The translations under genes were made by a program, and so were the position numbers. From the NCBI GenBank assembly GCA_020062545.1, contig JAGUWD010000018.1:1-64000 (forward strand): a stretch of DNA of 64,000 nucleotides, given 5' to 3'. Shown piece after piece: positions 1-64,000 of the stretch. The number at the start of each line of letters is the position of its first letter. The stretch's first letter is position 1. The stretch comes from Thermodesulfovibrionales bacterium (GTDB taxonomy: Bacteria > Nitrospirota > Thermodesulfovibrionia > Thermodesulfovibrionales > Dissulfurispiraceae). The notes below the pieces were generated by a model. The model worked only from the letters and a program-made list of their open reading frames with translations, did no database searches and had not been told where the DNA came from.

Positions 1-133
1 TACCCAAGGCAGCGGCTATGACTGCCGGATGCCCGTCTTCAAGAGCGGCCTCCAGATAAGCTGCCATGTCTTCCTCTGTTTTGAGGTATTTCACCTGGTC
101 ATAAGGACGAGTTTTAATTTTCTTGTGTGACAT
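1..133 (-). CDS. HigA-like antitoxin, 3' end cut by window edge
   Basis: The 44 visible codons begin MSHKKIKTRPYD and continue with YLKTEEDMAAYLEAALEDG, the N-terminal pattern of the addiction-module antidote family (COG3636, HigA-like, with an HTH further on that lies outside the window). The ATG is preceded by AGGAGG at 139-144, which overlaps the stop of the toxin gene, so the two are probably translationally coupled. The toxin-first order is typical of HigBA-type loci. The family would bind and neutralise the toxin and repress the shared promoter. Confidence 0.85.
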   Translation of the reverse strand, partial: MSHKKIKTRPYDQVKYLKTEEDMAAYLEAALEDGHPAVIAAALG

Positions 134-142
134 AACGACCTC

Positions 143-460
143 CTACAAATTGCGCGCTAACTCCAGCGCGGTTTTAATATCCTTATCCTGCGTACTCTTA
201 TCGCCTCCGGCCAACAGGATCACCAGTTCCTGTCCACGTTGCACAAAATACACCCTATAGCCCGGACCATAATCAATGCGCAATTCTGAAACGCCCTCAC
301 CGACCGGCTTAACATCTCCGAGAAGTCCAAGTTGCAATCGGTCAATGCGTGTCTGAATCCGGGCACGTGCCTTGCGGTCTCGCAAAGAAGAAAACCATCG
401 GGAGTATATTTCAGTCTCTCGAATGATTATTATGATTATATTGTATCCTAAAGGATACAA
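143..460 (-). CDS. RelE/ParE-superfamily toxin (HigB-like addiction module killer)
   Basis: The protein contains ETEIYSRWFSSLRDRKARAR, DVKPVGEGVSELRIDYGPGYR and LLAGGDKSTQDKDI, all diagnostic of the COG3657 killer family. These are RelE-fold ribosome-dependent mRNA interferases. The first in-frame start is a TTG at 460, which lies inside a perfect palindrome and between -35 and -10 like boxes, so it is unlikely to be the real start. Translation probably begins near the run of isoleucine codons (ATA/ATC/ATT, about 425-445) just before IRETE. No ATG is available there. The gene ends 9 bp before the antitoxin. Confidence 0.85.
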   Translation of the reverse strand: MYPLGYNIIIIIIRETEIYSRWFSSLRDRKARARIQTRIDRLQLGLLGDVKPVGEGVSELRIDYGPGYRVYFVQRGQELVILLAGGDKSTQDKDIKTALELARNL

Positions 461-468
461 AAAAGCAA
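440..468 (-). promoter_or_regulatory. Toxin-antitoxin promoter with palindromic operator
   Basis: On the minus strand TTGCTT (468-463) and TACAAT (445-440) are separated by exactly 17 bp. Between and overlapping them is a perfect 9-2-9 palindrome at 441-460 (TTGTATCCT, AA, AGGATACAA). The position is what is expected for an autoregulatory operator bound by the antitoxin or the toxin-antitoxin complex. Inferred from sequence only. Confidence 0.6.
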
Positions 469-616
469 ATAAGTTTTTACTGTCATAAAATTGTAATAGA
501 AATATGCGTTATTAACAAGATACTAACACAAACATAGAAAAACTTGATTTCTCTGAAAGCCTTGATAATTCTTGATTTGTGAGGATTTACAAGGTCTTGG
601 AAGGTCGTCTGTTATA

Positions 617-656
<40 letters not shown>

Positions 657-792
657 AAGCAAAATTTGCATCAGCAAATTTTGAATGAATAGTTATTAGT
701 AAAAAAAACTGAAAATATAAAAACTTTTGGTTTAAAATACCATCTCTGAATAAGGATTGTCAAGGATTGAGCATTCTGGTATCATTTAATCC

Positions 793-1194
793 ATGAAGAA
801 AAAAGTGGTGTGCGCAGGGACATTCGATCACTTTCATAAAGGCCATATCGATTTCCTAAAACAGGCAAAGGCGCTTGGCGATGAGCTTATCGTGATTGTC
901 GCAAGGGATGATACCGTGAAAAGAATTAAGGGCTTTCTGCCAACCCACGATGAGAGGCTCAGAAGGAATAATGTGGAGGATACAGGCATTCCAGATATGG
1001 TTGTCTTAGGCAATCTCGACACTGACCTTTTTCAAATACTGGAAGTGCTTGAGCCTGATATTATAGCCCTTGGATATGACCAGCGGGTCTCGGAGGATGA
1101 AATACTGAAGAGATTCCCGAACTGCAAAGTTGTAAGGCTCGCATCATTCCATCCTGAAAAATATAAATCATCGTATTTCAGAGACAGCAAATAA
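793..1194 (+). CDS. Cytidylyltransferase-like nucleotidyltransferase (RibL / FAD synthetase-like)
   Basis: A 133-residue single-domain nucleotidyltransferase. The HxGH motif is at residues 15-18 (HKGH) after GTFD, and VARDDTVKRIKG plus IALGYDQ are typical of the archaeal-type FAD synthetase RibL and of glycerol-3-phosphate cytidylyltransferases. Such enzymes transfer a nucleotidyl group from CTP or ATP to a phosphorylated alcohol. The sequence resembles RibL most, but the substrate cannot be fixed from sequence. It is a monocistron, convergent with atpE and ending at a shared terminator. Confidence 0.8.
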   Translation: MKKKVVCAGTFDHFHKGHIDFLKQAKALGDELIVIVARDDTVKRIKGFLPTHDERLRRNNVEDTGIPDMVVLGNLDTDLFQILEVLEPDIIALGYDQRVSEDEILKRFPNCKVVRLASFHPEKYKSSYFRDSK

Positions 1195-1199
1195 AAATT

Positions 1200-1221
1200 G
1201 GGGACTCCATACGGAGTCCCC
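1200..1221 (+). terminator. Hairpin terminator between convergent genes
   Basis: A perfect 9-bp stem (GGGGACTCC / GGAGTCCCC) with a 4-nt ATAC loop lies just after the nucleotidyltransferase stop. It is followed by GCCCTTTCTT on the plus strand and by CAATTTTTATTT on the minus strand, so it may serve both this gene and atpE. Confidence 0.75.
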
Positions 1222-1250
1222 GCCCTTTCTTATGAAATGTAGTGAAAAAA

Positions 1251-1604
1251 TTAAAGTTTGAAAGGATTTGCAAAAAGAACGATAAGAACGACAACAAGGG
1301 CATAAATAGCAAGAGACTCGATCATTGCAAGACCGATAATAAGGGTCGTTGTGATCTTGCCTGATGCGCCCGGGTTTCTTGCCACGCCTTCTGTTGCACC
1401 CTTCAAGCCGATACCCTGGCCAATTCCGGTTCCTAAAGCAGCAAGGCCGATTGCAAGGCCTGAACCTAAAACAGCCATTCCATAATAGCTGAGTTTTGCA
1501 GCGCCTGCATCTGCTGCCTTGGCAGCCTCTTCAGCAAAGGCAACCGGTGCAAGCAGTGCAATTGCAATCAATGCGAGTAGCATGAGAGAAAACAGTTTCT
1601 TCAT
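1251..1604 (-). CDS. atpE: ATP synthase F0 subunit c
   Basis: Rotor-ring proteolipid of the F-type ATP synthase. It is 117 residues, longer than the usual 70-90, because of an N-terminal signal-like segment (residues 1-24, ending PVAFA) and a short AAKAADAG linker. Two transmembrane hairpin helices flank the polar loop ARNPG (76-80). The ion-carrying carboxylate is E96, followed by S97, with Q63 in helix 1 and Y101 downstream. Q, ES and Y are part of the Na+-binding pattern, but the usual Thr after ES is Leu, so the coupling ion is undecided. It follows atpB by 31 bp; no other ATP synthase genes are present, a split arrangement. Confidence 0.96.
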
Positions 1605-1635
1605 TGCTCATTTCCTCCTTTCCTTAGAGATTATA

Positions 1636-2313
1636 TTAATGGCCTTCTTCTACAGCGCCGGCAATATACAATGTTGCCAGCAGCGCAAAGACATAGGCCT
1701 GGATAACGCTTACAAGCACGCCAAGTCCAAGTATTGCAACAGGCACAACAGCAGGCACCAATAAGCCGAGTATCATCAAAAGCATATGCTTTGCCATCAT
1801 ATTGCCGAAAAGCCTGACAGAAAGCGTGACAGGCCTGACAAGATGACCGATGATCTCGATGAAAAACATCATTATCATAAGAGGCAGGGCATATATTGAC
1901 CTCATCGGGCCGAGAAAATGATTTAAATATTTTATGCCGTGAACTTTTACACCGTAAAACTGATATATCAGAAATACGGGCACAGCCATAGACGCGGTCA
2001 TGTTTATATTACCTGTAGGCGCTTCAAAGCCGGGTATCAAACCCATAAAATTGCATGTCAGAATATAAATGAAAATGGTCCCAATTAAGGGATAAAACTT
2101 ATCCCCCCAGTGATGGCCTATATTATTCCGCGAGAGATTCAGTGCAAAATCCGCAATAACCTCCATGAAATTTTGAAGTCCTGAAGGAATAAGGCTCAGC
2201 TTGCTCTTTACGGCAAGGGCAGTGACGATTAAAATACCCATTGCAAGCCACGAATAAGAAACATAAGGCGGAATATTAGGCATTACTGCATGTAATATTG
2301 TCGGTGCTTCCAC
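1636..2313 (-). CDS. atpB: ATP synthase F0 subunit a
   Basis: Membrane stator subunit that forms the half-channels against the c-ring. It has five or six hydrophobic helices over 225 residues. The essential arginine is R167 in PVTLSVRLFGNMMAKH, the conserved helix-4 motif. NFMGLIPGFEAPTGN is the typical loop before helix 3. It is the first gene of an atpB-atpE pair; atpI, atpF, atpH and the F1 genes are not in the window. It lies 88 bp downstream of the DUF89 gene and may belong to a separate transcript. Confidence 0.97.
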   Translation of the reverse strand: MEAPTILHAVMPNIPPYVSYSWLAMGILIVTALAVKSKLSLIPSGLQNFMEVIADFALNLSRNNIGHHWGDKFYPLIGTIFIYILTCNFMGLIPGFEAPTGNINMTASMAVPVFLIYQFYGVKVHGIKYLNHFLGPMRSIYALPLMIMMFFIEIIGHLVRPVTLSVRLFGNMMAKHMLLMILGLLVPAVVPVAILGLGVLVSVIQAYVFALLATLYIAGAVEEGH

Positions 2314-2401
2314 GGTGAGCCTCCTCTGAGAAAATTAAAAGCTATCTTAAATTAATCCCGTTTAAATGTCAAGGTTTTGGATGTTTAACTTTTTTATCGT
2401 T

Positions 2402-3274
2402 TTATAAGGTTTTATAATCCCTTGCCATTAAAAGCATGGAACCCTTTGAAAGCCCCAGTTCCTTTGAAACTACATCGCATTTTGACTGGAAGAGGAAGAA
2501 GATATCCCGTGTTCCAATAATCTCGGGGATATATACAGTCTCAAAATTTCCCTGTCCTTTGCTTATTATGAAGCCGGCATTCCTAAACTCACTGTTAAAT
2601 TCCGGTGACGAGAATTCCAGTATAGTGCCGATACAGTCAGAGCCGTTATCAATAATCTCGCAGACATCGGTAAGGCCGACTTCTTCAGCATCCTCAATCG
2701 TTGAATCGTTTAATACAGGCTGCCCCTTGACAACAGCCTTGACCTTCTTACCCATCCCCGTTAAAACCTCAATAAGAATCCTGTCGAACAATATTTCGCC
2801 GGCATTGTCAAGCAGATAAAAGATTTCTGTGTGTTTATCCAGCGCATCCTTAAAGGTTTTGTATTCATCAATAGTAATTGGGCTGTGAAGCGCCTTTTCG
2901 ATTGTCCCGATAATATCTACGGATGTGAATATTCCGAAATCTATAACATTGCCTGCAATGGCAAGCCTTGCAGCAGTCCACAGGGGATCGCGGCTGCTTT
3001 CAACCTTCTTTTTGAGTTCAGGATACAGACCAAGCGCTATCTGATTATATTCTGATTTTATTTCCCTGAAAGGGTCCTTGCCGAGAAGTTGCCTTATTTT
3101 TCTATGCAAGAATGTTGTGGAATATGCTGGAGGCTGAGACATATCTGTTGCCTTAATCTCATCCATAACACCCTTCAGCACTTCGGCCTGAAGCGTCTCG
3201 TTCTTTGTGCCGAGCCTCACAGCAATCAATGTCTGCCTCAAAAAGCAGGGGAAACAGTCCAAATGAGTTTTCAT
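2402..3274 (-). CDS. DUF89 / ARMT1-like damage-control phosphatase
   Basis: A 290-residue COG1578 protein. The N-terminal HLDCFPCFLRQ carries the CxxC of the bacterial/archaeal subfamily. YLLDNAGEILFD contains the metal-binding Asp-Asn region, and VKGQPVLNDSTIEDA is the second signature. The family removes phosphate from damaged or surplus sugar phosphates in a divalent-metal-dependent reaction. Its start overlaps the purD stop by 4 nt (ATGA), so it is co-translated with a purine gene; a house-cleaning role on phosphoribosyl intermediates is possible but not shown. Confidence 0.85.
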   Translation of the reverse strand: MKTHLDCFPCFLRQTLIAVRLGTKNETLQAEVLKGVMDEIKATDMSQPPAYSTTFLHRKIRQLLGKDPFREIKSEYNQIALGLYPELKKKVESSRDPLWTAARLAIAGNVIDFGIFTSVDIIGTIEKALHSPITIDEYKTFKDALDKHTEIFYLLDNAGEILFDRILIEVLTGMGKKVKAVVKGQPVLNDSTIEDAEEVGLTDVCEIIDNGSDCIGTILEFSSPEFNSEFRNAGFIISKGQGNFETVYIPEIIGTRDIFFLFQSKCDVVSKELGLSKGSMLLMARDYKTL

Positions 3275-4545
3275 CCTCTATTCAAAGCTTTATCTGCAAT
3301 GTCACTTCTGTAGTGCATTCCTTCAAAATGTATCTTTTTTATTGCTTCATAGGCCCTTTCTTTTGCAGCCTTTATACCTTTGCCCAGCGCAGTTACCCCC
3401 AAAACCCTTCCGCCATTGGTAACTATTTCATTGTTGTTAAAAGAAGTGCCTGCATGGAAGACAACAACATTGTCCATTTCCTTAGCATCATTAAGACCCG
3501 ATATAATCTTCCCCTTCTCATATTTTCCGGGGTATCCACCTGATGCGAGCACAACACATACGGCGGCCTCATCCTTCCATTCGATATTCACATCAGACAG
3601 CTTTTCATCAGCTATTGCCATGCAAATGTCCACAAGGTCTGTATCGAGTCTTAAGAGTACCGGCTGCGTCTCAGGGTCTCCAAGCCTGCAGTTGAATTCA
3701 AGGACATTGGGCTGGCCGTTATCGATCATTAAACCTGCGTATAAAATCCCTTTGTACTTTATCCCCTCGCTTCTCAGCCCTTCGATGGTCGGTCTCATTA
3801 TTGTGTCCATTACCACAGATTCGAGTTCCTTTGTGATAACGGGAGCGGGACTGTATGCGCCCATTCCGCCCGTGTTCGGCCCCTTGTCATTATCAAAAAC
3901 CCTTTTATGGTCCTGAGAGCTTACCATCGGAACAATAGTCCTTCCGTCTGTAAATACCATAAATGACGCCTCTTCTCCCTTAAGACATTCCTCCACGATT
4001 ACCTTATTCCCTGCATTGCCGAATGCCCTGTCCTTCATGATAAACCTCAATGCATCTATGGCCTCGTCCACTGTTGATGCAACAATAACACCCTTGCCTG
4101 CAGCAAGGCCGTCAGCCTTTATAACAATTGGGGCGCCCTTCATCCTCACATAATCCTCTGCATGGAGATACGATGTGAACACCTTGTATTCGGCAGTTGG
4201 TATGCGGTACTTCTTCATAAACTCCTTTGCAAAGACCTTACTCGACTCAAGCTGTGCTGCTGCCTTTGTTGGGCCGATTATTCTCCTGCCCTCCTTTTCG
4301 AATACATCCACAATGCCCCTTGAAAGCGGGTCTTCAGGACCTACAATGGTGAGGTCTATCCATTCATACCTCACAAGATCAAGCAATGCATCGAAATTCG
4401 ACATATCCACATCGATGCATTCGGCTATCTCTGCTATTCCTGCATTGCCTGTGGCACAATATATTTTGTCCACATGCCTCGACTGGGAGAGCTTCCACAC
4501 AATGGCATGCTCCCTGCCCCCGCTCCCTATAACAAGAACCTTCAT
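3271..4545 (-). CDS. purD: Phosphoribosylamine-glycine ligase
   Basis: Second step of de novo purine synthesis: ATP-dependent joining of glycine to phosphoribosylamine. At 424 residues it is family length. It opens MKVLVIGSGGREHAI, and the ATP-grasp region includes VIKADGLAAGKGV and GGMGAYSPAP, ending with the metal-binding LEFNCRLGDPE. It overlaps DUF89 (4 nt) downstream and abuts the globin-PsiE gene upstream, with its ATG sharing the A at 4545. Part of a purH - globin-PsiE - purD - DUF89 operon. Confidence 0.98.
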   Translation of the reverse strand: MKVLVIGSGGREHAIVWKLSQSRHVDKIYCATGNAGIAEIAECIDVDMSNFDALLDLVRYEWIDLTIVGPEDPLSRGIVDVFEKEGRRIIGPTKAAAQLESSKVFAKEFMKKYRIPTAEYKVFTSYLHAEDYVRMKGAPIVIKADGLAAGKGVIVASTVDEAIDALRFIMKDRAFGNAGNKVIVEECLKGEEASFMVFTDGRTIVPMVSSQDHKRVFDNDKGPNTGGMGAYSPAPVITKELESVVMDTIMRPTIEGLRSEGIKYKGILYAGLMIDNGQPNVLEFNCRLGDPETQPVLLRLDTDLVDICMAIADEKLSDVNIEWKDEAAVCVVLASGGYPGKYEKGKIISGLNDAKEMDNVVVFHAGTSFNNNEIVTNGGRVLGVTALGKGIKAAKERAYEAIKKIHFEGMHYRSDIADKALNRG

Positions 4546-5438
4546 TATCCTCTATCCTCCGTTCTTTTTACGAGCCAGTAAACTACCCCTATGACGAGTA
4601 TAGCTGCGATAAGATAATATATGGTCTCCGGCCTTTCGTGTTTAAGCGTAGCGATCATTGTCTCTCTTATAATGGTAACGAGGGCGACCCCTATAAATAC
4701 GCTTATATGGAATTTCCCGCCCTTGAGGTGTGCGATTTCGGTGTTCATAAGTTCTATCATCACCCACAATATCAACATCGAACCGAGGGCAGAGATGATC
4801 CCGTGTTCGAGATTGCCTGTAACAAGATTTCTCACATCATAGGCAAACAGTCCGACCACGCCCAATGTAAGCCCTATGAGTGCAAGTATAAGGACAAGAT
4901 TCATGGACTGGGAAAAACGCTCCGAAAAACTTATCAGGGCATTCCTCACCCTGTAGGCAGGGGAGTATGTCCTCAACTCCTCCTCTATATATGAAGAAGT
5001 AATTATATCGAGGTTTATATCGAGGATCTTCTCGACAGAGATCAGGAGCCTCGCCCGCTCATCCACATCTTCAATCTGGCTGTTAATCACATTGACACAG
5101 AAATTCCTTATTATATTCACAGCACGGTTCATGAAGTGGGCATCCACAAGTCTTTTAACATGCGCCTGCCCTATCCTTATCAAGCCTTCGTAATAGGTAT
5201 TATCGTAGTTGCCGCCGAAGAGATCCAGAAACCAATTCTTTTGAGCGCCGAATATATGGGCCCTCCTGCTCTCTTCCGTGAAAAAGGCTGCTGCCTGTTT
5301 TGTCTGCAATATCCACGAATGAAGGGCGTCCATTGCCCTATCCACATTCTCAGCCATGAGATTCTGCAAAGAGGCGAGCCGCTTTTCATCCTCGGCAGTG
5401 AAATTGTAATGCAGCTTTATTTCCCTGAATGACCTCAT
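4545..5438 (-). CDS. Protoglobin-domain protein fused to a PsiE-like membrane domain
   Basis: Residues ~5-160 match the protoglobin / globin-coupled-sensor fold: FTAEDEKRLASLQ, then FGGNYDNTYYEGLIRIGQAH, whose His is the expected proximal haem ligand, and FMNRAVNIIRNF. Residues ~180-295 form four hydrophobic helices with a PsiE-like signature (MLILWVMIELMNTEI, FIGVALVTIIRETMI). It is therefore probably a haem gas or redox sensor coupled to a small membrane domain of unknown output. It sits between purH and purD, starting 21 bp after purH. No kinase, cyclase or methyl-accepting domain is present. Confidence 0.75.
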   Translation of the reverse strand: MRSFREIKLHYNFTAEDEKRLASLQNLMAENVDRAMDALHSWILQTKQAAAFFTEESRRAHIFGAQKNWFLDLFGGNYDNTYYEGLIRIGQAHVKRLVDAHFMNRAVNIIRNFCVNVINSQIEDVDERARLLISVEKILDINLDIITSSYIEEELRTYSPAYRVRNALISFSERFSQSMNLVLILALIGLTLGVVGLFAYDVRNLVTGNLEHGIISALGSMLILWVMIELMNTEIAHLKGGKFHISVFIGVALVTIIRETMIATLKHERPETIYYLIAAILVIGVVYWLVKRTEDRG

Positions 5439-5459
5439 TTTTTATGCATTACTCCATTC

Positions 5460-7007
5460 TTAGTGTCTGAAATGCCTCGTGCCTGTGATAATCATAGCCA
5501 TACCATATTCGTCTGCTGCCTGTATGACCTCGGAATCCTTCACAGAGCCACCGGGTTGAACAACAGCAGTGACGCCCATTTCATGGAGGACATCTATACC
5601 ATCTCTGAATGGAAAGAATCCGTCAGATGCTGCAACAGAGCCCTTTATAGGCTCTGTTGCATTCATTGCTCCTATCTTTGCAGAATAGACCCTCTTTGTC
5701 TGGCCTATGCCTATACCTGCTGTCCTGTCCTTGAATGCATAAACTACGGCATTGGATTTGACATGCTTGCAGACCTTCCATGCGAATGAGAGCGCCTCAA
5801 GCTCATCCTTTGTGGGCTGACGCTTTGTAACAGCCTTCATTGACATAATGTCCTCACTGGAATAATCCCATCCCTGAAGGAGCATGCCTCCTGCAATCCT
5901 CTTCATGTCCCATGAACCAGCCTTTTTCTTTTCGAGCATATTTGAAAGTTCGAGAAGTCTTATATTCGGCTTTTTAGAAAATATTTCGATGGCATCTTTT
6001 GTAAATGATGGCGCTATCACAACCTCAAGGAATATCTCTGTCATCTCCTTTGCAGTAGCAGCGTCAACCGCTGTGTTGAATGCAACTACTCCGCCGAATG
6101 CAGAAATAGGGTCTGCCTTTTCTGCCTTTTTAAAGGCCTCAGCAGCAGTATCGCCAAGAGCAACTCCGCATGGGTTATTATGCTTTATGATTGCGCACGC
6201 CTTTTTATCGAACTCGAGAGCAAGCATGAGTGCAGAATGGGTATCAAGATAATTGTTGAAAGACATCTCCTTACCCTGAAGCACCTTTGCATCAGGAAGG
6301 GAAAGGCCGTTAGTCCTCTCTTTGTATATTGCAGCCTTCTGCTGCGGGTTTTCACCGTATCTCAAAACAGAAACCCTTTTCAGAGATGTCGTGAAGTATT
6401 CAGGGAAGGATGGCTCCTTTTCCGTTACGCCGGTTAAATAATCCGCAATGAGCGTGTCATATCTTGCTGTGTGGGCAAAGACCTTCTTTGCGAGATTGAG
6501 CTTCGTCTCCCTGCCTATCTCGCCCTTGGATGACTTCATTTCATCCATTATCTTTGAATAATCGTCGGGATCAACAACAACAGCCACATCCTGAAAATTC
6601 TTTGATGCAGCCCTGAGCATGGTTGGTCCTCCGATGTCTATATTCTCAATAGCATCTTCGAAGGTCACATTAGTCTTTGAAATAGTTTCTTCGAATGGAT
6701 AGAGATTAACAACAACCATGTCTATAGGTTTAATGTCATGCCTCTTTATATCGTCCATATCCTTTGCATTGCTGCGCCTTGCTAAAAGACCACCATGTAT
6801 CTTCGGATGAAGTGTCTTAAGCCTTCCTTCAAGCATTTCAGGGAATCCTGTATAGTCGGAGACCTCCACAACTGCAATACCTGCATCACGGAGCGCCTTT
6901 GCAGTGCCTCCTGTTGACAGTATCTCAACTCCCATCGCAGACAATTCCTTTGCGAAATCTATAACCCCTCTCTTGTCAGAAACACTGATCAGTGCCCTCT
7001 TAACCAT
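5460..7007 (-). CDS. purH: AICAR transformylase / IMP cyclohydrolase
   Basis: Bifunctional enzyme for the last two purine steps, using 10-formyl-THF. It has 515 residues. The N-terminal MGS-like cyclohydrolase domain has [21 protein letters not shown] and [15 protein letters not shown]. The C-terminal transformylase has [23 protein letters not shown] and a C-terminal GTRHFRH. It consumes the folate C1 units made by the folD/folE region of this window. It starts 32 bp after a small FmdB zinc-ribbon gene. Confidence 0.98.
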
Positions 7008-7039
7008 TGCATCCTCCTGTAAAATTAAATTATTGGAAC

Positions 7040-7204
7040 CTATGACTTCTTTGATGTTACGGCAAAAAATCCAGAATACACAGGCTTAACTTTCACGCTC
7101 TTACACTTTGGGCATTTCACCTTCTTTGTCTCTTTTTCCTTCACACTCATAATCAAAGAAAAGGTCTCTCCACACTTACTGCATTTGTAATCATATGCTG
7201 GCAT
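7040..7204 (-). CDS. FmdB-family zinc ribbon protein
   Basis: A 54-residue protein starting [15 protein letters not shown] and containing a second pair KCPKCKS, giving two CxxC knuckles as in the FmdB/CxxC-CxxC-SSSS regulatory protein family. The typical N-terminus (MPxYDYxCxxCG) supports the start. An SD-like AGGAGG lies upstream (GGAGGTTAACC). It precedes purH and probably shares its transcript. Function of the family is unclear; a regulatory or metal-handling role is only a family guess. Confidence 0.85.
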
Positions 7205-7238
7205 GGTTAACCTCCTTAATTTAATATGAGCTATTTTA

Positions 7239-7922
7239 TCATAATACGCCCTTCTCTTTAAGACTTACATATTTCCCATCACCTATAATCACATGGTCAA
7301 GGACACTTATGCCGATAATATCACCTGCACTCTTTAGTCTTTCTGTAATGGTAATATCATCCCTGCTCGGTGTCGGATCGCCGCTTGGATGGTTATGAAC
7401 AAATATGACCGATGCAGCCGATTCTTTGACTGCCTCCTTGAATGCCTCGCGGGGATGAATAAGGGAATTTGTGAGCGTCCCTTCAGAAACCTTGCACTCC
7501 CTTATAAGCCTGTTCTTTGCGTCGAGAAGTACACCGATAAAAAATTCCTTTTTAAGGTTTTTAAACCTTGGCGCAAAATATGAATATATAGAATAGCTCG
7601 AAGAAAATACAGGCTTTCCGTCAGAAGATTCGCCCATTAATCTTTTTCCAAGTTCAAAGGCTGCCTTGATCTGGGCAATCTTTGCTGTTCCGATGCCTTT
7701 TATAGAGGAAAGCTCGGAGATTGATGCAGCATCTATATTTCTCAGGGTTTTAAAGGCATCGAGAAGTGACATTGAGAGTCCCAGTACCCCTTTTTCTCCA
7801 CTGCCTGTTCTGAGGATTATTGCAAGAAGCTGCGCATCGGAAAGGCTCTCAGCGCCATATTTGATAAGCCTCTCCCTCGGCCTCTCATTCTCAGGCCAGT
7901 CTTTTATCTTCTGTTCAGGCAT
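7239..7922 (-). CDS. radC: DNA repair protein RadC (JAB1/MPN domain)
   Basis: 227 residues. The N-terminal part has the conserved WPENERPRERL and a helix-hairpin-helix (ISELSSIKGIGTAKIAQIKA). The C-terminal JAMM motif is complete: H176, H178, then S186xxD189 in HNHPSGDPTPSRDD. These are metal ligands of a putative hydrolase. Despite the name, a role in DNA repair is doubtful in the family. It lies 34 bp upstream of the FmdB gene. Confidence 0.95.
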   Translation of the reverse strand: MPEQKIKDWPENERPRERLIKYGAESLSDAQLLAIILRTGSGEKGVLGLSMSLLDAFKTLRNIDAASISELSSIKGIGTAKIAQIKAAFELGKRLMGESSDGKPVFSSSYSIYSYFAPRFKNLKKEFFIGVLLDAKNRLIRECKVSEGTLTNSLIHPREAFKEAVKESAASVIFVHNHPSGDPTPSRDDITITERLKSAGDIIGISVLDHVIIGDGKYVSLKEKGVL

Positions 7923-7999
7923 GCAGTCTCCCGCTCTTTGTTCCTTAAGAGCTTATATAATACCATATGACATTTAAGTTTTAGACAATTTATAAACCT

Positions 8000-8098
8000 T
8001 TAAAACTGCTTATGCGTGCTATGGAATCGGGGGAGCGTGAAATAATTGATTGCTTCAAAAAATTCATTCCTTGCTTCGGGATGGAAAGAGTATTTCAT
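8000..8098 (-). pseudogene. Truncated ParE/RelE-type toxin remnant
   Basis: A 32-codon frame starts by ATGA overlap with the stop of the antitoxin gene. It begins MKYSFHPEARNEFFEAINYF, the normal N-terminus of a plasmid-stabilisation (ParE/RelE) toxin, then turns into unrelated residues (TLPRFHSTHKQF) and stops. The remaining ~70 codons of a normal toxin are gone, so the gene was deleted from about 8040 leftwards. The antitoxin is now an orphan. Confidence 0.75.
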
Positions 8099-8325
8099 CT
8101 ATGGAATCTTTCCCGAATTTCCTTAAAGACTTTATCGCCGGCAATGGTTTTAACTTTTCCGCTTTTAATTTCCTTGACTCTCTTTTCAGCTTCTTTTGCC
8201 CATAGTGCATCTATTTCTTTTTGTGATGGATGCAGGCTATTAAGAATCTTTTCAACGAGGGTCGTTTTTATATCTACAGGTAAAGACTCAACCATTGAAA
8301 TTAAGTCCTTTGTTTTCGTTGTCAT
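8095..8325 (-). CDS. Addiction module component antitoxin (orphan)
   Basis: 76 residues matching the putative addiction module component family (TIGR02574-like): ESLPVDIKTTLVEKILNSL and HPSQKEIDALWAKEAEKRVKEIKSGKVKTIAGDKVF. Such proteins neutralise RelE/ParE toxins. An SD (AGAGGTGATTTTATG) supports the start. The partner toxin is truncated (8000-8098). The region that would hold its promoter is separated from it by the IS at 8354-9860. Confidence 0.8.
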   Translation of the reverse strand: MTTKTKDLISMVESLPVDIKTTLVEKILNSLHPSQKEIDALWAKEAEKRVKEIKSGKVKTIAGDKVFKEIRERFHR

Positions 8326-8353
8326 AAAATCACCTCTTTTCTTTATTTATTTG

Positions 8354-9860
8354 AAGCCTGTTCAACAACTCACGAAGCCTTGACAATCAAGGGATTGTGA
8401 GCATATTCTGATTTTCTTTTACCGCAATTCCTGTTAAAATAACTCATCTCAATTCCATATGGAGGCCTTTGAATGAAAAGAGACAGGCAGTTTAATTTTG
8501 TTGACCTTAAACTTTCCTCTATCATCCCATCCAACGACCCCTTGAAGATATTGTTCGACTCCGTTGATTTTTCCTTCGTCTACGACCTTGTCAAAAATCG
8601 TTACGGCAATGAAGGGCGCAAGGGATACGATCCTCAAGCACTCTTTAAATCCCTTCTTCTCATTTACCTCGGCTTTGCCTCCTCCGAAAGAGATCTCGCT
8701 CAGAAACTCGCTTTCGATGGACGATTGGCTTATCTGTGCGGTTTTTCCTATGGCGAGACTCCCAGACACAATACCTTCCATTATTTCAGAGAGAGGCTCG
8801 GAGAGGAGGTTTTCAATGAAATACTTGTCAATCTTATTGCTCAATGCCTCTGTCTCATCAAGGCAAAAAGTCTGAAGCTCTCCGTAGATTCTTCCCATAT
8901 CGAGGCGTTCAGGTCCGACGATGATGCTGCATGGGGTTATAAGCGTAAAGATTTCTCCTTTTTCGGTTATAAGGTTCATCTTGAGGTTGCCAATACAAAA
9001 CTCCCCCTTCCTACTTCTATAAGGGTCACTTCCGGCAATGAGTGGGACGGCAAGTTTCTGCCTGATTTGACCGACGATTCTTCTCATAGACTTTGCGATA
9101 AAAACATCGATGCCATGATTGCCGATGCAGGTTACGACAGCACCGACAATGCAGCTTACCTTATCGGCAGAAATATCACCCCTTATATCGCTGCCAATCC
9201 CAGAGCAAGACAGAATGCCCTCCATCGCGGAGATATAACTATAGGCCCTAATGGAAAGTTCTTCTGCAAGGCCGGCATTGAGCTCTGCTATTGGGGTAAA
9301 GAGACCAAGAGAGGAAGAATCAAGTTCCGCTGCGGACTTCATGCGGACAGCGCTTCCGGCTGCCTCTTTAAAAATGATTGCTTCAAAGGTAAATATGGTC
9401 CCACTTTTTATCTCAAGGAAGACTATGGGGTTCAGGATATTATGAAGGCTATAAGAACGCGCAAGAGCTTCAAAAGCGTCTATAAAATGAGAACCGCTAT
9501 AGAGAGATTCTTCAGCATCTTGAAGGGAAGTCATAGCCTTGAAGCTTTGAGGTTCAAAGGCATAAAGAATGTCAGCATTCATGTCTTTATGAGCATTTCT
9601 GCTTATCTGAGCAGGCTCATTGCGGGAATGAAACTTAAAACAGGGCTTTTGCCTGTTTGATAGATGGCTGTTGTGCCTTTCAAAATCAAGACAATGGATT
9701 GGTCTGTCTTCAGAAGGCATGAATATGCCTTCTGATGGCTTAAAACCGTATGATGCGAGGTGATTGTGCTGTATAGTTGTCATATCCTTTACCTTGTCTG
9801 CTTGTTCTAATCTCTCCTATGTCCTATCCTTAAAAATCTTCCCTGTTATTGAACGGGCTC
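8354..9860 (+). mobile_element. Intact insertion sequence with 11-bp target duplication
   Basis: About 1507 bp. The imperfect terminal inverted repeats are left AAGCCTGTTCAACAAC (8354-8369) and right, read inward, GAGCCCGTTCAATAAC (9860-9845), 13 of 16 identical. It is flanked by a perfect 11-bp direct repeat TTATTTATTTG at 8343-8353 and 9861-9871. One transposase gene fills it. An internal perfect hairpin (CAGAAGGCAT / ATGCCTTCTG, 9711-9734) follows the transposase and may stop transcription. The intact ends and duplication suggest recent insertion. The transposase places it in the IS4/IS1182-like DDE group. Confidence 0.85.
8473..9660 (+). CDS. DDE transposase (IS4/IS1182-like)
   Basis: 395 residues. 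The N-terminal region has the DUF772-type helix region (YDPQALFKSLLLIYLGFASSERDLAQKL and TFHYFRERLGEEVF). DDE residues: D in LSVDSSHIEA, D in MIADAGYDS, and E in the YREK motif YKMRTAIERFFSILKG (Y-2-R-3-E-6-K). It catalyses cut-and-paste movement of the surrounding IS. The frame is complete with no stop or frameshift. The start is supported by TATGGAGGCC 9 nt upstream. Confidence 0.92.
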   Translation: MKRDRQFNFVDLKLSSIIPSNDPLKILFDSVDFSFVYDLVKNRYGNEGRKGYDPQALFKSLLLIYLGFASSERDLAQKLAFDGRLAYLCGFSYGETPRHNTFHYFRERLGEEVFNEILVNLIAQCLCLIKAKSLKLSVDSSHIEAFRSDDDAAWGYKRKDFSFFGYKVHLEVANTKLPLPTSIRVTSGNEWDGKFLPDLTDDSSHRLCDKNIDAMIADAGYDSTDNAAYLIGRNITPYIAANPRARQNALHRGDITIGPNGKFFCKAGIELCYWGKETKRGRIKFRCGLHADSASGCLFKNDCFKGKYGPTFYLKEDYGVQDIMKAIRTRKSFKSVYKMRTAIERFFSILKGSHSLEALRFKGIKNVSIHVFMSISAYLSRLIAGMKLKTGLLPV

Positions 9861-9871
9861 TTATTTATTTG

Positions 9872-10138
9872 TTTTATTTTAGCATAATGGCGGCACTCCC
9901 GCTGCCTTAAGGCAACAGATAATGGGGAGGCGGGGCAGTTTCCGTCGAGCCCGTTTGGAAAAAGCGAATATCACCTTTTACACCGCTGAGTGCATTTATC
10001 CTTCCGAATGTTGCTTTTTGCTCTTGCCCCTGAAGACCTACTAAACGCTACACATTTCTTTTATCCTGCAAACATTAGGCGAAATTCGCTGTCAAATTTA
10101 GTATAATTAAGATAAAAGGCAAGGACCAGGAGGGAGAG
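9872..10138. other. Non-coding stretch between the IS and the ParE-type pair
   Basis: No recognisable gene. A GC-rich patch (about 9889-9960) contains GCCTTAAGGC and a GAGCCCGTT block at 9947-9955 that matches nine bases of the IS right end in inverted orientation. On the minus strand a 45-codon open frame without a start codon runs through it; I recognise nothing in it. A TATAAT box at 10102-10107 lies upstream of the antitoxin gene. Confidence 0.5.
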
Positions 10139-10327
10139 ATGCAGACAGTCAAACAAGAAGTGAGTAATCTTCTCAAACGTTTGCCGGATGATTGCACCTT
10201 GGAAGACGTCCAGTATCATCTTTATGTTCTTCAAAAAATTGAGCGTGGACTGAAGGATGCGGAACAAGGGCGGGTCTATACACAGGAAGAAGTTGAGAAG
10301 ATGATGTCAAAATGGCTCGCAAAGTAA
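10139..10327 (+). CDS. Antitoxin of a ParE-type module
   Basis: A 62-residue acidic protein (PDDCTLEDVQYHLYVLQKIERGLKDAEQGRVYTQEEV). The C-terminal GRVYTQEEVEKMMSKWL pattern is common in antitoxins paired with ParE toxins, where it wraps the toxin. The gene follows a good SD (AGGAGGG) and overlaps the toxin gene by 16 nt, showing translational coupling. A TATAAT box lies 31 bp upstream. Confidence 0.8.
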   Translation: MQTVKQEVSNLLKRLPDDCTLEDVQYHLYVLQKIERGLKDAEQGRVYTQEEVEKMMSKWLAK

Positions 10328-10626
10328 TCTGGTCATTTGAAGCCACCGCTGACCTTGAAGCTCTTGCCGAATATATTGCAAGGGATTCCACCTTTTACGC
10401 AGCATCATTTGTCCAAAAAGTCCTCGACATGAGCCGTTCCCTGAATGAATTTTCTGAAAGGGGACGTATTGTCCCTGAAGTTGGTAATCCTGATATTCGT
10501 GAAATTTTTGTCAAAGAATATCGCCTTATTTACAGCATTGAAGAATCAAGGGTTGTTATTTTGGGTCTTATTCATGGGAAGAGAGACCTAAAGGCATTAT
10601 GGGAGAAGGAACAAAGAGGAGATTAA
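10312..10626 (+). CDS. ParE/RelE-family toxin
   Basis: 104 residues with the plasmid-stabilisation signature: WSFEATADLEALAEYIARDS at the N-terminus, and REIFVKEYRLIYSIEESRVVILGLIHGKRDL at the C-terminus. ParE toxins usually poison DNA gyrase and RelE members cut mRNA; which applies here is not visible. The reading frame is complete, unlike the broken locus at 8000-8098. It converges on metG. Confidence 0.88.
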   Translation: MARKVIWSFEATADLEALAEYIARDSTFYAASFVQKVLDMSRSLNEFSERGRIVPEVGNPDIREIFVKEYRLIYSIEESRVVILGLIHGKRDLKALWEKEQRGD

Positions 10627-10659
10627 CCGTAAACTTCGCCCAACAGCATTTATAAAATT

Positions 10660-12585
10660 TTACTTCACCCTCGCTCCCTGCTTTACTTCCCTGTCGAGGG
10701 TAAGAACAGAGAGCCTTCCTTCTTCATCCGTTGCAGCGAGGAGCATTCCATGTGACTCTATGCCCATGAGCTTTGCAGGCTTGAGGTTTGCAACCACAAC
10801 GATTTTTTTACCGATAAGGTCATCGGGTGTATAAGACTTTGCAATGCCTGCAACTATCTGCCTTTCCTCTCCTATATCGACCTTAAGTTTCAGCAGTTTT
10901 TCAGACTTTTCAACCTTCTCGGCAGCTACAACCTTACCAACCTTTAATTCAACCTTTGCAAAATCATCTATGGCAATCAGTTCTTTAACACCTTCTGTCA
11001 TTTTCGTTTTCTCCTTCTTTTGTTCAGATTTTTGTTTTTCTTCTTTTTTCTCTATGCGAGGGAAAAGCTGCTCTCCTTTGGAGACTTTTACTTCATAGTC
11101 AGGCTTCCATTCCCACTGAAATATCGCTTCCTCTTTTAATGATTTAAGACCAAGTTGTTTCCACATCTTTTCTGCTGTATTGGGCATAAAGGGATAAATG
11201 GAAATGGCTGTCAGTCTCAAAGAATTCCAGATATTATATATAACAATTTTAAGTTCCTCTAAATTGCTTTTGGCAAGTTTCCACGGCTCTTTCTGGGCAA
11301 TATAATTATTTGCATCTCCAATCATTTGCCAGATGCTTTCCAGTATCAGGTTAAAGCTCAAGCGCGACCAGTATTCCTCTTTATGAATATTTTCATTTGT
11401 CTTGACGCACTTCTCTACAAATTCATCTGTACTGGCGATCAAATTAATCCTTCCATCAAAATACTTTTCTGCCATTGTAAGAAACCTGCTTAAAAGATTG
11501 CCAAGGTCATTGGCAAGGTCTGTATTTATACGTCTTATCAAAGCATCTTCTGAGAAATCTCCGTCAAGTCCGAATGGCACTTCCCTGAAGAGGAAATAGC
11601 GGAATGCATCAACTCCGTATTTATCAGCCATGGCATTCGGGTCAACAACATTGCCAATGGATTTTGACATCTTTTTGCCATCCACTGTCCACCATCCGTG
11701 GGCAAAGATATTACCTGGCAAAGGAAAATTTAGGGCCATGAGCATTGTTGACCAATAGACTGCATGAGTAGTGAGTATATCCTTGCCGATTATGTGGTGG
11801 TTTGCCGGCCACCAGTCTGTAGATTTCAAATTTGAAATTTGAGATTTCAGATTTTTCGGAATGAGGTACCTCGTCGCAGAAAAATAATTCACAAGAGCAT
11901 CAAACCATACATATGTAACAAAGTTATCATCGAATGGAAGGGGGATTCCCCATGAAAGCCTCTGCTTGGGTCTTGAAATACATAAATCTCCCAGGGTATT
12001 GTTCTTTAAAAAACCGAGGACTTCGTTTTTGCGGGTTTCAGGGAGTATATAAGCAGGATTTTCTTCTATATGCCTTATTAAGCGCCCCTGATATTTCGAC
12101 ATGAGAAAAAAATAGTTCTCTTCCTGTATCTGCTCAACAGGTCTTCCGCAGTCAGGGCAGTTCCCTTCTATCAAATCCTTCTCTGTCCAGAATCTTTCAT
12201 CAGGAACACAGTACCATCCGGCATAACTCCTCTTTTCTATCTCTCCCCTTTCAAAGAGCATCTGCAAAAGCCCCTGAACAGTCTTAATATGCTCAATGTC
12301 GGTAGTACGAATAAATGCATCATTTGATATATTCAGCTTCTTCCAGAGATTCTTAAAATTTTCAACCATAATATCTGCATGCTCTTTTGGGGTCTTGCCC
12401 CTCTCTTTCGCAGCCTTCTCAACCTTCTGCCCATGCTCATCTGTCCCTGTCAAAAAGAAAACTTCGTTGTCTTTAAGGCGATTGTATCTTGCAAGGATGT
12501 CTGCTGCAATAGTTGTATATGCATGGCCGATATGAGGGATGTCATTTACATAATAAATGGGTGTGGTCACATAGAATCTGATCAT
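10660..12585 (-). CDS. metG: Methionyl-tRNA synthetase
   Basis: 641 residues. Class I synthetase with HIGH at residues 18-21, zinc-knuckle cysteines in NCPDCGRP, and KKMSKSIGN. After the anticodon-binding helices and a lysine/glutamate-rich linker, the C-terminal ~110 residues (AIDDFAKVELKVGKVV ... LMGIESHGMLLAA) form an EMAP-II/Trbp111-like tRNA-binding and dimerisation domain. About 10 residues near 244-255 (LKSQISNLKS) come from a heptanucleotide tandem array. It overlaps ricT by 4 nt. Confidence 0.98.
   Translation of the reverse strand: MIRFYVTTPIYYVNDIPHIGHAYTTIAADILARYNRLKDNEVFFLTGTDEHGQKVEKAAKERGKTPKEHADIMVENFKNLWKKLNISNDAFIRTTDIEHIKTVQGLLQMLFERGEIEKRSYAGWYCVPDERFWTEKDLIEGNCPDCGRPVEQIQEENYFFLMSKYQGRLIRHIEENPAYILPETRKNEVLGFLKNNTLGDLCISRPKQRLSWGIPLPFDDNFVTYVWFDALVNYFSATRYLIPKNLKSQISNLKSTDWWPANHHIIGKDILTTHAVYWSTMLMALNFPLPGNIFAHGWWTVDGKKMSKSIGNVVDPNAMADKYGVDAFRYFLFREVPFGLDGDFSEDALIRRINTDLANDLGNLLSRFLTMAEKYFDGRINLIASTDEFVEKCVKTNENIHKEEYWSRLSFNLILESIWQMIGDANNYIAQKEPWKLAKSNLEELKIVIYNIWNSLRLTAISIYPFMPNTAEKMWKQLGLKSLKEEAIFQWEWKPDYEVKVSKGEQLFPRIEKKEEKQKSEQKKEKTKMTEGVKELIAIDDFAKVELKVGKVVAAEKVEKSEKLLKLKVDIGEERQIVAGIAKSYTPDDLIGKKIVVVANLKPAKLMGIESHGMLLAATDEEGRLSVLTLDREVKQGARVK
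11822..11856. repeat. In-frame heptanucleotide array in metG
   Basis: Five tandem 7-mers: GATTTCA, AATTTGA twice, GATTTCA, GATTTTT. The array keeps frame and adds LKSQISNLKS to the catalytic core region of MetRS. It is one of the family of short arrays found through the window. Confidence 0.8.
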
Positions 12586-13469
12586 CTCCTGAAATGCCTC
12601 CTTTTATGCCTGAATTTCTTATGCCCCCGAACAACTGGGAAATGTTCGGTTTGTTCGGATTTCGGCTGCTCAGGCTCTGGCTGCTCAGATTGTGGTTGTG
12701 GTGGAGTTTCTATGAATTCTTCGGTCGAATCGCTCTGCTCCAGTTTTGAAAGCACAGCAGAAATACCGCTCCCTGCCTTTTCCTCATGAACTTCCTCAGA
12801 CTCTATAGGTAATTCGTCGTCAGATGAAATGCTCTCCATGTCCCCATCATACTCATACCTGAGACAGCACATGAGCCTTCCGCAAAGGCCGGAGAGCTTG
12901 CCCACATTTAAAACCAGTTCCTGCTTTTTTGCCATTCTTATGGATACAGGCTCAAATGAAGTGAGGAATGTGTTACAGCAAAGCTCTCTGCCGCAGACAC
13001 CAAGACCACCGATAAGTTTTGCTTCATCCCTTACCCCTATCTGCCTCATTTCGATCCGTGTCCTGAACCGCGCAGCAAGGTCTTTTACCAGTTCCCTGAA
13101 GTCGATCCTGCCGTCTGCAGTGAAATAAAAGATTATCCTTTTTCTATCAAGGGTTGCCTCGGCGCCAACGAGCTTCATCTGAAGACCGCGGGCCATTACA
13201 CGTTCGACACAGAAGTCCCTCGCCTCTTTTTCAAGCTTCCTGTTTTCTTCCACAGTCTTAATATCTTCATCGGTAACGATCCTGATAACCTTCTTCAGAT
13301 CCCTTTCAGGGGATTCAATAAAATGCCTTCCAGTTATCACCCTGCCAATACTTAGTCCGAAATCAGACTCCACAACCACAGAATCCCCTTCCTTTATATC
13401 TATGCCATTCACCTCAAAATCGTATATCTTTCCGCAGCTTTTAAACCTTATACCAACAACATCCGGCAT
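12582..13469 (-). CDS. ricT: PSP1/RicT (YaaT)-family protein
   Basis: 295 residues. The PSP1 domain spans about 1-215, with the cysteine clusters GVCGRELCCNTFL and LCGRLMCCLRYE that bind Fe-S in RicT of Bacillus. RicT acts with RicA and RicF in RNase Y-dependent RNA maturation. The C-terminal 80 residues are low complexity: an acidic stretch, Pro-Gln-Glu repeats (SEQPEPEQPKSEQ) and a basic tail (GHKKFRHKRRHFRR) that could touch nucleic acid. The tmk-holB-ricT-metG order is the conserved neighbourhood known from Firmicutes. Confidence 0.9.
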   Translation of the reverse strand: MPDVVGIRFKSCGKIYDFEVNGIDIKEGDSVVVESDFGLSIGRVITGRHFIESPERDLKKVIRIVTDEDIKTVEENRKLEKEARDFCVERVMARGLQMKLVGAEATLDRKRIIFYFTADGRIDFRELVKDLAARFRTRIEMRQIGVRDEAKLIGGLGVCGRELCCNTFLTSFEPVSIRMAKKQELVLNVGKLSGLCGRLMCCLRYEYDGDMESISSDDELPIESEEVHEEKAGSGISAVLSKLEQSDSTEEFIETPPQPQSEQPEPEQPKSEQTEHFPVVRGHKKFRHKRRHFRR

Positions 13470-13484
13470 CTATACCTCCAATTT

Positions 13485-13563
13485 AGCTTATAGCTCTTAG
13501 CTGATAGCTTATAAAAAACTTTCAAAGTCTTTACCATGAACTATGAACTATTAGCCATGAGCG
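13485..13563. repeat. Inverted pair of heptanucleotide arrays between holB and ricT
   Basis: Four tandem 7-mers (AGCTTAT, AGCTCTT, AGCTGAT, AGCTTAT; 13485-13512) are followed by four in the opposite sense (ATGAACT twice, ATTAGCC, ATGAGCG; 13536-13563). The two arms are partly complementary and can form a hairpin. The right arm encodes the last residues and the stop of holB. Confidence 0.75.
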
Positions 13564-14488
13564 TTCTCATTATACTTGCCACATAATTCCATGTTATGGA
13601 TTTATTGAGATTAAAATCAAGAAGACCCCTTACCTGCTGCATATCCTGATATGAATTCAGAATGCTTTGGATCTCCTGACCCTTGACCTTTGACCCTTGG
13701 CACTTTAGCATCAAGTCTTTTTCGCTACCCGTAATTTTATATACAGCCATATCCCTCAAAAGGATAAATGCCATATCAAGCCATGCCCTGATTTCTCCTT
13801 TATCTGACCAGACATCCTTTGATTTCTCATAAATCATATTATTTAAAAGTTTCATAAACCATTCGTTCTCTTTTATAAAATCCCTCGATACTGCAAGACC
13901 AGGCCTTCCCATGGAAAGATTCAGTACAAAATCAATACTCTTTGGATCGATATTTTTGGAAGCCACTTCCCTGCATCCATCAACAGGCAACGGATAAAAA
14001 CGAACATTTACGCACCTTGATCTGATGGTATCGGGCAGCCTTTCGGGATTGGATGAAATGAGAATTATAAGACTGTCCTCGGGAGGTTCTTCGAGGGTCT
14101 TAAGAAATGCATTGGCAGCATAAATATTCATGGCATCTGCGTCATCGACTATAAGGACCTTTTTCCTGCCCTCATACGGCCTTAATGAAATTACTTCCTG
14201 TGTGTTTCTTATAGTCTCTATGGTAATCACATCATTTTCAGGGACAATCATCGATACATCGGGATGCATCTCGGAGTCTATTTTTTTACATGACATGCAT
14301 TTATCGCAGCAGTCAAAATCAACAGGCTCAAGACAATTAACGGCCTTGGCATAATTTATTGCAGCAAGCCTTTTGCCGATGCCGGAATCCCCTGATAACA
14401 GGATAGATGAAGGCACCCTATTCCTTTTCAGAGTTCCCAGAAGTATTCTTAATGCCCTTTCCTGACCGATTATATTCCTAAGCGCCAT
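13541..14488 (-). CDS. holB: DNA polymerase III delta-prime subunit
   Basis: Clamp-loader subunit. I choose the ATG at 14488 (MALRNIIGQERALRIL); an upstream ATG at 14503 would add MGDCE only. AAA+ features: GDSGIGK (33-39), zinc cysteines in CCDKCMSC, and VLIVDDADAMNIYAANAFLKTLEEPPED. The SSNPERLPDTIRSRC motif carries the SRC arginine. Residues ~262-271 (KCQGSKVKGQ) come from a heptanucleotide array and the C-terminus ends in another. It overlaps tmk by 19 nt. Confidence 0.92.
   Translation of the reverse strand: MALRNIIGQERALRILLGTLKRNRVPSSILLSGDSGIGKRLAAINYAKAVNCLEPVDFDCCDKCMSCKKIDSEMHPDVSMIVPENDVITIETIRNTQEVISLRPYEGRKKVLIVDDADAMNIYAANAFLKTLEEPPEDSLIILISSNPERLPDTIRSRCVNVRFYPLPVDGCREVASKNIDPKSIDFVLNLSMGRPGLAVSRDFIKENEWFMKLLNNMIYEKSKDVWSDKGEIRAWLDMAFILLRDMAVYKITGSEKDLMLKCQGSKVKGQEIQSILNSYQDMQQVRGLLDFNLNKSITWNYVASIMRTLMANSS
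13674..13701. repeat. In-frame heptanucleotide array in holB
   Basis: Four tandem 7-mers (TCCTGAC, CCTTGAC, CTTTGAC, CCTTGGC), translated on the minus strand as QGSKVKGQ. Confidence 0.8.
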
Positions 14489-15114
14489 CTCACAATCTCC
14501 CATACTTTTTCACTGACATCTTTCAGCGGCAGGGATGCATCAACAGTCTTAATCCTATCAGGCTCCGCTTCTGCGATCTTCAAATAGCCTTCACGGACTT
14601 TTTTATGGAATTCGATCTCTTCGAGTTCAAGCCTGTCAACCTTGTTTATCCCTTTATTCCTCTGCAATCCTGTTTCGACATCGAGGTCGAAAAGTATGGT
14701 CAAATCTGGCCTTATGCCGCCTGTCGCAATAAGGTCTATTGATTTCAAAAGCTCAATATCAATCCCCCTGCCGTAGCCCTGATAGGCAATTGTTGAATCG
14801 GTAAACCTGTCGGTAATCACGACCTTTCCTTGATTCAGCGCAGGGAGTATCTTCTCAGAAAGATGCTGCGCCCTCGCTGCATTGTACAAAAGAAACTCTG
14901 TCATGTAAGACATCTCCCTGTGATCCACATGAAGGAGTATTTCACGAATCCTGTTGCCGATAACAGTTCCTCCTGGTTCCTGAGTCAGCATCACCTCATA
15001 GCCTTTCTCAACAAGGCGCTCTGACAGGAGCCTTGCCTGCGTGGTCTTTCCTGTACCCTCTATGCCTTCGAGTGAGATGAATATTCCTTTTTTTGACTTC
15101 TGACCTTCCCTCAT
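14470..15114 (-). CDS. tmk: Thymidylate kinase
   Basis: Phosphorylates dTMP to dTDP. The ATG at 15114 (MREGQKSKKGIFISLEGIEG) is preferred over one 26 codons upstream because it overlaps the stop of the preceding gene (ATGA, 15111-15114) and matches the family N-terminus. P-loop GIEGTGKTT (17-25), substrate region TQEPGGTVIGNRIR, DR motif in VITDRFTDSTIAYQG, and a LID region. Part of the tmk-holB-ricT-metG block. Confidence 0.95.
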   Translation of the reverse strand: MREGQKSKKGIFISLEGIEGTGKTTQARLLSERLVEKGYEVMLTQEPGGTVIGNRIREILLHVDHREMSYMTEFLLYNAARAQHLSEKILPALNQGKVVITDRFTDSTIAYQGYGRGIDIELLKSIDLIATGGIRPDLTILFDLDVETGLQRNKGINKVDRLELEEIEFHKKVREGYLKIAEAEPDRIKTVDASLPLKDVSEKVWEIVRWRLGI

Positions 15115-16124
15115 ACCATCGCTTCTTTCAATCTCATGACCAACTGAAAAACCTTGATGGTCTCCTCTATGCTCCTTGAGCCTGTGCCGCATGAAGGCGT
15201 AATGAGGATTTGCGAATTAACGAGTTCTGAGGGTATGTGCTCATACAATTTTTTGAGATGATCGTCCATCAATTCATTGATGTATTTGTCATCAACAGAG
15301 TTAATGGCATCCGATGTAGGCACAATGCCCCATGCAAGGTATCCACCATTTTTCAGAAAACTTTTTATATCTTCGTGATATATGGCAAGGGTATCGAAAT
15401 ACTCGAAGGCATCGAAGTTCAGTATCCGTGCACCGCTCTTAATCACCAGTGGCCAGTCTGCCCTGCCACAGCAGTGTATTCCGGATATTCCCCCTGCCTC
15501 TTCAATGGCGGACACCATGTCTTTAAGCAGTCTCAAGACCTCCTCGCTGTCAACCCCGAGGTAGGATGAACTGCCTATTGCTGAGAGGATCGGTTCGTCA
15601 ATAAAAATGATAACATTGTCCGAATGCTGCTTTAATAAATCTATCTGCCACCGCACCTTTGCCTTTAAAAGCATGGATGAGATTTCGCGCATCTCCTCAT
15701 CAAAATACACAAGCCTTCCGTAGTTGTCTTTAAGTCCGAGGGTGAAAGTGAGAGGGCCTGTGACATGCCCTTTTAATATCCGGAACATCCTGCCCTTTAT
15801 CATCCTTAAAAATATATGCAATCCCATTGCATAATCTTCGGATATGGCTATCTTTGTATTTTCCTCACATGATTCGTAAAATCTTTCAAGCTCGTCACTT
15901 CCATCCCTTATAATCCACGCCTCCTGCTCCTTTTCACTCGTTCTTATATAAGGCATTCCTTCAGAATACTGGATGATCATAGACTCTCTGAATGAGCGTT
16001 TCGGCAACTGAGGCCAAAAAGGGATATCGAATGTCCTGAGTATAAGCTCGCAAGCCTCCTCAGGATTTCTGTGCGGGAGACTTCCGATGCCTGTGGTGGA
16101 AAAGGGGTTGATAATTTCTGACAT
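15111..16124 (-). CDS. MetE-like (core methionine synthase / UROD-superfamily) methyltransferase
   Basis: 337 residues, matching only the catalytic half of cobalamin-independent methionine synthase. It opens with the family phrase TTGIGSLPHRNPEEAC. Zinc ligands are probably His-x-Cys in GIHCCGRADW and Cys in ITPSCGTGSRS; VTGPLTFTLG and FIDEPILS are further MetE-like landmarks. Short core MetE proteins of anaerobes are known to take methyl groups from methylcobalamin rather than methyl-THF-polyglutamate, which would suit an organism with the AcsCD corrinoid protein. A methyl-corrinoid:coenzyme M type transferase is an alternative. Confidence 0.65.
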   Translation of the reverse strand: MSEIINPFSTTGIGSLPHRNPEEACELILRTFDIPFWPQLPKRSFRESMIIQYSEGMPYIRTSEKEQEAWIIRDGSDELERFYESCEENTKIAISEDYAMGLHIFLRMIKGRMFRILKGHVTGPLTFTLGLKDNYGRLVYFDEEMREISSMLLKAKVRWQIDLLKQHSDNVIIFIDEPILSAIGSSSYLGVDSEEVLRLLKDMVSAIEEAGGISGIHCCGRADWPLVIKSGARILNFDAFEYFDTLAIYHEDIKSFLKNGGYLAWGIVPTSDAINSVDDKYINELMDDHLKKLYEHIPSELVNSQILITPSCGTGSRSIEETIKVFQLVMRLKEAMV

Positions 16125-16139
16125 GTGGTATTATAGCAT

Positions 16140-16937
16140 ATGCGGCAGTTGTTGAGTTCGTTGTGTTTATTGAGTTTATTGTGTTTTTACACAATAAACC
16201 CTATGAACCCAACAGACCCTATAAACTCAGTTTGCTTTGCCCTTACCGATGAAGAAACCCTCAAATATCAGTCGGGATTAAAAGACAGGCCAGTTGGTGA
16301 GCGGATAGCATTCTGGGCTGAAAGGTTTGTTGGTACTCCATACGATATCGACCCAATAGGAGAATATGTTACCAGAGGAGTTATTGTAGTGGATGAAAGA
16401 GTGGACTGCATGTATCTGACATTCAGGGCAGTAGAGCTTGCACTGAGCAATAATCACAATGAGGCGATCGAAATTGCGCTGGACAAAAGATTCCATACAA
16501 AAGGCATTTTAAAAAACGGCAAGGTGGTTAATTATGACGACCGCTTTGAATATGGCGAAGACATGATATCAAGCGGCAAGTGGGGAAAGGAAATAACCTC
16601 GGAGATCGGAAGGGTTACAAAAATAAAAGGCTCAAGGGGATTGGACTCCATTGGCATGCTGTCTTTAGGAGAACTCATGAAAGAAATGCAGAAATTAAAA
16701 AGCGGGGACATTATCTTTTTCATAAAAAATCCAGGAAAAAGAATCTCAGGGGAAATAGTAGGACACATAGGGATAATAAAGACAGAAGTCAGAAAACAGG
16801 GAACAGAAAACAGACAGTTCTATTTAATCCATGCAGGCGGCATAAAAGGCAAAGGCGGCGCTGTGAAAAAGGTTTTATTTAAAGATTACATCAAATCAAT
16901 GCCCTTCATAGGAGCCAGGATCACAAGATTCGATTAG
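16140..16937 (+). CDS. DUF1460 (NlpC/P60-like) exported protein
   Basis: 265 residues. The family signature is LKDRPVGERIAFWAERFVGTPYD, a catalytic-type Cys in ERVDCMYL, and a His in VGHIGIIKT. Related DUF1460 members act as cell-wall amidases or peptidases. Residues ~5-35 form a signal peptide that is itself encoded by heptanucleotide-type repeats. A further array (16782-16816) inserts KTEVRKQGTENRQF. Only 15 bp separate its ATG from that of the divergent MetE-like gene, so an SD is not evident and the mRNA may be leaderless. Confidence 0.8.
   Translation: MRQLLSSLCLLSLLCFYTINPMNPTDPINSVCFALTDEETLKYQSGLKDRPVGERIAFWAERFVGTPYDIDPIGEYVTRGVIVVDERVDCMYLTFRAVELALSNNHNEAIEIALDKRFHTKGILKNGKVVNYDDRFEYGEDMISSGKWGKEITSEIGRVTKIKGSRGLDSIGMLSLGELMKEMQKLKSGDIIFFIKNPGKRISGEIVGHIGIIKTEVRKQGTENRQFYLIHAGGIKGKGGAVKKVLFKDYIKSMPFIGARITRFD
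16152..16229. repeat. Inverted heptanucleotide-type repeats in a signal-peptide coding region
   Basis: TTGAGTT/TATTGTG-type units run in one sense to about 16183 and in the other sense from 16190 to 16229. The centre is a perfect stem TTTATTGTG (16175-16183) / CACAATAAA (16190-16198) with loop TTTTTA. Confidence 0.65.
16782..16816. repeat. In-frame heptanucleotide array in the DUF1460 gene
   Basis: Five tandem 7-mers: ACAGAAG, TCAGAAA, ACAGGGA, ACAGAAA, ACAGACA. They encode the polar loop EVRKQGTENRQ. Confidence 0.8.
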
Positions 16938-16939
16938 TC

Positions 16940-17143
16940 TTATAATTTCTTGAGTATATCAGGGAACTGGGATTTAAATTCAGGATGAACCCTTCCAAGA
17001 AACATCTTTAACCCCTTTACCTCTGATTTCAAATCATCGATTTCCTTTAAATTCCCTTGCAATTTCGTGACTTTATCCGCAATGGTTTTTAACTCCTGTT
17101 CCATAAGGCTAAGTTTTTCCTTTAAAGCAATTATATCTTTCAT
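16940..17143 (-). CDS. Small coiled-coil protein of unknown function
   Basis: 67 residues, not recognised. The first ~45 residues are a heptad-patterned helix (IALKEKLSLMEQELKTIADKVTKLQGNL...LKSEVKGLKMFL), suggesting a dimeric coiled coil, followed by GRVHPEFKSQFPDILKKL. An AAAGGAG Shine-Dalgarno sits 8 nt before the ATG, which supports expression. It lies 25 bp downstream of the bS22/COX24-like small gene and may be co-transcribed with it. Confidence 0.6.
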   Translation of the reverse strand: MKDIIALKEKLSLMEQELKTIADKVTKLQGNLKEIDDLKSEVKGLKMFLGRVHPEFKSQFPDILKKL

Positions 17144-17168
17144 TATCGGCTCCTTTTATTTTCTCCGC

Positions 17169-17261
17169 TTATTTTCTCCTTTGAGCCCTTGTCCTTCTGC
17201 GCAGTTTTTTGTGTTTATGCTTGCGCATCTTCTTTTTACGCCACTTTGCAACATTACCCAC
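17169..17261 (-). CDS. AURKAIP1/COX24-domain (bS22-like) ribosome-associated peptide
   Basis: A 30-codon gene starting with GTG, seven bases after AAGGAGG. The product reads GNVAKWRKKKMRKHKHKKLR then RRTRAQRRK: extremely basic, with the KKxxKHKHKKLxRRTRxQRRK pattern of the AURKAIP1/COX24 domain. Related peptides include mitochondrial mS38 and bacterial bS22, which bind the small ribosomal subunit near the decoding region. I am fairly sure of family, less of exact ribosomal role here. Too short for most gene callers. Confidence 0.75.
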   Translation of the reverse strand: MGNVAKWRKKKMRKHKHKKLRRRTRAQRRK

Positions 17262-17286
17262 AACATCACCTCCTTCATTAGTGCGT

Positions 17287-17375
17287 CAGAGCAACAGTGC
17301 AACAGAGCGACAATAAAATAAATACAGAAAAATTCTACTTACAGACTGCCATACTATTGCACTGCCAGACTGCTG
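17287..17375. repeat. Inverted short-unit repeats at the 3' end of the activase gene
   Basis: CAGAGCAA, CAGTGCAA, CAGAGCGA (17287-17310, period 8 here) are followed by opposite-sense units (CAGACTGCC, TATTGCACTGCC; 17342-17375). Partly complementary. The right arm encodes the C-terminal residues of the 1418-residue protein. Confidence 0.55.
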
Positions 17376-20300
17376 TTTATACTTTCCATAAATGCTTCAA
17401 GTTGAAGCTCTGTGGCCGGCGATTCTGTTCCATCAAATGGAATGCTTATGCACGGCACACTGTAATCCCTGCTTATTGCCTTCATCAGTGCCGTAACTAT
17501 AGTGCCCGGCATACAGCCGAAGGGCATTGCATTAATAATGCCGGATGCGCCCCTCTCAATAAGGTCTATTGCCTTGCCCACGCTTAAGATGGTCTCTCCC
17601 TCGAATGAGTCGTGGATATAAGGCACTGCCTTTGCCAGTATCTCCTTTGTTTCGGGTTCCTTCAAGGTTTTCAGGAAGCCTTTAAATGGTTCGGCAAACC
17701 TGTGTTCAATTCTTTTCTGAAAGAACCGCTTAAGGAAGATACTCATCATAGCAGACCTGTCTTTTTTTATCAAGGCCTTTCTAAAAGACATAGTATTTAC
17801 ATAATATATCCACTCCTCTATGGGAGCAAGCCATACCTCACCTCCAAGGGCTTCTATCTTTCTTATAAGGTCTTCGTTTGAAAATCTATGGGACCTGACG
17901 AATATCTCTCCAATAACACCTACAACAGGCCTTTTTTCTTTCTCTTTGGGGATGGACAAAAAGTCATTCTTCATCCTCTTTAAAAGACTTCTCATGTCTC
18001 CGTTTTTCCCGGTAAGGCTCTGATAAATCCTTTCATGATAAGAATTATAAAGTCCCTCGGTATCGCCCTTTGTCTTTTCATAAGGCCTTGTCTCGTGTAG
18101 ACATTTTGTAAGCATCTCATATGCAACAATCCCTTCCCATGCCTTCATGGAAAAGTCCTTGCCCACAATACCCAGATCCCTGTAGAACTGGACATCCTGA
18201 TTGGGCGCAAAGATAGGGACGTCCTTCAGTCCAAGCTTTTCGAGTATGAGTTTATGGGATACGTTGTACTGCCCGAATCTGCACGGCCCTGTGCCAGATG
18301 GCATGAAAAATGCCGATTCATCTGGTCTGAAATCTGACAAAAATATCTTTCTGAGCATGTCGCCTGCTGTTACGAGATAGGGATAGCATTCCTTGCCCGA
18401 TACATATCTCCTGCCGAGATCCACAGATTCTTTGTTTGATTCAGGAAGCACTTCTGCAGGAACACCACAGTATTCAAAGGCTGCCTTCAGTGCAAAGGCA
18501 TGGTCAGCCATGCGGGGAATAAAAACAGTACGCCTCTTGAGTAAAGAGTAACGCGTGACAAGTGACAAGTTTTTTTGTTTCTTATCTTCTGACTTCTGTC
18601 CTCTGTCTTCTGGCTTCTGACTCATTATACTGTCAAGGAATGCCTCGCATCGTGTTATTGCACCTGCATCTGCGCTATGCTCGTCTATCTCTATATGCAG
18701 AAAGGGTTTCCCCTCCATCTCTTCCTTAAAATATTTGAGTATAAAGGAATCAGGACCACACGAGAAATTTCCAATATAAATCGCATAGAGATCTGGCGTA
18801 TCTCTCACAATCCTCGCTGCCCTTAATATCCTCTGTCCTGACCTCCAGTACATATTCGGCCATGTATCCTCAAGCCTTTCATTATCCAACGGAAGCATGT
18901 CCATGGGTATTGAAATGACATTTATATGGGACAGCTTTTTAGGGATCTCAAGATTTACACCGGAATCAAAGGCATTATACGGCCTGCCGATAATTACAAT
19001 AGTCGGCGAGCTTATGGAGTTTGTTGAGTTGTAACACGATGGACTCAATGAACCCAATAACTCTTTCCCCTTTTCTTTAATTGCCCTCTGGAATTCATCC
19101 TGGGCAGATTTGGCAATTTTAATAGCCCTTTCAATATTCCTGTTCTTCACGCCATACTCACTCAAAGACCTTTTTAATTCCCTCTTGAGATAACCATCAC
19201 CAAGACCAAAATCGATCACAGGAGTAATTGTCTTCATGTCCGCCATCGCAGCCCTTGAAACATAAGGGATTGTCTGGGTATGAGGGCATGCAACTCCACG
19301 ATTATACTCATCACCGTTTTGATTTATGTTTATAAAGCTGGGAATAAAGATGGCATCAACACCGGCATCCTTGAGCCATTTAATATGCCCGTGAGCTACT
19401 TTTACAGGAAAACATGCCTCTGAAATGACATTCTCGACCCCAAGGTTCACGACCTGTTTATTTGTCTTTGGAGAAACAACAACCTCAAAACCCAACTCCC
19501 ATAAGAGGGTTGACCAGAAGGGCAGATAGTCGTGAAAGAAAAAGATATATGGCACTCCAATTTTGACTGCTGACTGCTGACTACTGACTGCTGACTGCCT
19601 TTTAAGGTGTTCCTTCCACAACATATCTTCCCTGAATGAAAATAGATCTGGAAGTGTTGATTTTTGAGAGCGCCTCACATCATATTTCTCGCACCTTCCG
19701 CCGTAAAAGAGATAGCCTTCCTCTCCTTTCACTTTTACCCTGTTTATCTCACATACATTAGGACATCCCTTGCATTCAAAAGAACTTATCTCGTATGGTT
19801 TCTTTGAAAACTCAAATCCCTTGAATTTTGTTTGGAGTTTTTGCCCTTTCATATAATCTCTTGCAATGAGTGCCATACCGATAGCGCCTGTAACATCATG
19901 GTCTGGGGGAACAGTTACATTTCTGCCGACATATTTCTCAAAGGCAGCAACAACCGCTTTATTGAATGCAACACCACCCTGAAAGAAGATGTTTTCACCA
20001 ATGGGTTTGCCTGCAACAACCCTGTTTATATAATTCTGCACAATAGAGTATGCGAGCCCTGCAAGGAGGTCGTTTTTATCAGCTCCTCTCTGGAGATTTG
20101 CCATAAGGGAGTTTTCCATAAAGACCGTACATCGCTCCCCAAGCCTGCATGGGCTCTCTGAATGGCAGGCGCGCTCTGCAAACTCGCCTTTTACAGAGAT
20201 ATTAAGCTTTTCAGCCTGCTCCTCCAGAAAGGAGCCTGTTCCTGCAGCGCATGCCTTGTTCATCTCAAAGTCAACAATAATGCCATCCCTTATTGAAATA

Positions 20301-21610
20301 TATTTTGAATCCTGTCCTCCTATCTCAAATATGGTATCTACATTCTGATCGATAAATATTGCAGCAGTTGCCTGTGCAGTAATCTCATTCTTTACAATAT
20401 CAGCACCAACATAATCCGCAATCATGTATCTTCCAGAGCCTGTAGTGCCAACGCCTCCAATCTCCACCCCGTCTCCTATCTCAGCATATATCTCTTCAAG
20501 ACCCTGTTTTACAGCCTTGATGGGCCTGCCCGCAGTCATGAGATAACGCTTGGCCAGCAGATTTCCCTCCTCATCAATCACGGCAAGATTTGTGCTTATA
20601 GAACCGATGTCGATGCCAAGATAAGCCTTTAGAGGCCGTGATACGTGATGCGTGATGCGTGATGAGTCTTTGTTCTTATCCTTTGACTCTTGACTCTTGA
20701 CTCTTGACTCTTGACTGTTTTTAAGGTGTCTTTCAAAAAAGCCATCCCCTTCTGATATTAAAGGTGTATAACCTTTTTCTGAGAATTGTGCGGATGAAAG
20801 AAATTGCTCTAAATCTTTTAGATTAAAGGTATTTACAATGCCTTCATCCATGTCTTTCAGGGCAGCTCCCAATGCGCCCATAAATGCAAAATCAGCAGGG
20901 ATAAAGAGTTCATCGAGATCAAAGACCTCTCTGAATGCCCTTACCATTCCTTTATTGGCAGCTACACCGCCCTGAAATGACACAGGCAGTTTCAAATCTC
21001 TGCCTTTAGCGATAGTTGCTTTGAAGTTCCTCGCAACCGCAAAACACAATCCAGCAATAATATCCTCAACAGGGGTTGCAATCTGCTGAAGGTGTATCAT
21101 GTCAGACTTGGCAAAGACACTGCACCTGCCGGCAATCTTGGAAGGCCTCTCTGATCTTGCAGCAATCTCGCTAAATTCCTCTATGCTGAGCCTCAATCTC
21201 TCTGCCTGCTGCTCAAGAAAAGAGCCTGTACCGGCAGCACAAACAGAATTCATAGAGAAGTCCTTTATCGCACCGTTTTCAAGAATAATGAGCTTTGAAT
21301 CCTCTCCTCCAAGCTCTATGATGGTATTGATATGAGGGAATAGTTTCTTAATGGAATAGAACTGAGAGACAATTTCATTGATGGGCTTTATCTTTAGTGC
21401 TGAGGCAATTGCCTTTCCTGCAGAGCCTGTAACAGAAAGAGAGCTTTCAGGAAATCTCCCCTGAATTTCCTTTAGAAGTTTAAGCGATACCCTGACAGGA
21501 TGGCCGTAATGTCTTGCATAATGTCCTTCAACTTCATTGCCCTTTTCATCAAGGACAACAATCTTGACAGCCACCGAACCGGCATCAAGTCCGATGAAAT
21601 GCATCGTCAT
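17354..21610 (-). CDS. Giant acyl-CoA dehydratase activase-related protein (two ASKHA domains + HgdB-like region)
   Basis: 1418 residues. Two BadF/BadG/HgdC ATPase domains lie in tandem: residues ~3-260 (HFIGLDAGSVAVKIVV; SMNSVCAAGTGSFLE) and ~330-590 (AYLGIDIGSISTNLAV; EMNKACAAGTGSFLE), each with the cysteines that hold a bridging [4Fe-4S] in activases. Then a Cys-rich stretch (CKGCPNVCEI), a DUF2229-like domain and an HgdB/BcrC-like part (SGTGPCRFGQY). Such proteins couple ATP hydrolysis to low-potential electron transfer, but the natural acceptor of this fused type is unknown. Three heptanucleotide arrays lie in the linkers (residues ~298-324, ~671-682, ~997-1020). Confidence 0.85.
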   Translation of the reverse strand: MTMHFIGLDAGSVAVKIVVLDEKGNEVEGHYARHYGHPVRVSLKLLKEIQGRFPESSLSVTGSAGKAIASALKIKPINEIVSQFYSIKKLFPHINTIIELGGEDSKLIILENGAIKDFSMNSVCAAGTGSFLEQQAERLRLSIEEFSEIAARSERPSKIAGRCSVFAKSDMIHLQQIATPVEDIIAGLCFAVARNFKATIAKGRDLKLPVSFQGGVAANKGMVRAFREVFDLDELFIPADFAFMGALGAALKDMDEGIVNTFNLKDLEQFLSSAQFSEKGYTPLISEGDGFFERHLKNSQESRVKSQESKDKNKDSSRITHHVSRPLKAYLGIDIGSISTNLAVIDEEGNLLAKRYLMTAGRPIKAVKQGLEEIYAEIGDGVEIGGVGTTGSGRYMIADYVGADIVKNEITAQATAAIFIDQNVDTIFEIGGQDSKYISIRDGIIVDFEMNKACAAGTGSFLEEQAEKLNISVKGEFAERACHSESPCRLGERCTVFMENSLMANLQRGADKNDLLAGLAYSIVQNYINRVVAGKPIGENIFFQGGVAFNKAVVAAFEKYVGRNVTVPPDHDVTGAIGMALIARDYMKGQKLQTKFKGFEFSKKPYEISSFECKGCPNVCEINRVKVKGEEGYLFYGGRCEKYDVRRSQKSTLPDLFSFREDMLWKEHLKRQSAVSSQQSAVKIGVPYIFFFHDYLPFWSTLLWELGFEVVVSPKTNKQVVNLGVENVISEACFPVKVAHGHIKWLKDAGVDAIFIPSFININQNGDEYNRGVACPHTQTIPYVSRAAMADMKTITPVIDFGLGDGYLKRELKRSLSEYGVKNRNIERAIKIAKSAQDEFQRAIKEKGKELLGSLSPSCYNSTNSISSPTIVIIGRPYNAFDSGVNLEIPKKLSHINVISIPMDMLPLDNERLEDTWPNMYWRSGQRILRAARIVRDTPDLYAIYIGNFSCGPDSFILKYFKEEMEGKPFLHIEIDEHSADAGAITRCEAFLDSIMSQKPEDRGQKSEDKKQKNLSLVTRYSLLKRRTVFIPRMADHAFALKAAFEYCGVPAEVLPESNKESVDLGRRYVSGKECYPYLVTAGDMLRKIFLSDFRPDESAFFMPSGTGPCRFGQYNVSHKLILEKLGLKDVPIFAPNQDVQFYRDLGIVGKDFSMKAWEGIVAYEMLTKCLHETRPYEKTKGDTEGLYNSYHERIYQSLTGKNGDMRSLLKRMKNDFLSIPKEKEKRPVVGVIGEIFVRSHRFSNEDLIRKIEALGGEVWLAPIEEWIYYVNTMSFRKALIKKDRSAMMSIFLKRFFQKRIEHRFAEPFKGFLKTLKEPETKEILAKAVPYIHDSFEGETILSVGKAIDLIERGASGIINAMPFGCMPGTIVTALMKAISRDYSVPCISIPFDGTESPATELQLEAFMESINSSLAVQ
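18548..18620. repeat. In-frame heptanucleotide arrays in the activase gene (site 1)
   Basis: GTAACGC, GTGACAA, GTGACAA (18548-18568), then a short spacer and CTTCTGA, CTTCTGT, CCTCTGT, CTTCTGG, CTTCTGA (18586-18620). Encodes the linker SQKPEDRGQKSEDKKQK. Confidence 0.8.
19564..19598. repeat. In-frame heptanucleotide array in the activase gene (site 2)
   Basis: TGACTGC, TGACTGC, TGACTAC, TGACTGC, TGACTGC. Encodes QSAVSSQQSAV near residue 675. Confidence 0.85.
20638..20717. repeat. In-frame heptanucleotide arrays in the activase gene (site 3)
   Basis: GTGATAC, GTGATGC, GTGATGC, GTGATGA (20638-20665), and TTGACTC four times plus TTGACTG (20683-20717). Encodes the linker between the two ATPase domains (SQESRVKSQESKDK...). 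Confidence 0.85.
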
Positions 21611-21675
21611 CCCCCGGAAAGATTTTAGATAATTTTTAGTTTATTGAATATCAACTATTTTATCAAGGGCAATAT

Positions 21676-22380
21676 TCAAGATTTAAACCTGATTTTTATT
21701 GTCTCTGCAAAGAGATTAAGAACCATTTTGAGAGGAAAGCCTTGTTTATTTTTTACAAAGTTCAAAACAACAGGATGTTCGATAATATGCGCACATTGCT
21801 TATATGCAGCAAGCAATATCTCGACATCAAAGGCATACCCCTTGCTCCTGGTCATGGATGGCAAGACAGATTCAAGAATTTCCCTCTTAAATACCTTTAT
21901 CCCTGACTGGGTATCCCTGAATGGCATTTTAAAGAGAAGCTTCACTAAAAAAGCATATCCCCTACTCATAATCCTTCTAAGAAAGGGATAATTTACCTTT
22001 GATTCTGTATGATATTTGGAACCTATGACAATATCCGCACCGGTCTGTTGCAATGCATTAAGCATCTTTAATAATTGAGATGGATGGAAATCGAGATCGG
22101 CATCCAGTAAAGCAATATATCTGCCACTACTGTTCTCAAAACCTGTCTTGAAAGCAGTTCCCTTACCTGCATTATGCTCATAATGGACAACCCTTATCTC
22201 TTTCGAATGACCTGATGCCCTTTTAGCCTCGGCAAATGTATTATCAGAGCTGCCGTCGTTAACGAGGATTATTTCAAAGTCGATATTCTCAGCCCTTATA
22301 GTTTTCGAAACGGTTATAAGATTCTGAAATATAGTTTCACCTTCATTATAGGCAGGTATTATCACTGAAAATTCTGTCAT
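21676..22380 (-). CDS. Family 2 glycosyltransferase (DPM1-like)
   Basis: 234 residues with a GT-A fold: FSVIIPAYNEGETI, FEIILVNDGSSDNT, and a DLDAD-containing metal site (ALLDADLDF), then FRDTQSGIKVFKRE, which is typical of dolichyl- or polyprenyl-phosphate sugar synthases. It would charge a lipid phosphate with a sugar at the inner membrane. It overlaps the upstream membrane transferase by 4 nt, so the two probably work together: one charges the lipid carrier and the other uses it. Confidence 0.9.
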   Translation of the reverse strand: MTEFSVIIPAYNEGETIFQNLITVSKTIRAENIDFEIILVNDGSSDNTFAEAKRASGHSKEIRVVHYEHNAGKGTAFKTGFENSSGRYIALLDADLDFHPSQLLKMLNALQQTGADIVIGSKYHTESKVNYPFLRRIMSRGYAFLVKLLFKMPFRDTQSGIKVFKREILESVLPSMTRSKGYAFDVEILLAAYKQCAHIIEHPVVLNFVKNKQGFPLKMVLNLFAETIKIRFKS

Positions 22381-24074
22381 TTTACCTTCAATATCTCCGG
22401 TCTCAAAAGTCCTTTTACAGCCTCGGCAGAATACGGAGTACTTGGAGCCAGTTTTATGACCTTTAAATAAAAAGACTCTGCGGACTTAAAATCTCCGGCC
22501 ATAAAAGATACTTCTCCAAGCCCCAGATATGACTCAAATAGATACGGGTCATTTTCGATAGCCTTTGTGAAATAACTTTCAGCCTGTTTCAAGTTAAAGA
22601 GCCTGTTATTTCTTTCATTTTTTGCTTTGGTTAATAATATCTCTCCAAGATTATGATAGGGAATTGGATTGGTTTTGCTGCTTTCTATGGCTTTATTGAA
22701 ATAAACAGCAGCAGTATCGGAATTGCCATCTTCTACATATATATGCCCGATGTTATTGTATATTTTGGACAGTGATTTTGCATTAGCATTTTCACTAATA
22801 GCTTGAGACAGTGATTCTTCAGAGGCTTTTAATGCTTCGTTCAGCTTTCCTTGAGAAAGCAATGTCCTTGCATATTCACTTTTTGGATACCAGTGATTCG
22901 TCTTTTCAGCAGCATCCTTCCACAGTAATAACTCGCTTTTCCAGAGTCCATTGCGGTTATATGTCAAAAGAGCAAAAACAAGAAGAACAGGGATTATGAG
23001 ATATCTGCTGTATTTCCCAAGCCTTAAAGTGCTATAGGCAATTCCGATGCATAAAAATGCAGATGGAAGATACAAATACCTTTCAGCAAAAGGAGGAGAC
23101 AGGACAGTTGTGAAGGCGCCAAAAATAGAAGGCATAATTGTTACCAAAAAAGATGCAATCAGAAAAAAATAAATCCTTTTCTTTTTTATAAAAAGCAACA
23201 CCAATGCTGTGAATAAAAATATACCTGCTATTAAAAAAAGAAATTTACATGGAATCTCAGAAATGTAAAGATTCAGACCAAAGGGATAGAAAAACTTATA
23301 TAAATAAAAAGCTATCGAAGAAAAAAATATGGATGCCATATCAGAGAAGGGCTTGAAATTCATCTCCACAATTGTATTGGCAAGATATGCATGCCGCATT
23401 ACAAGATACAAGACAACCACTGCCCCATAGTAAATATAAGGAAGCAATTCTAATCTTTCCTGTTTAGAAATTAATAAATCATACATTGCAAATACTATAA
23501 TCATGCTGATAGCAATCTCTTTTGAAAACATTGCAAGGGCAAAAAATAAAGTGGCTGGGATAACAGCTCTTTTATTATTCTTCTCTTTAAATTCAATGTG
23601 AGCGAGCATCGAAAGAAAGATAAATGTTGTTGCAACCAAATCAGTCCTGCCTGAAATCCATGATACCGATTCTGTATGTACCGGATGGACAGCTAAAAGC
23701 ATTGAAGACAAAAAGGCAACCGTTGCTGATTTAAAAACCTTATTGGTTATGAAATATAAAAGGAGTGTATTTGCAGCATGAAACAGTATATTGGTCAAAT
23801 GATACCCAAAGGGTTTATCAAACCATATCGAATAATCAAAAAGATAGGTAAGCCCTATTAATGGTCTGTAAAAGACCATGATGGCACCCTTTAAGTCTGT
23901 TGGTAAAAATAAGGATGAAAGAGAATTGAATCTCAATGGGAATCTGTTTACATAATAATGGTCATCCCAGACAAGACCAACGTTTAATACATTTAAATAA
24001 ACTGCAAATGCGGCAATAACTCCGAGCAATGGCAATATATATCCTTTAGATGCTATTTTAGAAATTAATGTCAT
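22377..24074 (-). CDS. TMTC-like membrane glycosyltransferase with C-terminal TPRs
   Basis: About 565 residues. I take the ATG at 24074 (MTLISKIASKGYILPLLG); a TTG seven codons upstream is the alternative. The N-terminal 380 residues hold about 10 transmembrane helices, with an early WDDHYY acidic motif and AVHPVHTESVSWISGRTDL, signatures of O-mannosyltransferase TMTC-like proteins. The C-terminal ~180 residues are TPRs (IYNNIGHIYVEDGNSDTAAVYFNKAIE). It is downstream of pilA beyond a terminator, so pilin glycosylation is conceivable but unproven. Confidence 0.8.
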   Translation of the reverse strand: MTLISKIASKGYILPLLGVIAAFAVYLNVLNVGLVWDDHYYVNRFPLRFNSLSSLFLPTDLKGAIMVFYRPLIGLTYLFDYSIWFDKPFGYHLTNILFHAANTLLLYFITNKVFKSATVAFLSSMLLAVHPVHTESVSWISGRTDLVATTFIFLSMLAHIEFKEKNNKRAVIPATLFFALAMFSKEIAISMIIVFAMYDLLISKQERLELLPYIYYGAVVVLYLVMRHAYLANTIVEMNFKPFSDMASIFFSSIAFYLYKFFYPFGLNLYISEIPCKFLFLIAGIFLFTALVLLFIKKKRIYFFLIASFLVTIMPSIFGAFTTVLSPPFAERYLYLPSAFLCIGIAYSTLRLGKYSRYLIIPVLLVFALLTYNRNGLWKSELLLWKDAAEKTNHWYPKSEYARTLLSQGKLNEALKASEESLSQAISENANAKSLSKIYNNIGHIYVEDGNSDTAAVYFNKAIESSKTNPIPYHNLGEILLTKAKNERNNRLFNLKQAESYFTKAIENDPYLFESYLGLGEVSFMAGDFKSAESFYLKVIKLAPSTPYSAEAVKGLLRPEILKVK

Positions 24075-24096
24075 TTTATATTTGATATCTCCCAAT

Positions 24097-24123
24097 AAAA
24101 AAGGGGCGTCTAAACGCCCCTTT
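24097..24123 (-). terminator. Intrinsic terminator after pilA
   Basis: Stem GGGGCGT (24103-24109) / ACGCCCC (24114-24120) with a CTAA loop. On the minus strand it is followed by TTTTTTATT, the U-tract of a classic intrinsic terminator. It separates pilA from the glycosyltransferases. Confidence 0.85.
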
Positions 24124-24144
24124 AAATCAGATTACTATTGGGTT

Positions 24145-24582
24145 TTATTTCCAGCTTGTTACTCCAGCATTTGTTAAAGTATGGGTTTGTCTGCCTGAAC
24201 GTGCATTAGCATTGTTAACACTTACGGTATATGTTGTTGCATCGCTGGTAATAGTTATTGTATTTCCAGGGCTGCACTGTAAAGTATATGTACCACCTGT
24301 AGATGCTGTGATCGTGGCACTACCTATTGCTGCAGTAGCAGTACATGTTGTTCCGTTAGCAGCTGCATAAGACTGGTCATCGGAAAATAGAGACTCAAGC
24401 TGGGTTGCTGCATTCTTTGCATCAGAGACCATACCACCCTCAAGGGCCTTCTGCCTGTACTGAGTAAACTGCGGGATTGCAATCGCTGCCAGAATTGCGA
24501 TAATTGCAATAACGATCAGCAGCTCAACGAGGGTAAAACCCCTTTCATCCCTTTTCTTCATTCTTTTAATAATTTCAAACAT
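24145..24582 (-). CDS. pilA: Type IV pilin (major pilin-like)
   Basis: 145 residues. Prepilin leader of 15 residues ends in G and is cut before FTLVELLIVIAIIAILAAIAIPQF; the glutamate at mature position 5 is present. The globular part is short (~105 residues), with two cysteines (TTCTAT and LQCSPG) that may form the D-loop disulphide, and many Thr/Ser residues. It is transcribed from a sigma-54 type promoter with a ~120-nt leader, divergently from pilS-pilR. Confidence 0.95.
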   Translation of the reverse strand: MFEIIKRMKKRDERGFTLVELLIVIAIIAILAAIAIPQFTQYRQKALEGGMVSDAKNAATQLESLFSDDQSYAAANGTTCTATAAIGSATITASTGGTYTLQCSPGNTITITSDATTYTVSVNNANARSGRQTHTLTNAGVTSWK

Positions 24583-24608
24583 TTTAAATCCTCCGATATG
24601 GAGATTTT

Positions 24609-24625
24609 ATCCGCCAATGGCGGAT
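24609..24625. repeat. Perfect palindrome in the pilA leader
   Basis: ATCCGCCA-A-TGGCGGAT, a 17-nt palindrome lying 27 nt upstream of the pilA ATG in the transcribed leader. It could form a small mRNA hairpin close to the ribosome site or bind a regulator. No function is visible. Confidence 0.6.
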
Positions 24626-24716
24626 TTAACTCTAAACTCTTGACCCTTATTTCACCCCCTTTGCCTTTTAGTCCTTCCACGGGGACAGTCCCGAATCTAA
24701 TGACATTTAAAATAAA

Positions 24717-24731
24717 GCATGTTTTATGCCA
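24717..24731 (-). promoter_or_regulatory. Sigma-54 promoter of pilA
   Basis: The minus strand reads TGGCAT-AAAAC-ATGC, matching the -24 GG / -12 GC spacing of sigma-54 promoters. The predicted start lies near 24705. The divergent pilR product is a sigma-54 activator, which supports the call. Confidence 0.8.
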
Positions 24732-24795
24732 GAATATCCGCATCTCTAACTAATTGATTCCTAATACGCTACCAAAATAATTATAACCATAGAAT

Positions 24796-24832
24796 TGACA
24801 ATTCATGTCATACCGATTGACAAAAATTGTCA
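24796..24832. promoter_or_regulatory. Tandem PilR-type upstream activating sites
   Basis: Two copies of TGACA-N5-TGTCA, at 24796-24810 and 24818-24832, are each perfect inverted repeats with centres 22 bp apart (two helical turns). They lie 65-100 bp upstream of the pilA -24 box, the normal distance for an enhancer protein. TGTC motifs are known PilR contacts in other bacteria. The right copy also overlaps the -35 box of the pilS promoter, suggesting autorepression. Confidence 0.75.
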
Positions 24833-24845
24833 GTCAGCCTACACT
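24817..24845 (+). promoter_or_regulatory. Sigma-70 promoter of pilS-pilR
   Basis: TTGACA (24817-24822), a 17-bp spacer, and TACACT (24840-24845). The predicted start falls about 1-3 nt before the pilS ATG at 24854, so the mRNA may be leaderless or start translation at the second ATG (24860). Confidence 0.65.
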
Positions 24846-24853
24846 ATCTTTAA

Positions 24854-26035
24854 ATGTACATGTCATCGTTTTTTAATTATTACAGGATTGGTCGTTTCAT
24901 ATTTGCACTGGCATTGCTCATCTCATTCCAGATAGCAGGTCTGCCTTATGCTATTCCGAGATTAATGTTTATACTGGCCGTTTATAGCTTCTTAGCACTG
25001 CTCAGGCTTGCTGTTTTCACAAAAAAAATACATTACTTTGATTTTCTTCTGGATATTGTATTCATATCGGCAATAGTTTATATAAGTTTTGGGATATATT
25101 CATATCTTACCCTTCTTTATCTTTTCCCAATTTTTTTCTCATCCGTCATCATAAAAACAAAAAAGATATTTCTCTTTCCTGTTATTTCAGCAGTTCTTTA
25201 TGGAGCATCCTATTATATCAGCGGTGTTATTGCAGAAAAAGAGAGCATTTTGAACATTTCTCTACATTTTCTGTCCTTTTCCCTTATAGCCCTTGCTGGG
25301 GACAATTTAAAAGAAAGAATGGAGAAACAAGAGCAGCATATAAAAGATCTGGAGGAAGAAAAGATAAAAATGAAGGGATATGAAAGGCTGTACAGGGTGA
25401 GTGCTGATCTGGCTCATGAATTGAAGAATCCCCTCGCATCAATTTCTGCTGCGGCGCAGTTTTTAAATGAAGGGAAAAACGACAGGGAATTTATTGATAT
25501 GCTCAGCACAGAAACTAAGCGCCTTACAACACTGGTTAATGACTTTCTCCTGTTTTCGCGTCCGTCCGATGCCCCAAAGGAAGATGTGGATTTATCAGAA
25601 ACCCTGAAATCACTGGTCAATCGCCAGAATAGCGACAAAAACAGTGATAAAAAAATAACGCTAAATGTAATAAATGATGCAGAGGTCGTTGCAAACAGGA
25701 CATTCATTGAGGTTGCGCTGAATAATATTATTAGAAATGCCATTGAGGCTGCAAAGTCAGAGGTAAAAATTTCCTTAAAAAAAGTTAGGAGTTTAGAGTT
25801 TGGAGTTCAGAGTTTGGAGAGGATACTGATAGAAATAGAGGATGATGGAACAGGAATAGATGATGATATGAAGGATAAAATTTTCGAACCATTTGTAACA
25901 ACAAAAACAAACGGTACAGGATTGGGGCTTGCAATAGCTTACCGAATAATTACGGGTTTTGGAGGGAATATCATTATTGATAGGTCTTCCCTCGGTGGGG
26001 CAAAATTTAAGATCTTGTTTCCAGCAAAAGGGTGA
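24854..26035 (+). CDS. pilS: Sensor histidine kinase PilS
   Basis: 393 residues. The first ~150 residues hold about six transmembrane helices with no large external domain, as in PilS. A short coiled coil follows, then the H-box LAHELKNPLASISAAAQFL and the ATPase N, G1 and G2 boxes (NNIIRNAIEAAK, DDGTGIDDD, GTGLGLAIAYRI). A heptanucleotide array inserts SLEFGVQSLE at ~311-321, between the N and G1 boxes. It lies 6 bp before pilR and next to pilA, which fixes the name. Confidence 0.9.
   Translation: MYMSSFFNYYRIGRFIFALALLISFQIAGLPYAIPRLMFILAVYSFLALLRLAVFTKKIHYFDFLLDIVFISAIVYISFGIYSYLTLLYLFPIFFSSVIIKTKKIFLFPVISAVLYGASYYISGVIAEKESILNISLHFLSFSLIALAGDNLKERMEKQEQHIKDLEEEKIKMKGYERLYRVSADLAHELKNPLASISAAAQFLNEGKNDREFIDMLSTETKRLTTLVNDFLLFSRPSDAPKEDVDLSETLKSLVNRQNSDKNSDKKITLNVINDAEVVANRTFIEVALNNIIRNAIEAAKSEVKISLKKVRSLEFGVQSLERILIEIEDDGTGIDDDMKDKIFEPFVTTKTNGTGLGLAIAYRIITGFGGNIIIDRSSLGGAKFKILFPAKG
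25784..25818. repeat. In-frame heptanucleotide array in pilS
   Basis: GTTAGGA, GTTTAGA, GTTTGGA, GTTCAGA, GTTTGGA. Encodes VRSLEFGVQSLE inside the kinase ATPase domain. Confidence 0.85.
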
Positions 26036-26041
26036 GGTTTT

Positions 26042-27391
26042 ATGCGTGCAATAATTGTTGACGATGAACAGAACATCAGAAAAGTATTAAATGTCCTCTT
26101 GAAGGAAGATGGCCTTGAGGTTTATGAAGCATCAAGCGTAATCAATGCAAACAGCCTGATAAAAGAGAATTACTTCGATATTGCAATAATTGATCTCCGC
26201 CTCTCAGACGGCTCAGGCATTGAGATACTTAAGACAATAAAAGAACAAAATCCCGAGACTGTGGTATTGATAATCACTGCATTTGCATCAACAGAGACAG
26301 CAATAGCAGCAATGAAGCTTGGCGCTTACGACTATGTAACAAAGCCCTTTAATCTGGATGAAATAAGGATTGTCATAAAGAATATAAAAGAAAAAATAAT
26401 CCTCCAGAAAAAGGTAAAAGAGCTCCAGCAGTATGCAGACGAATACCAGGATATAATCGGAAAGTCAGAGGCCATAAAAAAGGTCTTTACGATGATAGAT
26501 AAAATAGCGCCCTTCGATACAAATGTCCTCATAACAGGGGAAAGCGGAACAGGCAAGGAACTCGTTGCAAAGGCAATACATAACAGGAGCATAAGGGCGG
26601 ATAAACCCTTTGTTGCCATCAACTGCGCAAGTCTTCCGGCAGAACTTCTCGAAAGCGAATTGTTCGGATATACAAAAGGGGCATTTACAGGCGCCTATGC
26701 ATCAAAACGTGGACTGATAGATGAGGCAAATGGAGGGACATTATTCCTTGATGAAATAGGAGAGATGCCCCTGTCACTTCAGGCAAAACTGCTGAGATTT
26801 TTGGAAGAAAAGAAAATCAGGCCCATAGGCAGCAGCAATGAGATAGAGATCGATGTGAGAATAATTGTAGCTACAAATAAGGCATTGAATGAGTTGTTAG
26901 AAAAAAGCGAATTCAGGGAAGACCTTTATTACAGGCTCTCAACCTTTGAAATAAGACTACCGTCTCTAAGAGAGAGGCGGGAAGATATTCCGTTACTTAT
27001 CGACCACTTTGTAAAACTATTCTCCAAAAAGTTCCAGAAGGATATACGCAGGATTGAGCCTGCCTTTGTTGATTACATAATGCATCAGGAACTCAAGGGC
27101 AATGTAAGGGAATTGAAAAACATAATAGAGCGGGAGGTTATCCTGTCCGAAGATGGCTATCTGAAATGCACATCATGCCCTACATTTGAGAGTTTGGAAT
27201 CTGGAGTTCGGAGTCCGGAGTTAGATTCAGACAAAGGAATAAATCTTAATGAATATCTAACACGCATTGAAATGGAACTGCTGAATAAGGCACTGCAGAA
27301 GGCAAACGGCGTAAAGACAAAGGCAGCAGAGCTTCTGGGTTTGACATTCAGGGAGTTCAGGTACAGGCTATCGAAGTATAACAGGCAATAG
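26042..27391 (+). CDS. pilR: Sigma-54 response regulator PilR
   Basis: 449 residues. The receiver domain has DDE (residues 7-9) and phospho-acceptor D in AIIDLRLSDGSG. The AAA+ domain has Walker A GESGTGKE, the sigma-54 contact loop GAFTGA and GGTLFLDEIGE. A Fis-type HTH closes the protein (TKAAELLGLTFREFRYRLSKY). Residues ~383-394 (SLESGVRSPEL) come from a heptanucleotide array between the AAA+ and DNA-binding parts. It should activate pilA through the TGACA-N5-TGTCA sites. Confidence 0.93.
   Translation: MRAIIVDDEQNIRKVLNVLLKEDGLEVYEASSVINANSLIKENYFDIAIIDLRLSDGSGIEILKTIKEQNPETVVLIITAFASTETAIAAMKLGAYDYVTKPFNLDEIRIVIKNIKEKIILQKKVKELQQYADEYQDIIGKSEAIKKVFTMIDKIAPFDTNVLITGESGTGKELVAKAIHNRSIRADKPFVAINCASLPAELLESELFGYTKGAFTGAYASKRGLIDEANGGTLFLDEIGEMPLSLQAKLLRFLEEKKIRPIGSSNEIEIDVRIIVATNKALNELLEKSEFREDLYYRLSTFEIRLPSLRERREDIPLLIDHFVKLFSKKFQKDIRRIEPAFVDYIMHQELKGNVRELKNIIEREVILSEDGYLKCTSCPTFESLESGVRSPELDSDKGINLNEYLTRIEMELLNKALQKANGVKTKAAELLGLTFREFRYRLSKYNRQ
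27190..27224. repeat. In-frame heptanucleotide array in pilR
   Basis: GAGTTTG, GAATCTG, GAGTTCG, GAGTCCG, GAGTTAG. Encodes SLESGVRSPELD in the linker before the DNA-binding domain. Confidence 0.85.
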
Positions 27392-27436
27392 GCTATAGGT
27401 TGTGAAGATAATTCTTTTACCTATCGCCCATTGCCT
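27383..27436. repeat. Heptanucleotide hairpin at the pilR/pilC convergent ends
   Basis: AGGCAAT, AGGCTAT, AGG (27383-27399) and its near-inverse (27420-27436) pair over 15 of 17 positions. The stem contains the stop of pilR and touches that of pilC. It may work as a bidirectional terminator and is built from the heptanucleotide family. Confidence 0.7.
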
Positions 27437-28649
27437 ACTTTCCTATGACTTCTCCCATCTTGAATATGGGCAGGTAGAGGGCAACAACAATATAACCTAT
27501 AGTTGTCCCTAAAAAGACCATAAGCATCGGCTCCAGCATTGTTGTGAGGTTTGCAACGGCATTATCCACTTCGTCATCATAAAAATCCGCTATCTTTATA
27601 AGCATCTGATCAAGGGCGCCTGTTGATTCACCAACATTTATCATCTGTGTAACCATAGGCGGAAAGACCTCTGTCTTTGAAAGAGGCTCTGCAACAGTCT
27701 TACCCGATGCAACTTCCCTCCTGACCTCAAAAACCACTTCTTCAACGACCTTGTTCCCTGAAGACCTTGCACATATATCAAGTCCGTCCAGTATGGGAAC
27801 ACCGCTGCTGATAAGGGTGCCGAGAGTCCTCGTAAACCTTGCAACAGCAACCTTTCTCAGGAGGTCTCCAATTACAGGCATTTTCAGTAAAAACCTGTCG
27901 GTGTTTTTTCTTCCAGCCTCGGTACCTCTATACTGCTTTATCCCGAAGATTGTCGATATCAGACCGCCAAGTATTATCACACCACCTATGCCTCCCAGAA
28001 AATTACTCAGCCATATAACGCTCCTTGTAGGAGCCGGGAGTTTTGCACCCATTTCCGTAAATATCTTGGCGAATATTGGAATAACAAATATCATTATTAT
28101 TGCAATAACAAGTACAGCCACAGATATGACGATAGAAGGATATATCATTGCACCCTTTACCTTCTTCTTGAGCTTCATTGCCTTTTCGATATAACCAGCA
28201 AGCCTCATAAGCACTGCATCGAGGACACCGCCTGCCTCACCAGCAGCTACGAGGTTCACATAGAGGTCATCGAATATCTTTGGATGCTTTTTAAGGGCCT
28301 CGGCAAGTGTTGTGCCTGTCTCGACATCGGCCTTTATCTGGGCGATTACTGCACCGAGGGTCTTGTTCTCTGCCTGTTTTGACATTATGTCAAGACCCTG
28401 AACAATGGGTATGCCTGCTGTAAACATTGTAGCAAACTGACGGGTAAAGACAACAATATCTTTATCGGTAATCTTCTGTTTTTTTGGCCCGAAGAGTTTT
28501 TTGGATGGTGCTGTTTCGGTAATAACTGTGGGTAGTATGCCCTGCCTTCTTAAAGCCGAGACAACCTCGTCCTTTGTGTTGGCGGTAATCTCGCCGCTCT
28601 TTGGCTCCCCTCTCAGGGTCTTTCCGGCCCATTTAAAGGTTGTAGGCAT
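27435..28649 (-). CDS. pilC: Type IV pilus inner-membrane platform protein
   Basis: 404 residues of the GspF/PilC family: a soluble N-terminus (TFKWAGKTLRGEPKSGEI), then two homologous T2SSF domains, each with the RQFATMFTAGIPIVQGL or TRTLGTLISSGVPILDGL signature, and three transmembrane segments (ISVAVLVIAIIMIFVIPIF; GGIGGVIILGGLIS; MLVFLGTTIGYIVVALYLPIF). It anchors the pilus motor ATPases. pilB and pilT are not adjacent. The next gene upstream is metF, 10 bp away, so it may be transcribed from the C1 operon. Confidence 0.95.
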   Translation of the reverse strand: MPTTFKWAGKTLRGEPKSGEITANTKDEVVSALRRQGILPTVITETAPSKKLFGPKKQKITDKDIVVFTRQFATMFTAGIPIVQGLDIMSKQAENKTLGAVIAQIKADVETGTTLAEALKKHPKIFDDLYVNLVAAGEAGGVLDAVLMRLAGYIEKAMKLKKKVKGAMIYPSIVISVAVLVIAIIMIFVIPIFAKIFTEMGAKLPAPTRSVIWLSNFLGGIGGVIILGGLISTIFGIKQYRGTEAGRKNTDRFLLKMPVIGDLLRKVAVARFTRTLGTLISSGVPILDGLDICARSSGNKVVEEVVFEVRREVASGKTVAEPLSKTEVFPPMVTQMINVGESTGALDQMLIKIADFYDDEVDNAVANLTTMLEPMLMVFLGTTIGYIVVALYLPIFKMGEVIGK

Positions 28650-28659
28650 ACGCCCTCCC

Positions 28660-29541
28660 TTATAATAATCCTGCCCGCTCCATAATTATCGGCACCTTAT
28701 CTTCCATGCCAATGGCCATTATATGAACACCGTCACATATATTTTCATCTTTGAGCTGCCTTATATGCCTTGCCGCTATATTAAGTCCTGTATCAAGTGC
28801 CTTTTCCTTGCCAGCAGCCTTTAGTTCGTCTATAAGCTCCTGGGGAACCCTTATGCCCGGTACATTGTTGTTTATGAAACTGGCCATTCCCGCGCTCTTT
28901 AAAACAACAATTCCTGCAAGTATCTTGACCGAGAACTTCCTCGCATAACTCATAAACTCTTTAAATTTATTTATATCATAAATCGCCTGCGTTTGGAAGA
29001 ATTTTGCGCCTGCCCTTACTTTTTTCTCGAATTTTATGAGCTGGGGCTCAAGCGGATTTGCCTCGGGAGTTACGACAGCGCCCTGGAAAAAGTCTGTTGC
29101 GCCCTTCAAATCATTGCCTGCCATATCCTTTCCGTTGTTTAAAGAATTAACAACGCTAAGAAGCTGCACCGACTCTATATCATAGACAGGCTTTGCCTGC
29201 TTGTGGTCTCCTGCAAGCACATGGTCTCCTGTCATGCACAGGACATTCCTTATTCCAAGGATATTTGCGCCAAGAAGGTCTGACTGAAGGCCTATCCTGT
29301 TTCTGTCCCTGCATGTCATCTGGAGTATAGGCTCAACATCATGCTCAAGGACTATTTTGCACACTGCCATGGAGCATATGCGCATCACAGCAGACTGGTT
29401 GTCGGTGACATTCAAAGCATCCACCTTGCCTTTTAAAAGCTCGATATGGTGTATCATCTCTTTTATATCAGTGCCCTTTGGGGGGCCAACCTCTGCAGTT
29501 ACGACAAACTTTCCTGAATTCAATATATCCTTGAAGCTCAT
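28660..29541 (-). CDS. metF: Methylenetetrahydrofolate reductase, catalytic subunit
   Basis: 293 residues, a FAD-binding TIM barrel (VTAEVGPPKGTDIKEM, LNVTDNQSAV, GDHVLAGDHKQAKPVYD, KFFQTQAIYD). It reduces methylene-THF to methyl-THF, the last methyl-branch step of the Wood-Ljungdahl pathway. It overlaps metV by 4 nt, as in acetogen MetVF, where the two subunits form the core complex. In such systems the electron donor is not NADPH alone. Confidence 0.95.
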   Translation of the reverse strand: MSFKDILNSGKFVVTAEVGPPKGTDIKEMIHHIELLKGKVDALNVTDNQSAVMRICSMAVCKIVLEHDVEPILQMTCRDRNRIGLQSDLLGANILGIRNVLCMTGDHVLAGDHKQAKPVYDIESVQLLSVVNSLNNGKDMAGNDLKGATDFFQGAVVTPEANPLEPQLIKFEKKVRAGAKFFQTQAIYDINKFKEFMSYARKFSVKILAGIVVLKSAGMASFINNNVPGIRVPQELIDELKAAGKEKALDTGLNIAARHIRQLKDENICDGVHIMAIGMEDKVPIIMERAGLL

Positions 29542-30215
29542 TTCTTCTTTTCCTCCTTCTTTTCCGGCCTCGCAACAAGAGTTCTTGGCTTTATGCTCAT
29601 TGACCAGTCCTTTGCCTCCAGTGCATTATCGCAAAGCTCCTGAAGCCTGTCAAGCCTCTTCATCCTCTCATATATCCTCACCCATGCGCATTTGATATCA
29701 GGGCTAACCTCGCATTTACCGTCCTTGCATCCTCCACAAGGCCCGTTCAAAATACCCTTTGGACATGCAGTTACAGGACAAATGCCGCCTGTCTTATCAA
29801 GAATACACTTGCCGCACAACGAGCATCTCTCGTCAAACATCTGAAACCTTGTCATATTGCCGAGGAACAGACTGTCGTTCGTCGCATATACAGGCTTGTC
29901 CTCAAATATTTCAACAGCAGCCTGCGTACCTGCACCGCATGACATGATAAGGATACATTCTGTCTTATCGAGGGCATCTTTAAAAGGCTTTAATTCAATC
30001 TTTGTTCCGAGCACCTGACAGCCTGTCTTTGCAACAAAACCGCCTGTAACCTCTTTACCTTCTGCCTTTAATGCCTCTGTCAATGCATCTATCGCCTCCT
30101 GATTGCCTGTTCCGCAGAGGCTTGCACACTCAGAGCATCCAATAAGGAAGAAGCTCCTGTAGTTCTTTATATTCTCCATTAATTCCTGAAAGTCTCTTTT
30201 TTTAGTAATTATCAT
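29538..30215 (-). CDS. metV: Methylenetetrahydrofolate reductase Fe-S subunit
   Basis: 225 residues. The N-terminal part has GCSECASLCGTGN. The C-terminal zinc/Fe-S region has CSLCGKCI, GICPVTACPKGILNGPCGGCKDGKCEV and KCAWVRIYERM, the MTHFR C-terminal-domain signature seen in MetV of acetogens. It binds [4Fe-4S] clusters and passes electrons to MetF. Its start lies 23 bp from structured element copy A, which separates it from folD. Confidence 0.9.
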   Translation of the reverse strand: MIITKKRDFQELMENIKNYRSFFLIGCSECASLCGTGNQEAIDALTEALKAEGKEVTGGFVAKTGCQVLGTKIELKPFKDALDKTECILIMSCGAGTQAAVEIFEDKPVYATNDSLFLGNMTRFQMFDERCSLCGKCILDKTGGICPVTACPKGILNGPCGGCKDGKCEVSPDIKCAWVRIYERMKRLDRLQELCDNALEAKDWSMSIKPRTLVARPEKKEEKKK

Positions 30216-30237
30216 CTTTCCTCCTACTCTTTTGGAT

Positions 30238-30372
30238 AAGATGATATGGCATTGTATTGGAGCGGTTTCAGCAACTCGAAGTTTCGCCGTGATGGAGAAA
30301 CCGAGTTGGTGCCTCGGAGACGGACATGGATGTTCGTCGAGAATGAGCGGAAATACTGTGCCATATCATCTT
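30238..30372. repeat. Structured intergenic element, copy A
   Basis: A 135-nt element. Terminal stem: AAGATGATATGGCA (30238-30251) pairs with TGCCATATCATCTT (30359-30372), extended after a 2-nt mismatch by GTATT / AATAC. Two internal hairpins: CAACTCG / CGAGTTG with an inner GTTTC / GAAAC stem (30272-30308), and GACGGACA-TGGA-TGTTCGTC (30319-30338). Conserved core edges are GTATTGGAGCG and GAGAATGAGCGGAAATAC. It lies between folD and metV. Two further copies occur at 31906 and 50238. Confidence 0.85.
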
Positions 30373-30393
30373 TTATAGCTATTTGGTTTCTTA

Positions 30394-31302
30394 TCATTTT
30401 ATCCCTGCATGCAGCTTTGCCGACTTCACCGTGTTCTTCATAAGCATTGTGATTGTCATGGGACCAACACCGCCTGGAACAGGGGTAATCGCCCCTGCTA
30501 TCTCCTTTGCTGCATCAAAATCAACATCTCCCTTCAGTATTGGAACAGGCTTGCCGGTCTTTTCGCTTATTTTCTCACCAACACGATTGACACCCACATC
30601 TATGACACAGGCACCCGGCTTTATCCATTCAGGCTTCACAAGACCCGGAACACCAGCTGCTACAATAAGAATATCCGCACGCCTGCAATGAGATGCCAGA
30701 TCCTTTGTTCCTGTGTGCACAACCGTAACAGTAGCATTAGCTCCCTTGCCTTTTTGAAGTAGCATATTTGCAATCGGTTTTCCAACAATATTTGAACGGC
30801 CTACTACAACAACTTCAGATCCTGAAGTCTCAAAACCGGAGCGAACAATTAACTCCTGAATGCCTGCAGGTGTGCATGGAAGAAATTTAACCTCGTCTCC
30901 GCCTATCATAAGACGCCCGAGATTAACCGGATGAAATGCATCCACATCTTTATCTGGATCGATAGCATTCAGAACCTTCTTTTCATTTATGTGCCTGGGA
31001 AGGGGAAGCTGCACGAGTATGCCGTGTATCTTTGGATCCTTATTGTACTTGTCAATGAGTTTGAGAAGGTCTGTCTCGGAAATATCCTCGGGCTGGTCGT
31101 CCTGGATTGAATAGAAACCGAGTTCATGTGCGGTCTTCTGCTTTGCTGTAACATAACTTACAGAGGCCGGATTTTTCCCAACCAGTATGGTTACCAGACC
31201 GGGAACAATCCCGTGTTTTTCCTTCATTTCTGCAATTTCCTTTTTAAGCTCTTCCCTTATCTGTGCTGCTATTTCTGTACCACTGATTATTTTTGCTGCC
31301 AT
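30394..31302 (-). CDS. folD: Methylene-THF dehydrogenase / methenyl-THF cyclohydrolase
   Basis: 302 residues. FolD signatures: VGKNPASVSYVTAKQKTAHELG with the catalytic Lys, GILVQLPLPRHI, DPDKDVDAFHP and the Rossmann region VVVGRSNIVGKPIANMLLQKG, ending TPVPGGVGPMTITMLMKNTV. It interconverts formyl-, methenyl- and methylene-THF, the two steps before MetF. It is 20 bp downstream of folE and shares the operon. Confidence 0.98.
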   Translation of the reverse strand: MAAKIISGTEIAAQIREELKKEIAEMKEKHGIVPGLVTILVGKNPASVSYVTAKQKTAHELGFYSIQDDQPEDISETDLLKLIDKYNKDPKIHGILVQLPLPRHINEKKVLNAIDPDKDVDAFHPVNLGRLMIGGDEVKFLPCTPAGIQELIVRSGFETSGSEVVVVGRSNIVGKPIANMLLQKGKGANATVTVVHTGTKDLASHCRRADILIVAAGVPGLVKPEWIKPGACVIDVGVNRVGEKISEKTGKPVPILKGDVDFDAAKEIAGAITPVPGGVGPMTITMLMKNTVKSAKLHAGIK

Positions 31303-31322
31303 TACTCCTCCCTTTGTTTAGT

Positions 31323-31889
31323 TTATGGTTTCTTTATTAACTCCAGCATCTCTTCCCTCGTGCTCTGCTTGCTCCTGAATATCCCGCGTACTGCCGATGT
31401 CACTGTCCTTGAGCCCGGCTTTTTTATGCCCCTCATGCTCATACATAGATGCTCGGCATCTACAACAACCATACAGCCCCTTGGTTTTAGCTTATCCATA
31501 ATCATGTCTGCAAGCTGCGCTGTCAAACGCTCCTGAACCTGAGGCCTCTTTGCAAGATATTCCAGCGCCTTTGCAAGCTCGCTTAGTCCGGCTATCTTTC
31601 CCGATGGTATATAAGCAATATGCGCCTTCCCGATGAAAGGCAAGAGGTGGTGCTCGCAAACAGAATAGAATGGAATGTCCTTGAGCAGTACCATCTCATC
31701 GTGGCTCTCTCCTTCTATTGGTTTAAGCAGGTCTTCCCCGGGCGCCTCAAGCCCTGCGAATATCTCGGCAAACATCTTTGCCACACGCTTTGGCGTGTCT
31801 TTAAGGCCGGGACGCTCCCTGTCCTCACCTATACCCTCAAGAATTAATCTTACGCCTTCTTCTATCTTTTTACTGTCCATATCATCCAT
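31323..31889 (-). CDS. folE: GTP cyclohydrolase I
   Basis: 188 residues. First enzyme of pterin/folate synthesis. Zinc ligands are in [18 protein letters not shown] (Cys, His) and [11 protein letters not shown] (Cys). [17 protein letters not shown] near the N-terminus and [14 protein letters not shown] are family landmarks. It supplies the folate backbone used by the neighbouring folD, metF and cyclo-ligase genes. Structured element copy B lies directly upstream of it. Confidence 0.97.
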
Positions 31890-31905
31890 AAAATTTCATA
31901 AGCAA

Positions 31906-32038
31906 CGATAGGAGATAACGTATTGGAGCGACTTCGGCAGCCCAGGCGTAACATGGATGTTTAAGCGGGCTGGCGTAGCTTCGGAGAATGGCGAGGATGC
32001 CATTCGAGAATGAAGCGGAAATACATTATCTCCTATCG
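31906..32038. repeat. Structured intergenic element, copy B
   Basis: 133 nt. Terminal stem CGATAGGAGATAA (31906-31918) / TTATCTCCTATCG (32026-32038), then one mismatch and GTATT / AATAC. Hairpins: CAGCCC / GGGCTG with inner AACA-TGGA-TGTT (31938-31972), and GAATGGC-GAGGAT-GCCATTC (31986-32005). The core is close to copy C and diverged from copy A, but the outer stem is unrelated in sequence to both. It lies between the cyclo-ligase gene and folE. Confidence 0.88.
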
Positions 32039-32065
32039 TAACTAATGCATTATAAATTAGCATGG

Positions 32066-32650
32066 CTAACACTCTATAATCCTTTTATCAGTTATTATCT
32101 TATCCATCTTTATATCATGCGGTTCAGAAGGTAATGCCTCCACAATCTGCTCTTCATAAGCCATGGCAATTAAACCCTTGACCCTTGACCCCTGACCCCT
32201 GACCCCTGACAATAATTTATCATAAAAACCCTTGCCATATCCCAGCCTGTTGCACTTTTCGTCAAAAGCAACTCCCGGAACTAATATTAAATCCATATGC
32301 TCCACGTTCATTAATCTATCTTCAGGGACATCGGGTTCGGATATTCCCAAATAACCTGAAATAAGCTCGCCCGTATCCTTTATCTCGTAAAGCTTCAGTT
32401 CGTTGTCCTGTTTATCAACCTTCGGCAGCACAACTACCTTTCCGTGTGCAACGCAATATTTTAACAGATCAAAGGTGTCAACTTCGCTTCTGAAAGAGGC
32501 ATATAAGAGAATTTTATGGGATGCCTTAAACTCCGAAAGCGCCAGCAGCCTTTCTTTAATCTCCCTGTCCTTGTCCTTCCTGATTTCTTCACGTATGGAA
32601 TCCCTGCGGGATAAAATGTATTTTCTTATGTCAGATTTACCTGTCAGCAA
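32066..32650 (-). CDS. 5-formyltetrahydrofolate cyclo-ligase
   Basis: About 194 residues. I prefer a TTG start at 32650 (LTGKSDIRKYILSRRDSI), which follows GGGAGGGGAT; an ATG at 32677 would overlap cooC by 19 nt. Signatures: LYASFRSEVDT, VVLPKVD, GYLGISEPD, DLILVPGVAFDEKCNRLGYGKGFYD. It converts 5-formyl-THF to methenyl-THF, salvaging an inhibitory folate. A heptanucleotide array inserts GVRGQGSRVKG near the C-terminus. Confidence 0.9.
   Translation of the reverse strand: MLTGKSDIRKYILSRRDSIREEIRKDKDREIKERLLALSEFKASHKILLYASFRSEVDTFDLLKYCVAHGKVVVLPKVDKQDNELKLYEIKDTGELISGYLGISEPDVPEDRLMNVEHMDLILVPGVAFDEKCNRLGYGKGFYDKLLSGVRGQGSRVKGLIAMAYEEQIVEALPSEPHDIKMDKIITDKRIIEC
32176..32210. repeat. In-frame heptanucleotide array in the cyclo-ligase gene
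   Basis: CCTTGAC twice and CCCTGAC three times. Encodes VRGQGSRVKG on the minus strand. Confidence 0.85.
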
Positions 32651-32658
32651 TAGGAATC

Positions 32659-33441
32659 CTATCCCCTCCCGAGACATCCTTCGAGTTTTTTCTTTATCTC
32701 ACTGATCTCTTCGACCACCTCGGATGCAGCAATAAAGGGGGAATCACCCCTGACATCGGCATCCATGACCGATTGGTCAAACCTTATTGCACCCAGAAAT
32801 TCCATATCCTTTATGTGTTCTTTCAAAAAGGAGACATCTCTCTCGCTCCTCACTTTATTCGCAACAACAAAGACGTGCTTCACGCCAAGCCCCTTTGCCA
32901 TCTCCTTTACGGTATTTGCAGTCTGAATACTCCTCTGTCCCGGCTCCACCACAACAATAAAGGCATCAACCGCCTCTGCAGTGCCCCTCGTGAGATGCTC
33001 TATGCCTGCCTCCATATCAACAACAACTACCTCGTCCCTCTCCACAACGAGATGCTTTAAAAGCCTTCTTAAAAGGACATTCTCAGGGCAGTAGCATCCC
33101 GATGCTGCCGCTTTAGATTTACCTGCCACAAGCAGGGTGATGCTGTTAAATCTATATCCGATTTCTTCAGGAAGGTCATCAACCCTCGGATTGAGTTTGA
33201 ATATCCCCCCCATGCTTCCGGGTTTTGCACCTGTCCTTTCTTCTATCAATTCCGGCATGTCAGCAATCGGTCTTATTTTCTCGATATCCGATAGTTTAAT
33301 GCCTAATGCCTGCGCAAGATTGGCATCCGGATCTGCATCCACAGCAATGACCCTCTTGCCGTCAGCAGAAAATAAATGACTCAATACCGCTGAAAGTGTT
33401 GTCTTTCCAACCCCGCCCTTGCCTGTTATCGCAATTTTCAT
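32659..33441 (-). CDS. cooC: CODH nickel-insertion ATPase CooC
   Basis: 260 residues of the MinD/ArsA ATPase class. Deviant Walker A GKGGVGKTT (7-15), switch VDADPDANLAQALGI, and VVDMEAGIEHL. The CxC of ASGCYCPEN is the Ni/Zn-binding motif that distinguishes CooC/AcsF from other MinD-like proteins. It would load nickel into CooS or AcsB, whose genes lie 23-28 kb away. First gene of the cooC - cyclo-ligase - folE - folD - metV - metF run. Confidence 0.92.
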   Translation of the reverse strand: MKIAITGKGGVGKTTLSAVLSHLFSADGKRVIAVDADPDANLAQALGIKLSDIEKIRPIADMPELIEERTGAKPGSMGGIFKLNPRVDDLPEEIGYRFNSITLLVAGKSKAAASGCYCPENVLLRRLLKHLVVERDEVVVVDMEAGIEHLTRGTAEAVDAFIVVVEPGQRSIQTANTVKEMAKGLGVKHVFVVANKVRSERDVSFLKEHIKDMEFLGAIRFDQSVMDADVRGDSPFIAASEVVEEISEIKKKLEGCLGRG

Positions 33442-33506
33442 GGTCAGAAATTATAACATAATCATCCACCATTTACCCATTTACTGTTATTGTGTTATCA
33501 TCTCCT

Positions 33507-34715
33507 ATGGAAGCCAGGAAGAACATTGCAAAAGAGCTTATAGAGGACTCAGACCGCTATTTGATGCACACCTATAACCGCCAGCCATTAGTCCTCAGAA
33601 AAGGCCGCGGCATAAAGGTCTGGAGCTCTGACGGCAAAGAGTATCTCGATTTTGTCGGTGGCATTGCCGTAAATGTCCTCGGGCACTGCCATCCAAAGGT
33701 CGTCGTAGCAATACAAAAGCAGGCGCAGAGATTGCTGCATGTATCGAATCTTTACCATATCGAACCCCAGATAAAGCTCGCAAAGCTTTTATGTACGCAC
33801 TCATTTGCCGATAAGGTCTTCTTCTGCAATTCAGGAGCTGAGGCTAATGAGGCTGCCATAAAGCTGGCAAGGAAATATGCAAAGGAGCATTACGGACAGG
33901 AGCGTTTCGAGATCATCACTGCACTGAACTCATTTCACGGAAGAACACTCGCAACCGTTACGGCCACAGGGCAGGAAAAATTCCAGAAGGGATTCGAGCC
34001 ACTCATGCCGGGATTCAGATATGTACCGTTTAACGACATAAACGCACTCCGGTCCGCAATAAACAAAAACACCTGCGCTGTTATGCTCGAACCCATTCAG
34101 GGAGAAGGGGGAGTAAAAGTTCCTTCCGATGACTATTTTAAAAAGGTCAGGGAGATCTGCGATAAAAACGGACTGCTGCTCATACTGGATGAAGTCCAGA
34201 CAGGCATGGGAAGGACAGGAAGGCTCTTTGCGTATGAGCATTACGGCATAACACCCGATATAATGACCATTGCAAAGGGACTTGGTGGGGGAGTGCCAAT
34301 AGGTGCCATGCTCGCCACAGAAAAGGTTTCATCTGCATTCCAGCCAGGCAACCACGCATCTACATTCGGAGGCAATCCATTGGTCTGTGCAGCAGCCATA
34401 GCAACGTTTGAGACGCTTTTAGAAGACGGATTCATTTTAGACCACTGTAACAGAATGGGTAAATATTTCATAGAGAAATTACACGAACTTAAAGATGATT
34501 ACCCGGAAAAGATTGTAAACATAAGGGGGAAAGGGTTAATCATTGCACTGGAACTGACAAGTGACGGGACACCCATAGTCAAGGCGTGTCTTGAAAAAGG
34601 CGTCCTGATAAACTGCACGGCAGGTAATGTTCTTAGATTCACTCCGCCCCTGATTGTAGAAGAAAAGGACATAGATCATTTGGTAGATGTTATGGAGGAG
34701 GTACTGGGCAAATGA
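33507..34715 (+). CDS. argD: Acetylornithine aminotransferase
   Basis: About 402 residues from the ATG at 33507 (MEARKNIAKELIEDSDRYLMHTY); a GTG five codons upstream is possible. Class III PLP aminotransferase: FCNSGAEANEAAIKLARKY, LNSFHGRTLAT, ILDEVQTGMGRTG and the PLP lysine in TIAKGLGGGVPIGA. It makes N-acetylornithine in arginine synthesis. It overlaps argF by 4 nt. Confidence 0.95.
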   Translation: MEARKNIAKELIEDSDRYLMHTYNRQPLVLRKGRGIKVWSSDGKEYLDFVGGIAVNVLGHCHPKVVVAIQKQAQRLLHVSNLYHIEPQIKLAKLLCTHSFADKVFFCNSGAEANEAAIKLARKYAKEHYGQERFEIITALNSFHGRTLATVTATGQEKFQKGFEPLMPGFRYVPFNDINALRSAINKNTCAVMLEPIQGEGGVKVPSDDYFKKVREICDKNGLLLILDEVQTGMGRTGRLFAYEHYGITPDIMTIAKGLGGGVPIGAMLATEKVSSAFQPGNHASTFGGNPLVCAAAIATFETLLEDGFILDHCNRMGKYFIEKLHELKDDYPEKIVNIRGKGLIIALELTSDGTPIVKACLEKGVLINCTAGNVLRFTPPLIVEEKDIDHLVDVMEEVLGK

Positions 34716-35650
34716 ACGGCCAAATAAATGGAAAACGAGATTTTCTGACAATATGGGACTTATCGAAAGATGAAATAGAAAATCTGATCAAAAGGGCACT
34801 GGAATTAAAATCAGGCGCTGACAAAAATAAATGCCCGCTCATAGGAAAGAGTATAGGCCTCTTTTTTGAAAAGCCTTCAACGAGGACAAGGGTATCCTTT
34901 GAGGTGGGAGTATACCAGCTCGGCGGACAATCCATTTATCTCAATCCGAAGGAAATACAGCTTGGCAGGGGAGAAAGCATTTCAGATACGGCAAGGGTTT
35001 TATCAAGGTATTTAAACGGCATAATTTTAAGAACATACTCTCACTCTTCTGTAGAAGAATTTGCATCGCACGCAACAGTGCCTGTAATAAACGGACTTTC
35101 AGACCTTCATCATCCATGTCAGGCCCTCGCAGACCTTATGACCATCATGGAAAAGAAGGGAAGGCTCAAAGGCATTCGCCTTGCATATATAGGAGACGGG
35201 AATAATGTAGCCAACTCCTTAATAGAGGCTGCAGCACGGACAGGGATTAACATAACCATCGCATGTCCCGAAGGCTATGAACCCGATCCGGATGTCCTTG
35301 ACAGGGCCCGAACTTTTGTAAAAGATAGTGCATATGCCGGAGAGATCATCATTCTCAGGAATCCGAAAGAGGCGGCAGGCATGGCAGATGTAATTTATAC
35401 AGATGTATGGGTAAGCATGGGACAGGAAGGGGAGGCTGAGAAGAAAAAATCAAAATTCAGGAATTACCAGATAAACAGCCAGTTGCTTCAGTGTGCAAAA
35501 CAGGATGTCATCGTGCTTCATTGTCTTCCGGCGCACAGGGGTGAGGAGATAACAGATGAGGTTATGGACGGTCCGAACAGCACTGTCTTTGACCAGGCTG
35601 AAAACAGGCTGCATACTGAAAAGGCGCTACTGGAGTTCCTGATACGGTAG
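34712..35650 (+). CDS. argF: Ornithine carbamoyltransferase
   Basis: 312 residues. Carbamoyl-phosphate motif STRTR (in EKPSTRTRVSFE), HPCQALADL, and ornithine-binding HCLPAHRGEEI. Converts ornithine to citrulline. Paired with argD by an ATGA overlap. It converges on the haem-kinase gene and overlaps its 3' end by 24 nt (35627-35650). Confidence 0.97.
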   Translation: MNGQINGKRDFLTIWDLSKDEIENLIKRALELKSGADKNKCPLIGKSIGLFFEKPSTRTRVSFEVGVYQLGGQSIYLNPKEIQLGRGESISDTARVLSRYLNGIILRTYSHSSVEEFASHATVPVINGLSDLHHPCQALADLMTIMEKKGRLKGIRLAYIGDGNNVANSLIEAAARTGINITIACPEGYEPDPDVLDRARTFVKDSAYAGEIIILRNPKEAAGMADVIYTDVWVSMGQEGEAEKKKSKFRNYQINSQLLQCAKQDVIVLHCLPAHRGEEITDEVMDGPNSTVFDQAENRLHTEKALLEFLIR

Positions 35651-37243
35651 CTCTATAACAAAGGTAGTTCCTTCACCTTCTTTGCTATTTACACTTATAT
35701 TTCCACCGTGGGCCTTAACAATGTTATAGCAGATGCTCAGACCGAGACCGGTTCCTTTCTCGAACCTTTTTGTGGTAAAGAACGGCTCAAAAATCTTTTG
35801 TATAACATTCCCGGAGATGCCGGGCCCATTGTCAAACACCTCTATAAATACACGATTGTCTTCTTTATAGCTCTTTAAAAGTATCCTGTCACCTTTCCCT
35901 GAGTCCCTGATAGCTTGAATTGAGTTTGTGACAAGGTTTAACAAAACCCGCTCCATCTGGGATTTATCCAGAGACACCACAAAATCATCAGAAACATCCA
36001 CTGAAACATCTATCTTACTTGCATTCAATGCCTCTGAAACAAGGTCTACGACTTCATAAATCATGCCCTTTATATTCACCGGGGCCTTCTCGAGTTTGGG
36101 CGCCCTTGAAAAGACAAGAAGGTCCTGTACAATACTGCTTGCACGTTCAGCAGACTTGCTGATCTTATCCGCCATACTCTTTACATTATCATCAGGGGCA
36201 GTGCTCAGTAAAAGCTCGCTGAACCCGTTTATTGCAGAGAGGGGATTGTTCAATTCATGGGCCACGCCTGCTATCATCTGGCCGAGTGCAGCCAGTTTCT
36301 CGGATTGGATGATCCTTAACTCCATCTCCCTTTCAGCAGTTATATCCCTTATAACTAAAACACAGCCTCCTTCATCGGCATCAGGGCGCATTCTAAAAGA
36401 CCTCACAGTAAAAACATTATTTCCTAATGTAATCTCCTTACTCTTTCCTTCCCTGCATACAGACTGACATGCCTTTCTGACAGCATCACCGAGTGCTTCA
36501 TCGATGCCTTTCCCTTTTGCACACTGTTTGCAAGTTTTCATGGCCGCATCGTTCATCATGGAAATCTTGCAGTCCTTATCCATGATAAAGACCATGTCCT
36601 GTATTGAGTCAAATGTCCTCTGCCACTGCTCGGCCCAGTCGTGAAGGACCCTCTCCCTTTCTTTAACATCGGATTCGAGTCTCGAGACCCGTTTCAGAGA
36701 TACAATCGAAAAGCCCATGAACAGAAAAAATCCGACCAGTACAATAGTAATACCGGCAAATCTAATCCTGTGAAGCTCATGGGTCACGCTTTCCATTCGC
36801 GTGTCTGCCATGAATTTTGCCTTCCTGTACGAATCTTCAACAAAGGGGATGATAAGATTCACAGGAAAGAGCACCTTTTCTGGCCTGCGGTAAAAATCGG
36901 ATACAGTAACTTCCTTATCAAACAGGGAGATTCTGTATTCTATGTCCTTTATATAATTAAAAACATTTCCTGAATGGTGGCATCCATAACATTCTCCGAC
37001 AACTGCCTTTGCCCTCGCCTTAAGTTTTATTATTTCATCCTCGGATTTTTTCTCGCCCATGGCTGTATGCTTTATCTCGTGCAATACATCTCTGAGTTCT
37101 GTGCGCTTGATCAGGCTCTTCTGTGCCTCGGCAAGATATCCGACCCTCTCCTTGACTGCAAAAAGCCTTGAGCCCATGAACAGCATTCCGGCTGTTGTGA
37201 TAACAAGAAAAAATCCGAGGATTATTAGAAAGATTCTTCTCAT
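35627..37243 (-). CDS. Membrane histidine kinase with periplasmic c-type haem motif and PAS
   Basis: 538 residues. Transmembrane helices at ~5-27 and ~160-182 bracket a periplasmic domain that contains CYGCH (residues 85-89), a covalent c-haem site. A PAS-like domain follows (FDSIQDMVFIMDKDCKISMMNDAA), containing CKQC, then HisKA (GVAHELNNPLSAINGFSEL) and HATPase (NLVTNSIQAI, DNGPGISGN, GTGLGLSICYNI). It probably senses redox state or a haem ligand. No response regulator is adjacent. Its 3' end overlaps argF from the other strand. Confidence 0.9.
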   Translation of the reverse strand: MRRIFLIILGFFLVITTAGMLFMGSRLFAVKERVGYLAEAQKSLIKRTELRDVLHEIKHTAMGEKKSEDEIIKLKARAKAVVGECYGCHHSGNVFNYIKDIEYRISLFDKEVTVSDFYRRPEKVLFPVNLIIPFVEDSYRKAKFMADTRMESVTHELHRIRFAGITIVLVGFFLFMGFSIVSLKRVSRLESDVKERERVLHDWAEQWQRTFDSIQDMVFIMDKDCKISMMNDAAMKTCKQCAKGKGIDEALGDAVRKACQSVCREGKSKEITLGNNVFTVRSFRMRPDADEGGCVLVIRDITAEREMELRIIQSEKLAALGQMIAGVAHELNNPLSAINGFSELLLSTAPDDNVKSMADKISKSAERASSIVQDLLVFSRAPKLEKAPVNIKGMIYEVVDLVSEALNASKIDVSVDVSDDFVVSLDKSQMERVLLNLVTNSIQAIRDSGKGDRILLKSYKEDNRVFIEVFDNGPGISGNVIQKIFEPFFTTKRFEKGTGLGLSICYNIVKAHGGNISVNSKEGEGTTFVIELPYQELQ

Positions 37244-37274
37244 TCCTTCCCCGATTTTATTTTATTCAAGTTAA

Positions 37275-37362
37275 GCGATTCGTATTCAGATTTGTAAGGC
37301 AGGTGTTGCGGAAAGAGAAGACTTTTTAAAGTCTTGGAGTAGTGTCTGCCTTACAAAATCGC
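37275..37362. repeat. Compound inverted repeat upstream of the haem kinase
   Basis: Outer arms GCGATT (37275-37280) and TTTGTAAGGCAG (37291-37302), split by a 10-nt bulge, pair with CTGCCTTACAAAATCGC (37346-37362). Inside is AAGACTTT-TT-AAAGTCTT (37318-37335), flanked by GCGGAAAGA and GGAGTAG. It lies in the divergent region between the kinase and the XRE gene. The rest of 37244-37490 is AT-rich promoter-like sequence. Confidence 0.7.
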
Positions 37363-37490
37363 TCAATTTAGGTTTATTTGATTTGATTTTTATAACTTTG
37401 TGTGATATTTTGTAATCATAAATAATGATAACAGATATTCACAATATTTTCACATTTGTAAACTAAATTTTACATAAAAAGAGGTAGAAC

Positions 37491-37862
37491 ATGGACTACA
37501 AAACAAGGATAAAAATAATAAAAGGCAGCCGCACAATAAAAGAACTTGCAAATATTCTCGGCGTTCCTGTAACAACCCTTCATACATATCTCAATGGTCG
37601 TGAACCATCTGTCAGATTTGTAAATCGTGTGCATGAAAAGCTGAATGTAAATCCAGAATGGCTTATTACAGGAAGGGGCATGATTTATAAGAACGAGGTA
37701 TTTTCTGACGATGATACCACCATTAAAAATATCATAGCCTTCCTTCACAGCTCATGGCCTCAATGGACGCAGAAAGAGCGCTGCTGGTTCGAAATGCATT
37801 TCAGGAGAAACTTCCCTGAATTCGAGACATGGCTGATAAACAACCATGGTTTAGCAGATTAA
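37491..37862 (+). CDS. CI-repressor-like HTH protein
   Basis: 123 residues. The N-terminal HTH (IKELANILGVPVTTLHTYLNGREPS) followed by NVNPEWLITGRGMIY is the Bac_CI_repr pattern of phage CI-like repressors. The C-terminal half (WPQWTQKERCWFEMHFRRNFPEFETWLINNH) is not a LexA-type peptidase and is unrecognised. SD AGAGG upstream. Likely a local or stress transcription factor, possibly of phage origin. Targets unknown. Confidence 0.75.
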   Translation: MDYKTRIKIIKGSRTIKELANILGVPVTTLHTYLNGREPSVRFVNRVHEKLNVNPEWLITGRGMIYKNEVFSDDDTTIKNIIAFLHSSWPQWTQKERCWFEMHFRRNFPEFETWLINNHGLAD

Positions 37863-37920
37863 CACCATTTCTTGACTTCAATCATATCTCTTTTATAAGA
37901 TACACGATATTGATTTAAAG

Positions 37921-38018
37921 CAGCAGCGCAGTAGACCAGTAGAGCAGCAGCTAAATTATGGAATAAAATTTTTCCTTAAAACTACTGCTCTGCTGCGTTA
38001 TTGTTCTACTGCTCTATT
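37921..38018. repeat. Inverted CAG/CTG-rich short-unit repeats upstream of rpiB
   Basis: Units of the AGCAGCG / CAGTAGA type run from 37921 to 37951, and opposite-sense units (CTACTGCTCTGCTGCG...) from 37981 to 38018. A ~29-nt AT-rich spacer separates them. The arms are imperfectly complementary. Same style as the heptanucleotide hairpins elsewhere. Confidence 0.6.
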
Positions 38019-38034
38019 CTATCCGGAGGAAAAA

Positions 38035-38487
38035 ATGCTCATCGCCATCGGTTCTGACCACGCCGGTCTTGAGATGAAGACAGAAATAATTGCGGTATTA
38101 AAAGAATTAGGACACGAATACACAGATTACGGCACAGATACCCCTCAATCCGTTGACTATCCCGACTTTGGCGAAAAGGTCTCGGAAGCTGTTTCAACAG
38201 GAAAGACAGAAAGAGGAATACTTATATGCGGCACCGGGATCGGGATGTCCATTGTTGCAAACAAATTCCCGAATATCCGCGCATCCCTCTGTAACGAGCT
38301 CTTCTCGGCAAAAATGAGCAGGCTTCATAATGATGCAAACATCCTCGTCCTCGGCGGCAGGATCATTGGCAAAGACCTTGCAAAAGAGATAGTCCGCACA
38401 TGGATGACAACGCCCTTTGAAGGCGGAAGGCATGCAAACAGACTCAGAAAAATCACGCTCATAGAGGAGAAGACAGTAAGAAGATGA
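38035..38487 (+). CDS. rpiB: Ribose-5-phosphate isomerase B
   Basis: 150 residues, the normal length. SDHAGLEMK at the N-terminus, the catalytic Cys in [17 protein letters not shown], and [18 protein letters not shown]. It interconverts ribose-5-phosphate and ribulose-5-phosphate. A strong SD (CCGGAGGAAAAA) precedes the ATG. It overlaps glyA by 4 nt, an association common in bacteria. Confidence 0.96.
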
Positions 38488-39722
38488 AACTCGAACATGT
38501 AAAGACAATCGACCCTGAAATATACGAGGCAATCGTAAAGGAAACAGAAAGAGAGCAGAATAAGATACTTTTAATCGCATCCGAAAACTATGCAAGTCGC
38601 GCTGTACTTGAGGCACAGGGCTCTGTATTCACCAATAAATATGCAGAAGGCTACCCGAACAGGAGATATTACGGAGGTTGTGAATATGCCGATATCGTTG
38701 AAAGGCTTGCCATAGAAAGGGCAAAGGAGCTATTCGGCGCAGAGCATGTAAATGTCCAGCCCCATTCAGGAAGTCAGGCAAACATGGCAGTCTATTTCTC
38801 TTCTTTAAAGCCTGGAGACACAATCCTCGGGATGAATCTGGCGCACGGCGGACATCTTTCACACGGCGCACCGGTTAATTTCACAGGCATGCTTTACAAA
38901 ATAGCATCCTACGGCGTAAATAAAGATACAGGCTACATAGAAATGGATGAGGTGAGAAGGCTCGCACTTCAGCATAAACCAAAAATGATAGTGGTTGGCG
39001 CAAGCGCATATTCACGCATCATCGATTTCAAGACATTCTCTGAAATCTCAAAAGAGGTCGGCGCATATCTGCTCGCAGATATAGCACACATTGCAGGATT
39101 GATCGCGGCAGGCCAGCATCCATCTCCGATTCCTTATGCAGACTTTGTCACATCCACAACGCATAAGACATTAAGGGGACCAAGGGGCGGAATGATAATG
39201 TGCAGGGCAGAGCATGCAAAAGCCGTTGACAAAATGATATTCCCCGGAATACAGGGAGGCCCACTTGTCCATGTGATTGCTGCAAAGGCAGTAGCTCTGA
39301 AAGAGGCTTTGACCCCGGAATTCAAAGACTACCAGAAAAGGGTTGTAAGCAATGCGAAAAGGCTTGCAGAAGGGCTCATTAAACGCGGGTTCAAAATAAT
39401 ATCGGGCGGTACAGACAACCACCTTATGCTCGTTGATTTAAGGAATATGAATGTCACGGGCAAGGAAGCAGAAGAGGCCCTGGACAAGGCTGGCATAACC
39501 GTAAACAAAAATTCCATACCATACGATGACAAGCCGCCAACAATAACAAGCGGAATAAGACTCGGAACACCCTCCATAACCACAAGGGGAATGGGAGATT
39601 CCGAGATGGATGAGATCGCAGACATAATATCAAATATTATTAGCAACATAAACAATCCCTCTGCGATAGCCGATATGAATGGGAGGGTAAAAGCCCTCTG
39701 CAACAGGCATCCCATCTATTGA
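38484..39722 (+). CDS. glyA: Serine hydroxymethyltransferase
   Basis: 412 residues. [35 protein letters not shown] and the PLP lysine in [14 protein letters not shown]. It transfers the serine hydroxymethyl group to THF, giving glycine and methylene-THF, and so links to the folD/metF C1 pool of this window. Middle gene of rpiB-glyA-nrdR. Confidence 0.98.
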
Positions 39723-39724
39723 CC

Positions 39725-40189
39725 ATGAAATGCCCTTTCTGCGGCAGCATCGAAGACAAAGTAATCGACTCCAGAGCGAGCAAAGAAGGGGATGTCATCA
39801 GAAGAAGGAGGGAGTGCCTCAAGTGCGAGCAGAGGTTCACCTCCTATGAAAGAGTTGAAGACCCCTTCCCCATGGTTATCAAAAAAGACGGAAGCCGCGA
39901 GTTTTTTGACGGACACAAGATACTTACAGGGCTTAAGAAGGCATGCGAAAAACGACCCATCCCCATTACAAAACTGGAAGAGATAGAAAAGAATATCGAG
40001 AAGAAATTGATGGGTCTTAATGTGAAAGAGATACAGAGCTCATGGATAGGCGAGGAGATAATGTCAGCCTTAAAAGACCTCGACAAGGTGGCCTATGTGA
40101 GATTCGCATCTGTTTACAGACAGTTCAAAGACATAAACGACCTTATGGAAGAAGTAAAGGGATTGTTTGAAACGAAAAAGAAGTCCTAA
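39725..40189 (+). CDS. nrdR: Transcriptional repressor NrdR
   Basis: 154 residues from the ATG at 39725, two bases after the glyA stop. Zinc ribbon: MKCPFCGSIEDKVIDSR and CLKCEQRFTSYERVE. ATP-cone domain: PFPMVIKKDGSREFFDGHKILTGLKKACEKRP. NrdR senses ATP/dATP and represses ribonucleotide reductase genes by binding NrdR boxes; the nrd genes are not in this window. Confidence 0.97.
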   Translation: MKCPFCGSIEDKVIDSRASKEGDVIRRRRECLKCEQRFTSYERVEDPFPMVIKKDGSREFFDGHKILTGLKKACEKRPIPITKLEEIEKNIEKKLMGLNVKEIQSSWIGEEIMSALKDLDKVAYVRFASVYRQFKDINDLMEEVKGLFETKKKS

Positions 40190-40212
40190 ATTCGCAATAG
40201 ACTTTTAAGGAT

Positions 40213-40378
40213 ATATGCAGGGTGTGATGAAAAAGACTTTACACTTCGGAATATTAGACTGCATAATCTTGAATCCGTCATCTACAACATCGGATACTAC
40301 TTGGATAAAGAGTTTGTCATCTCTGTCATGCACAGAGAATAACACTTTGTAAAGGCTTTTTCAGCATACCCTGCATAT
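40213..40378. mobile_element. MITE-like element with 31-bp terminal inverted repeats
   Basis: 166 bp. Left arm 40213-40243 (ATATGCAGGGTGTGATGAAA...) and right arm 40348-40378 match in inverted orientation at 28 of 31 positions. On the plus strand, bases 40190-40342 are an open frame reading IYAGCDEKDFTLRNIRLHN, LESVIYNIGYYLDKEFVISV and MHRE then stop, without a start codon, so the core may derive from a gene fragment. No transposase is present. It fills the gap between nrdR and tRNA-Gln. Clear target duplications are not visible. Confidence 0.65.
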
Positions 40379-40429
40379 GTCTTTACGGATTATGGCTTTT
40401 TATTTTATACTATTTACTATTCACTTTTT

Positions 40430-40503
40430 TGGGGAGTCGTCCAATGGCAGGACGGCAGACTCTGGATCTGCTTATAGGGGTTCGAATCCTCTCTCCCCAG
40501 CCA
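40430..40503 (+). tRNA. tRNA-Gln (anticodon CTG)
   Basis: Acceptor TGGGGAG / CTCCCCA pairs over 7 bp, D-arm CGTCCAATGGCAGGACG, anticodon stem GCAGA / TCTGC around loop CTCTGGA (anticodon CTG), and T-arm with GGTTCGAATCC. The discriminator G and CCA are encoded. Confidence 0.95.
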
Positions 40504-40506
40504 TGT

Positions 40507-40582
40507 GGTCCCATCGTCTAGAGGCCTAGGACGTGGCCCTCTCAAGGCTAAAACACGGGTTCGAATCCCGTTGGGACCGCCA
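40507..40582 (+). tRNA. tRNA-Glu (anticodon CTC)
   Basis: Acceptor GGTCCCA / TGGGACC, D-arm CGTCTAGAGGCCTAGGACG, anticodon loop CTCTCAA on stem TGGCC / GGCTA (one wobble), and T-arm CGGGTTCGAATCCCG. Discriminator G plus encoded CCA. Three bases from tRNA-Gln, so a shared precursor is likely. Confidence 0.95.
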
Positions 40583-40603
40583 ACAAGCTGAAAAGCCAGC
40601 CCC

Positions 40604-40648
40604 ATATGATAAGATTATGATTATGATAAAATTGTAATCATATCATAT
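40604..40648. repeat. Inverted repeat between tRNA-Glu and the dehydrogenase gene
   Basis: ATATGATAAGATTA (40604-40617) and TAATCATATCATAT (40635-40648) pair at 13 of 14 positions around an AT-rich loop. It could be an operator or a weak hairpin upstream of the dehydrogenase SD (CGGAGGTGG). Confidence 0.6.
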
Positions 40649-40665
40649 CGAATCGGAGGTGGCTT

Positions 40666-41760
40666 ATGGATAAATCTGTAATTAAAGAAATCGGGCCTTC
40701 AAAGGTAATCCAGTTGTTCTTCCCTGTCTCAAATTTTCATGCAATCGTTGTTGTGGACAACACTGCACTCGGCCCTTCCATTGGAGGCGTAAGGGTTTGT
40801 CAGGATGTTACTATCGAAGAGGTGAAAAGACTTGCACGTACAATGACAATGAAGAACTCTGTTGCAGGGCTTCCCCACGGAGGGGGAAAGGCAGGCATTA
40901 TCGCCGACCCCAGAGATCCAAAAAAAGAGCATTACTTCAGAATATTCTCTCAGGCAATAAAAGACCTTTATGAATACATCCCTGGCCCTGACATGGGAAG
41001 CAACGAGGAATGCATGGCATGGATTCATGATGAAATCGGGAGAGTAGCCGGGCTACCCGAAGAAATAGGAGGCCTTCCCCTCGACAAGTTGGGCGCAACC
41101 GGATTTGGATTGGCCGAATGCGCCGAGATTGCATGTCCTTATGCCAATATCGAACTTAAAGGCGCAAGGGTTGCAATTCAGGGATTCGGGAGCGTTGGAA
41201 AGGCTGCTGCAAAATTCCTTTCAGACAAAGGATCAATAGTCGTTGCAGCAAGCGACACAAAGGGAAGCATCTGCAATCCGGATGGTCTGGATATTAAAGA
41301 GTTGCTGGATGTAAAAAAGGAAAAGGGAAGCGTCATCCACTATAAAAAAGGGACTGTTAAAAAATGCGAAGAACTGTTTTCGACTCCCTGTGATATTCTT
41401 ATTCCTGCTGCAACTCCTGACGTAATAAGCAAGGAAAATGTCGAAGGCGTAAAAGCAAAATTGATCATTCAGGGTGCAAATATCCCCATAACAAAAGAAG
41501 CAGAGGAAATACTGCATAAAAAAGGCATCCTTTCGGTGCCTGATTTCATTGCAAATGCAGGCGGCGTGATAATGGCTGCAATGGAGTATGCAAAAAAATC
41601 TGAGAAAGAGGCTTTTGACGCCATATCAGAGCGCATTAAGAAAAATACAAAATTAATCCTCGAAAAGACCTTTAAGGAAAAAACCCTTCCGAGGCAGGCA
41701 GCAGAGGCCATTGCAAAGGAAAGGGTATTAAAGGCAATGGCTTACAGGAGGGTTTTATAG
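40666..41760 (+). CDS. Glutamate dehydrogenase-family enzyme (Glu/Leu/Phe/Val dehydrogenase)
   Basis: 364 residues, shorter than hexameric GDH (about 415-450) but with its motifs: MTMKNSVAGLPHGGGKAGI (substrate lysines), GPDMGSNEECMAWIHDEIGR and GATGFGLAEC, then a Rossmann domain (VAIQGFGSVGKAAAKFL). The GPDMG-type active-site region is nearer to glutamate dehydrogenase than to leucine dehydrogenase. Likely NAD(P)-dependent interconversion of glutamate and 2-oxoglutarate; the coenzyme is not decided. Confidence 0.88.
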   Translation: MDKSVIKEIGPSKVIQLFFPVSNFHAIVVVDNTALGPSIGGVRVCQDVTIEEVKRLARTMTMKNSVAGLPHGGGKAGIIADPRDPKKEHYFRIFSQAIKDLYEYIPGPDMGSNEECMAWIHDEIGRVAGLPEEIGGLPLDKLGATGFGLAECAEIACPYANIELKGARVAIQGFGSVGKAAAKFLSDKGSIVVAASDTKGSICNPDGLDIKELLDVKKEKGSVIHYKKGTVKKCEELFSTPCDILIPAATPDVISKENVEGVKAKLIIQGANIPITKEAEEILHKKGILSVPDFIANAGGVIMAAMEYAKKSEKEAFDAISERIKKNTKLILEKTFKEKTLPRQAAEAIAKERVLKAMAYRRVL

Positions 41761-41777
41761 TTCTGGTATAATTAAAC

Positions 41778-42698
41778 ATGAAGTCTATGAGACTTTTAGC
41801 AGGATTTTTTCTGTTGCTGTTTTCCTGCACAGACACTACCCCGGAAACCGACGCTGTCAGGCCTCAGAAGATAAGGGAAAAGACCATAACCATTGCGATA
41901 CTTCCCGAGCAAAACGTCTTTGAACAGAAAAAACGATACAAACCCATTGCAGAATATCTTTCCAATGCCCTCGATGTAAATGTAAAGATAAAGCTGCTCG
42001 ACAGCTACGGCTCCATATACGATGAAATAAAAAATAAGACTATCGATGGCGCATTCTTCGGGAGTTTTAATTATGTACTGACACAGTCAAGGACAGATAT
42101 AGAGCCGGTAGCACGTCCGGTAGAGACAGGAGAGAAATCTAACTACAGGGGAATAATCTTTACGAGAAAGGATTCAGGATTAACAGGCGATGTCAGGACA
42201 TGGAAGGGCAAGAAAATAGCCCTTGTCCATGAAGTAACCACTGCAGGATACATATTTCCAAGATGGTATCTCAAAAAGCGTGGGATTAATAGTCTTGAAC
42301 ACTACTTCGGCAGGATCATCTTCACAGGAAGCCATGACGCAGCAATACTGTCAGTATTGAAAGGCCAGGCAGACATCGGTGCGGCAAAAGACCTGATATT
42401 CGAGAAACTCCTTTCCGAAAACCCTGCCATCAAGGATGAAATGCTTATTCTCGCAAAATCCATAGCAGTGCCTTCAAACAGCCTCTGCGTAAGAAGTAAT
42501 CTGGACAGCAACATCAAAGAATCGCTGAAGAAAACCTTATTGTCAATGCATAATACACCTGAAGGGAAAAATGCCCTGAAGGCAATGAATGCATTAAGGT
42601 TTAAGGAGACGACAGACTCGGAATTCAATGCATTGAAGAGAATGGCAAAAGACCTCGATATAGATATCATCACATATCCATTCAGGGATAAGAGATGA
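41778..42698 (+). CDS. PhnD-like periplasmic binding lipoprotein
   Basis: 306 residues. Lipobox LLLFSC puts the mature Cys at about residue 17. Body: TIAILPEQNVFEQKKRYKPIAEYLSNAL, DGAFFGSFNYVLTQSRTDIEPVARPV and ALVHEVTTAGYIFPRWYL, a PhnD/TctC-like type 2 periplasmic binding fold for phosphonate or oxyanion-like ligands. No ABC transporter genes are nearby. Its stop overlaps the haem histidine kinase start by 4 nt, so it probably serves as an external ligand sensor for that kinase. TATAAT at 41767-41772 is just 5 bp before the ATG. Confidence 0.82.
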   Translation: MKSMRLLAGFFLLLFSCTDTTPETDAVRPQKIREKTITIAILPEQNVFEQKKRYKPIAEYLSNALDVNVKIKLLDSYGSIYDEIKNKTIDGAFFGSFNYVLTQSRTDIEPVARPVETGEKSNYRGIIFTRKDSGLTGDVRTWKGKKIALVHEVTTAGYIFPRWYLKKRGINSLEHYFGRIIFTGSHDAAILSVLKGQADIGAAKDLIFEKLLSENPAIKDEMLILAKSIAVPSNSLCVRSNLDSNIKESLKKTLLSMHNTPEGKNALKAMNALRFKETTDSEFNALKRMAKDLDIDIITYPFRDKR

Positions 42699-44311
42699 AA
42701 AGAAAACTCGTATTAGGACTCGGACTGGCATTGCTCATATTTAGTATCGGTGCTCTGGTCGTAATCAAAAATCTCGATACCATTGTCATAAACCAGAATC
42801 TCATAAACGAACAGGATCTAATAATCGGCAAATATAACGAAATGCTCTTCCAGATGAAGGGTGCACAGGCCGAACTTTACAGGCACCAGGCAGGCTATTC
42901 CCGCAATATAGACGACCTTGTCAATTATATAGAATCTTTTGACGACAACATGGATTTTCTATCGAAACAGTATTCTTCCCATCACCGGGACATAGCCTGC
43001 ATGCAGTGCCACCCGAAAATAGAGGAAAGACTGACCTCTCTTACAGGAATTTTTTCAGAAATAAAAAATCTCATAAAGGATTATAAGGAAGATGTGAGCA
43101 TACTCATCACGACAGACGATGAGAGCCAGATTAGATTTCTGGAAAGTGCCGCAACGCTGAAGGGCAATACTATAACAGGGCTTCTTGAGAAGGTGAGGCA
43201 TGCAGCAGACAAGATGAGAGATGAAATAAAAAACAAGAGGAACATCCTTATAAAGCGCTCACAGATAGCCATTTTTGCAACCATATTCCTGACACTTATA
43301 TTTTCCCTGATTATATTCATTGCCGTAATCAGGGGTATTACCACACCAGTAAACTCGCTGATAACAGGAATCCAGAAGATAGCGTCTGGAGATTTTTCGC
43401 AAAGGGTGGATGTAAATACGAAAGATGAAATAGGTTTCATGGCGAAAGCATTTAATGATATGACAGAGAAACTGAGCAATATGAATAAAGAGAAAGACAG
43501 GCTGCTCCATACACTTCGGGGTTTTAATGAGGAGCTTGAGAAAAAGGTGAAAGAAGCGACCGAGAAGCTGAGACTCACACAGGAAAACATGGTAAGGGCA
43601 GAAACCCTTGCAGCCATCGGCACATTGGCAGCAGGCGTCTCGCATGAGATAAGCACGCCCCTTAATACTATCATTGGATTTGTACAGTTGACAATTTCCG
43701 AAATGGATGATGATAGTCCGATAAAAGGAGATCTGAAAGTTATTGAGCAGGAGGCTATGAGATGCAAGAAAATCGTTCAGGGACTCCTTAATTTTGCAAA
43801 ACCACAAAAACACGAAGAAAGACTGACAGACATAAATAATATGATCAACGAAACACTATCGCTCATAGAATACCAGCCTTCAATGAAAAAGATAGTCATT
43901 AAAAAGGACATGGATACTAAACTCGTCCTGATAGAGGCCGACCACTTGCAATTAAAGCAGGTTTTTCTTAATATTATCCTCAATGCAGTGCAGGCCATGC
44001 CGGAAGGCGGGGAACTGAAAATAATGACAAGAAACGCAAACGGAGGAGTCGAGGCAGTCATATCAGACACCGGCGCAGGCATTCCCGATGAAGACCGGAA
44101 AAAGATATTCCAACCCTTTTACACTACAAAGAAAGATGGCACAGGACTCGGTCTCTCCATATCATACGGCATAATAAAAGAGCACGCAGGAGAAATATAT
44201 GTGGAGAGCGATGCCGGCAGAGGCTCGATATTCAGGATATTCCTGCCTTCGCGAATACTTACGGACGACCGTGAAGCTCCTTTTGAGACCACCGATGAGG
44301 AGAACAGATGA
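42695..44311 (+). CDS. Membrane histidine kinase with periplasmic c-haem motif and HAMP
   Basis: 538 residues. Helices at ~5-25 and ~188-213 bracket a mostly helical periplasmic domain with CMQCH (residues 102-106), a c-haem attachment site. HAMP (ITTPVNSLITGIQKIASGDFSQRV), a coiled coil, HisKA (AAGVSHEISTPLNTIIGFVQL) and HATPase (NIILNAVQAM, GTGLGLSISYGI) follow. It lies between a PhnD-like lipoprotein and a sigma-54 regulator, overlapping both by 4 nt. Likely a redox- or ligand-gated kinase for the downstream cytochrome gene. Confidence 0.92.
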   Translation: MKRKLVLGLGLALLIFSIGALVVIKNLDTIVINQNLINEQDLIIGKYNEMLFQMKGAQAELYRHQAGYSRNIDDLVNYIESFDDNMDFLSKQYSSHHRDIACMQCHPKIEERLTSLTGIFSEIKNLIKDYKEDVSILITTDDESQIRFLESAATLKGNTITGLLEKVRHAADKMRDEIKNKRNILIKRSQIAIFATIFLTLIFSLIIFIAVIRGITTPVNSLITGIQKIASGDFSQRVDVNTKDEIGFMAKAFNDMTEKLSNMNKEKDRLLHTLRGFNEELEKKVKEATEKLRLTQENMVRAETLAAIGTLAAGVSHEISTPLNTIIGFVQLTISEMDDDSPIKGDLKVIEQEAMRCKKIVQGLLNFAKPQKHEERLTDINNMINETLSLIEYQPSMKKIVIKKDMDTKLVLIEADHLQLKQVFLNIILNAVQAMPEGGELKIMTRNANGGVEAVISDTGAGIPDEDRKKIFQPFYTTKKDGTGLGLSISYGIIKEHAGEIYVESDAGRGSIFRIFLPSRILTDDREAPFETTDEENR

Positions 44312-45657
44312 CACGTATATTGGTCATTGACGATGATCAGGGTATATGCCATCTGCTTGCAAGGATTCTTCAGAAAGAAGGGTTTAATGTCGTAGCCGAA
44401 ACCTCCCCTTCAAATGCCATCAATTCCTTTAAGAGCAATAATTTTGACCTCGTTATAACAGACTTCTACATGCCGGAAATGAATGGCCTGGAGCTTCTTG
44501 GAGAGATAAAAAATATTAATCCAGATGTAGATGTAATAGTGATGACCGCCTATGCATCCATCGATAATGCAGTGGATGCAATGAGAAAGGGTGCATATGA
44601 CTACATAGTAAAGCCATTTCAAAATGACGATTTACTCCTGTCCATAAAGAGGGTGTTCGAAAAAAGAAGGCTGGCGGAAGAAAATAGATACCTCCGTGCA
44701 GAGCTTTCAAAAAAATATGGTTTTCATAATATCATTGGCAGTTCTCCTGCAATGCAGAATTTATTTAATCTTATAGAGAGGGTGGCAGACAGCGATGCAG
44801 CAGCACTGCTCATCGGTGAAAGCGGGACAGGCAAAGAGCTTGTTGCGCGGGCAATACATTTTTCAGGAAAAAAGAAAGATAGGAATTTCGTTGCCATCAA
44901 CTGCAGTGCGCTTCCTGACACGCTTCTCGAGAGCGAACTATTCGGTCATACAAAAGGTGCATTTACCGGTGCAACGGAAAGCAAACAAGGATTATTCGAG
45001 TACGCAAACGGCGGGACTTTATTCCTCGATGAAATTGCGGACACAAGTCCCTCGGTGCAGGCAAAGCTGCTTCGTGTCATAGAAGACAAGAAGATACGGA
45101 AATTAGGTGACAACAAGGAAACGGAAGTAGATGTAAGAATAATTACTGCAACAAGCAGAAACCTGAGAAAACTTATAGATGAAAACACTTTCAGGGAAGA
45201 CCTCTTTTACCGTATTAATGTCTTTCCATTAAATATCCCTCCTTTAAGAGAACGTAGGGAAGACATACCACTTCTAATAGACCACTTTTTAAAAGACAGA
45301 AAGCGCATTCATCCGTCAGCCCTTGATATATTGATGAACTACAATTGGCCTGGAAATGTAAGGGAACTCGAAAACATGATCGAAAGACTGGTGGTCTTCG
45401 CATCATCGGAAACTGTTATGCCGGATGATTTACCCTCAGAGATTAAGGATACCGTATGCAAAAAAATCGACAGCAGCCTTTCCTATCAGGAAGCAAAAAA
45501 ACAGGTGCTCGATGAGTTCAATCAAAACTTTATTGTATGCACCCTGAGACAGACAGGAGGTAATGTTACAAAGGCTGCTGAAAAACTTAAGCTTGACAGG
45601 GCAAACCTCCAGAGACTCATGAGGAAATACGGAATAACCTCCTCCGAGTATAAATAA
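44308..45657 (+). CDS. Sigma-54-dependent response regulator (NtrC family)
   Basis: 449 residues. Receiver with DDD and D in LVITDFYMPEMNG. AAA+ with GESGTGKE, GAFTGA and GGTLFLDEIAD. Fis-type HTH at the C-terminus (GGNVTKAAEKLKLDRANLQRLMRKY). It is the cognate partner of the haem kinase by 4-nt overlap. The nearest sigma-54-type promoter is that of the multihaem cytochrome 280 bp downstream, which is therefore its likely target. Confidence 0.93.
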   Translation: MTRILVIDDDQGICHLLARILQKEGFNVVAETSPSNAINSFKSNNFDLVITDFYMPEMNGLELLGEIKNINPDVDVIVMTAYASIDNAVDAMRKGAYDYIVKPFQNDDLLLSIKRVFEKRRLAEENRYLRAELSKKYGFHNIIGSSPAMQNLFNLIERVADSDAAALLIGESGTGKELVARAIHFSGKKKDRNFVAINCSALPDTLLESELFGHTKGAFTGATESKQGLFEYANGGTLFLDEIADTSPSVQAKLLRVIEDKKIRKLGDNKETEVDVRIITATSRNLRKLIDENTFREDLFYRINVFPLNIPPLRERREDIPLLIDHFLKDRKRIHPSALDILMNYNWPGNVRELENMIERLVVFASSETVMPDDLPSEIKDTVCKKIDSSLSYQEAKKQVLDEFNQNFIVCTLRQTGGNVTKAAEKLKLDRANLQRLMRKYGITSSEYK

Positions 45658-45813
45658 TAACTCTGCGTCTTTTTTACAGCATCATTCAACCCTTTATTTT
45701 TCAATATGTTATATTCTTATCCCCATCATTGGTGCGTCTTTTTAATCTCTCCTGCAGAAACGCTCATGGTTATATATTGCTGATTTATAAGAACTTTTTT
45801 GAGCAAAGACTGC

Positions 45814-45828
45814 TGGCATAAAAATAGC
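45814..45828 (+). promoter_or_regulatory. Sigma-54-type promoter of the multihaem cytochrome gene
   Basis: TGGCAT-AAAAA-TAGC keeps the -24 GG / -12 GC spacing. It lies 112 bp before the cytochrome ATG. Two direct repeats TGCGTCTTTTT at 45664-45674 and 45733-45743 lie 70-150 bp upstream and could be activator sites. The 45658-45939 gap otherwise shows nothing. Confidence 0.65.
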
Positions 45829-45939
45829 TGTAACTATCCTTAACTTTTTGTCTAAATTTAGAAAAAAAGGGGGTAAAACAGAAAAAAGTGTGCTGTAAAT
45901 AATAATCAGCATTAAAAATTCTAAGAGGAGGGAAGTTTT

Positions 45940-47052
45940 ATGAAGAAATTGATTCTGCTTTTAGTCTGTTCGGTTTTTGTGTTAGGCATGTTCGGCTACT
46001 CTGATGCTACTGAATACGCTGGGTCGGAAAGCTGTTTTAAATGTCATCCGGACCAGTTCAACGACTGGAAGGTATCGGGACATCCTTACAAAATCCAGAA
46101 GGCAGAGATTGCCAAAACATGGATGCTGCCTTTACCGAAGGGTTATACATGGGATGATATTTCTTATGTGATCGGAGGCGCTCACAAAAAAGTGCGTTTT
46201 ATGGACAAGAAAGGTTATATCATCACGGTGACCGGCCCGAATAAAGATGTACCTGGCAAAAATCAGTACAATCTTGAAACAGGAACGTGGTCCGATTATC
46301 ATCCCGGAGAAAAAAATAAAAAGTATGACTGCGGGAAATGCCACACAACAGGGTACAATAAAGAAGGGCATCAGGACGGTCTTGAAGGCATAACCGGCAC
46401 ATGGGCGGCACCCGGAATCCATTGCGAGGCATGCCACGGCCCGGCAAGCGACCACGTAAAAACCGGAGACAAATCTAAGGTAAAAGTTGACAGATCAAAC
46501 GCACAATGCGGACAGTGTCATATAAGAGGCTCTAAAGACAAAAACCCCGCAGGCAAAGGATTTATAGGCCATCATCAAACCTATAACGAGGTAACTGTCA
46601 GCGAAGTAAAAGCCAAAAACACAATGGACTGCGTAACCTGCCATAACCCTCACAAGAGGGCGAAGTTCAGCATCAAGATGGACTGCAATGCCTGCCACAG
46701 CAAACAGGCTAACGATTACAAGGGAAGCGCGATGCAGGCCGTCGGAGTAAGCTGTGTGGATTGCCATATGCCGAAGGCTACGAAGTCGGCTACCAATAAA
46801 GGCAAGTACGAAGGCGATATCAGGACACATCTCTTCAAGATCAATACGGACGCAAAGGCTGAAATGTTCTACAAAGAGCCCAAGCTCGACAAAGACGGCA
46901 AACCACTCATGAAAGACGGCAAACCGGTAATGGCTGAGTTTTCAAAAGGATTTGTGACGTTAGATTTTGCCTGCTTAAACTGCCACAAAAATAAAGACAT
47001 GAACTGGGCAGCCTCAAAGGCAAAGGGAATACACAAATACGGAAAGATGTAA
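45940..47052 (+). CDS. Octahaem c-type cytochrome (cytochrome c554-like family)
   Basis: 370 residues with a signal peptide (MKKLILLLVCSVFVLGMF). There are eight CxxCH sites: CFKCH, CGKCH, CEACH, CGQCH, CVTCH, CNACH, CVDCH and CLNCH. CEACHGPASDH and VDCHMP are typical of cytochrome c554 / multihaem electron carriers and nitrite- or hydroxylamine-related families; the first site lacks a CxxCK, so it is not a plain NrfA. It is a periplasmic electron carrier or reductase of unknown acceptor. A good SD (GAGGAGGGAAG) is present. Probably switched on by the upstream haem-kinase system. Confidence 0.9.
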   Translation: MKKLILLLVCSVFVLGMFGYSDATEYAGSESCFKCHPDQFNDWKVSGHPYKIQKAEIAKTWMLPLPKGYTWDDISYVIGGAHKKVRFMDKKGYIITVTGPNKDVPGKNQYNLETGTWSDYHPGEKNKKYDCGKCHTTGYNKEGHQDGLEGITGTWAAPGIHCEACHGPASDHVKTGDKSKVKVDRSNAQCGQCHIRGSKDKNPAGKGFIGHHQTYNEVTVSEVKAKNTMDCVTCHNPHKRAKFSIKMDCNACHSKQANDYKGSAMQAVGVSCVDCHMPKATKSATNKGKYEGDIRTHLFKINTDAKAEMFYKEPKLDKDGKPLMKDGKPVMAEFSKGFVTLDFACLNCHKNKDMNWAASKAKGIHKYGKM

Positions 47053-47066
47053 CGTCCCCTCTGTTA

Positions 47067-47089
47067 GGGGCAGGGTTAAAGCCTGCCCC
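47067..47089 (+). terminator. Terminator after the cytochrome gene
   Basis: Stem GGGGCAGG (47067-47074) / CCTGCCCC (47082-47089) with loop GTTAAAG, followed by TTATCTTTTAT. It separates the cytochrome from convergent scpA. Confidence 0.8.
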
Positions 47090-47110
47090 TTATCTTTTAT
47101 AGTCGCCCTT

Positions 47111-47869
47111 CTATCCCTCATGATTCTGTGATTGTCTCATAATCCATATTGTGGTGAACTCTTTGTCCTGATAAGCCCTTGCGATGCCGAGCCTTAAAAT
47201 CTCAAGGAGTGCAAGGAATGTAACTATTATCTGAACCCTTGTGGTGTCTTCCTCAAAGAGCGCATCGAATCTCATTGTATGCTCGCTCTCCATCTTGTCG
47301 AGTATCAGCGCAATTTTGTCTTTAACTGTCAGGGTCTCCCTCGTTATCTTTATTGCCTCTGGAGGCACCCTGCTCATGATTTTCTTCAATGCACCCATGA
47401 GATCGAAGATGTTTACATCGAACAAATACAGTTCAGGCTCTGCTTCAATCTCATCTTTGTCCATGGGCGGTCTTGAGAAAATATTAGCCCATACTTCTTC
47501 CCTTTCCCTTAATGTGCCGGATGCCTCTTTGTATGCCTGATATTCAAGAAGCCTCTGCACAAGGCCTGCACGTGGGTCTTCCTGTTCTTCGGTTTCTATG
47601 GTTTCATCAGGAGGAAGGAGCATCCTCGATTTTATATAGATGAGGGTTGCAGCCATGACAAGGAACTCCGAAGCAATATCGAGGTTGAGCTCCTTCATTA
47701 TTTCAATGTATTCGAGGTAATGCTTTGTGATAACAGTAATAGGTATGTCGTAAATATCGATCTTGTTCTCTTTGATTAAATGCAGTAACAGGTCAAGAGG
47801 ACCTTCGAACACAGGAACCTTAATACTGTATGGGTTTACGGCATCTGTTCTCTGTTGGATATCGGTCAT
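47111..47869 (-). CDS. scpA: Segregation and condensation protein A
   Basis: 252 residues. Kleisin subunit of the bacterial SMC complex: FEGPLDLLLHLIKENKIDIYDIPI, ASEFLVMAATLIYIKSRMLLP, and a C-terminal winged-helix part (VTFLALLEILRLGIARAYQDKEFTTIWI). scpB is not adjacent. The ATG directly follows the hisG stop with no gap. Confidence 0.95.
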   Translation of the reverse strand: MTDIQQRTDAVNPYSIKVPVFEGPLDLLLHLIKENKIDIYDIPITVITKHYLEYIEIMKELNLDIASEFLVMAATLIYIKSRMLLPPDETIETEEQEDPRAGLVQRLLEYQAYKEASGTLREREEVWANIFSRPPMDKDEIEAEPELYLFDVNIFDLMGALKKIMSRVPPEAIKITRETLTVKDKIALILDKMESEHTMRFDALFEEDTTRVQIIVTFLALLEILRLGIARAYQDKEFTTIWIMRQSQNHEG

Positions 47870-48757
47870 TTATGGGATAACCTTATTAAGTGGATATTCC
47901 ACAATCCCTGATGCACCAATGCTCTTTAGTTTCGGTATTAAATCCCTTACCATCTTCTCATCAGTTATAACCTCAACAGCATACCATCCTGTATCTGAAA
48001 GCGGGGATACAGTCGGCGAGTGCATTGCAGAAAGGAGATTTAAGACCCTCTTAAATGCCTTTTCAGGCACATTCATTTTGAGGCCTACCTTTTCCTCTGC
48101 AGCAAGGGCGCCCTTTAAAAGCAGTGCGATGTTTTCCATCTTCTGCCTTTTCCATTTGTCCTGCCATGCCTTTTTATTCGCAATAAACCTTGTCGTTGAC
48201 TCGATAATGGTCTCGACTATTCTCAGATTGTTTGCCCTCAAAGATGCTCCTGTCTCTGTAAGCTCTACAATGGCATCAGCGAGATAGGGGGGTTTTACCT
48301 CTGTTGCGCCCCATGAAAAGTCAACTTCTGCCTTTACGCCTTTTGACTTAAGATACCTTTTTGTAAAGCCCACGAGCTCTGTGGCAATTGTCTTTCCTTC
48401 AAGGTCTTTAACGCTCTTTATCTTTGAATCCATGGGCACGGCAACAACCCATTTAACGGGGCTGAATCCTCCCTTGCCATAGATAAGCTCTGCAACCTCA
48501 ACAACATCCGCGTTCTGTTCGAGTATCCAGTCCTTGCCTGTAAGGCCGCAATCGAGGTGGCCGTCTTCGACATACCTTGCCATCTCCTGCGCCCTGATGA
48601 GCACGGAATCTATCTCGGTGTCGTCAAAAACTGGATAGTATGAGCGCGAAGAAACGCTTATGTGGTATCCTGCCTTTCTGAAGACCTTTAACGTAGCTTC
48701 CTGAAGGCTTCCCTTTGGAAGGCCAAGTTTAAGCTTGTTGTTCTTATTCATATCCAT
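47870..48757 (-). CDS. hisG: ATP phosphoribosyltransferase, long form
   Basis: 295 residues. First histidine-biosynthesis enzyme. [32 protein letters not shown], and [20 protein letters not shown]. The C-terminal ~75 residues form the ACT-like regulatory domain of the long (HisZ-independent) form that binds histidine. No other his genes are near. [12 protein letters not shown] allows two ATG choices. Confidence 0.95.
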
Positions 48758-48823
48758 TCCCTTTCTGAATTTATAGAGATATTATTTTAACTCAAATTAT
48801 TAACAAATTGTATCCCCTCTATT

Positions 48824-50227
48824 TCAGGTACGCATCAAATATTCATGAATCGCCTTCGCCGCCTTCTTCCCTGCACCCATTGCAAGAATAACCGTTGCAG
48901 CACCAGTTACTATGTCTCCTCCTGAAAAAACCCCTTCCCTGCTTGTTTGCCCCGTTTCTTCATCGGCAATAATATAGCCGCAATCGTTCAAGACAAGTTT
49001 AATCGTGCTTTGAGGCACAAGGGGATTTGGTCCTGTGCCTATTGCAACTACTACAATATCAACAGGAATCCGGAACTCCGAGCCTTTCACAGGCATAGGA
49101 CGCCTTCTTCCGCTCTCATCTGCTTCGCAGAGATCCATACGAACACATTCGATTGCCTTTACCCAGCCTTCTTCACCGATTACTCTCACAGGGGCCGTGC
49201 AGAGTTCAAAATTGACTCCCTCTTCCTTTGCATGGTGGATCTCCTCTTTCCTTGCAGGCATCTCTTTTTCTGAACGCCTGTAAATTATTGCAGCCTCCTT
49301 AGCTCCCAGACGAAGGGCAGACCTCGCTGCATCCATAGCCACATTGCCTCCGCCGATAACCGCCACCCTCTTTCCTATTTTGATCGGTGTATCGTATTCA
49401 GGAAATGCGTAAGCCCTCATTAAGTTTGTACGGGTCAAAAACTCATTAGCAGAATAAACGCCATTGAGATTCTCCCCTTCGATTCCCATGAATTTGGGTA
49501 AACCAGCGCCTGTGCCTATAAAACATGCATCAAATTCCTCCATTATCTCATCTATTGAAATAAGCTTTCCTATTACCGCATTGGTGACAATCTCAACTCC
49601 CATATCCTTTAACAGATTAATCTCATGTGCCACTATCCTCTTTGGAAGCCTGAACTCAGGGATACCGTACATCAAAACCCCTCCTGCCTCGTGAAGGGCT
49701 TCGAATATGGTCACCTCATGACCAAATCTTGCCAAATCATAGGCGCAGGTCAATCCTGAAGGACCGCTTCCAACGATAGCCACTCTTTTCCCTGTTGGTT
49801 TTGTGATTTCGATGCCGGCTCCGTTCCAGCTCTGCATTGCATAATCGGCAGCAAATCTTTCAAGACGGCCAATAGCCACAGGTTCTCCTTTTTTACCAAG
49901 AGTACAGTTCTTTTCGCACTGGTCTTCCTGTGGACAAACCCTTCCGCAAACAGCAGGAAGAAAGCTCGCAGTTTTAATCAGATCTATGGACTTCTTGAAA
50001 TCGCCTTCTTTTATAGCTTTGATAAATTGAGGTATCGGGATATGAACAGGACAACCTTCAATACACAATGGCTTCTTGCACTGAAGACAACGCCCTGCCT
50101 CCTTCATAGCCATTTCAGGGGAATAGCCCAGTGTCACTTCCTCAAAGTTCGAACGCCTCTTTGCCGGATCCTGCTCAGGGATTGGGGTTTTGATTAGACT
50201 AATTTTCTTGCTATTGTTTTCTGTCAT
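48824..50227 (-). CDS. gltA: NfnB/GltD-like FAD-NADPH oxidoreductase subunit
   Basis: 467 residues. N-terminal Fe-S domain (RCLQCKKPLCIEGCPVHIPIPQF; CGRVCPQEDQCEKNC), then two dinucleotide-binding folds (RVAIVGSGPSGLTCAYDLA; RVAVIGGGNVAMDAARSALRLG) and GVFSGGDIVTGAATVI. It resembles glutamate synthase small subunit, but pairs with the downstream-strand FNR-like gene as in NfnAB/SudAB. NfnAB couples NADH, NADPH and ferredoxin by flavin bifurcation. Element copy C lies between the two genes. Confidence 0.88.
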   Translation of the reverse strand: MTENNSKKISLIKTPIPEQDPAKRRSNFEEVTLGYSPEMAMKEAGRCLQCKKPLCIEGCPVHIPIPQFIKAIKEGDFKKSIDLIKTASFLPAVCGRVCPQEDQCEKNCTLGKKGEPVAIGRLERFAADYAMQSWNGAGIEITKPTGKRVAIVGSGPSGLTCAYDLARFGHEVTIFEALHEAGGVLMYGIPEFRLPKRIVAHEINLLKDMGVEIVTNAVIGKLISIDEIMEEFDACFIGTGAGLPKFMGIEGENLNGVYSANEFLTRTNLMRAYAFPEYDTPIKIGKRVAVIGGGNVAMDAARSALRLGAKEAAIIYRRSEKEMPARKEEIHHAKEEGVNFELCTAPVRVIGEEGWVKAIECVRMDLCEADESGRRRPMPVKGSEFRIPVDIVVVAIGTGPNPLVPQSTIKLVLNDCGYIIADEETGQTSREGVFSGGDIVTGAATVILAMGAGKKAAKAIHEYLMRT

Positions 50228-50237
50228 ACTCTCGTAT

Positions 50238-50367
50238 AAGAAAGGATATAGTATTGGAGCGACTTCGGCAGCCCAAGCGTAACATGGATGTTTAAGCGGG
50301 CTGGCGCAGCTTCGGAGGAAGGCTGGATGCCTTCCGAGAATGAAGCGGAAATACTATATCCTTTCTT
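50238..50367. repeat. Structured intergenic element, copy C
   Basis: 130 nt. The outer stem is perfect: AAGAAAGGATATA (50238-50250) plus GTATT pairs with AATAC plus TATATCCTTTCTT (50350-50367). Inside are CAGCCC / GGGCTG with inner AACA-TGGA-TGTT, and GGAAGGC-TGGAT-GCCTTCC (50317-50335). Between the stems it differs from copy B at only a handful of bases, and the third hairpin differs by paired changes. It lies between the nfnA-like and nfnB-like genes. Confidence 0.88.
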
Positions 50368-50383
50368 CACAGGCATTATAAAT

Positions 50384-51229
50384 TCACTCACAAATCGCAA
50401 AGGCATGGTGCTTTTTCCATGCCTCGAAGGATTCCTTTTCCTCATTAAGATAAGTCTTCTGGCGGTTGATGAGAATATCCCAATCCACCTGATGGCCGTC
50501 AAAATCTGGTCCGTCTGTGCAGGCAAATCTTGTCTTTCCTCCGATGGATACACGGCAGCCGCCGCACATGCCTGTGCCATCTATCATAATAGAATTCAAG
50601 CTCACTATTGTTTTAATATCAAAAGGCTTAGTGGTTTCGGAAACAAATTTCATCATAATGGCCGGACCGACAGCCATAACCATATTTGCACCATTCTGCT
50701 CCAATTCCTGCTTGAGAGCAGTGGTTACCACGCCTTTAATTCCTTTACTTCCGTCATCGGTTGTGATTAAAGCTTTATCACATGCCTGCTGCATCTCGTT
50801 TTCGTAAATCAACAAATCCTTGCTCCTGGCACCCATAATAACAATAACTTCATTGCCAGCTTCCTTTAATGACCGCGCAATGGGATAGAGGGGAGCAACG
50901 CCAAAGCCTCCTCCAACAAGAATCACGCGACCATATTTTTCGATATGTGTGGGATGCCCAAGCGGCCCGCAAATATCGAGTATTCCATCTCCTGCATTCA
51001 GCGTGGACATCTCGGTAGTGGTCTTGCCAACAGCCATTACAATAAGGCTGATTGTGCCTTGCTCCGGGTTTATATCAGCAAGGGAAAGAGGTATCCTTTC
51101 CCCCTTTTCATGGAGGCGGATAATAACAAATTGTCCTGGCTTTGCCTTTCTCGAAATTAAAGGGGCATCGATCCTGTAATAAAATACATCCGGATGACGT
51201 ATTAATCTCTTCTCTAAAATTTTGGCCAT
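50384..51229 (-). CDS. NfnA/SudB-like ferredoxin-NADP oxidoreductase subunit
   Basis: 281 residues. FAD-binding region (DAPLISRKAKPGQFVIIRLHEKGERIPLSLAD), NAD-binding GGGFGVAPLYPIARSL, and a C-terminal [2Fe-2S] site with MIDGTGMCGGCRVSIGG and CTDGPDFDGHQVDW. The HQVDW ending is typical of the NfnA / sulfide dehydrogenase subunit. It pairs with the gltA/NfnB-like gene to interconvert ferredoxin, NADH and NADPH pools. Separated from the NuoEFG-like operon by a terminator. Confidence 0.9.
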   Translation of the reverse strand: MAKILEKRLIRHPDVFYYRIDAPLISRKAKPGQFVIIRLHEKGERIPLSLADINPEQGTISLIVMAVGKTTTEMSTLNAGDGILDICGPLGHPTHIEKYGRVILVGGGFGVAPLYPIARSLKEAGNEVIVIMGARSKDLLIYENEMQQACDKALITTDDGSKGIKGVVTTALKQELEQNGANMVMAVGPAIMMKFVSETTKPFDIKTIVSLNSIMIDGTGMCGGCRVSIGGKTRFACTDGPDFDGHQVDWDILINRQKTYLNEEKESFEAWKKHHAFAICE

Positions 51230-51312
51230 TTGTTACCTATTGTAGCAAATTTATAAGATTTTTTTATAGATAATTTATCTGAATTCTGGACACAAAATTC
51301 CTTGCCAATAAA

Positions 51313-51336
51313 AAACCCCGCCTTGAAGCGGGGTTT
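51313..51336 (-). terminator. Intrinsic terminator after the NuoEFG-like operon
   Basis: Stem AAACCCCGC / GCGGGGTTT with loop CTTGAA; on the minus strand it is followed by TTTTTTATTGG. It ends the transcript that contains the NuoG-like gene and possibly the CODH/ACS genes. Confidence 0.85.
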
Positions 51337-51359
51337 CTATTATCAAGCAATTAGCTTAT

Positions 51360-53372
51360 CTACGCGCAGACTGATGCTTCTTTAAGCCACGATAATCTTG
51401 AGCCATTGATGACAGATGCATTGATGGACTCTATCATTTCATCCACCTTCACATCAAAGCCCTCTTTGCGTGCAAACGGAGCAACCGAAGCCTTTACCTT
51501 CACCTTAGCGAGCTTCTTTGTCTCGCCCTCCTTTGCCTCTTTAATGTCTGCACCCATTGCATTTGCAATGTCCACAAAAATATCCCTGTGGCTCTTTGCT
51601 TCGCCTGCAGGCTCAACTGCCTTGCATACGTGTTTTAGCCTTCCAAGATAATCAACCATTGTTCCGTCAACTTCAAGGTATGCTGCTGAAGGAAGGACGA
51701 CATCGGCCTGCTTTGCAAGCTCTGTCATATGAGAATTCTGGACAACGAAGAAATCCACATTCGGTCTCTTGTTTAATGGAACTTCGCCTATCGCATAAAG
51801 GAGATTTAATCCTCCTGAAACCATTTCCTTATATGATTTGCCTTCGGTTGTAAGGCCCATCATCACTACTCCCTTTGCATTGCTTTCAACAGGGACAGAT
51901 ACTGCTACACCTTTTAAAAGAGAGATATTAGCAGCAGCCTGATACATTGCCGGTGATGAGAGTATCACAGGATTCTTTGCCTCCATATAAAGTGTTGCTG
52001 CCTTTTCCACTGCCTCTGAAACTGTGGCATTTGCAACTGCTGAAGCAAGTTTTTTATCGCCGGAAAGACCTTTATCAATTAATGCCTTTGTCAGGGACAT
52101 GAGGGCTGATGCCTCGTTCTCGATGAGATTTACAGTTGCCACAGATGCGATTTTCGGCTCTGATGAATTGATCACAATCAGCCTTGCACCTGCATTTACC
52201 CTTTTTCTTATAACAGCATCGAGCGCAGGCAATACCCTTTGCCACTGGCTCGGATTTAAATCAACGAGCATAAAGAGGTCTGCTGAATCAAGGTCTGCAG
52301 TGCCTGAGATCAATGTATCAGCATCACTGTAAAGGCTTGCAGTAGTATCAACATTCTTTGTTTTTACAGCATCAGTTGCTAATTTCTTTAATGTAAGGGC
52401 ATCTTCATTGAGTATTCCTGCTGTTGCTATAAAACCTGCATTTTGGCCTGCCTTTTTCAGTGCATTGGCAACTGTCTCAACGGCATCCTTCCATGTAGTC
52501 TCTTTCAGTTCACCGTTTACACGTTTCATCGGTGCTGTAACTCTATTGTCAGCCTCGATACAGTCAAAGCCGAATCTTCCGTAGGCACATATATATCTTT
52601 CTGCCGAGCCCTCTATCGCACCTGCATTCACCTTCATTATCTGTCCATCCTTTGTGCTGACAGTTATGTCACAGCCATTTCCGCAGAGAAGGCATACGGA
52701 ATTTACTTTATCATAATCCCATTCCCTGCCCTTTCTCCACCTGTCAGCCTCAAGGAGTGCATTAACAGGGCAAACATCAACACAGCTTCCGCAGAATGTA
52801 CACCCTGATTCCTGCAGGGGCTTATCGTTTGCTGTAGCAACCCTCGAACCAACCCCTCTTCCCATAAACTCGAGGACATTCGTCCCCTGATCCTTACAAA
52901 CCCTCACGCATCTGCCGCAGAGCACACAGTAGTCAGGGTCGCGCTTGATGAACGGGTTTGCCTCATCAATGGAAAATCCGAATTTCTTTCTTGTGAATGA
53001 TGATTCCTTTATCTCAAAATCATAGGCATACTGCTGGAGGTTGCATACGCCTGCCTTTGTGCATGTCATACAGTCAAGCGGATGCATGGAGAGGATAAGG
53101 TCTATTACGAATTTCCTTACTTCCTGAACCTTCTCTGTCTTTGTGTTGACCACCATACCCTCTTTTACTTTTGTGGTGCAGGCGATCATAGGCGCTTTCA
53201 TTCCCTCTATTTCCACAAGACAGAGCCTGCATGCACCGATGCCCTTTAAGCCTTTAAGATAACAGAGGTTTGGTATATGAATACCGCCAAGCTCTGCGGC
53301 ATCGATGAGGTTTGTGCCCTCTGGAGCCTTTATCTCCTTGCCATCTATCTTAAGATTTACCATGTTTGCCAT
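51360..53372 (-). CDS. NuoG/FdhA-like iron-sulfur molybdopterin-fold subunit
   Basis: 670 residues. N-terminal [2Fe-2S] (CYLKGLKGIGACRLC ... CTTKV), His-Cys [4Fe-4S] (HPLDCMTCTKAGVC), two ferredoxin motifs (CVLCGRCVRVC; CTFCGSCVDVC), then a [4Fe-4S]/bis-MGD domain (VCLLCGNGCDI). The molybdopterin part is shortened and I see no formate-dehydrogenase Sec/Cys active-site motif, so it may be structural, as in NuoG. With NuoF- and NuoE-like partners it would carry electrons between NADH and ferredoxin or another enzyme, plausibly CODH. Confidence 0.85.
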   Translation of the reverse strand: MANMVNLKIDGKEIKAPEGTNLIDAAELGGIHIPNLCYLKGLKGIGACRLCLVEIEGMKAPMIACTTKVKEGMVVNTKTEKVQEVRKFVIDLILSMHPLDCMTCTKAGVCNLQQYAYDFEIKESSFTRKKFGFSIDEANPFIKRDPDYCVLCGRCVRVCKDQGTNVLEFMGRGVGSRVATANDKPLQESGCTFCGSCVDVCPVNALLEADRWRKGREWDYDKVNSVCLLCGNGCDITVSTKDGQIMKVNAGAIEGSAERYICAYGRFGFDCIEADNRVTAPMKRVNGELKETTWKDAVETVANALKKAGQNAGFIATAGILNEDALTLKKLATDAVKTKNVDTTASLYSDADTLISGTADLDSADLFMLVDLNPSQWQRVLPALDAVIRKRVNAGARLIVINSSEPKIASVATVNLIENEASALMSLTKALIDKGLSGDKKLASAVANATVSEAVEKAATLYMEAKNPVILSSPAMYQAAANISLLKGVAVSVPVESNAKGVVMMGLTTEGKSYKEMVSGGLNLLYAIGEVPLNKRPNVDFFVVQNSHMTELAKQADVVLPSAAYLEVDGTMVDYLGRLKHVCKAVEPAGEAKSHRDIFVDIANAMGADIKEAKEGETKKLAKVKVKASVAPFARKEGFDVKVDEMIESINASVINGSRLSWLKEASVCA

Positions 53373-53391
53373 TTATGCCTCCTCCTTGATT

Positions 53392-53979
53392 TTATACGCC
53401 CACAGGCTCTTTAACTCTCGGTTCAACGATTATAATCGCCTCTGTAGGGCACACTGCCATACAATCTCCACATTTAACACATCTCTTCTGCCTTATCTCA
53501 AACGGAAAATAACCGCTCTTGTAAGGCTCCTTCTTTTCTCCAAGGATAGCGCCGTATTTGCACGCATCCTTGCAAAGGCCGCACATAATGCACTTTTCTA
53601 GAACAATCCTGTACTCTATGAATGCCTTGCACTCCCTTGAAGGGCATCTGCCGTTGATATGCTCGTCGTAAACATTTGTACCCATCCATTCGAGGATGAA
53701 CTTGGCTGTATCTTTTCCCTTCTTACAGAGGGAACCTTCTGCCATCTGTTCGGCAATCCTCTTAAGTGCGGATAAATCATCTTCTGCACCCTTTCCATCA
53801 ATAATCTTCTGGAGTCTTATCCTTGCCTCATAGCTTCCCATAGCGCATGGGAAACATCTTCCGCACATGGGTCCAGATAGAAACTCCGTAATATAGTAGA
53901 GAGCCTTCTGTACAGGACACCCCTTTTCCTCTGCAGACTTCTTTATGTCTTCAACCTTTAATTCCTTTACCTCTGTCAT
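53392..53979 (-). CDS. Iron-sulfur protein duplicating the NuoF C-terminus plus two ferredoxin motifs
   Basis: 195 residues. The first ~110 match the NADH-4Fe4S domain of NuoF (PMCGRCFPCAMGSYEARIRL ... GSLCKKGKDTAKFIL), and CIMCGLCKDAC and CVKCGDCMAVCP follow, giving up to three [4Fe-4S] clusters. The same arrangement ends the neighbouring NuoF-like protein, so this looks like a partial paralogue. No flavin or NADH site is present. Likely an extra electron-transfer subunit of the same complex. Confidence 0.82.
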   Translation of the reverse strand: MTEVKELKVEDIKKSAEEKGCPVQKALYYITEFLSGPMCGRCFPCAMGSYEARIRLQKIIDGKGAEDDLSALKRIAEQMAEGSLCKKGKDTAKFILEWMGTNVYDEHINGRCPSRECKAFIEYRIVLEKCIMCGLCKDACKYGAILGEKKEPYKSGYFPFEIRQKRCVKCGDCMAVCPTEAIIIVEPRVKEPVGV

Positions 53980-53988
53980 ACATTACCC

Positions 53989-56343
53989 CTAATACATCTC
54001 TTCTGCCATATAGACTACTTCCGGAAGGACATAGGAGACCAGATCCCTGTATGTAACCATGCCCACCACCTTTTCGCCTTCTACAACAGGCAGATGCCTC
54101 ACCTTCTTGTTGGCCACAACAGATATGGCTGCACTTATTTCTGTGGACGGGTCAAAGGTAATTATATCCTTGCTCATTACATTCTCGATTACTTCTGTAT
54201 CAAAATTGATATTCCTGTCAAAACAGTGCACCACATCCCTTTCGGTAAACATTCCTACCAGTTTATTGTTATCGTCAAAAACCATTACAGCGCTGATATT
54301 CCTTTCATTCATGAGTTTTATAGCCTCTTTTACCCTGTGTTTTCTATTGATGCCCAACACCTCTATTGCAGGCTTGGATTCAAGGATATCTCTTAAGGTC
54401 ATCTTTGCTCTCCTTTCAATGATTTCTATGCGCTCGGAAGGAATCTTGAACTCCTCCTCAATCTTCAGATGTCTCGGCTTCCTCACTTTAACCGCACCTA
54501 TTGGACATGCATGATAACATGCCTTGCAACTCGTGCAGTACTGCCTGTCTATAAAATACTGCTCCCTTGTCTCCTTTACAGCATCAAATGCACATGCCTG
54601 CTTGCAGAGACCGCACTTGAAACATTCGGTCTGGTCTATGACAAAGGCTCCGAGGCCGCTGCACACCTTTGCCCTGCAGTATTTGTCATAAACATGCTCT
54701 TCAAATTCTTCTCTGAAATATTTTATTGCTGAAAGAACAGGATTCGGTGCACTCTGTCCGAGTCCGCACAATGAACCCTTCTGCACCATCTTTCCAATCC
54801 TGATCAGTTTCTCTATATCTCCTGGCTCTCCATTGCCGGTTGTAATCTTCTCGAGTATCTTGAGCATCTGGTATGTGCCTATCCTGCATGGAGGACACTT
54901 TCCGCACGACTCCGACTGTGTGAATGAGAGGAAATACTTTGCCACATCCACCATGCATGTATCTTCGTCCAGGACGACCATGCCTCCCGACCCCATCATA
55001 GAGCCGACCTTTGTGAGCGAGTCGAAATCAACAGGCAAGTCGAGGTAGCTTGCTGGCAGGCAGCCTCCCGAGGGGCCTCCTGTCTGGACTGCCTTGAATT
55101 CCTTGTCTCCAATAATTCCACCGCCTATATCGAAAATTATCTCCCTTAATGTAGTACCCATGGGAACTTCCACAAGTCCTGTATTCTTGACCTTTCCTGT
55201 AAGGGCAAAGACCTTTGTCCCGGGAGAGGTCTCTGTCCCGATGCTCCTGAACCAGTCCGCTCCCTTCTCTATTATTGGAGGTACGCAGGCATATGTCTCT
55301 ATATTGTTTAAATTGCTCGGATAGCCGAATACACCCCCGCCTACCTCTGATAACCTTGGAGGACGGGGCCTCGGGAACCCCCTCTCTCCTTCAATCGATG
55401 CAACAAGGGCAGTGGATTCGCCGCAGACGAATGCACCTGCGCCTTCCCTCACATCAAGGAAGAAGCTGAAATTAGTTCCAAGTATGTTTTTGCCTAAAAG
55501 GCCGATTTCCTCTGCCTGTTTTATGGCATGTTTCAGGTTTTTAACAGCCAATGGATATTCGTGCCTTACATAAATAAAGCCGTATTGTGCGTTAATAGCA
55601 TATGCGCATAAGAGCATACCCTCAAAAAGGCTGTGTGGATCACCTTCCATTATTGATCTGTCCATAAATGCTCCGGGGTCGCCTTCGTCTCCATTTGCAA
55701 TAACAAACCTTATCTTCTCCGGAGAGCTTTTTGTATGCTTCCACTTCTTTCCTGCAGGGAATCCTGCACCGCCCCTGCCCCTGAGGTTGGCTTTATCAAC
55801 TTCATTTAAGACATCCTCCTGGGTCATGGAAGATAATGCCTTTTCAAGCGCCCTGTATCCTCCGACAGCGATATAATGATAGATATTTGTAGGGTCTATT
55901 TTGTCATTGTTCCTGAGGGCGATTCTCACCTGTTTTTTATAAAATGGGAGATCCATCATTTCGAGGGTTGGCTCTCTAAGGATATCCTCTCTGTAAAGCG
56001 CCTGCCTGTAAGGCATCCCGCCCACAAAGGTATAGCTCATAAGGGATGATGCCTGCTCCGGCTTTACCCTCTGATAAAAGACATCTGATGGTTCTGCCTT
56101 CATAACAGGTCCCTTCTGGCACATGCCCTGACACCCTGTCTTTACGATTTCTATGTCAACACCCCTTTTCTTTGCATCCTCATGAAGCGCATCGATCACC
56201 TTATACGCTCCGGTTGCAGTGCATGCAGTCCCGCAGCAAGCCCTTATCCTCGGCTTGTCAGGCTGGAACATTTCAGAGGAAAGTCTTTCCCTCAGCTTCC
56301 TTAAATCATCTATGTTGTTTAATCTCTCCATCCCTAACCCCAT
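53989..56343 (-). CDS. NuoF/HydB-like NADH-binding flavoprotein with C-terminal CBS pair
   Basis: 784 residues. Order: thioredoxin-like [2Fe-2S] (CCGTACTATG; CQGMCQKGP, residues ~35-80), FMN/NADH domain (RGRGGAGFPAGKKW; ANGDEGDPGAFMDR), SLBB, NADH-4Fe4S (SCGKCPPCRIGT), two ferredoxin motifs (CFKCGLCKQAC; CTSCKACYHACP), then two CBS domains at ~647-784. CBS pairs bind adenine nucleotides, so NADH oxidation may be controlled by energy charge. An ATG at 56331 (MERLNN) is an alternative start. It directly follows the NuoE-like gene. Confidence 0.9.
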   Translation of the reverse strand: MGLGMERLNNIDDLRKLRERLSSEMFQPDKPRIRACCGTACTATGAYKVIDALHEDAKKRGVDIEIVKTGCQGMCQKGPVMKAEPSDVFYQRVKPEQASSLMSYTFVGGMPYRQALYREDILREPTLEMMDLPFYKKQVRIALRNNDKIDPTNIYHYIAVGGYRALEKALSSMTQEDVLNEVDKANLRGRGGAGFPAGKKWKHTKSSPEKIRFVIANGDEGDPGAFMDRSIMEGDPHSLFEGMLLCAYAINAQYGFIYVRHEYPLAVKNLKHAIKQAEEIGLLGKNILGTNFSFFLDVREGAGAFVCGESTALVASIEGERGFPRPRPPRLSEVGGGVFGYPSNLNNIETYACVPPIIEKGADWFRSIGTETSPGTKVFALTGKVKNTGLVEVPMGTTLREIIFDIGGGIIGDKEFKAVQTGGPSGGCLPASYLDLPVDFDSLTKVGSMMGSGGMVVLDEDTCMVDVAKYFLSFTQSESCGKCPPCRIGTYQMLKILEKITTGNGEPGDIEKLIRIGKMVQKGSLCGLGQSAPNPVLSAIKYFREEFEEHVYDKYCRAKVCSGLGAFVIDQTECFKCGLCKQACAFDAVKETREQYFIDRQYCTSCKACYHACPIGAVKVRKPRHLKIEEEFKIPSERIEIIERRAKMTLRDILESKPAIEVLGINRKHRVKEAIKLMNERNISAVMVFDDNNKLVGMFTERDVVHCFDRNINFDTEVIENVMSKDIITFDPSTEISAAISVVANKKVRHLPVVEGEKVVGMVTYRDLVSYVLPEVVYMAEEMY

Positions 56344-56826
56344 TTATTTCTTAACCTTGTTTATAATCTCATTTACCTTCTTGGGGCCTACATCGCCCAC
56401 GACCTCTTCATTAACCGTTACAACAGGGGCAAGACCGCAGCACCCAACGCAGCCTACAGTCTCGAGGGTCATGGACATATCCTCTGTTGTTTCACCTTCT
56501 CTGACGCCGAATTCATCCTCAAGCTTTTCAAGAACCTTTGATGCGCCCCTGACATGGCATGCTGTACCCATGCAGACGCAGACAACATTCTTGCCCCTCG
56601 GCTTGAAATAGAAATGTTTGTAGAATGATGCAGTGCTGTATACATCGGCCAATGGAATATCCAGTTTCTTCGACAATTCCCTTAGCTTGTCTTCAGGGAG
56701 ATAGTTGTACTCCTTTTGAATCTGCTGAAATGCATAGATGAGAAGTCCTCTTTTTTTCTGATCTCCTGTGAGAACTTCCCCAATCTCTTTATAATGTGCA
56801 TCTACATTAAATTCCTCTATCTTCAT
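56344..56826 (-). CDS. NuoE/HydC-like [2Fe-2S] subunit
   Basis: 160 residues. Helical N-terminus (ALQQIQKEYNYLPEDKLRELSKKL-like region), then a thioredoxin-fold [2Fe-2S] site with CMGTAC and CVGCCGLAPV spaced as in NuoE. It works with the NuoF-like protein for NADH oxidation or reduction. It is the first gene of the NADH module, 73 bp after cooS; the gap is filled with heptanucleotide-type repeats. Confidence 0.93.
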   Translation of the reverse strand: MKIEEFNVDAHYKEIGEVLTGDQKKRGLLIYAFQQIQKEYNYLPEDKLRELSKKLDIPLADVYSTASFYKHFYFKPRGKNVVCVCMGTACHVRGASKVLEKLEDEFGVREGETTEDMSMTLETVGCVGCCGLAPVVTVNEEVVGDVGPKKVNEIINKVKK

Positions 56827-56840
56827 CTAACCTCCATATC

Positions 56841-56897
56841 AGCTCATGGTTGATAGTTCATAGCTAATAGTTTTCTATGAACTACAAGCTATGAGCT
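56841..56897. repeat. Heptanucleotide hairpin between cooS and the NuoE-like gene
   Basis: AGCTCAT, GGTTGAT, AGTTCAT, AGCTAAT (56841-56868) and opposite-sense ATGAACT, ACAAGCT, ATGAGCT (56877-56897). The arms pair well (CATAG...CTATG core) and could form a terminator or a processing hairpin between the CODH and NADH modules. Confidence 0.75.
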
Positions 56898-56899
56898 AT

Positions 56900-58885
56900 T
56901 TATAATCCTATATGTGGCTTTGCTGCCTTTTCGAGTTCACGCCTTGCAGCCATATCCATAAGCACACGCTCTGCACCGAACTTGCCCGGCTCATATTTCT
57001 TCAGCTTCAATGCCTCCCTTGCCTTATCGATGTAGTCAAGGGCAAGCGCAAGCATCTTTTCAGGGTCGGGCTCAAAGTGCATTGCACCTTTAAACCTTTC
57101 ATACCATACCTCTGTCATTATCCTCGTCACTTCTTCGCTTGAGCCGACAGGAGACTCGCCGCCGAATATAACTGGAACACCTGATGCTGCGAAGTAACAA
57201 CCGATTGCTATTGCCTTTTCGGACATCCATTCAGGAGCTATACCCACACCCGGCATTCCTCCTATTTCATCGGATAATCCGCCCTCTTCTGCCATTGCAC
57301 TCAATATGGTCAGTATTCTCGAATTATCAACACATGCTCCTAAATGCAGTATCGGCGGAATTCCTATTGCTTCGCATACTTCTCTCAGGCCTGGACCAGC
57401 ATGTTCAAGTGCCATCTCCGGTGTGAGATAACCGGCAGTGCCGCATGCTGCTGAGCCACAGCCTGTGGAGACAATAAGCACATCATTCTTAATCAGCTCC
57501 GTTGCAAGGTATTTGTGAATGCCTGTGGATGGAACCCTCGGGTTGTCGCATCCTGCAAGACCCACAACTCCTCTAATCCTTCCTGCCATGATTGCATCGT
57601 TTAAAGGCCTGAACGACGCCCTCCATCTTCCACCCTGCATGTATTCTATGTATTCATGGGAAAAGCCCGCAACTACAGGGAATTTATCTGTAATGTGGCT
57701 TCCCTGTGTTTTTCTGTTCTGGTAATTGTCGCAGGCAAGCTTCACTATCTCCCTTGCTATCTCCCTTGCCCTGTGCTCGTCGTATTCTATGTGCATTGCA
57801 CCGGGGATCTTTGCCTTTTCGGATGTAGTTATAATCTTTGTGTGGAATTTATTCGAAAGTTCTGCAATGGCAGGCATGATGCACTGTACATCCACGGTAA
57901 GGGCATCAACGAGCCCTGTCATTATTCCGAGTTCCTGATTTGTGAAGCCGCCTGCAGTCGGGATTCCATGCCTCATGAGCACCTCATTTGCTGTACAGCA
58001 CATACCGCCTAAGTTTATCCCCTTTGCCCCCTTTGACTTTGCATAAGCAATCATTTCGGTCTCTGATGCCACATCCACTATCATTTCTGCAAGTGTCGGC
58101 TCATGTCCGTGGACAACGAGGTTTACCTCATCCTCTTTAAATATTCCAAAGCTCGCCTCTGCCTTCACAGGCCTTGGCGTTCCAAAAAGGATATCCGTAA
58201 TATCCGTGGATATCATGCAGCCGCCCCATCCATCAGCAAGGGCTGTTCTTAAACCGTGCAAGAGTAGATGGTCCGGGTCATGGTCAACACCAACTGATGT
58301 CCTGTGCATTGCCTCTGCAATCTCCCTGTCAATGTTGCGGGGAACAATACCCCATTTTCTCCATCTCTCCTGGGTCTTCTTAGGTGCCCTTTTTGCATAG
58401 TTTATTTCACCCTTCTGCCTGCTGTAATCATCGAGAAATCTAAATGCCACATCCTTAGCAACATCATTCACAGGTCTTCCCTCAAACTCGATTCCCAAAA
58501 TTCCTGCAACCCTGTAAAGCTTTCTCACATCGGTTATCTGAAAGTCCTTTGCCTCTCCTGTTGCGGCAGCGAGCAATGTCAAAACCATATCCCTTGCATG
58601 GTCGCTGTGGGCTGCTGTTCCTGCTGCAATCATTCTCACAATGTTTCTTGCCGCCACAGTTGGAAGCGTTGCTCCACATACACCCCTCGCCTCTTCCTCG
58701 GCGTTTTTACCCACAAGCCTGCACGGCCCCATGTGGCAAACCTTACAACATGCACCTGTTTCACCGATAGGGCACGGTTTTAATTTTTCCGCCCTCTCAA
58801 AGCATGTCTCTATCTTATGGGCTTCGCCCCACTCTATTATCTTCTCTGCTGCCTCGTTGGCGCTTTTTATAATGTGCTTATCCAT
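56900..58885 (-). CDS. cooS: Anaerobic carbon monoxide dehydrogenase catalytic subunit
   Basis: 661 residues. B/D-cluster cysteines in KLKPCPIGETGACCKVCHMGPCR. C-cluster region: AGGFTNQELGIMTG, GLAGCDNPRV, VSTGCGSAACGTAG and LGACVDNSRIL. It reduces CO2 to CO at a Ni-Fe-S centre. It directly follows acsB (10 bp), so it is the AcsA of a CODH/ACS complex, not a stand-alone CO oxidiser. Confidence 0.97.
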   Translation of the reverse strand: MDKHIIKSANEAAEKIIEWGEAHKIETCFERAEKLKPCPIGETGACCKVCHMGPCRLVGKNAEEEARGVCGATLPTVAARNIVRMIAAGTAAHSDHARDMVLTLLAAATGEAKDFQITDVRKLYRVAGILGIEFEGRPVNDVAKDVAFRFLDDYSRQKGEINYAKRAPKKTQERWRKWGIVPRNIDREIAEAMHRTSVGVDHDPDHLLLHGLRTALADGWGGCMISTDITDILFGTPRPVKAEASFGIFKEDEVNLVVHGHEPTLAEMIVDVASETEMIAYAKSKGAKGINLGGMCCTANEVLMRHGIPTAGGFTNQELGIMTGLVDALTVDVQCIMPAIAELSNKFHTKIITTSEKAKIPGAMHIEYDEHRAREIAREIVKLACDNYQNRKTQGSHITDKFPVVAGFSHEYIEYMQGGRWRASFRPLNDAIMAGRIRGVVGLAGCDNPRVPSTGIHKYLATELIKNDVLIVSTGCGSAACGTAGYLTPEMALEHAGPGLREVCEAIGIPPILHLGACVDNSRILTILSAMAEEGGLSDEIGGMPGVGIAPEWMSEKAIAIGCYFAASGVPVIFGGESPVGSSEEVTRIMTEVWYERFKGAMHFEPDPEKMLALALDYIDKAREALKLKKYEPGKFGAERVLMDMAARRELEKAAKPHIGL

Positions 58886-58895
58886 TTTTTACCTC

Positions 58896-61094
58896 CTATA
58901 TCATTGGTTCCATTTCCAATGCCGGATGTCCGACACTGGAAAGATGTTCCAGAAGCTTCTCTGAATCTTCGCAGATAGTTTCATCTGCTATCTTGTCGAG
59001 CAGGTCTGGAACACCGGCCTCCTCTGCCCTCTTTTTGAAGTCCTCTGCGATTCTCTCCTTCAGTCCTTTCGGCATCCAGACAATCCTCTTTATGCCACCA
59101 TCGCCTGAGAGGAACTTCTTGCTTGTTATGAAGTTAACACCGATGCCCATAAATCCCGGTGTCTGTGCACCACCACCGACAGTGCCTGCGAGTGTGGAGA
59201 ACTTCATGCCTATAGGGGTCATCATGGTCGCACCCCTGTTTACAATCATGACGCCGTTGGCTTCAGGAATAATCGCTACAATACACTCAAAACATCCGCA
59301 TGATGTCATCGGGTTTTCCATTATTGTATAAAGGTTCAGTGTTTCCACTGCACCTCCCGATGCCTTCTTCAGATACTCATCAACGCCCGTATATCTTCCG
59401 TACTTTGCATCAAGCAGTTCACCCTTTGGAACAGGCTGGTTTCCGCCTGTAGGGTCTATCTCGTATGCAGCCTTTCCGTCGAGCCAGTTGTATGCACCAC
59501 ATAAACCAAGCCTTTCGGGTGTGATGACACAGACATGGCTCGGTGCAAATGACTGGCAGAGGAGACATGAATAGAAGGTGTCAACGGCATCGTCTGTAAG
59601 GCTTCCGAGCCTGTGGTCGCGCTCTTTATATGCTGCCCTCGCCTCATCCCTCAGCCTTATAACATCCTGCTCATCCGTGTAAATAGTAACCTGCACTTTA
59701 TCCACTATAGAACGGAACCTGTGTTTCATCATTGCGGTCTGTATATGACCTAAATGTTCAAGGGTTATTCCGTCTTTCTGTGCGGCATTACTTATTCTTA
59801 TCCAGTTTATGTCACGCTGTCCCATGTGCCATAGCCCCTGAGCCTCATTTATATTGTGGTGTATCTTTCTCTCTATGACAGACTCGAAGTCCTTCTGCAT
59901 CTTTCTTCCTGCAACCTCTATGAGAATACCGAGGGGCATCTGGCCACCCTTTTCATAACGCTCCTGCCAGTTTTCTCCGACAATAATAACCTTGTTGTCC
60001 TCTATCTCCTCAAGCTCCCTCATCCTGACCCACTCAAATGCAGGAGTCCTCTGTCCTCCGAACTCTATGAATGTGTCTTCCTTTCTTATCCTCTCGCCTT
60101 CGAATGCAGGGCCGTATGCAACAGGTATAGGAGGCTTCTCAACTATAATCTTAAGGCCTCTTACCTCTATCGCTTTCTGGACAATCTTTGAGTGGTCGAA
60201 TTCTTTATCCACCTCTTCATATGTGCATACACCTGTAGGATGTATTACAGGGACATCCGTATCGCATATTGCAGGGAAGCCCATGTTTATTGCGCCTGCG
60301 CCTGTTGACCATTTGATGTCATCGAGAGGGCCAAGTGCAAGGGCAAATGCAAAGACCCTGTCCTTCTGATATTTTAAATGATCTTTAAAATCACCGGGCT
60401 TTTTGCCGCCAAATATCAAAGATGCCCTTATTGCCCAGTCGAGGGCGTAAAGGGTATGCTCTGTGTCAGGGCCGAGTGGAACTATTCTTGTGTCCCATCC
60501 GAGTTCTATTCCTTTCCTCTGGAGCTGCTTTGTCACGCTATCCCCGTTGGACTGGCCTGAAAGGAATGTAAGGATATTCTTTTCCTGCAACTCCCTGCAG
60601 ATATTCACAGCAATGTCATCTGTCGGAGCAGCCCCGATTATTGCTGCAAATCCAGGCATTGTGCCGTCAACAAGCTGTATGCCAAGATTTCTCTGTATCG
60701 TGTCTGTTATAAAACCGTTATAGACATAGCCTGTCTCTGGATCTTTATATGGTTCGAGACCGTATATATATTTGATTGCGAGTATAATCTCCTCGGCAAA
60801 GAGCGTTGCCATTCCTGAGTCGAGGGCCTCTCCCAGATACGGCTTCCAGATATTCTCTTCAGGTTCGTCATGGAGAAGCTCCTTTGCAAAACCGAGGGCA
60901 ACCTTCATATCGCCAACTGTCTTGACAGGGAACCCTGTCATTGCATATATCATAGGAAGATAGTAAGCAGTATCCGGAAACTCGAAGGTAAAGTCCTTCC
61001 CCTTTTCGGCTATTGCCTTCTCCACCATTTCTTCGGCCTGAGCCACGAGTTTATGTGCACCTCTTATAGCTGCCGAGGCTATTAACTTTGACAT
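58896..61094 (-). CDS. acsB: Acetyl-CoA synthase catalytic subunit
   Basis: 732 residues, the full bacterial form, with an N-terminal CODH-contacting domain (the archaeal CdhC lacks it). A-cluster cysteines: CLLCQSFAPSHVC, GLCGAYNW and SCGCFEC. It joins CO from CooS, the methyl group from the corrinoid protein and CoA. The 61095-61265 gap upstream holds an SD (AAGGAGG) and AT-rich sequence only, with no gene. Confidence 0.97.
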   Translation of the reverse strand: MSKLIASAAIRGAHKLVAQAEEMVEKAIAEKGKDFTFEFPDTAYYLPMIYAMTGFPVKTVGDMKVALGFAKELLHDEPEENIWKPYLGEALDSGMATLFAEEIILAIKYIYGLEPYKDPETGYVYNGFITDTIQRNLGIQLVDGTMPGFAAIIGAAPTDDIAVNICRELQEKNILTFLSGQSNGDSVTKQLQRKGIELGWDTRIVPLGPDTEHTLYALDWAIRASLIFGGKKPGDFKDHLKYQKDRVFAFALALGPLDDIKWSTGAGAINMGFPAICDTDVPVIHPTGVCTYEEVDKEFDHSKIVQKAIEVRGLKIIVEKPPIPVAYGPAFEGERIRKEDTFIEFGGQRTPAFEWVRMRELEEIEDNKVIIVGENWQERYEKGGQMPLGILIEVAGRKMQKDFESVIERKIHHNINEAQGLWHMGQRDINWIRISNAAQKDGITLEHLGHIQTAMMKHRFRSIVDKVQVTIYTDEQDVIRLRDEARAAYKERDHRLGSLTDDAVDTFYSCLLCQSFAPSHVCVITPERLGLCGAYNWLDGKAAYEIDPTGGNQPVPKGELLDAKYGRYTGVDEYLKKASGGAVETLNLYTIMENPMTSCGCFECIVAIIPEANGVMIVNRGATMMTPIGMKFSTLAGTVGGGAQTPGFMGIGVNFITSKKFLSGDGGIKRIVWMPKGLKERIAEDFKKRAEEAGVPDLLDKIADETICEDSEKLLEHLSSVGHPALEMEPMI

Positions 61095-61265
61095 CCCAAC
61101 CTCCTTATTTAGTTTATGTGTATATGAGCATATGGTGAATGAGCTTACTCAGTAACTCTTTTACACATTTACTTATTTACCCATTAAAGATTAGTTTAGT
61201 CCTGATTCCACCATACAAGTCAATACATAATTATTAATCTTTAAATAACCGATCCTTATGGCCTG

Positions 61266-62606
61266 CTATGCCTTTGACCTCAGGAATGCGGGAAGTCCAT
61301 TTGCTTCCCTCGGCCCAACAGTGACCTTCCAGCCCGGAAGTTTGTCTTCTATTGCGCCGCTAAGAATAGCAACATAGCCAGGGATAATAAGCTCTTTGTG
61401 CTTTATCTCGTTCTCTATGCCGCTTTCCTGGATGAACTGGGCAATCTTAGACGCAGTGAATTTACCCGCTGCCCATGCTGTAAGGACAGACAATCCTTCG
61501 CAGTCCATAACAGCAAGTCTGCATGGAACCTTGCTGTTTTCGATCTCACCCGAGACGATAAAGTATGTCAATGAGAAGTTTGTTGTAATGGTAAGAGGAG
61601 ATTCAGGTGTGGGCTCGCCGATCTTGTATATCTTCTGCTCTACCTGCATCGGGACCTGAGGGTCTGTATATATGTTCTGCCTAAGCGTGAAGAGTGCAAG
61701 GTTCTTCCATTTTTCGATGCTGCTTAAGACCACAATCGATGCATATTTTGTAACTCCAAGTGCAGCCACAAGTGTTTCGAGCATCTTGTCGTCTCTCTGT
61801 ACAAAGGTTATCACGGGGTAACCCAGCGCCTTGAAATTCTTTTTGATCGCAGCCCTTCTTATATATGTGTTGGCCTCGAGGATTTCCTTTGCACTCCTCG
61901 CCCCTGAATCAATAACTATATCTTCAACGCCGAGGCCTTTTATCTTCTCTGTCAATGCAGAAAGCGCATCAAGCCCCTTTGCTGTAACACCAAGGGATGC
62001 CTTATATGTCTTTGCAATGTTTGCCATTGCCTCTGCATTGGATTCATCGGCTCCGTAAAGGAGCGGCTTTTTGTCGGCAACTGCCTTAACGGCAGCATCT
62101 GCTGCAGCAGGATTGTTGGTTGCGATAATCAAAGGCACTGCAGGCGCCTTCGATGCAATGGACTTCACCACGCCTTCGAACCTTCCAGCATCATTTGATG
62201 CATTGCTCACGAATATGGCGTCAATCCTGAGCTTCTGACCTACCCTGTCTATTTCTGAATTTAAGACATCATCAACAATTTTATTTATCTCGTCATCCGA
62301 CATGGAGTCCTTTATCTCGACTGCAAATGCACATGGATTCACAAACTTCTTTTCATGCCTGAAGAGAACCGTCTCTTCTCCCATTTTTACTGCCTTATCG
62401 CCGGCGCCGAGGGTTATCGGCCTTATTGGAGGAGCCGAGGCCTCGCCAAGAATTCTCTTTGCCTCATCCGAGACATCAGGACATGCATCCAGTGATGCCT
62501 GCCTCTGTGCCAGCTTCATAGCAAAGGCAAGACATGTGGGATGTCCGCACTTTTTACAGTTGGTCTTTGGAAGCAATTTAAATATTTCAACGCCTGTTAA
62601 AGCCAT
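61266..62606 (-). CDS. acsC: Corrinoid iron-sulfur protein, large subunit
   Basis: 446 residues. N-terminal [4Fe-4S] domain NCKKCGHPTCLAFAMKLAQ ... DACP, then a TIM barrel and a C-terminal corrinoid-binding region (AAGKFTASKIAQFIQESGIE). It carries the methyl group between AcsE and AcsB. It starts 13 bp after acsD. Confidence 0.96.
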   Translation of the reverse strand: MALTGVEIFKLLPKTNCKKCGHPTCLAFAMKLAQRQASLDACPDVSDEAKRILGEASAPPIRPITLGAGDKAVKMGEETVLFRHEKKFVNPCAFAVEIKDSMSDDEINKIVDDVLNSEIDRVGQKLRIDAIFVSNASNDAGRFEGVVKSIASKAPAVPLIIATNNPAAADAAVKAVADKKPLLYGADESNAEAMANIAKTYKASLGVTAKGLDALSALTEKIKGLGVEDIVIDSGARSAKEILEANTYIRRAAIKKNFKALGYPVITFVQRDDKMLETLVAALGVTKYASIVVLSSIEKWKNLALFTLRQNIYTDPQVPMQVEQKIYKIGEPTPESPLTITTNFSLTYFIVSGEIENSKVPCRLAVMDCEGLSVLTAWAAGKFTASKIAQFIQESGIENEIKHKELIIPGYVAILSGAIEDKLPGWKVTVGPREANGLPAFLRSKA

Positions 62607-62618
62607 ATTTAACCTCCC

Positions 62619-63557
62619 TTACATTAACTCGTCAATGAATTTTTCGACTGCTTTAACTGCTTCAGGATGTCTCATGATCAGAAGCTCCGCACCGGACATC
62701 AATAATGAGGCTGCGGTAGTGGCCTCCCATGTTATTCCCCTCTCTGCAAGAGAACCCCACAGAGGAAGCTCTGATTCTGATGCCTGTGTCTCCTTTATCT
62801 TCCACACATACATGCCCACATCGGCAAGCATAGGCGGCTGCATGGTTGCATCGTTTTGCGTCAAAGCCGCAAGCCTTATCCTTTCCATAACGGAATATGT
62901 ATACTCAAGACCGTATCCAAGCGCCGAACACATGGGGTCTGTTATCAGCTTCTCCTTGTCGAATCCCATCTGTGTTATCAGGATATTGAGCTGCTTTGAA
63001 AGGTTTATATCAAGCTCTGACATGGCTATAAGTTTATGGTTGTTTGCCATTGCAGCAGCGGCAATGGTCTTGTAATTCCCTTCCTGCGCCTTTCCTATTA
63101 TGCAGTTTTTATCCTTTGCAGCTTCGGAGACTGCAACAAGCACGGAAGAGTCTTTCTCGACATGATTGCTTCCGAGGATTATGAGCGGGACATTTATTGC
63201 GGCGAGTACATCCTTTACTGTCTTTGCTGCATCCTCTGGAGAGCGGTTTTCCCTGTCAGGGTGTGTGCTTAAAAGCCTTAATGCTATTGCCTTTGCATTC
63301 AATGTATCCTGACAGTATTTTGCCCATGTAACCGGGTCTCCGGAAACACTTTCATACACCTTTTTAACTGTCTCTGGCCAGTCATCCGGAACTATGTCCT
63401 GAACCTCATAGGCTATTACAGGCCTGTGCGGAACACTCCCTTCAAAGGCATGAAAGGGGAGGACATTCTCTCCACCGAAAACGGCGGTCCTGTCAGTGCC
63501 TATGGTAACCTCAAAAACCTTGCCAGAAAAAGTCTCCTTTGGTATAGCAAAAGCCAT
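62619..63557 (-). CDS. acsD: Corrinoid iron-sulfur protein, small subunit
   Basis: 312 residues. TIM-barrel subunit with IGTDRTAVFGGENVLPFHAFEG and HPDRENRSPEDAAKTVKDVL, both typical of AcsD/CdhD. It forms a heterodimer with AcsC that cradles the cobamide. It follows acsE by 9 bp. Confidence 0.96.
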   Translation of the reverse strand: MAFAIPKETFSGKVFEVTIGTDRTAVFGGENVLPFHAFEGSVPHRPVIAYEVQDIVPDDWPETVKKVYESVSGDPVTWAKYCQDTLNAKAIALRLLSTHPDRENRSPEDAAKTVKDVLAAINVPLIILGSNHVEKDSSVLVAVSEAAKDKNCIIGKAQEGNYKTIAAAAMANNHKLIAMSELDINLSKQLNILITQMGFDKEKLITDPMCSALGYGLEYTYSVMERIRLAALTQNDATMQPPMLADVGMYVWKIKETQASESELPLWGSLAERGITWEATTAASLLMSGAELLIMRHPEAVKAVEKFIDELM

Positions 63558-63566
63558 ATTAACCTC

Positions 63567-64000
63567 CTACATTTCTAAATACGAATGCGCATAAAGGGTT
63601 TTGTTCATTATTACATCGAGGGTCTTTTGTATAACCTTCATCTTTTCGGCATCTTCAATCTTTTTGCCTGCAAGGATATCATCAACCAATTGTTTTTCCT
63701 GCATAGCCTCTGCCATCTCATGGGCATCTGCAATAGCCGCATCCAGTCCTGCATTCATAAGCATAATAAAGTAATACTTATTTAATATCGGTCTGATATG
63801 TTTTGGACATCCATTGGAAATATTGCTCAGCCCGACAACTGTCTTCATAGGAGGCTCGTTCATTTCCTTGAACATTTTTATAGCATCTATAACCTTCATA
63901 GCGTGATCCTGTGATGTAGCGATCTGAAGCACAAGCGGGTCAAGGAAAATATCCTCAAGAGGCACGCCGTATTCCATTGCCCTTGCCATTATTTCCGCTG
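63567..64000 (-). CDS. acsE: Methyl-THF:corrinoid iron-sulfur protein methyltransferase, 5' end outside window
   Basis: The C-terminal ~144 residues are visible; the frame stays open to the right edge (AEIMARAMEYGVPLEDIFLDPL). The pterin-binding fold signature is TVVGLSNISNGCPKHIR, with the Asn that helps protonate the N5 of methyl-THF. It moves the methyl group from methyl-THF to the AcsCD cobalt. First visible gene of the acsE-D-C-B-cooS run. Confidence 0.95.
   Translation of the reverse strand, partial: AEIMARAMEYGVPLEDIFLDPLVLQIATSQDHAMKVIDAIKMFKEMNEPPMKTVVGLSNISNGCPKHIRPILNKYYFIMLMNAGLDAAIADAHEMAEAMQEKQLVDDILAGKKIEDAEKMKVIQKTLDVIMNKTLYAHSYLEM

Follow-up and report, generated by a model that had tools for sequence, protein, structure and literature searches.

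Three copies of a palindromic element in the window

The window is a stretch of 64,000 nucleotides of contig JAGUWD010000018.1 from a Thermodesulfovibrionales bacterium, and it holds three copies of a palindromic element, all read on the + strand. Copy 1 (30238–30372) is flanked by two genes of the - strand, of which one ends at 30394 and the other starts at 30215; copy 2 (31906–32038) is flanked by the 5-formyltetrahydrofolate cyclo-ligase and GTP cyclohydrolase I genes, also both on the - strand; and copy 3 (50238–50367) has an ortholog, L117, in the congener G003. In copy 1, the outer stem consists of a 5' arm, AAGATGATATGGCATT plus GTATT (30238–30258), and a 3' arm, AATAC plus TGTGCCATATCATCTT (30352–30372). 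The corresponding arms are CGATAGGAGATAAC plus GTATT (31906–31924) and AATAC plus ATTATCTCCTATCG (32020–32038) in copy 2, and AAGAAAGGATATA plus GTATT (50238–50255) and AATAC plus TATATCCTTTCTT (50350–50367) in copy 3. The left hairpin of copy 2 (31936–31974) has the apical loop CAUGGAUG at 31952–31959, and the same loop occurs at 50283–50290 in copy 3. The right hairpin is formed by GACGGACA/TGTTCGTC in copy 1 (30319–30338) and by GAATGGC/GCCATTC in copy 2 (31986–32005), each with GGA in the loop, and by GGAAGGC/GCCTTCC with the loop UGGAU in copy 3 (50317–50335). The initial annotation of this DNA had reported the three copies with these positions, ends, outer arms and inner stems, and all were found as described. 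Elsewhere in the window, a short tandem repeat, CCCTTGACCCCTGACCCCTGA, lies at 32180–32210 by the gene that precedes copy 2 in transcription order (relatives have similar stretches), and two adjacent tRNA genes occupy 40430–40579.

A folded element and its family

All copies share the shape of a three-way junction of about 135 bp, in which an outer stem (about 14 bp plus GTATT/AATAC) encloses, in order, GAGCG, the left hairpin, CUCGGAG, the right hairpin and CGAGAAUGA-GCG, the junction sequences being fixed among copies. Compared with dinucleotide shuffles, the folds of copies 1, 2 and 3 have z-scores of -6.9, -6.8 and -7.1, respectively, and none of 200 shuffles equalled them. Among 89 distinct sequences, compensation is two-sided in 36 of the 40 pairs and 97.0% of cells are paired; in a cross-phylum set, the corresponding values are 37 of 40 pairs and 95.9%, as against 37–48% of cells in slid controls of the 89 sequences and 35–48% over all slid controls. 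The paired substitutions that the initial annotation had seen in the inner stems of three copies are therefore real and extend to all 89 sequences, and its proposal of a folded element agrees with both the shuffles and the covariation. It had also taken the full complementarity of the outer arms as strong evidence for a folded RNA or a hairpin-recognised DNA element. The complementarity itself stands; as evidence it is weaker than was assumed, because template switching matches the arms of inverted repeats without selection on the fold (PMC8604942), which makes perfect arm pairing a weaker indication of RNA function.

Six copies in the genome were found by an exact pattern search, and a covariance model built from these six was then run on the genome and 40 relatives, a search that the initial annotation had proposed as a way to find further copies. 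It yielded 27 copies in the 2.62-Mb genome, including the three in the window, and copies in 24 of the 40 relatives, with at least 83 in G015, 48 in G004 and 29 in G012. A broader covariance model was run on a sample of 296 Nitrospirota genomes and matched 55 of them; scanning named genomes for the pattern gave hits in Thermodesulfovibrionales, other Nitrospirota, Desulfurivibrio sp. AMeS2 and Desulfobulbaceae bins. The family thus spans two phyla, the Desulfobulbaceae copies lying outside the Nitrospirota. A phage or plasmid origin was considered and rejected, since collections of viruses, phages and plasmids gave no element matches. The comparison with Rfam, also proposed at the outset, matched no family, either at the gathering threshold on the window or in E-value mode on copies 1 and 2 and six divergent loci, and a literature search returned no publication recognised as describing the element. 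The result adds a large structured repeat family that is present in two phyla and absent from Rfam.

Separate histories of the outer stem and the core

From the three copies in the window, the outer stems seem unrelated to one another, as the initial annotation had concluded. Over 86 copies this is false: the outer arms share the consensus ~(A)GGCAGGACATAGTATT, with G at position 10 in 91% of copies and A at position 13 in 92%, so the stem sequence is not random. Complementarity between arms is 95% within one copy versus 65% for arms taken from different copies. At unrelated sites, arm identity is 0.52 regardless of the identity of the cores, even when the latter exceeds 95%.

A different picture comes from loci shared between two genomes, as defined by both flanks. 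There, arm identity is 0.72 versus 0.52 in matched controls (p 1.6e-6), core identity is 0.89 versus 0.83 (p 0.001), and 28% of the other genome's copies have a closer core than the locus partner. The orientation of the core at shared loci is random (13 flipped and 14 the same, these pairs being non-independent, as they represent some 19 loci, with both orientations at 8), and the core subtype often differs while the arms are conserved. At one locus, for example, L013/L112 and L104/L088 share the stem AGCAGGTAATATARG (AGGAGGTAGTAAAGG in L088) with cores in opposite orientations; likewise, L016 and L093 have the rare stem base GTCTT/AAGAC in common, again with opposite cores. These comparisons tie the outer stem to the site that it occupies, whereas the conserved middle is exchanged and, in related species, often reversed. 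Some flipped pairs with different outer arms may be independent insertions into one spacer. The family offers a natural experiment in which the stem and the core of one element have different histories.

Genomic position and mobility

The copies occupy short operon spacers, right after stop codons. With simple open reading frames, rather than a curated annotation, as gene calls, 116 copies have a called gene on either side; in 87 of them the two genes run in the same direction, and the upstream stop is a median of 14 bp away. Of these 87 cores, 62 read antisense to the neighbouring genes and 25 sense (p 9e-5); in G015 taken alone, this antisense excess is absent (24:19). One Desulfurivibrio copy (L262:4221–4351) lies in frame within the gene for a 544-aa transglutaminase-like protein.

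Copies 1 and 2 are missing at the matching intergenic sites of three congeners (G001, G002 and G003), and it follows from their absence in sister species that the element moves. The locus of L013 is empty in G003, G002 and G005; none of these empty sites contains a palindrome, that of G005 retaining the flank GCGGTATAGCAAAATTAATTA, and both arms must therefore have arrived with the element or have arisen later. The flanks of the copies reveal no clear target duplication, and the empty sites are so strongly diverged that exact junctions are unreadable. At the same L013 locus, other relatives (L206, L207 and L210) have unrelated purine-rich palindromes of the GTGAGAAG type, and the spacer thus resembles a hot spot for hairpins.

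One explanation for the separate histories would be insertion of the core, as a cassette, into small palindromes that were already there and its exchange among them, with the stem as the target. Stems that track the locus, a random orientation and core subtypes that are unlike at several shared loci would all be expected, and stems without a core do exist; moreover, in some lineages the element is enclosed by another palindromic repeat, with CCCAAATCCAGCGATAA at its ends. However, the empty sites at three loci lack a palindrome, which led to the rejection of the stem as a palindrome predating the core, and the stem's consensus is specific to the element and its length varies little. As for the stems without a core, a search for short-loop stem patterns gave two core-deleted copies in G015 (the remainder being mostly background), and these look like deletions between short repeats. 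Insertion into existing palindromes is, on this evidence, quite unlikely.

The CCCAAATCCAGCGATAA repeat is separate from the element: it is a palindromic repeat of about 110–170 bp that is present in several relatives, encloses the element in places and was seen at L015, L044, L251, L295, L308, L330 and L344. The outer repeats TTATTCATAAA and CCCAAATCCAGCGATAA were considered as the true ends of the element and rejected, being found in some copies only. Solitary element ends were likewise considered as a sign of an autonomous form and rejected, these ends being decayed copies. A small hairpin, GGGGTCCCC...GGGG, which may be another small repeat family, interrupts some copies and elsewhere stands by itself in a spacer (L032, L038:2834–2998, L295:1443–1580, L344 and L214).

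Probable template switching in a non-autonomous element

The explanation that we favour, and consider probable, is that these are small, non-autonomous, palindromic interspersed elements in which template switching pairs the arms and flips the core, recombination spreads the subtypes and an enzyme acts in trans. Template switching between inverted repeats is known to homogenise the arms and to invert the spacer between them (PMC8604942). Here, switching of the polymerase between the two arms would maintain their complementarity and would also flip the core in place, while recombination between copies would distribute the core subtypes and an enzyme supplied in trans would produce new copies. 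The homogenised arms and flipped cores would then be the hallmarks of template switching, and the overall pattern fits such switching acting over the long term. A warning follows for palindromes, where perfect compensatory pairing need not mean that an RNA fold has been selected.

The enzyme in trans could be a RAYT (Y1) transposase able to recognise the single strand once folded, which would make the element one of the REP/REPIN type; the initial annotation had named such a RAYT/IS200 link as its main alternative. The hairpins, the intergenic location near stop codons, the presence on both strands and the high copy number are in keeping with it, as is the presence of Y1 genes in all 9 genomes with at least 5 copies versus 6 of 13 others (p 0.017). 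However, a motif scan and BLAST found no element copy or end flanking any of 30 Y1-transposase loci, so a Y1 transposase flanked by copies was rejected as the partner and RAYT membership is unsupported; in G019, moreover, no Y1 gene was found although the element is present in 4 copies. The sole close contact is a Y1-transposase element with its own ends, AATAGGGACAGCG...CGCTGTCCCTATT, that landed inside a truncated copy (L158:1163–1905, in G001:C73), where it adjoins a direct duplication of the end of the neighbouring gene. REP/REPIN elements are defined by a GTAG-type tetranucleotide beside the palindrome (PMC3733652), and this was not found at the ends or junctions of 86 copies. Mobilisation by a RAYT therefore seems unlikely.

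GGA loops and a possible link to CsrA

Selfish spread may not be the whole story, as the conservation of the loops suggests a function beyond it. On the + strand, both loops carry GGA, the left one as CAUGGAUG and the right one as CNGGAUG. Of 89 sequences, 77 have GGA in the left loop, as against 21 expected, and 78 have it in the right loop, as against 15; the sequence of the left loop conforms to the Rsm motif A/U-CANGGANG-U/A; and a copy has on average 4.7 GGA on its + strand versus 0.4 on the other. The genome has a csrA gene and, among the genomes in which copies were read, GGA loops are found in 17 of 17 CsrA-positive ones and are absent from 4 of 6 CsrA-negative ones (p 0.0017 for the association), the four being G024, G033, G035 and G036 with one copy read in each.

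It is possible, if still doubtful, that the + strand RNA, with GGA in both loops and in the junctions, is a CsrA/RsmA-binding decoy or a regulatory site in operon spacers, a reading that is compatible with the mobility of the element. Against it, 62 of the 87 copies have a + strand that runs antisense to the neighbouring genes, and GGA loops are conserved equally in sense and antisense copies, which makes a simple role in the mRNA of those genes less likely. In addition, two CsrA-negative genomes, G012 and G013, have GGA loops, and G012 has as many as 29 GGA-type copies with no CsrA found. The association may also come down to one or two events, since the GGA-less copies from three taxonomic families have one left hairpin in common; GGA is also missing from further copies of the taxonomic families f2 and f11, which come from genomes outside the association. 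Putative CsrA binding, as read from the sequence, is the most testable functional lead. Were CsrA to bind these loops, a global regulator would have dozens of orientation-dependent sites scattered across the genome. A further idea, which we regard as very improbable, is that of an invertible RNA-binding cassette, in which flipping the core would reversibly add CsrA-type GGA loops to operon mRNA or remove them from it, in the manner of phase variation; were this true, such control would operate at dozens of operon spacers.

Comparison with known systems

The element works like REP, ERIC or RPE repeats and is placed in none of these groups here. Its general traits are REP-like, in that it is intergenic and palindromic, has a high copy number and is found on both strands; like REP/REPIN sequences, it is short, lies near the 3' ends of genes and is presumed to be mobilised in trans. 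It differs from them in lacking the GTAG tag and a RAYT flanked by copies, in being a 135-bp three-way junction rather than a hairpin of 20–40 bp, and in having site-specific outer stems and flipped cores. With RPE/CGTC-type repeats, it shares the palindromic form, the lack of a dedicated transposase among the genes found and an in-frame copy in a protein gene (the Desulfurivibrio copy above), whereas its structure and conserved motifs are different and no CGTC-tagged end was noted.

ERIC-type repeats and bacterial MITEs are similar in size to the element and resemble it in being extended palindromes that are intergenic and non-autonomous. As regards MITE-type terminal repeats, the arms have a consensus yet vary from copy to copy; in contrast to ERIC/MITE sequences, these variable arms are self-complementary, and a search for a parent insertion sequence, namely IS1380, found none. 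IS1380 had been hinted at by the outer repeats of some copies and was rejected, since none of the copy-rich genomes G000, G004, G012 and G015 has its transposase. Integron attC sites, which the initial annotation had not recognised here, are a poor match: inspection found no RYYYAAC/GTTRRRY core sites, the base of the stem being GTATT/AATAC and variable. Finally, GGA in the hairpin loops (CAGGAUG and CANGGANG) and in the junctions recalls CsrB/RsmZ-type RNAs, from which the element differs in its dozens of dispersed copies that are mostly antisense to operons. It is thus a new, widespread family of structured repeats of the REP/ERIC kind with an unusual mode of evolution.
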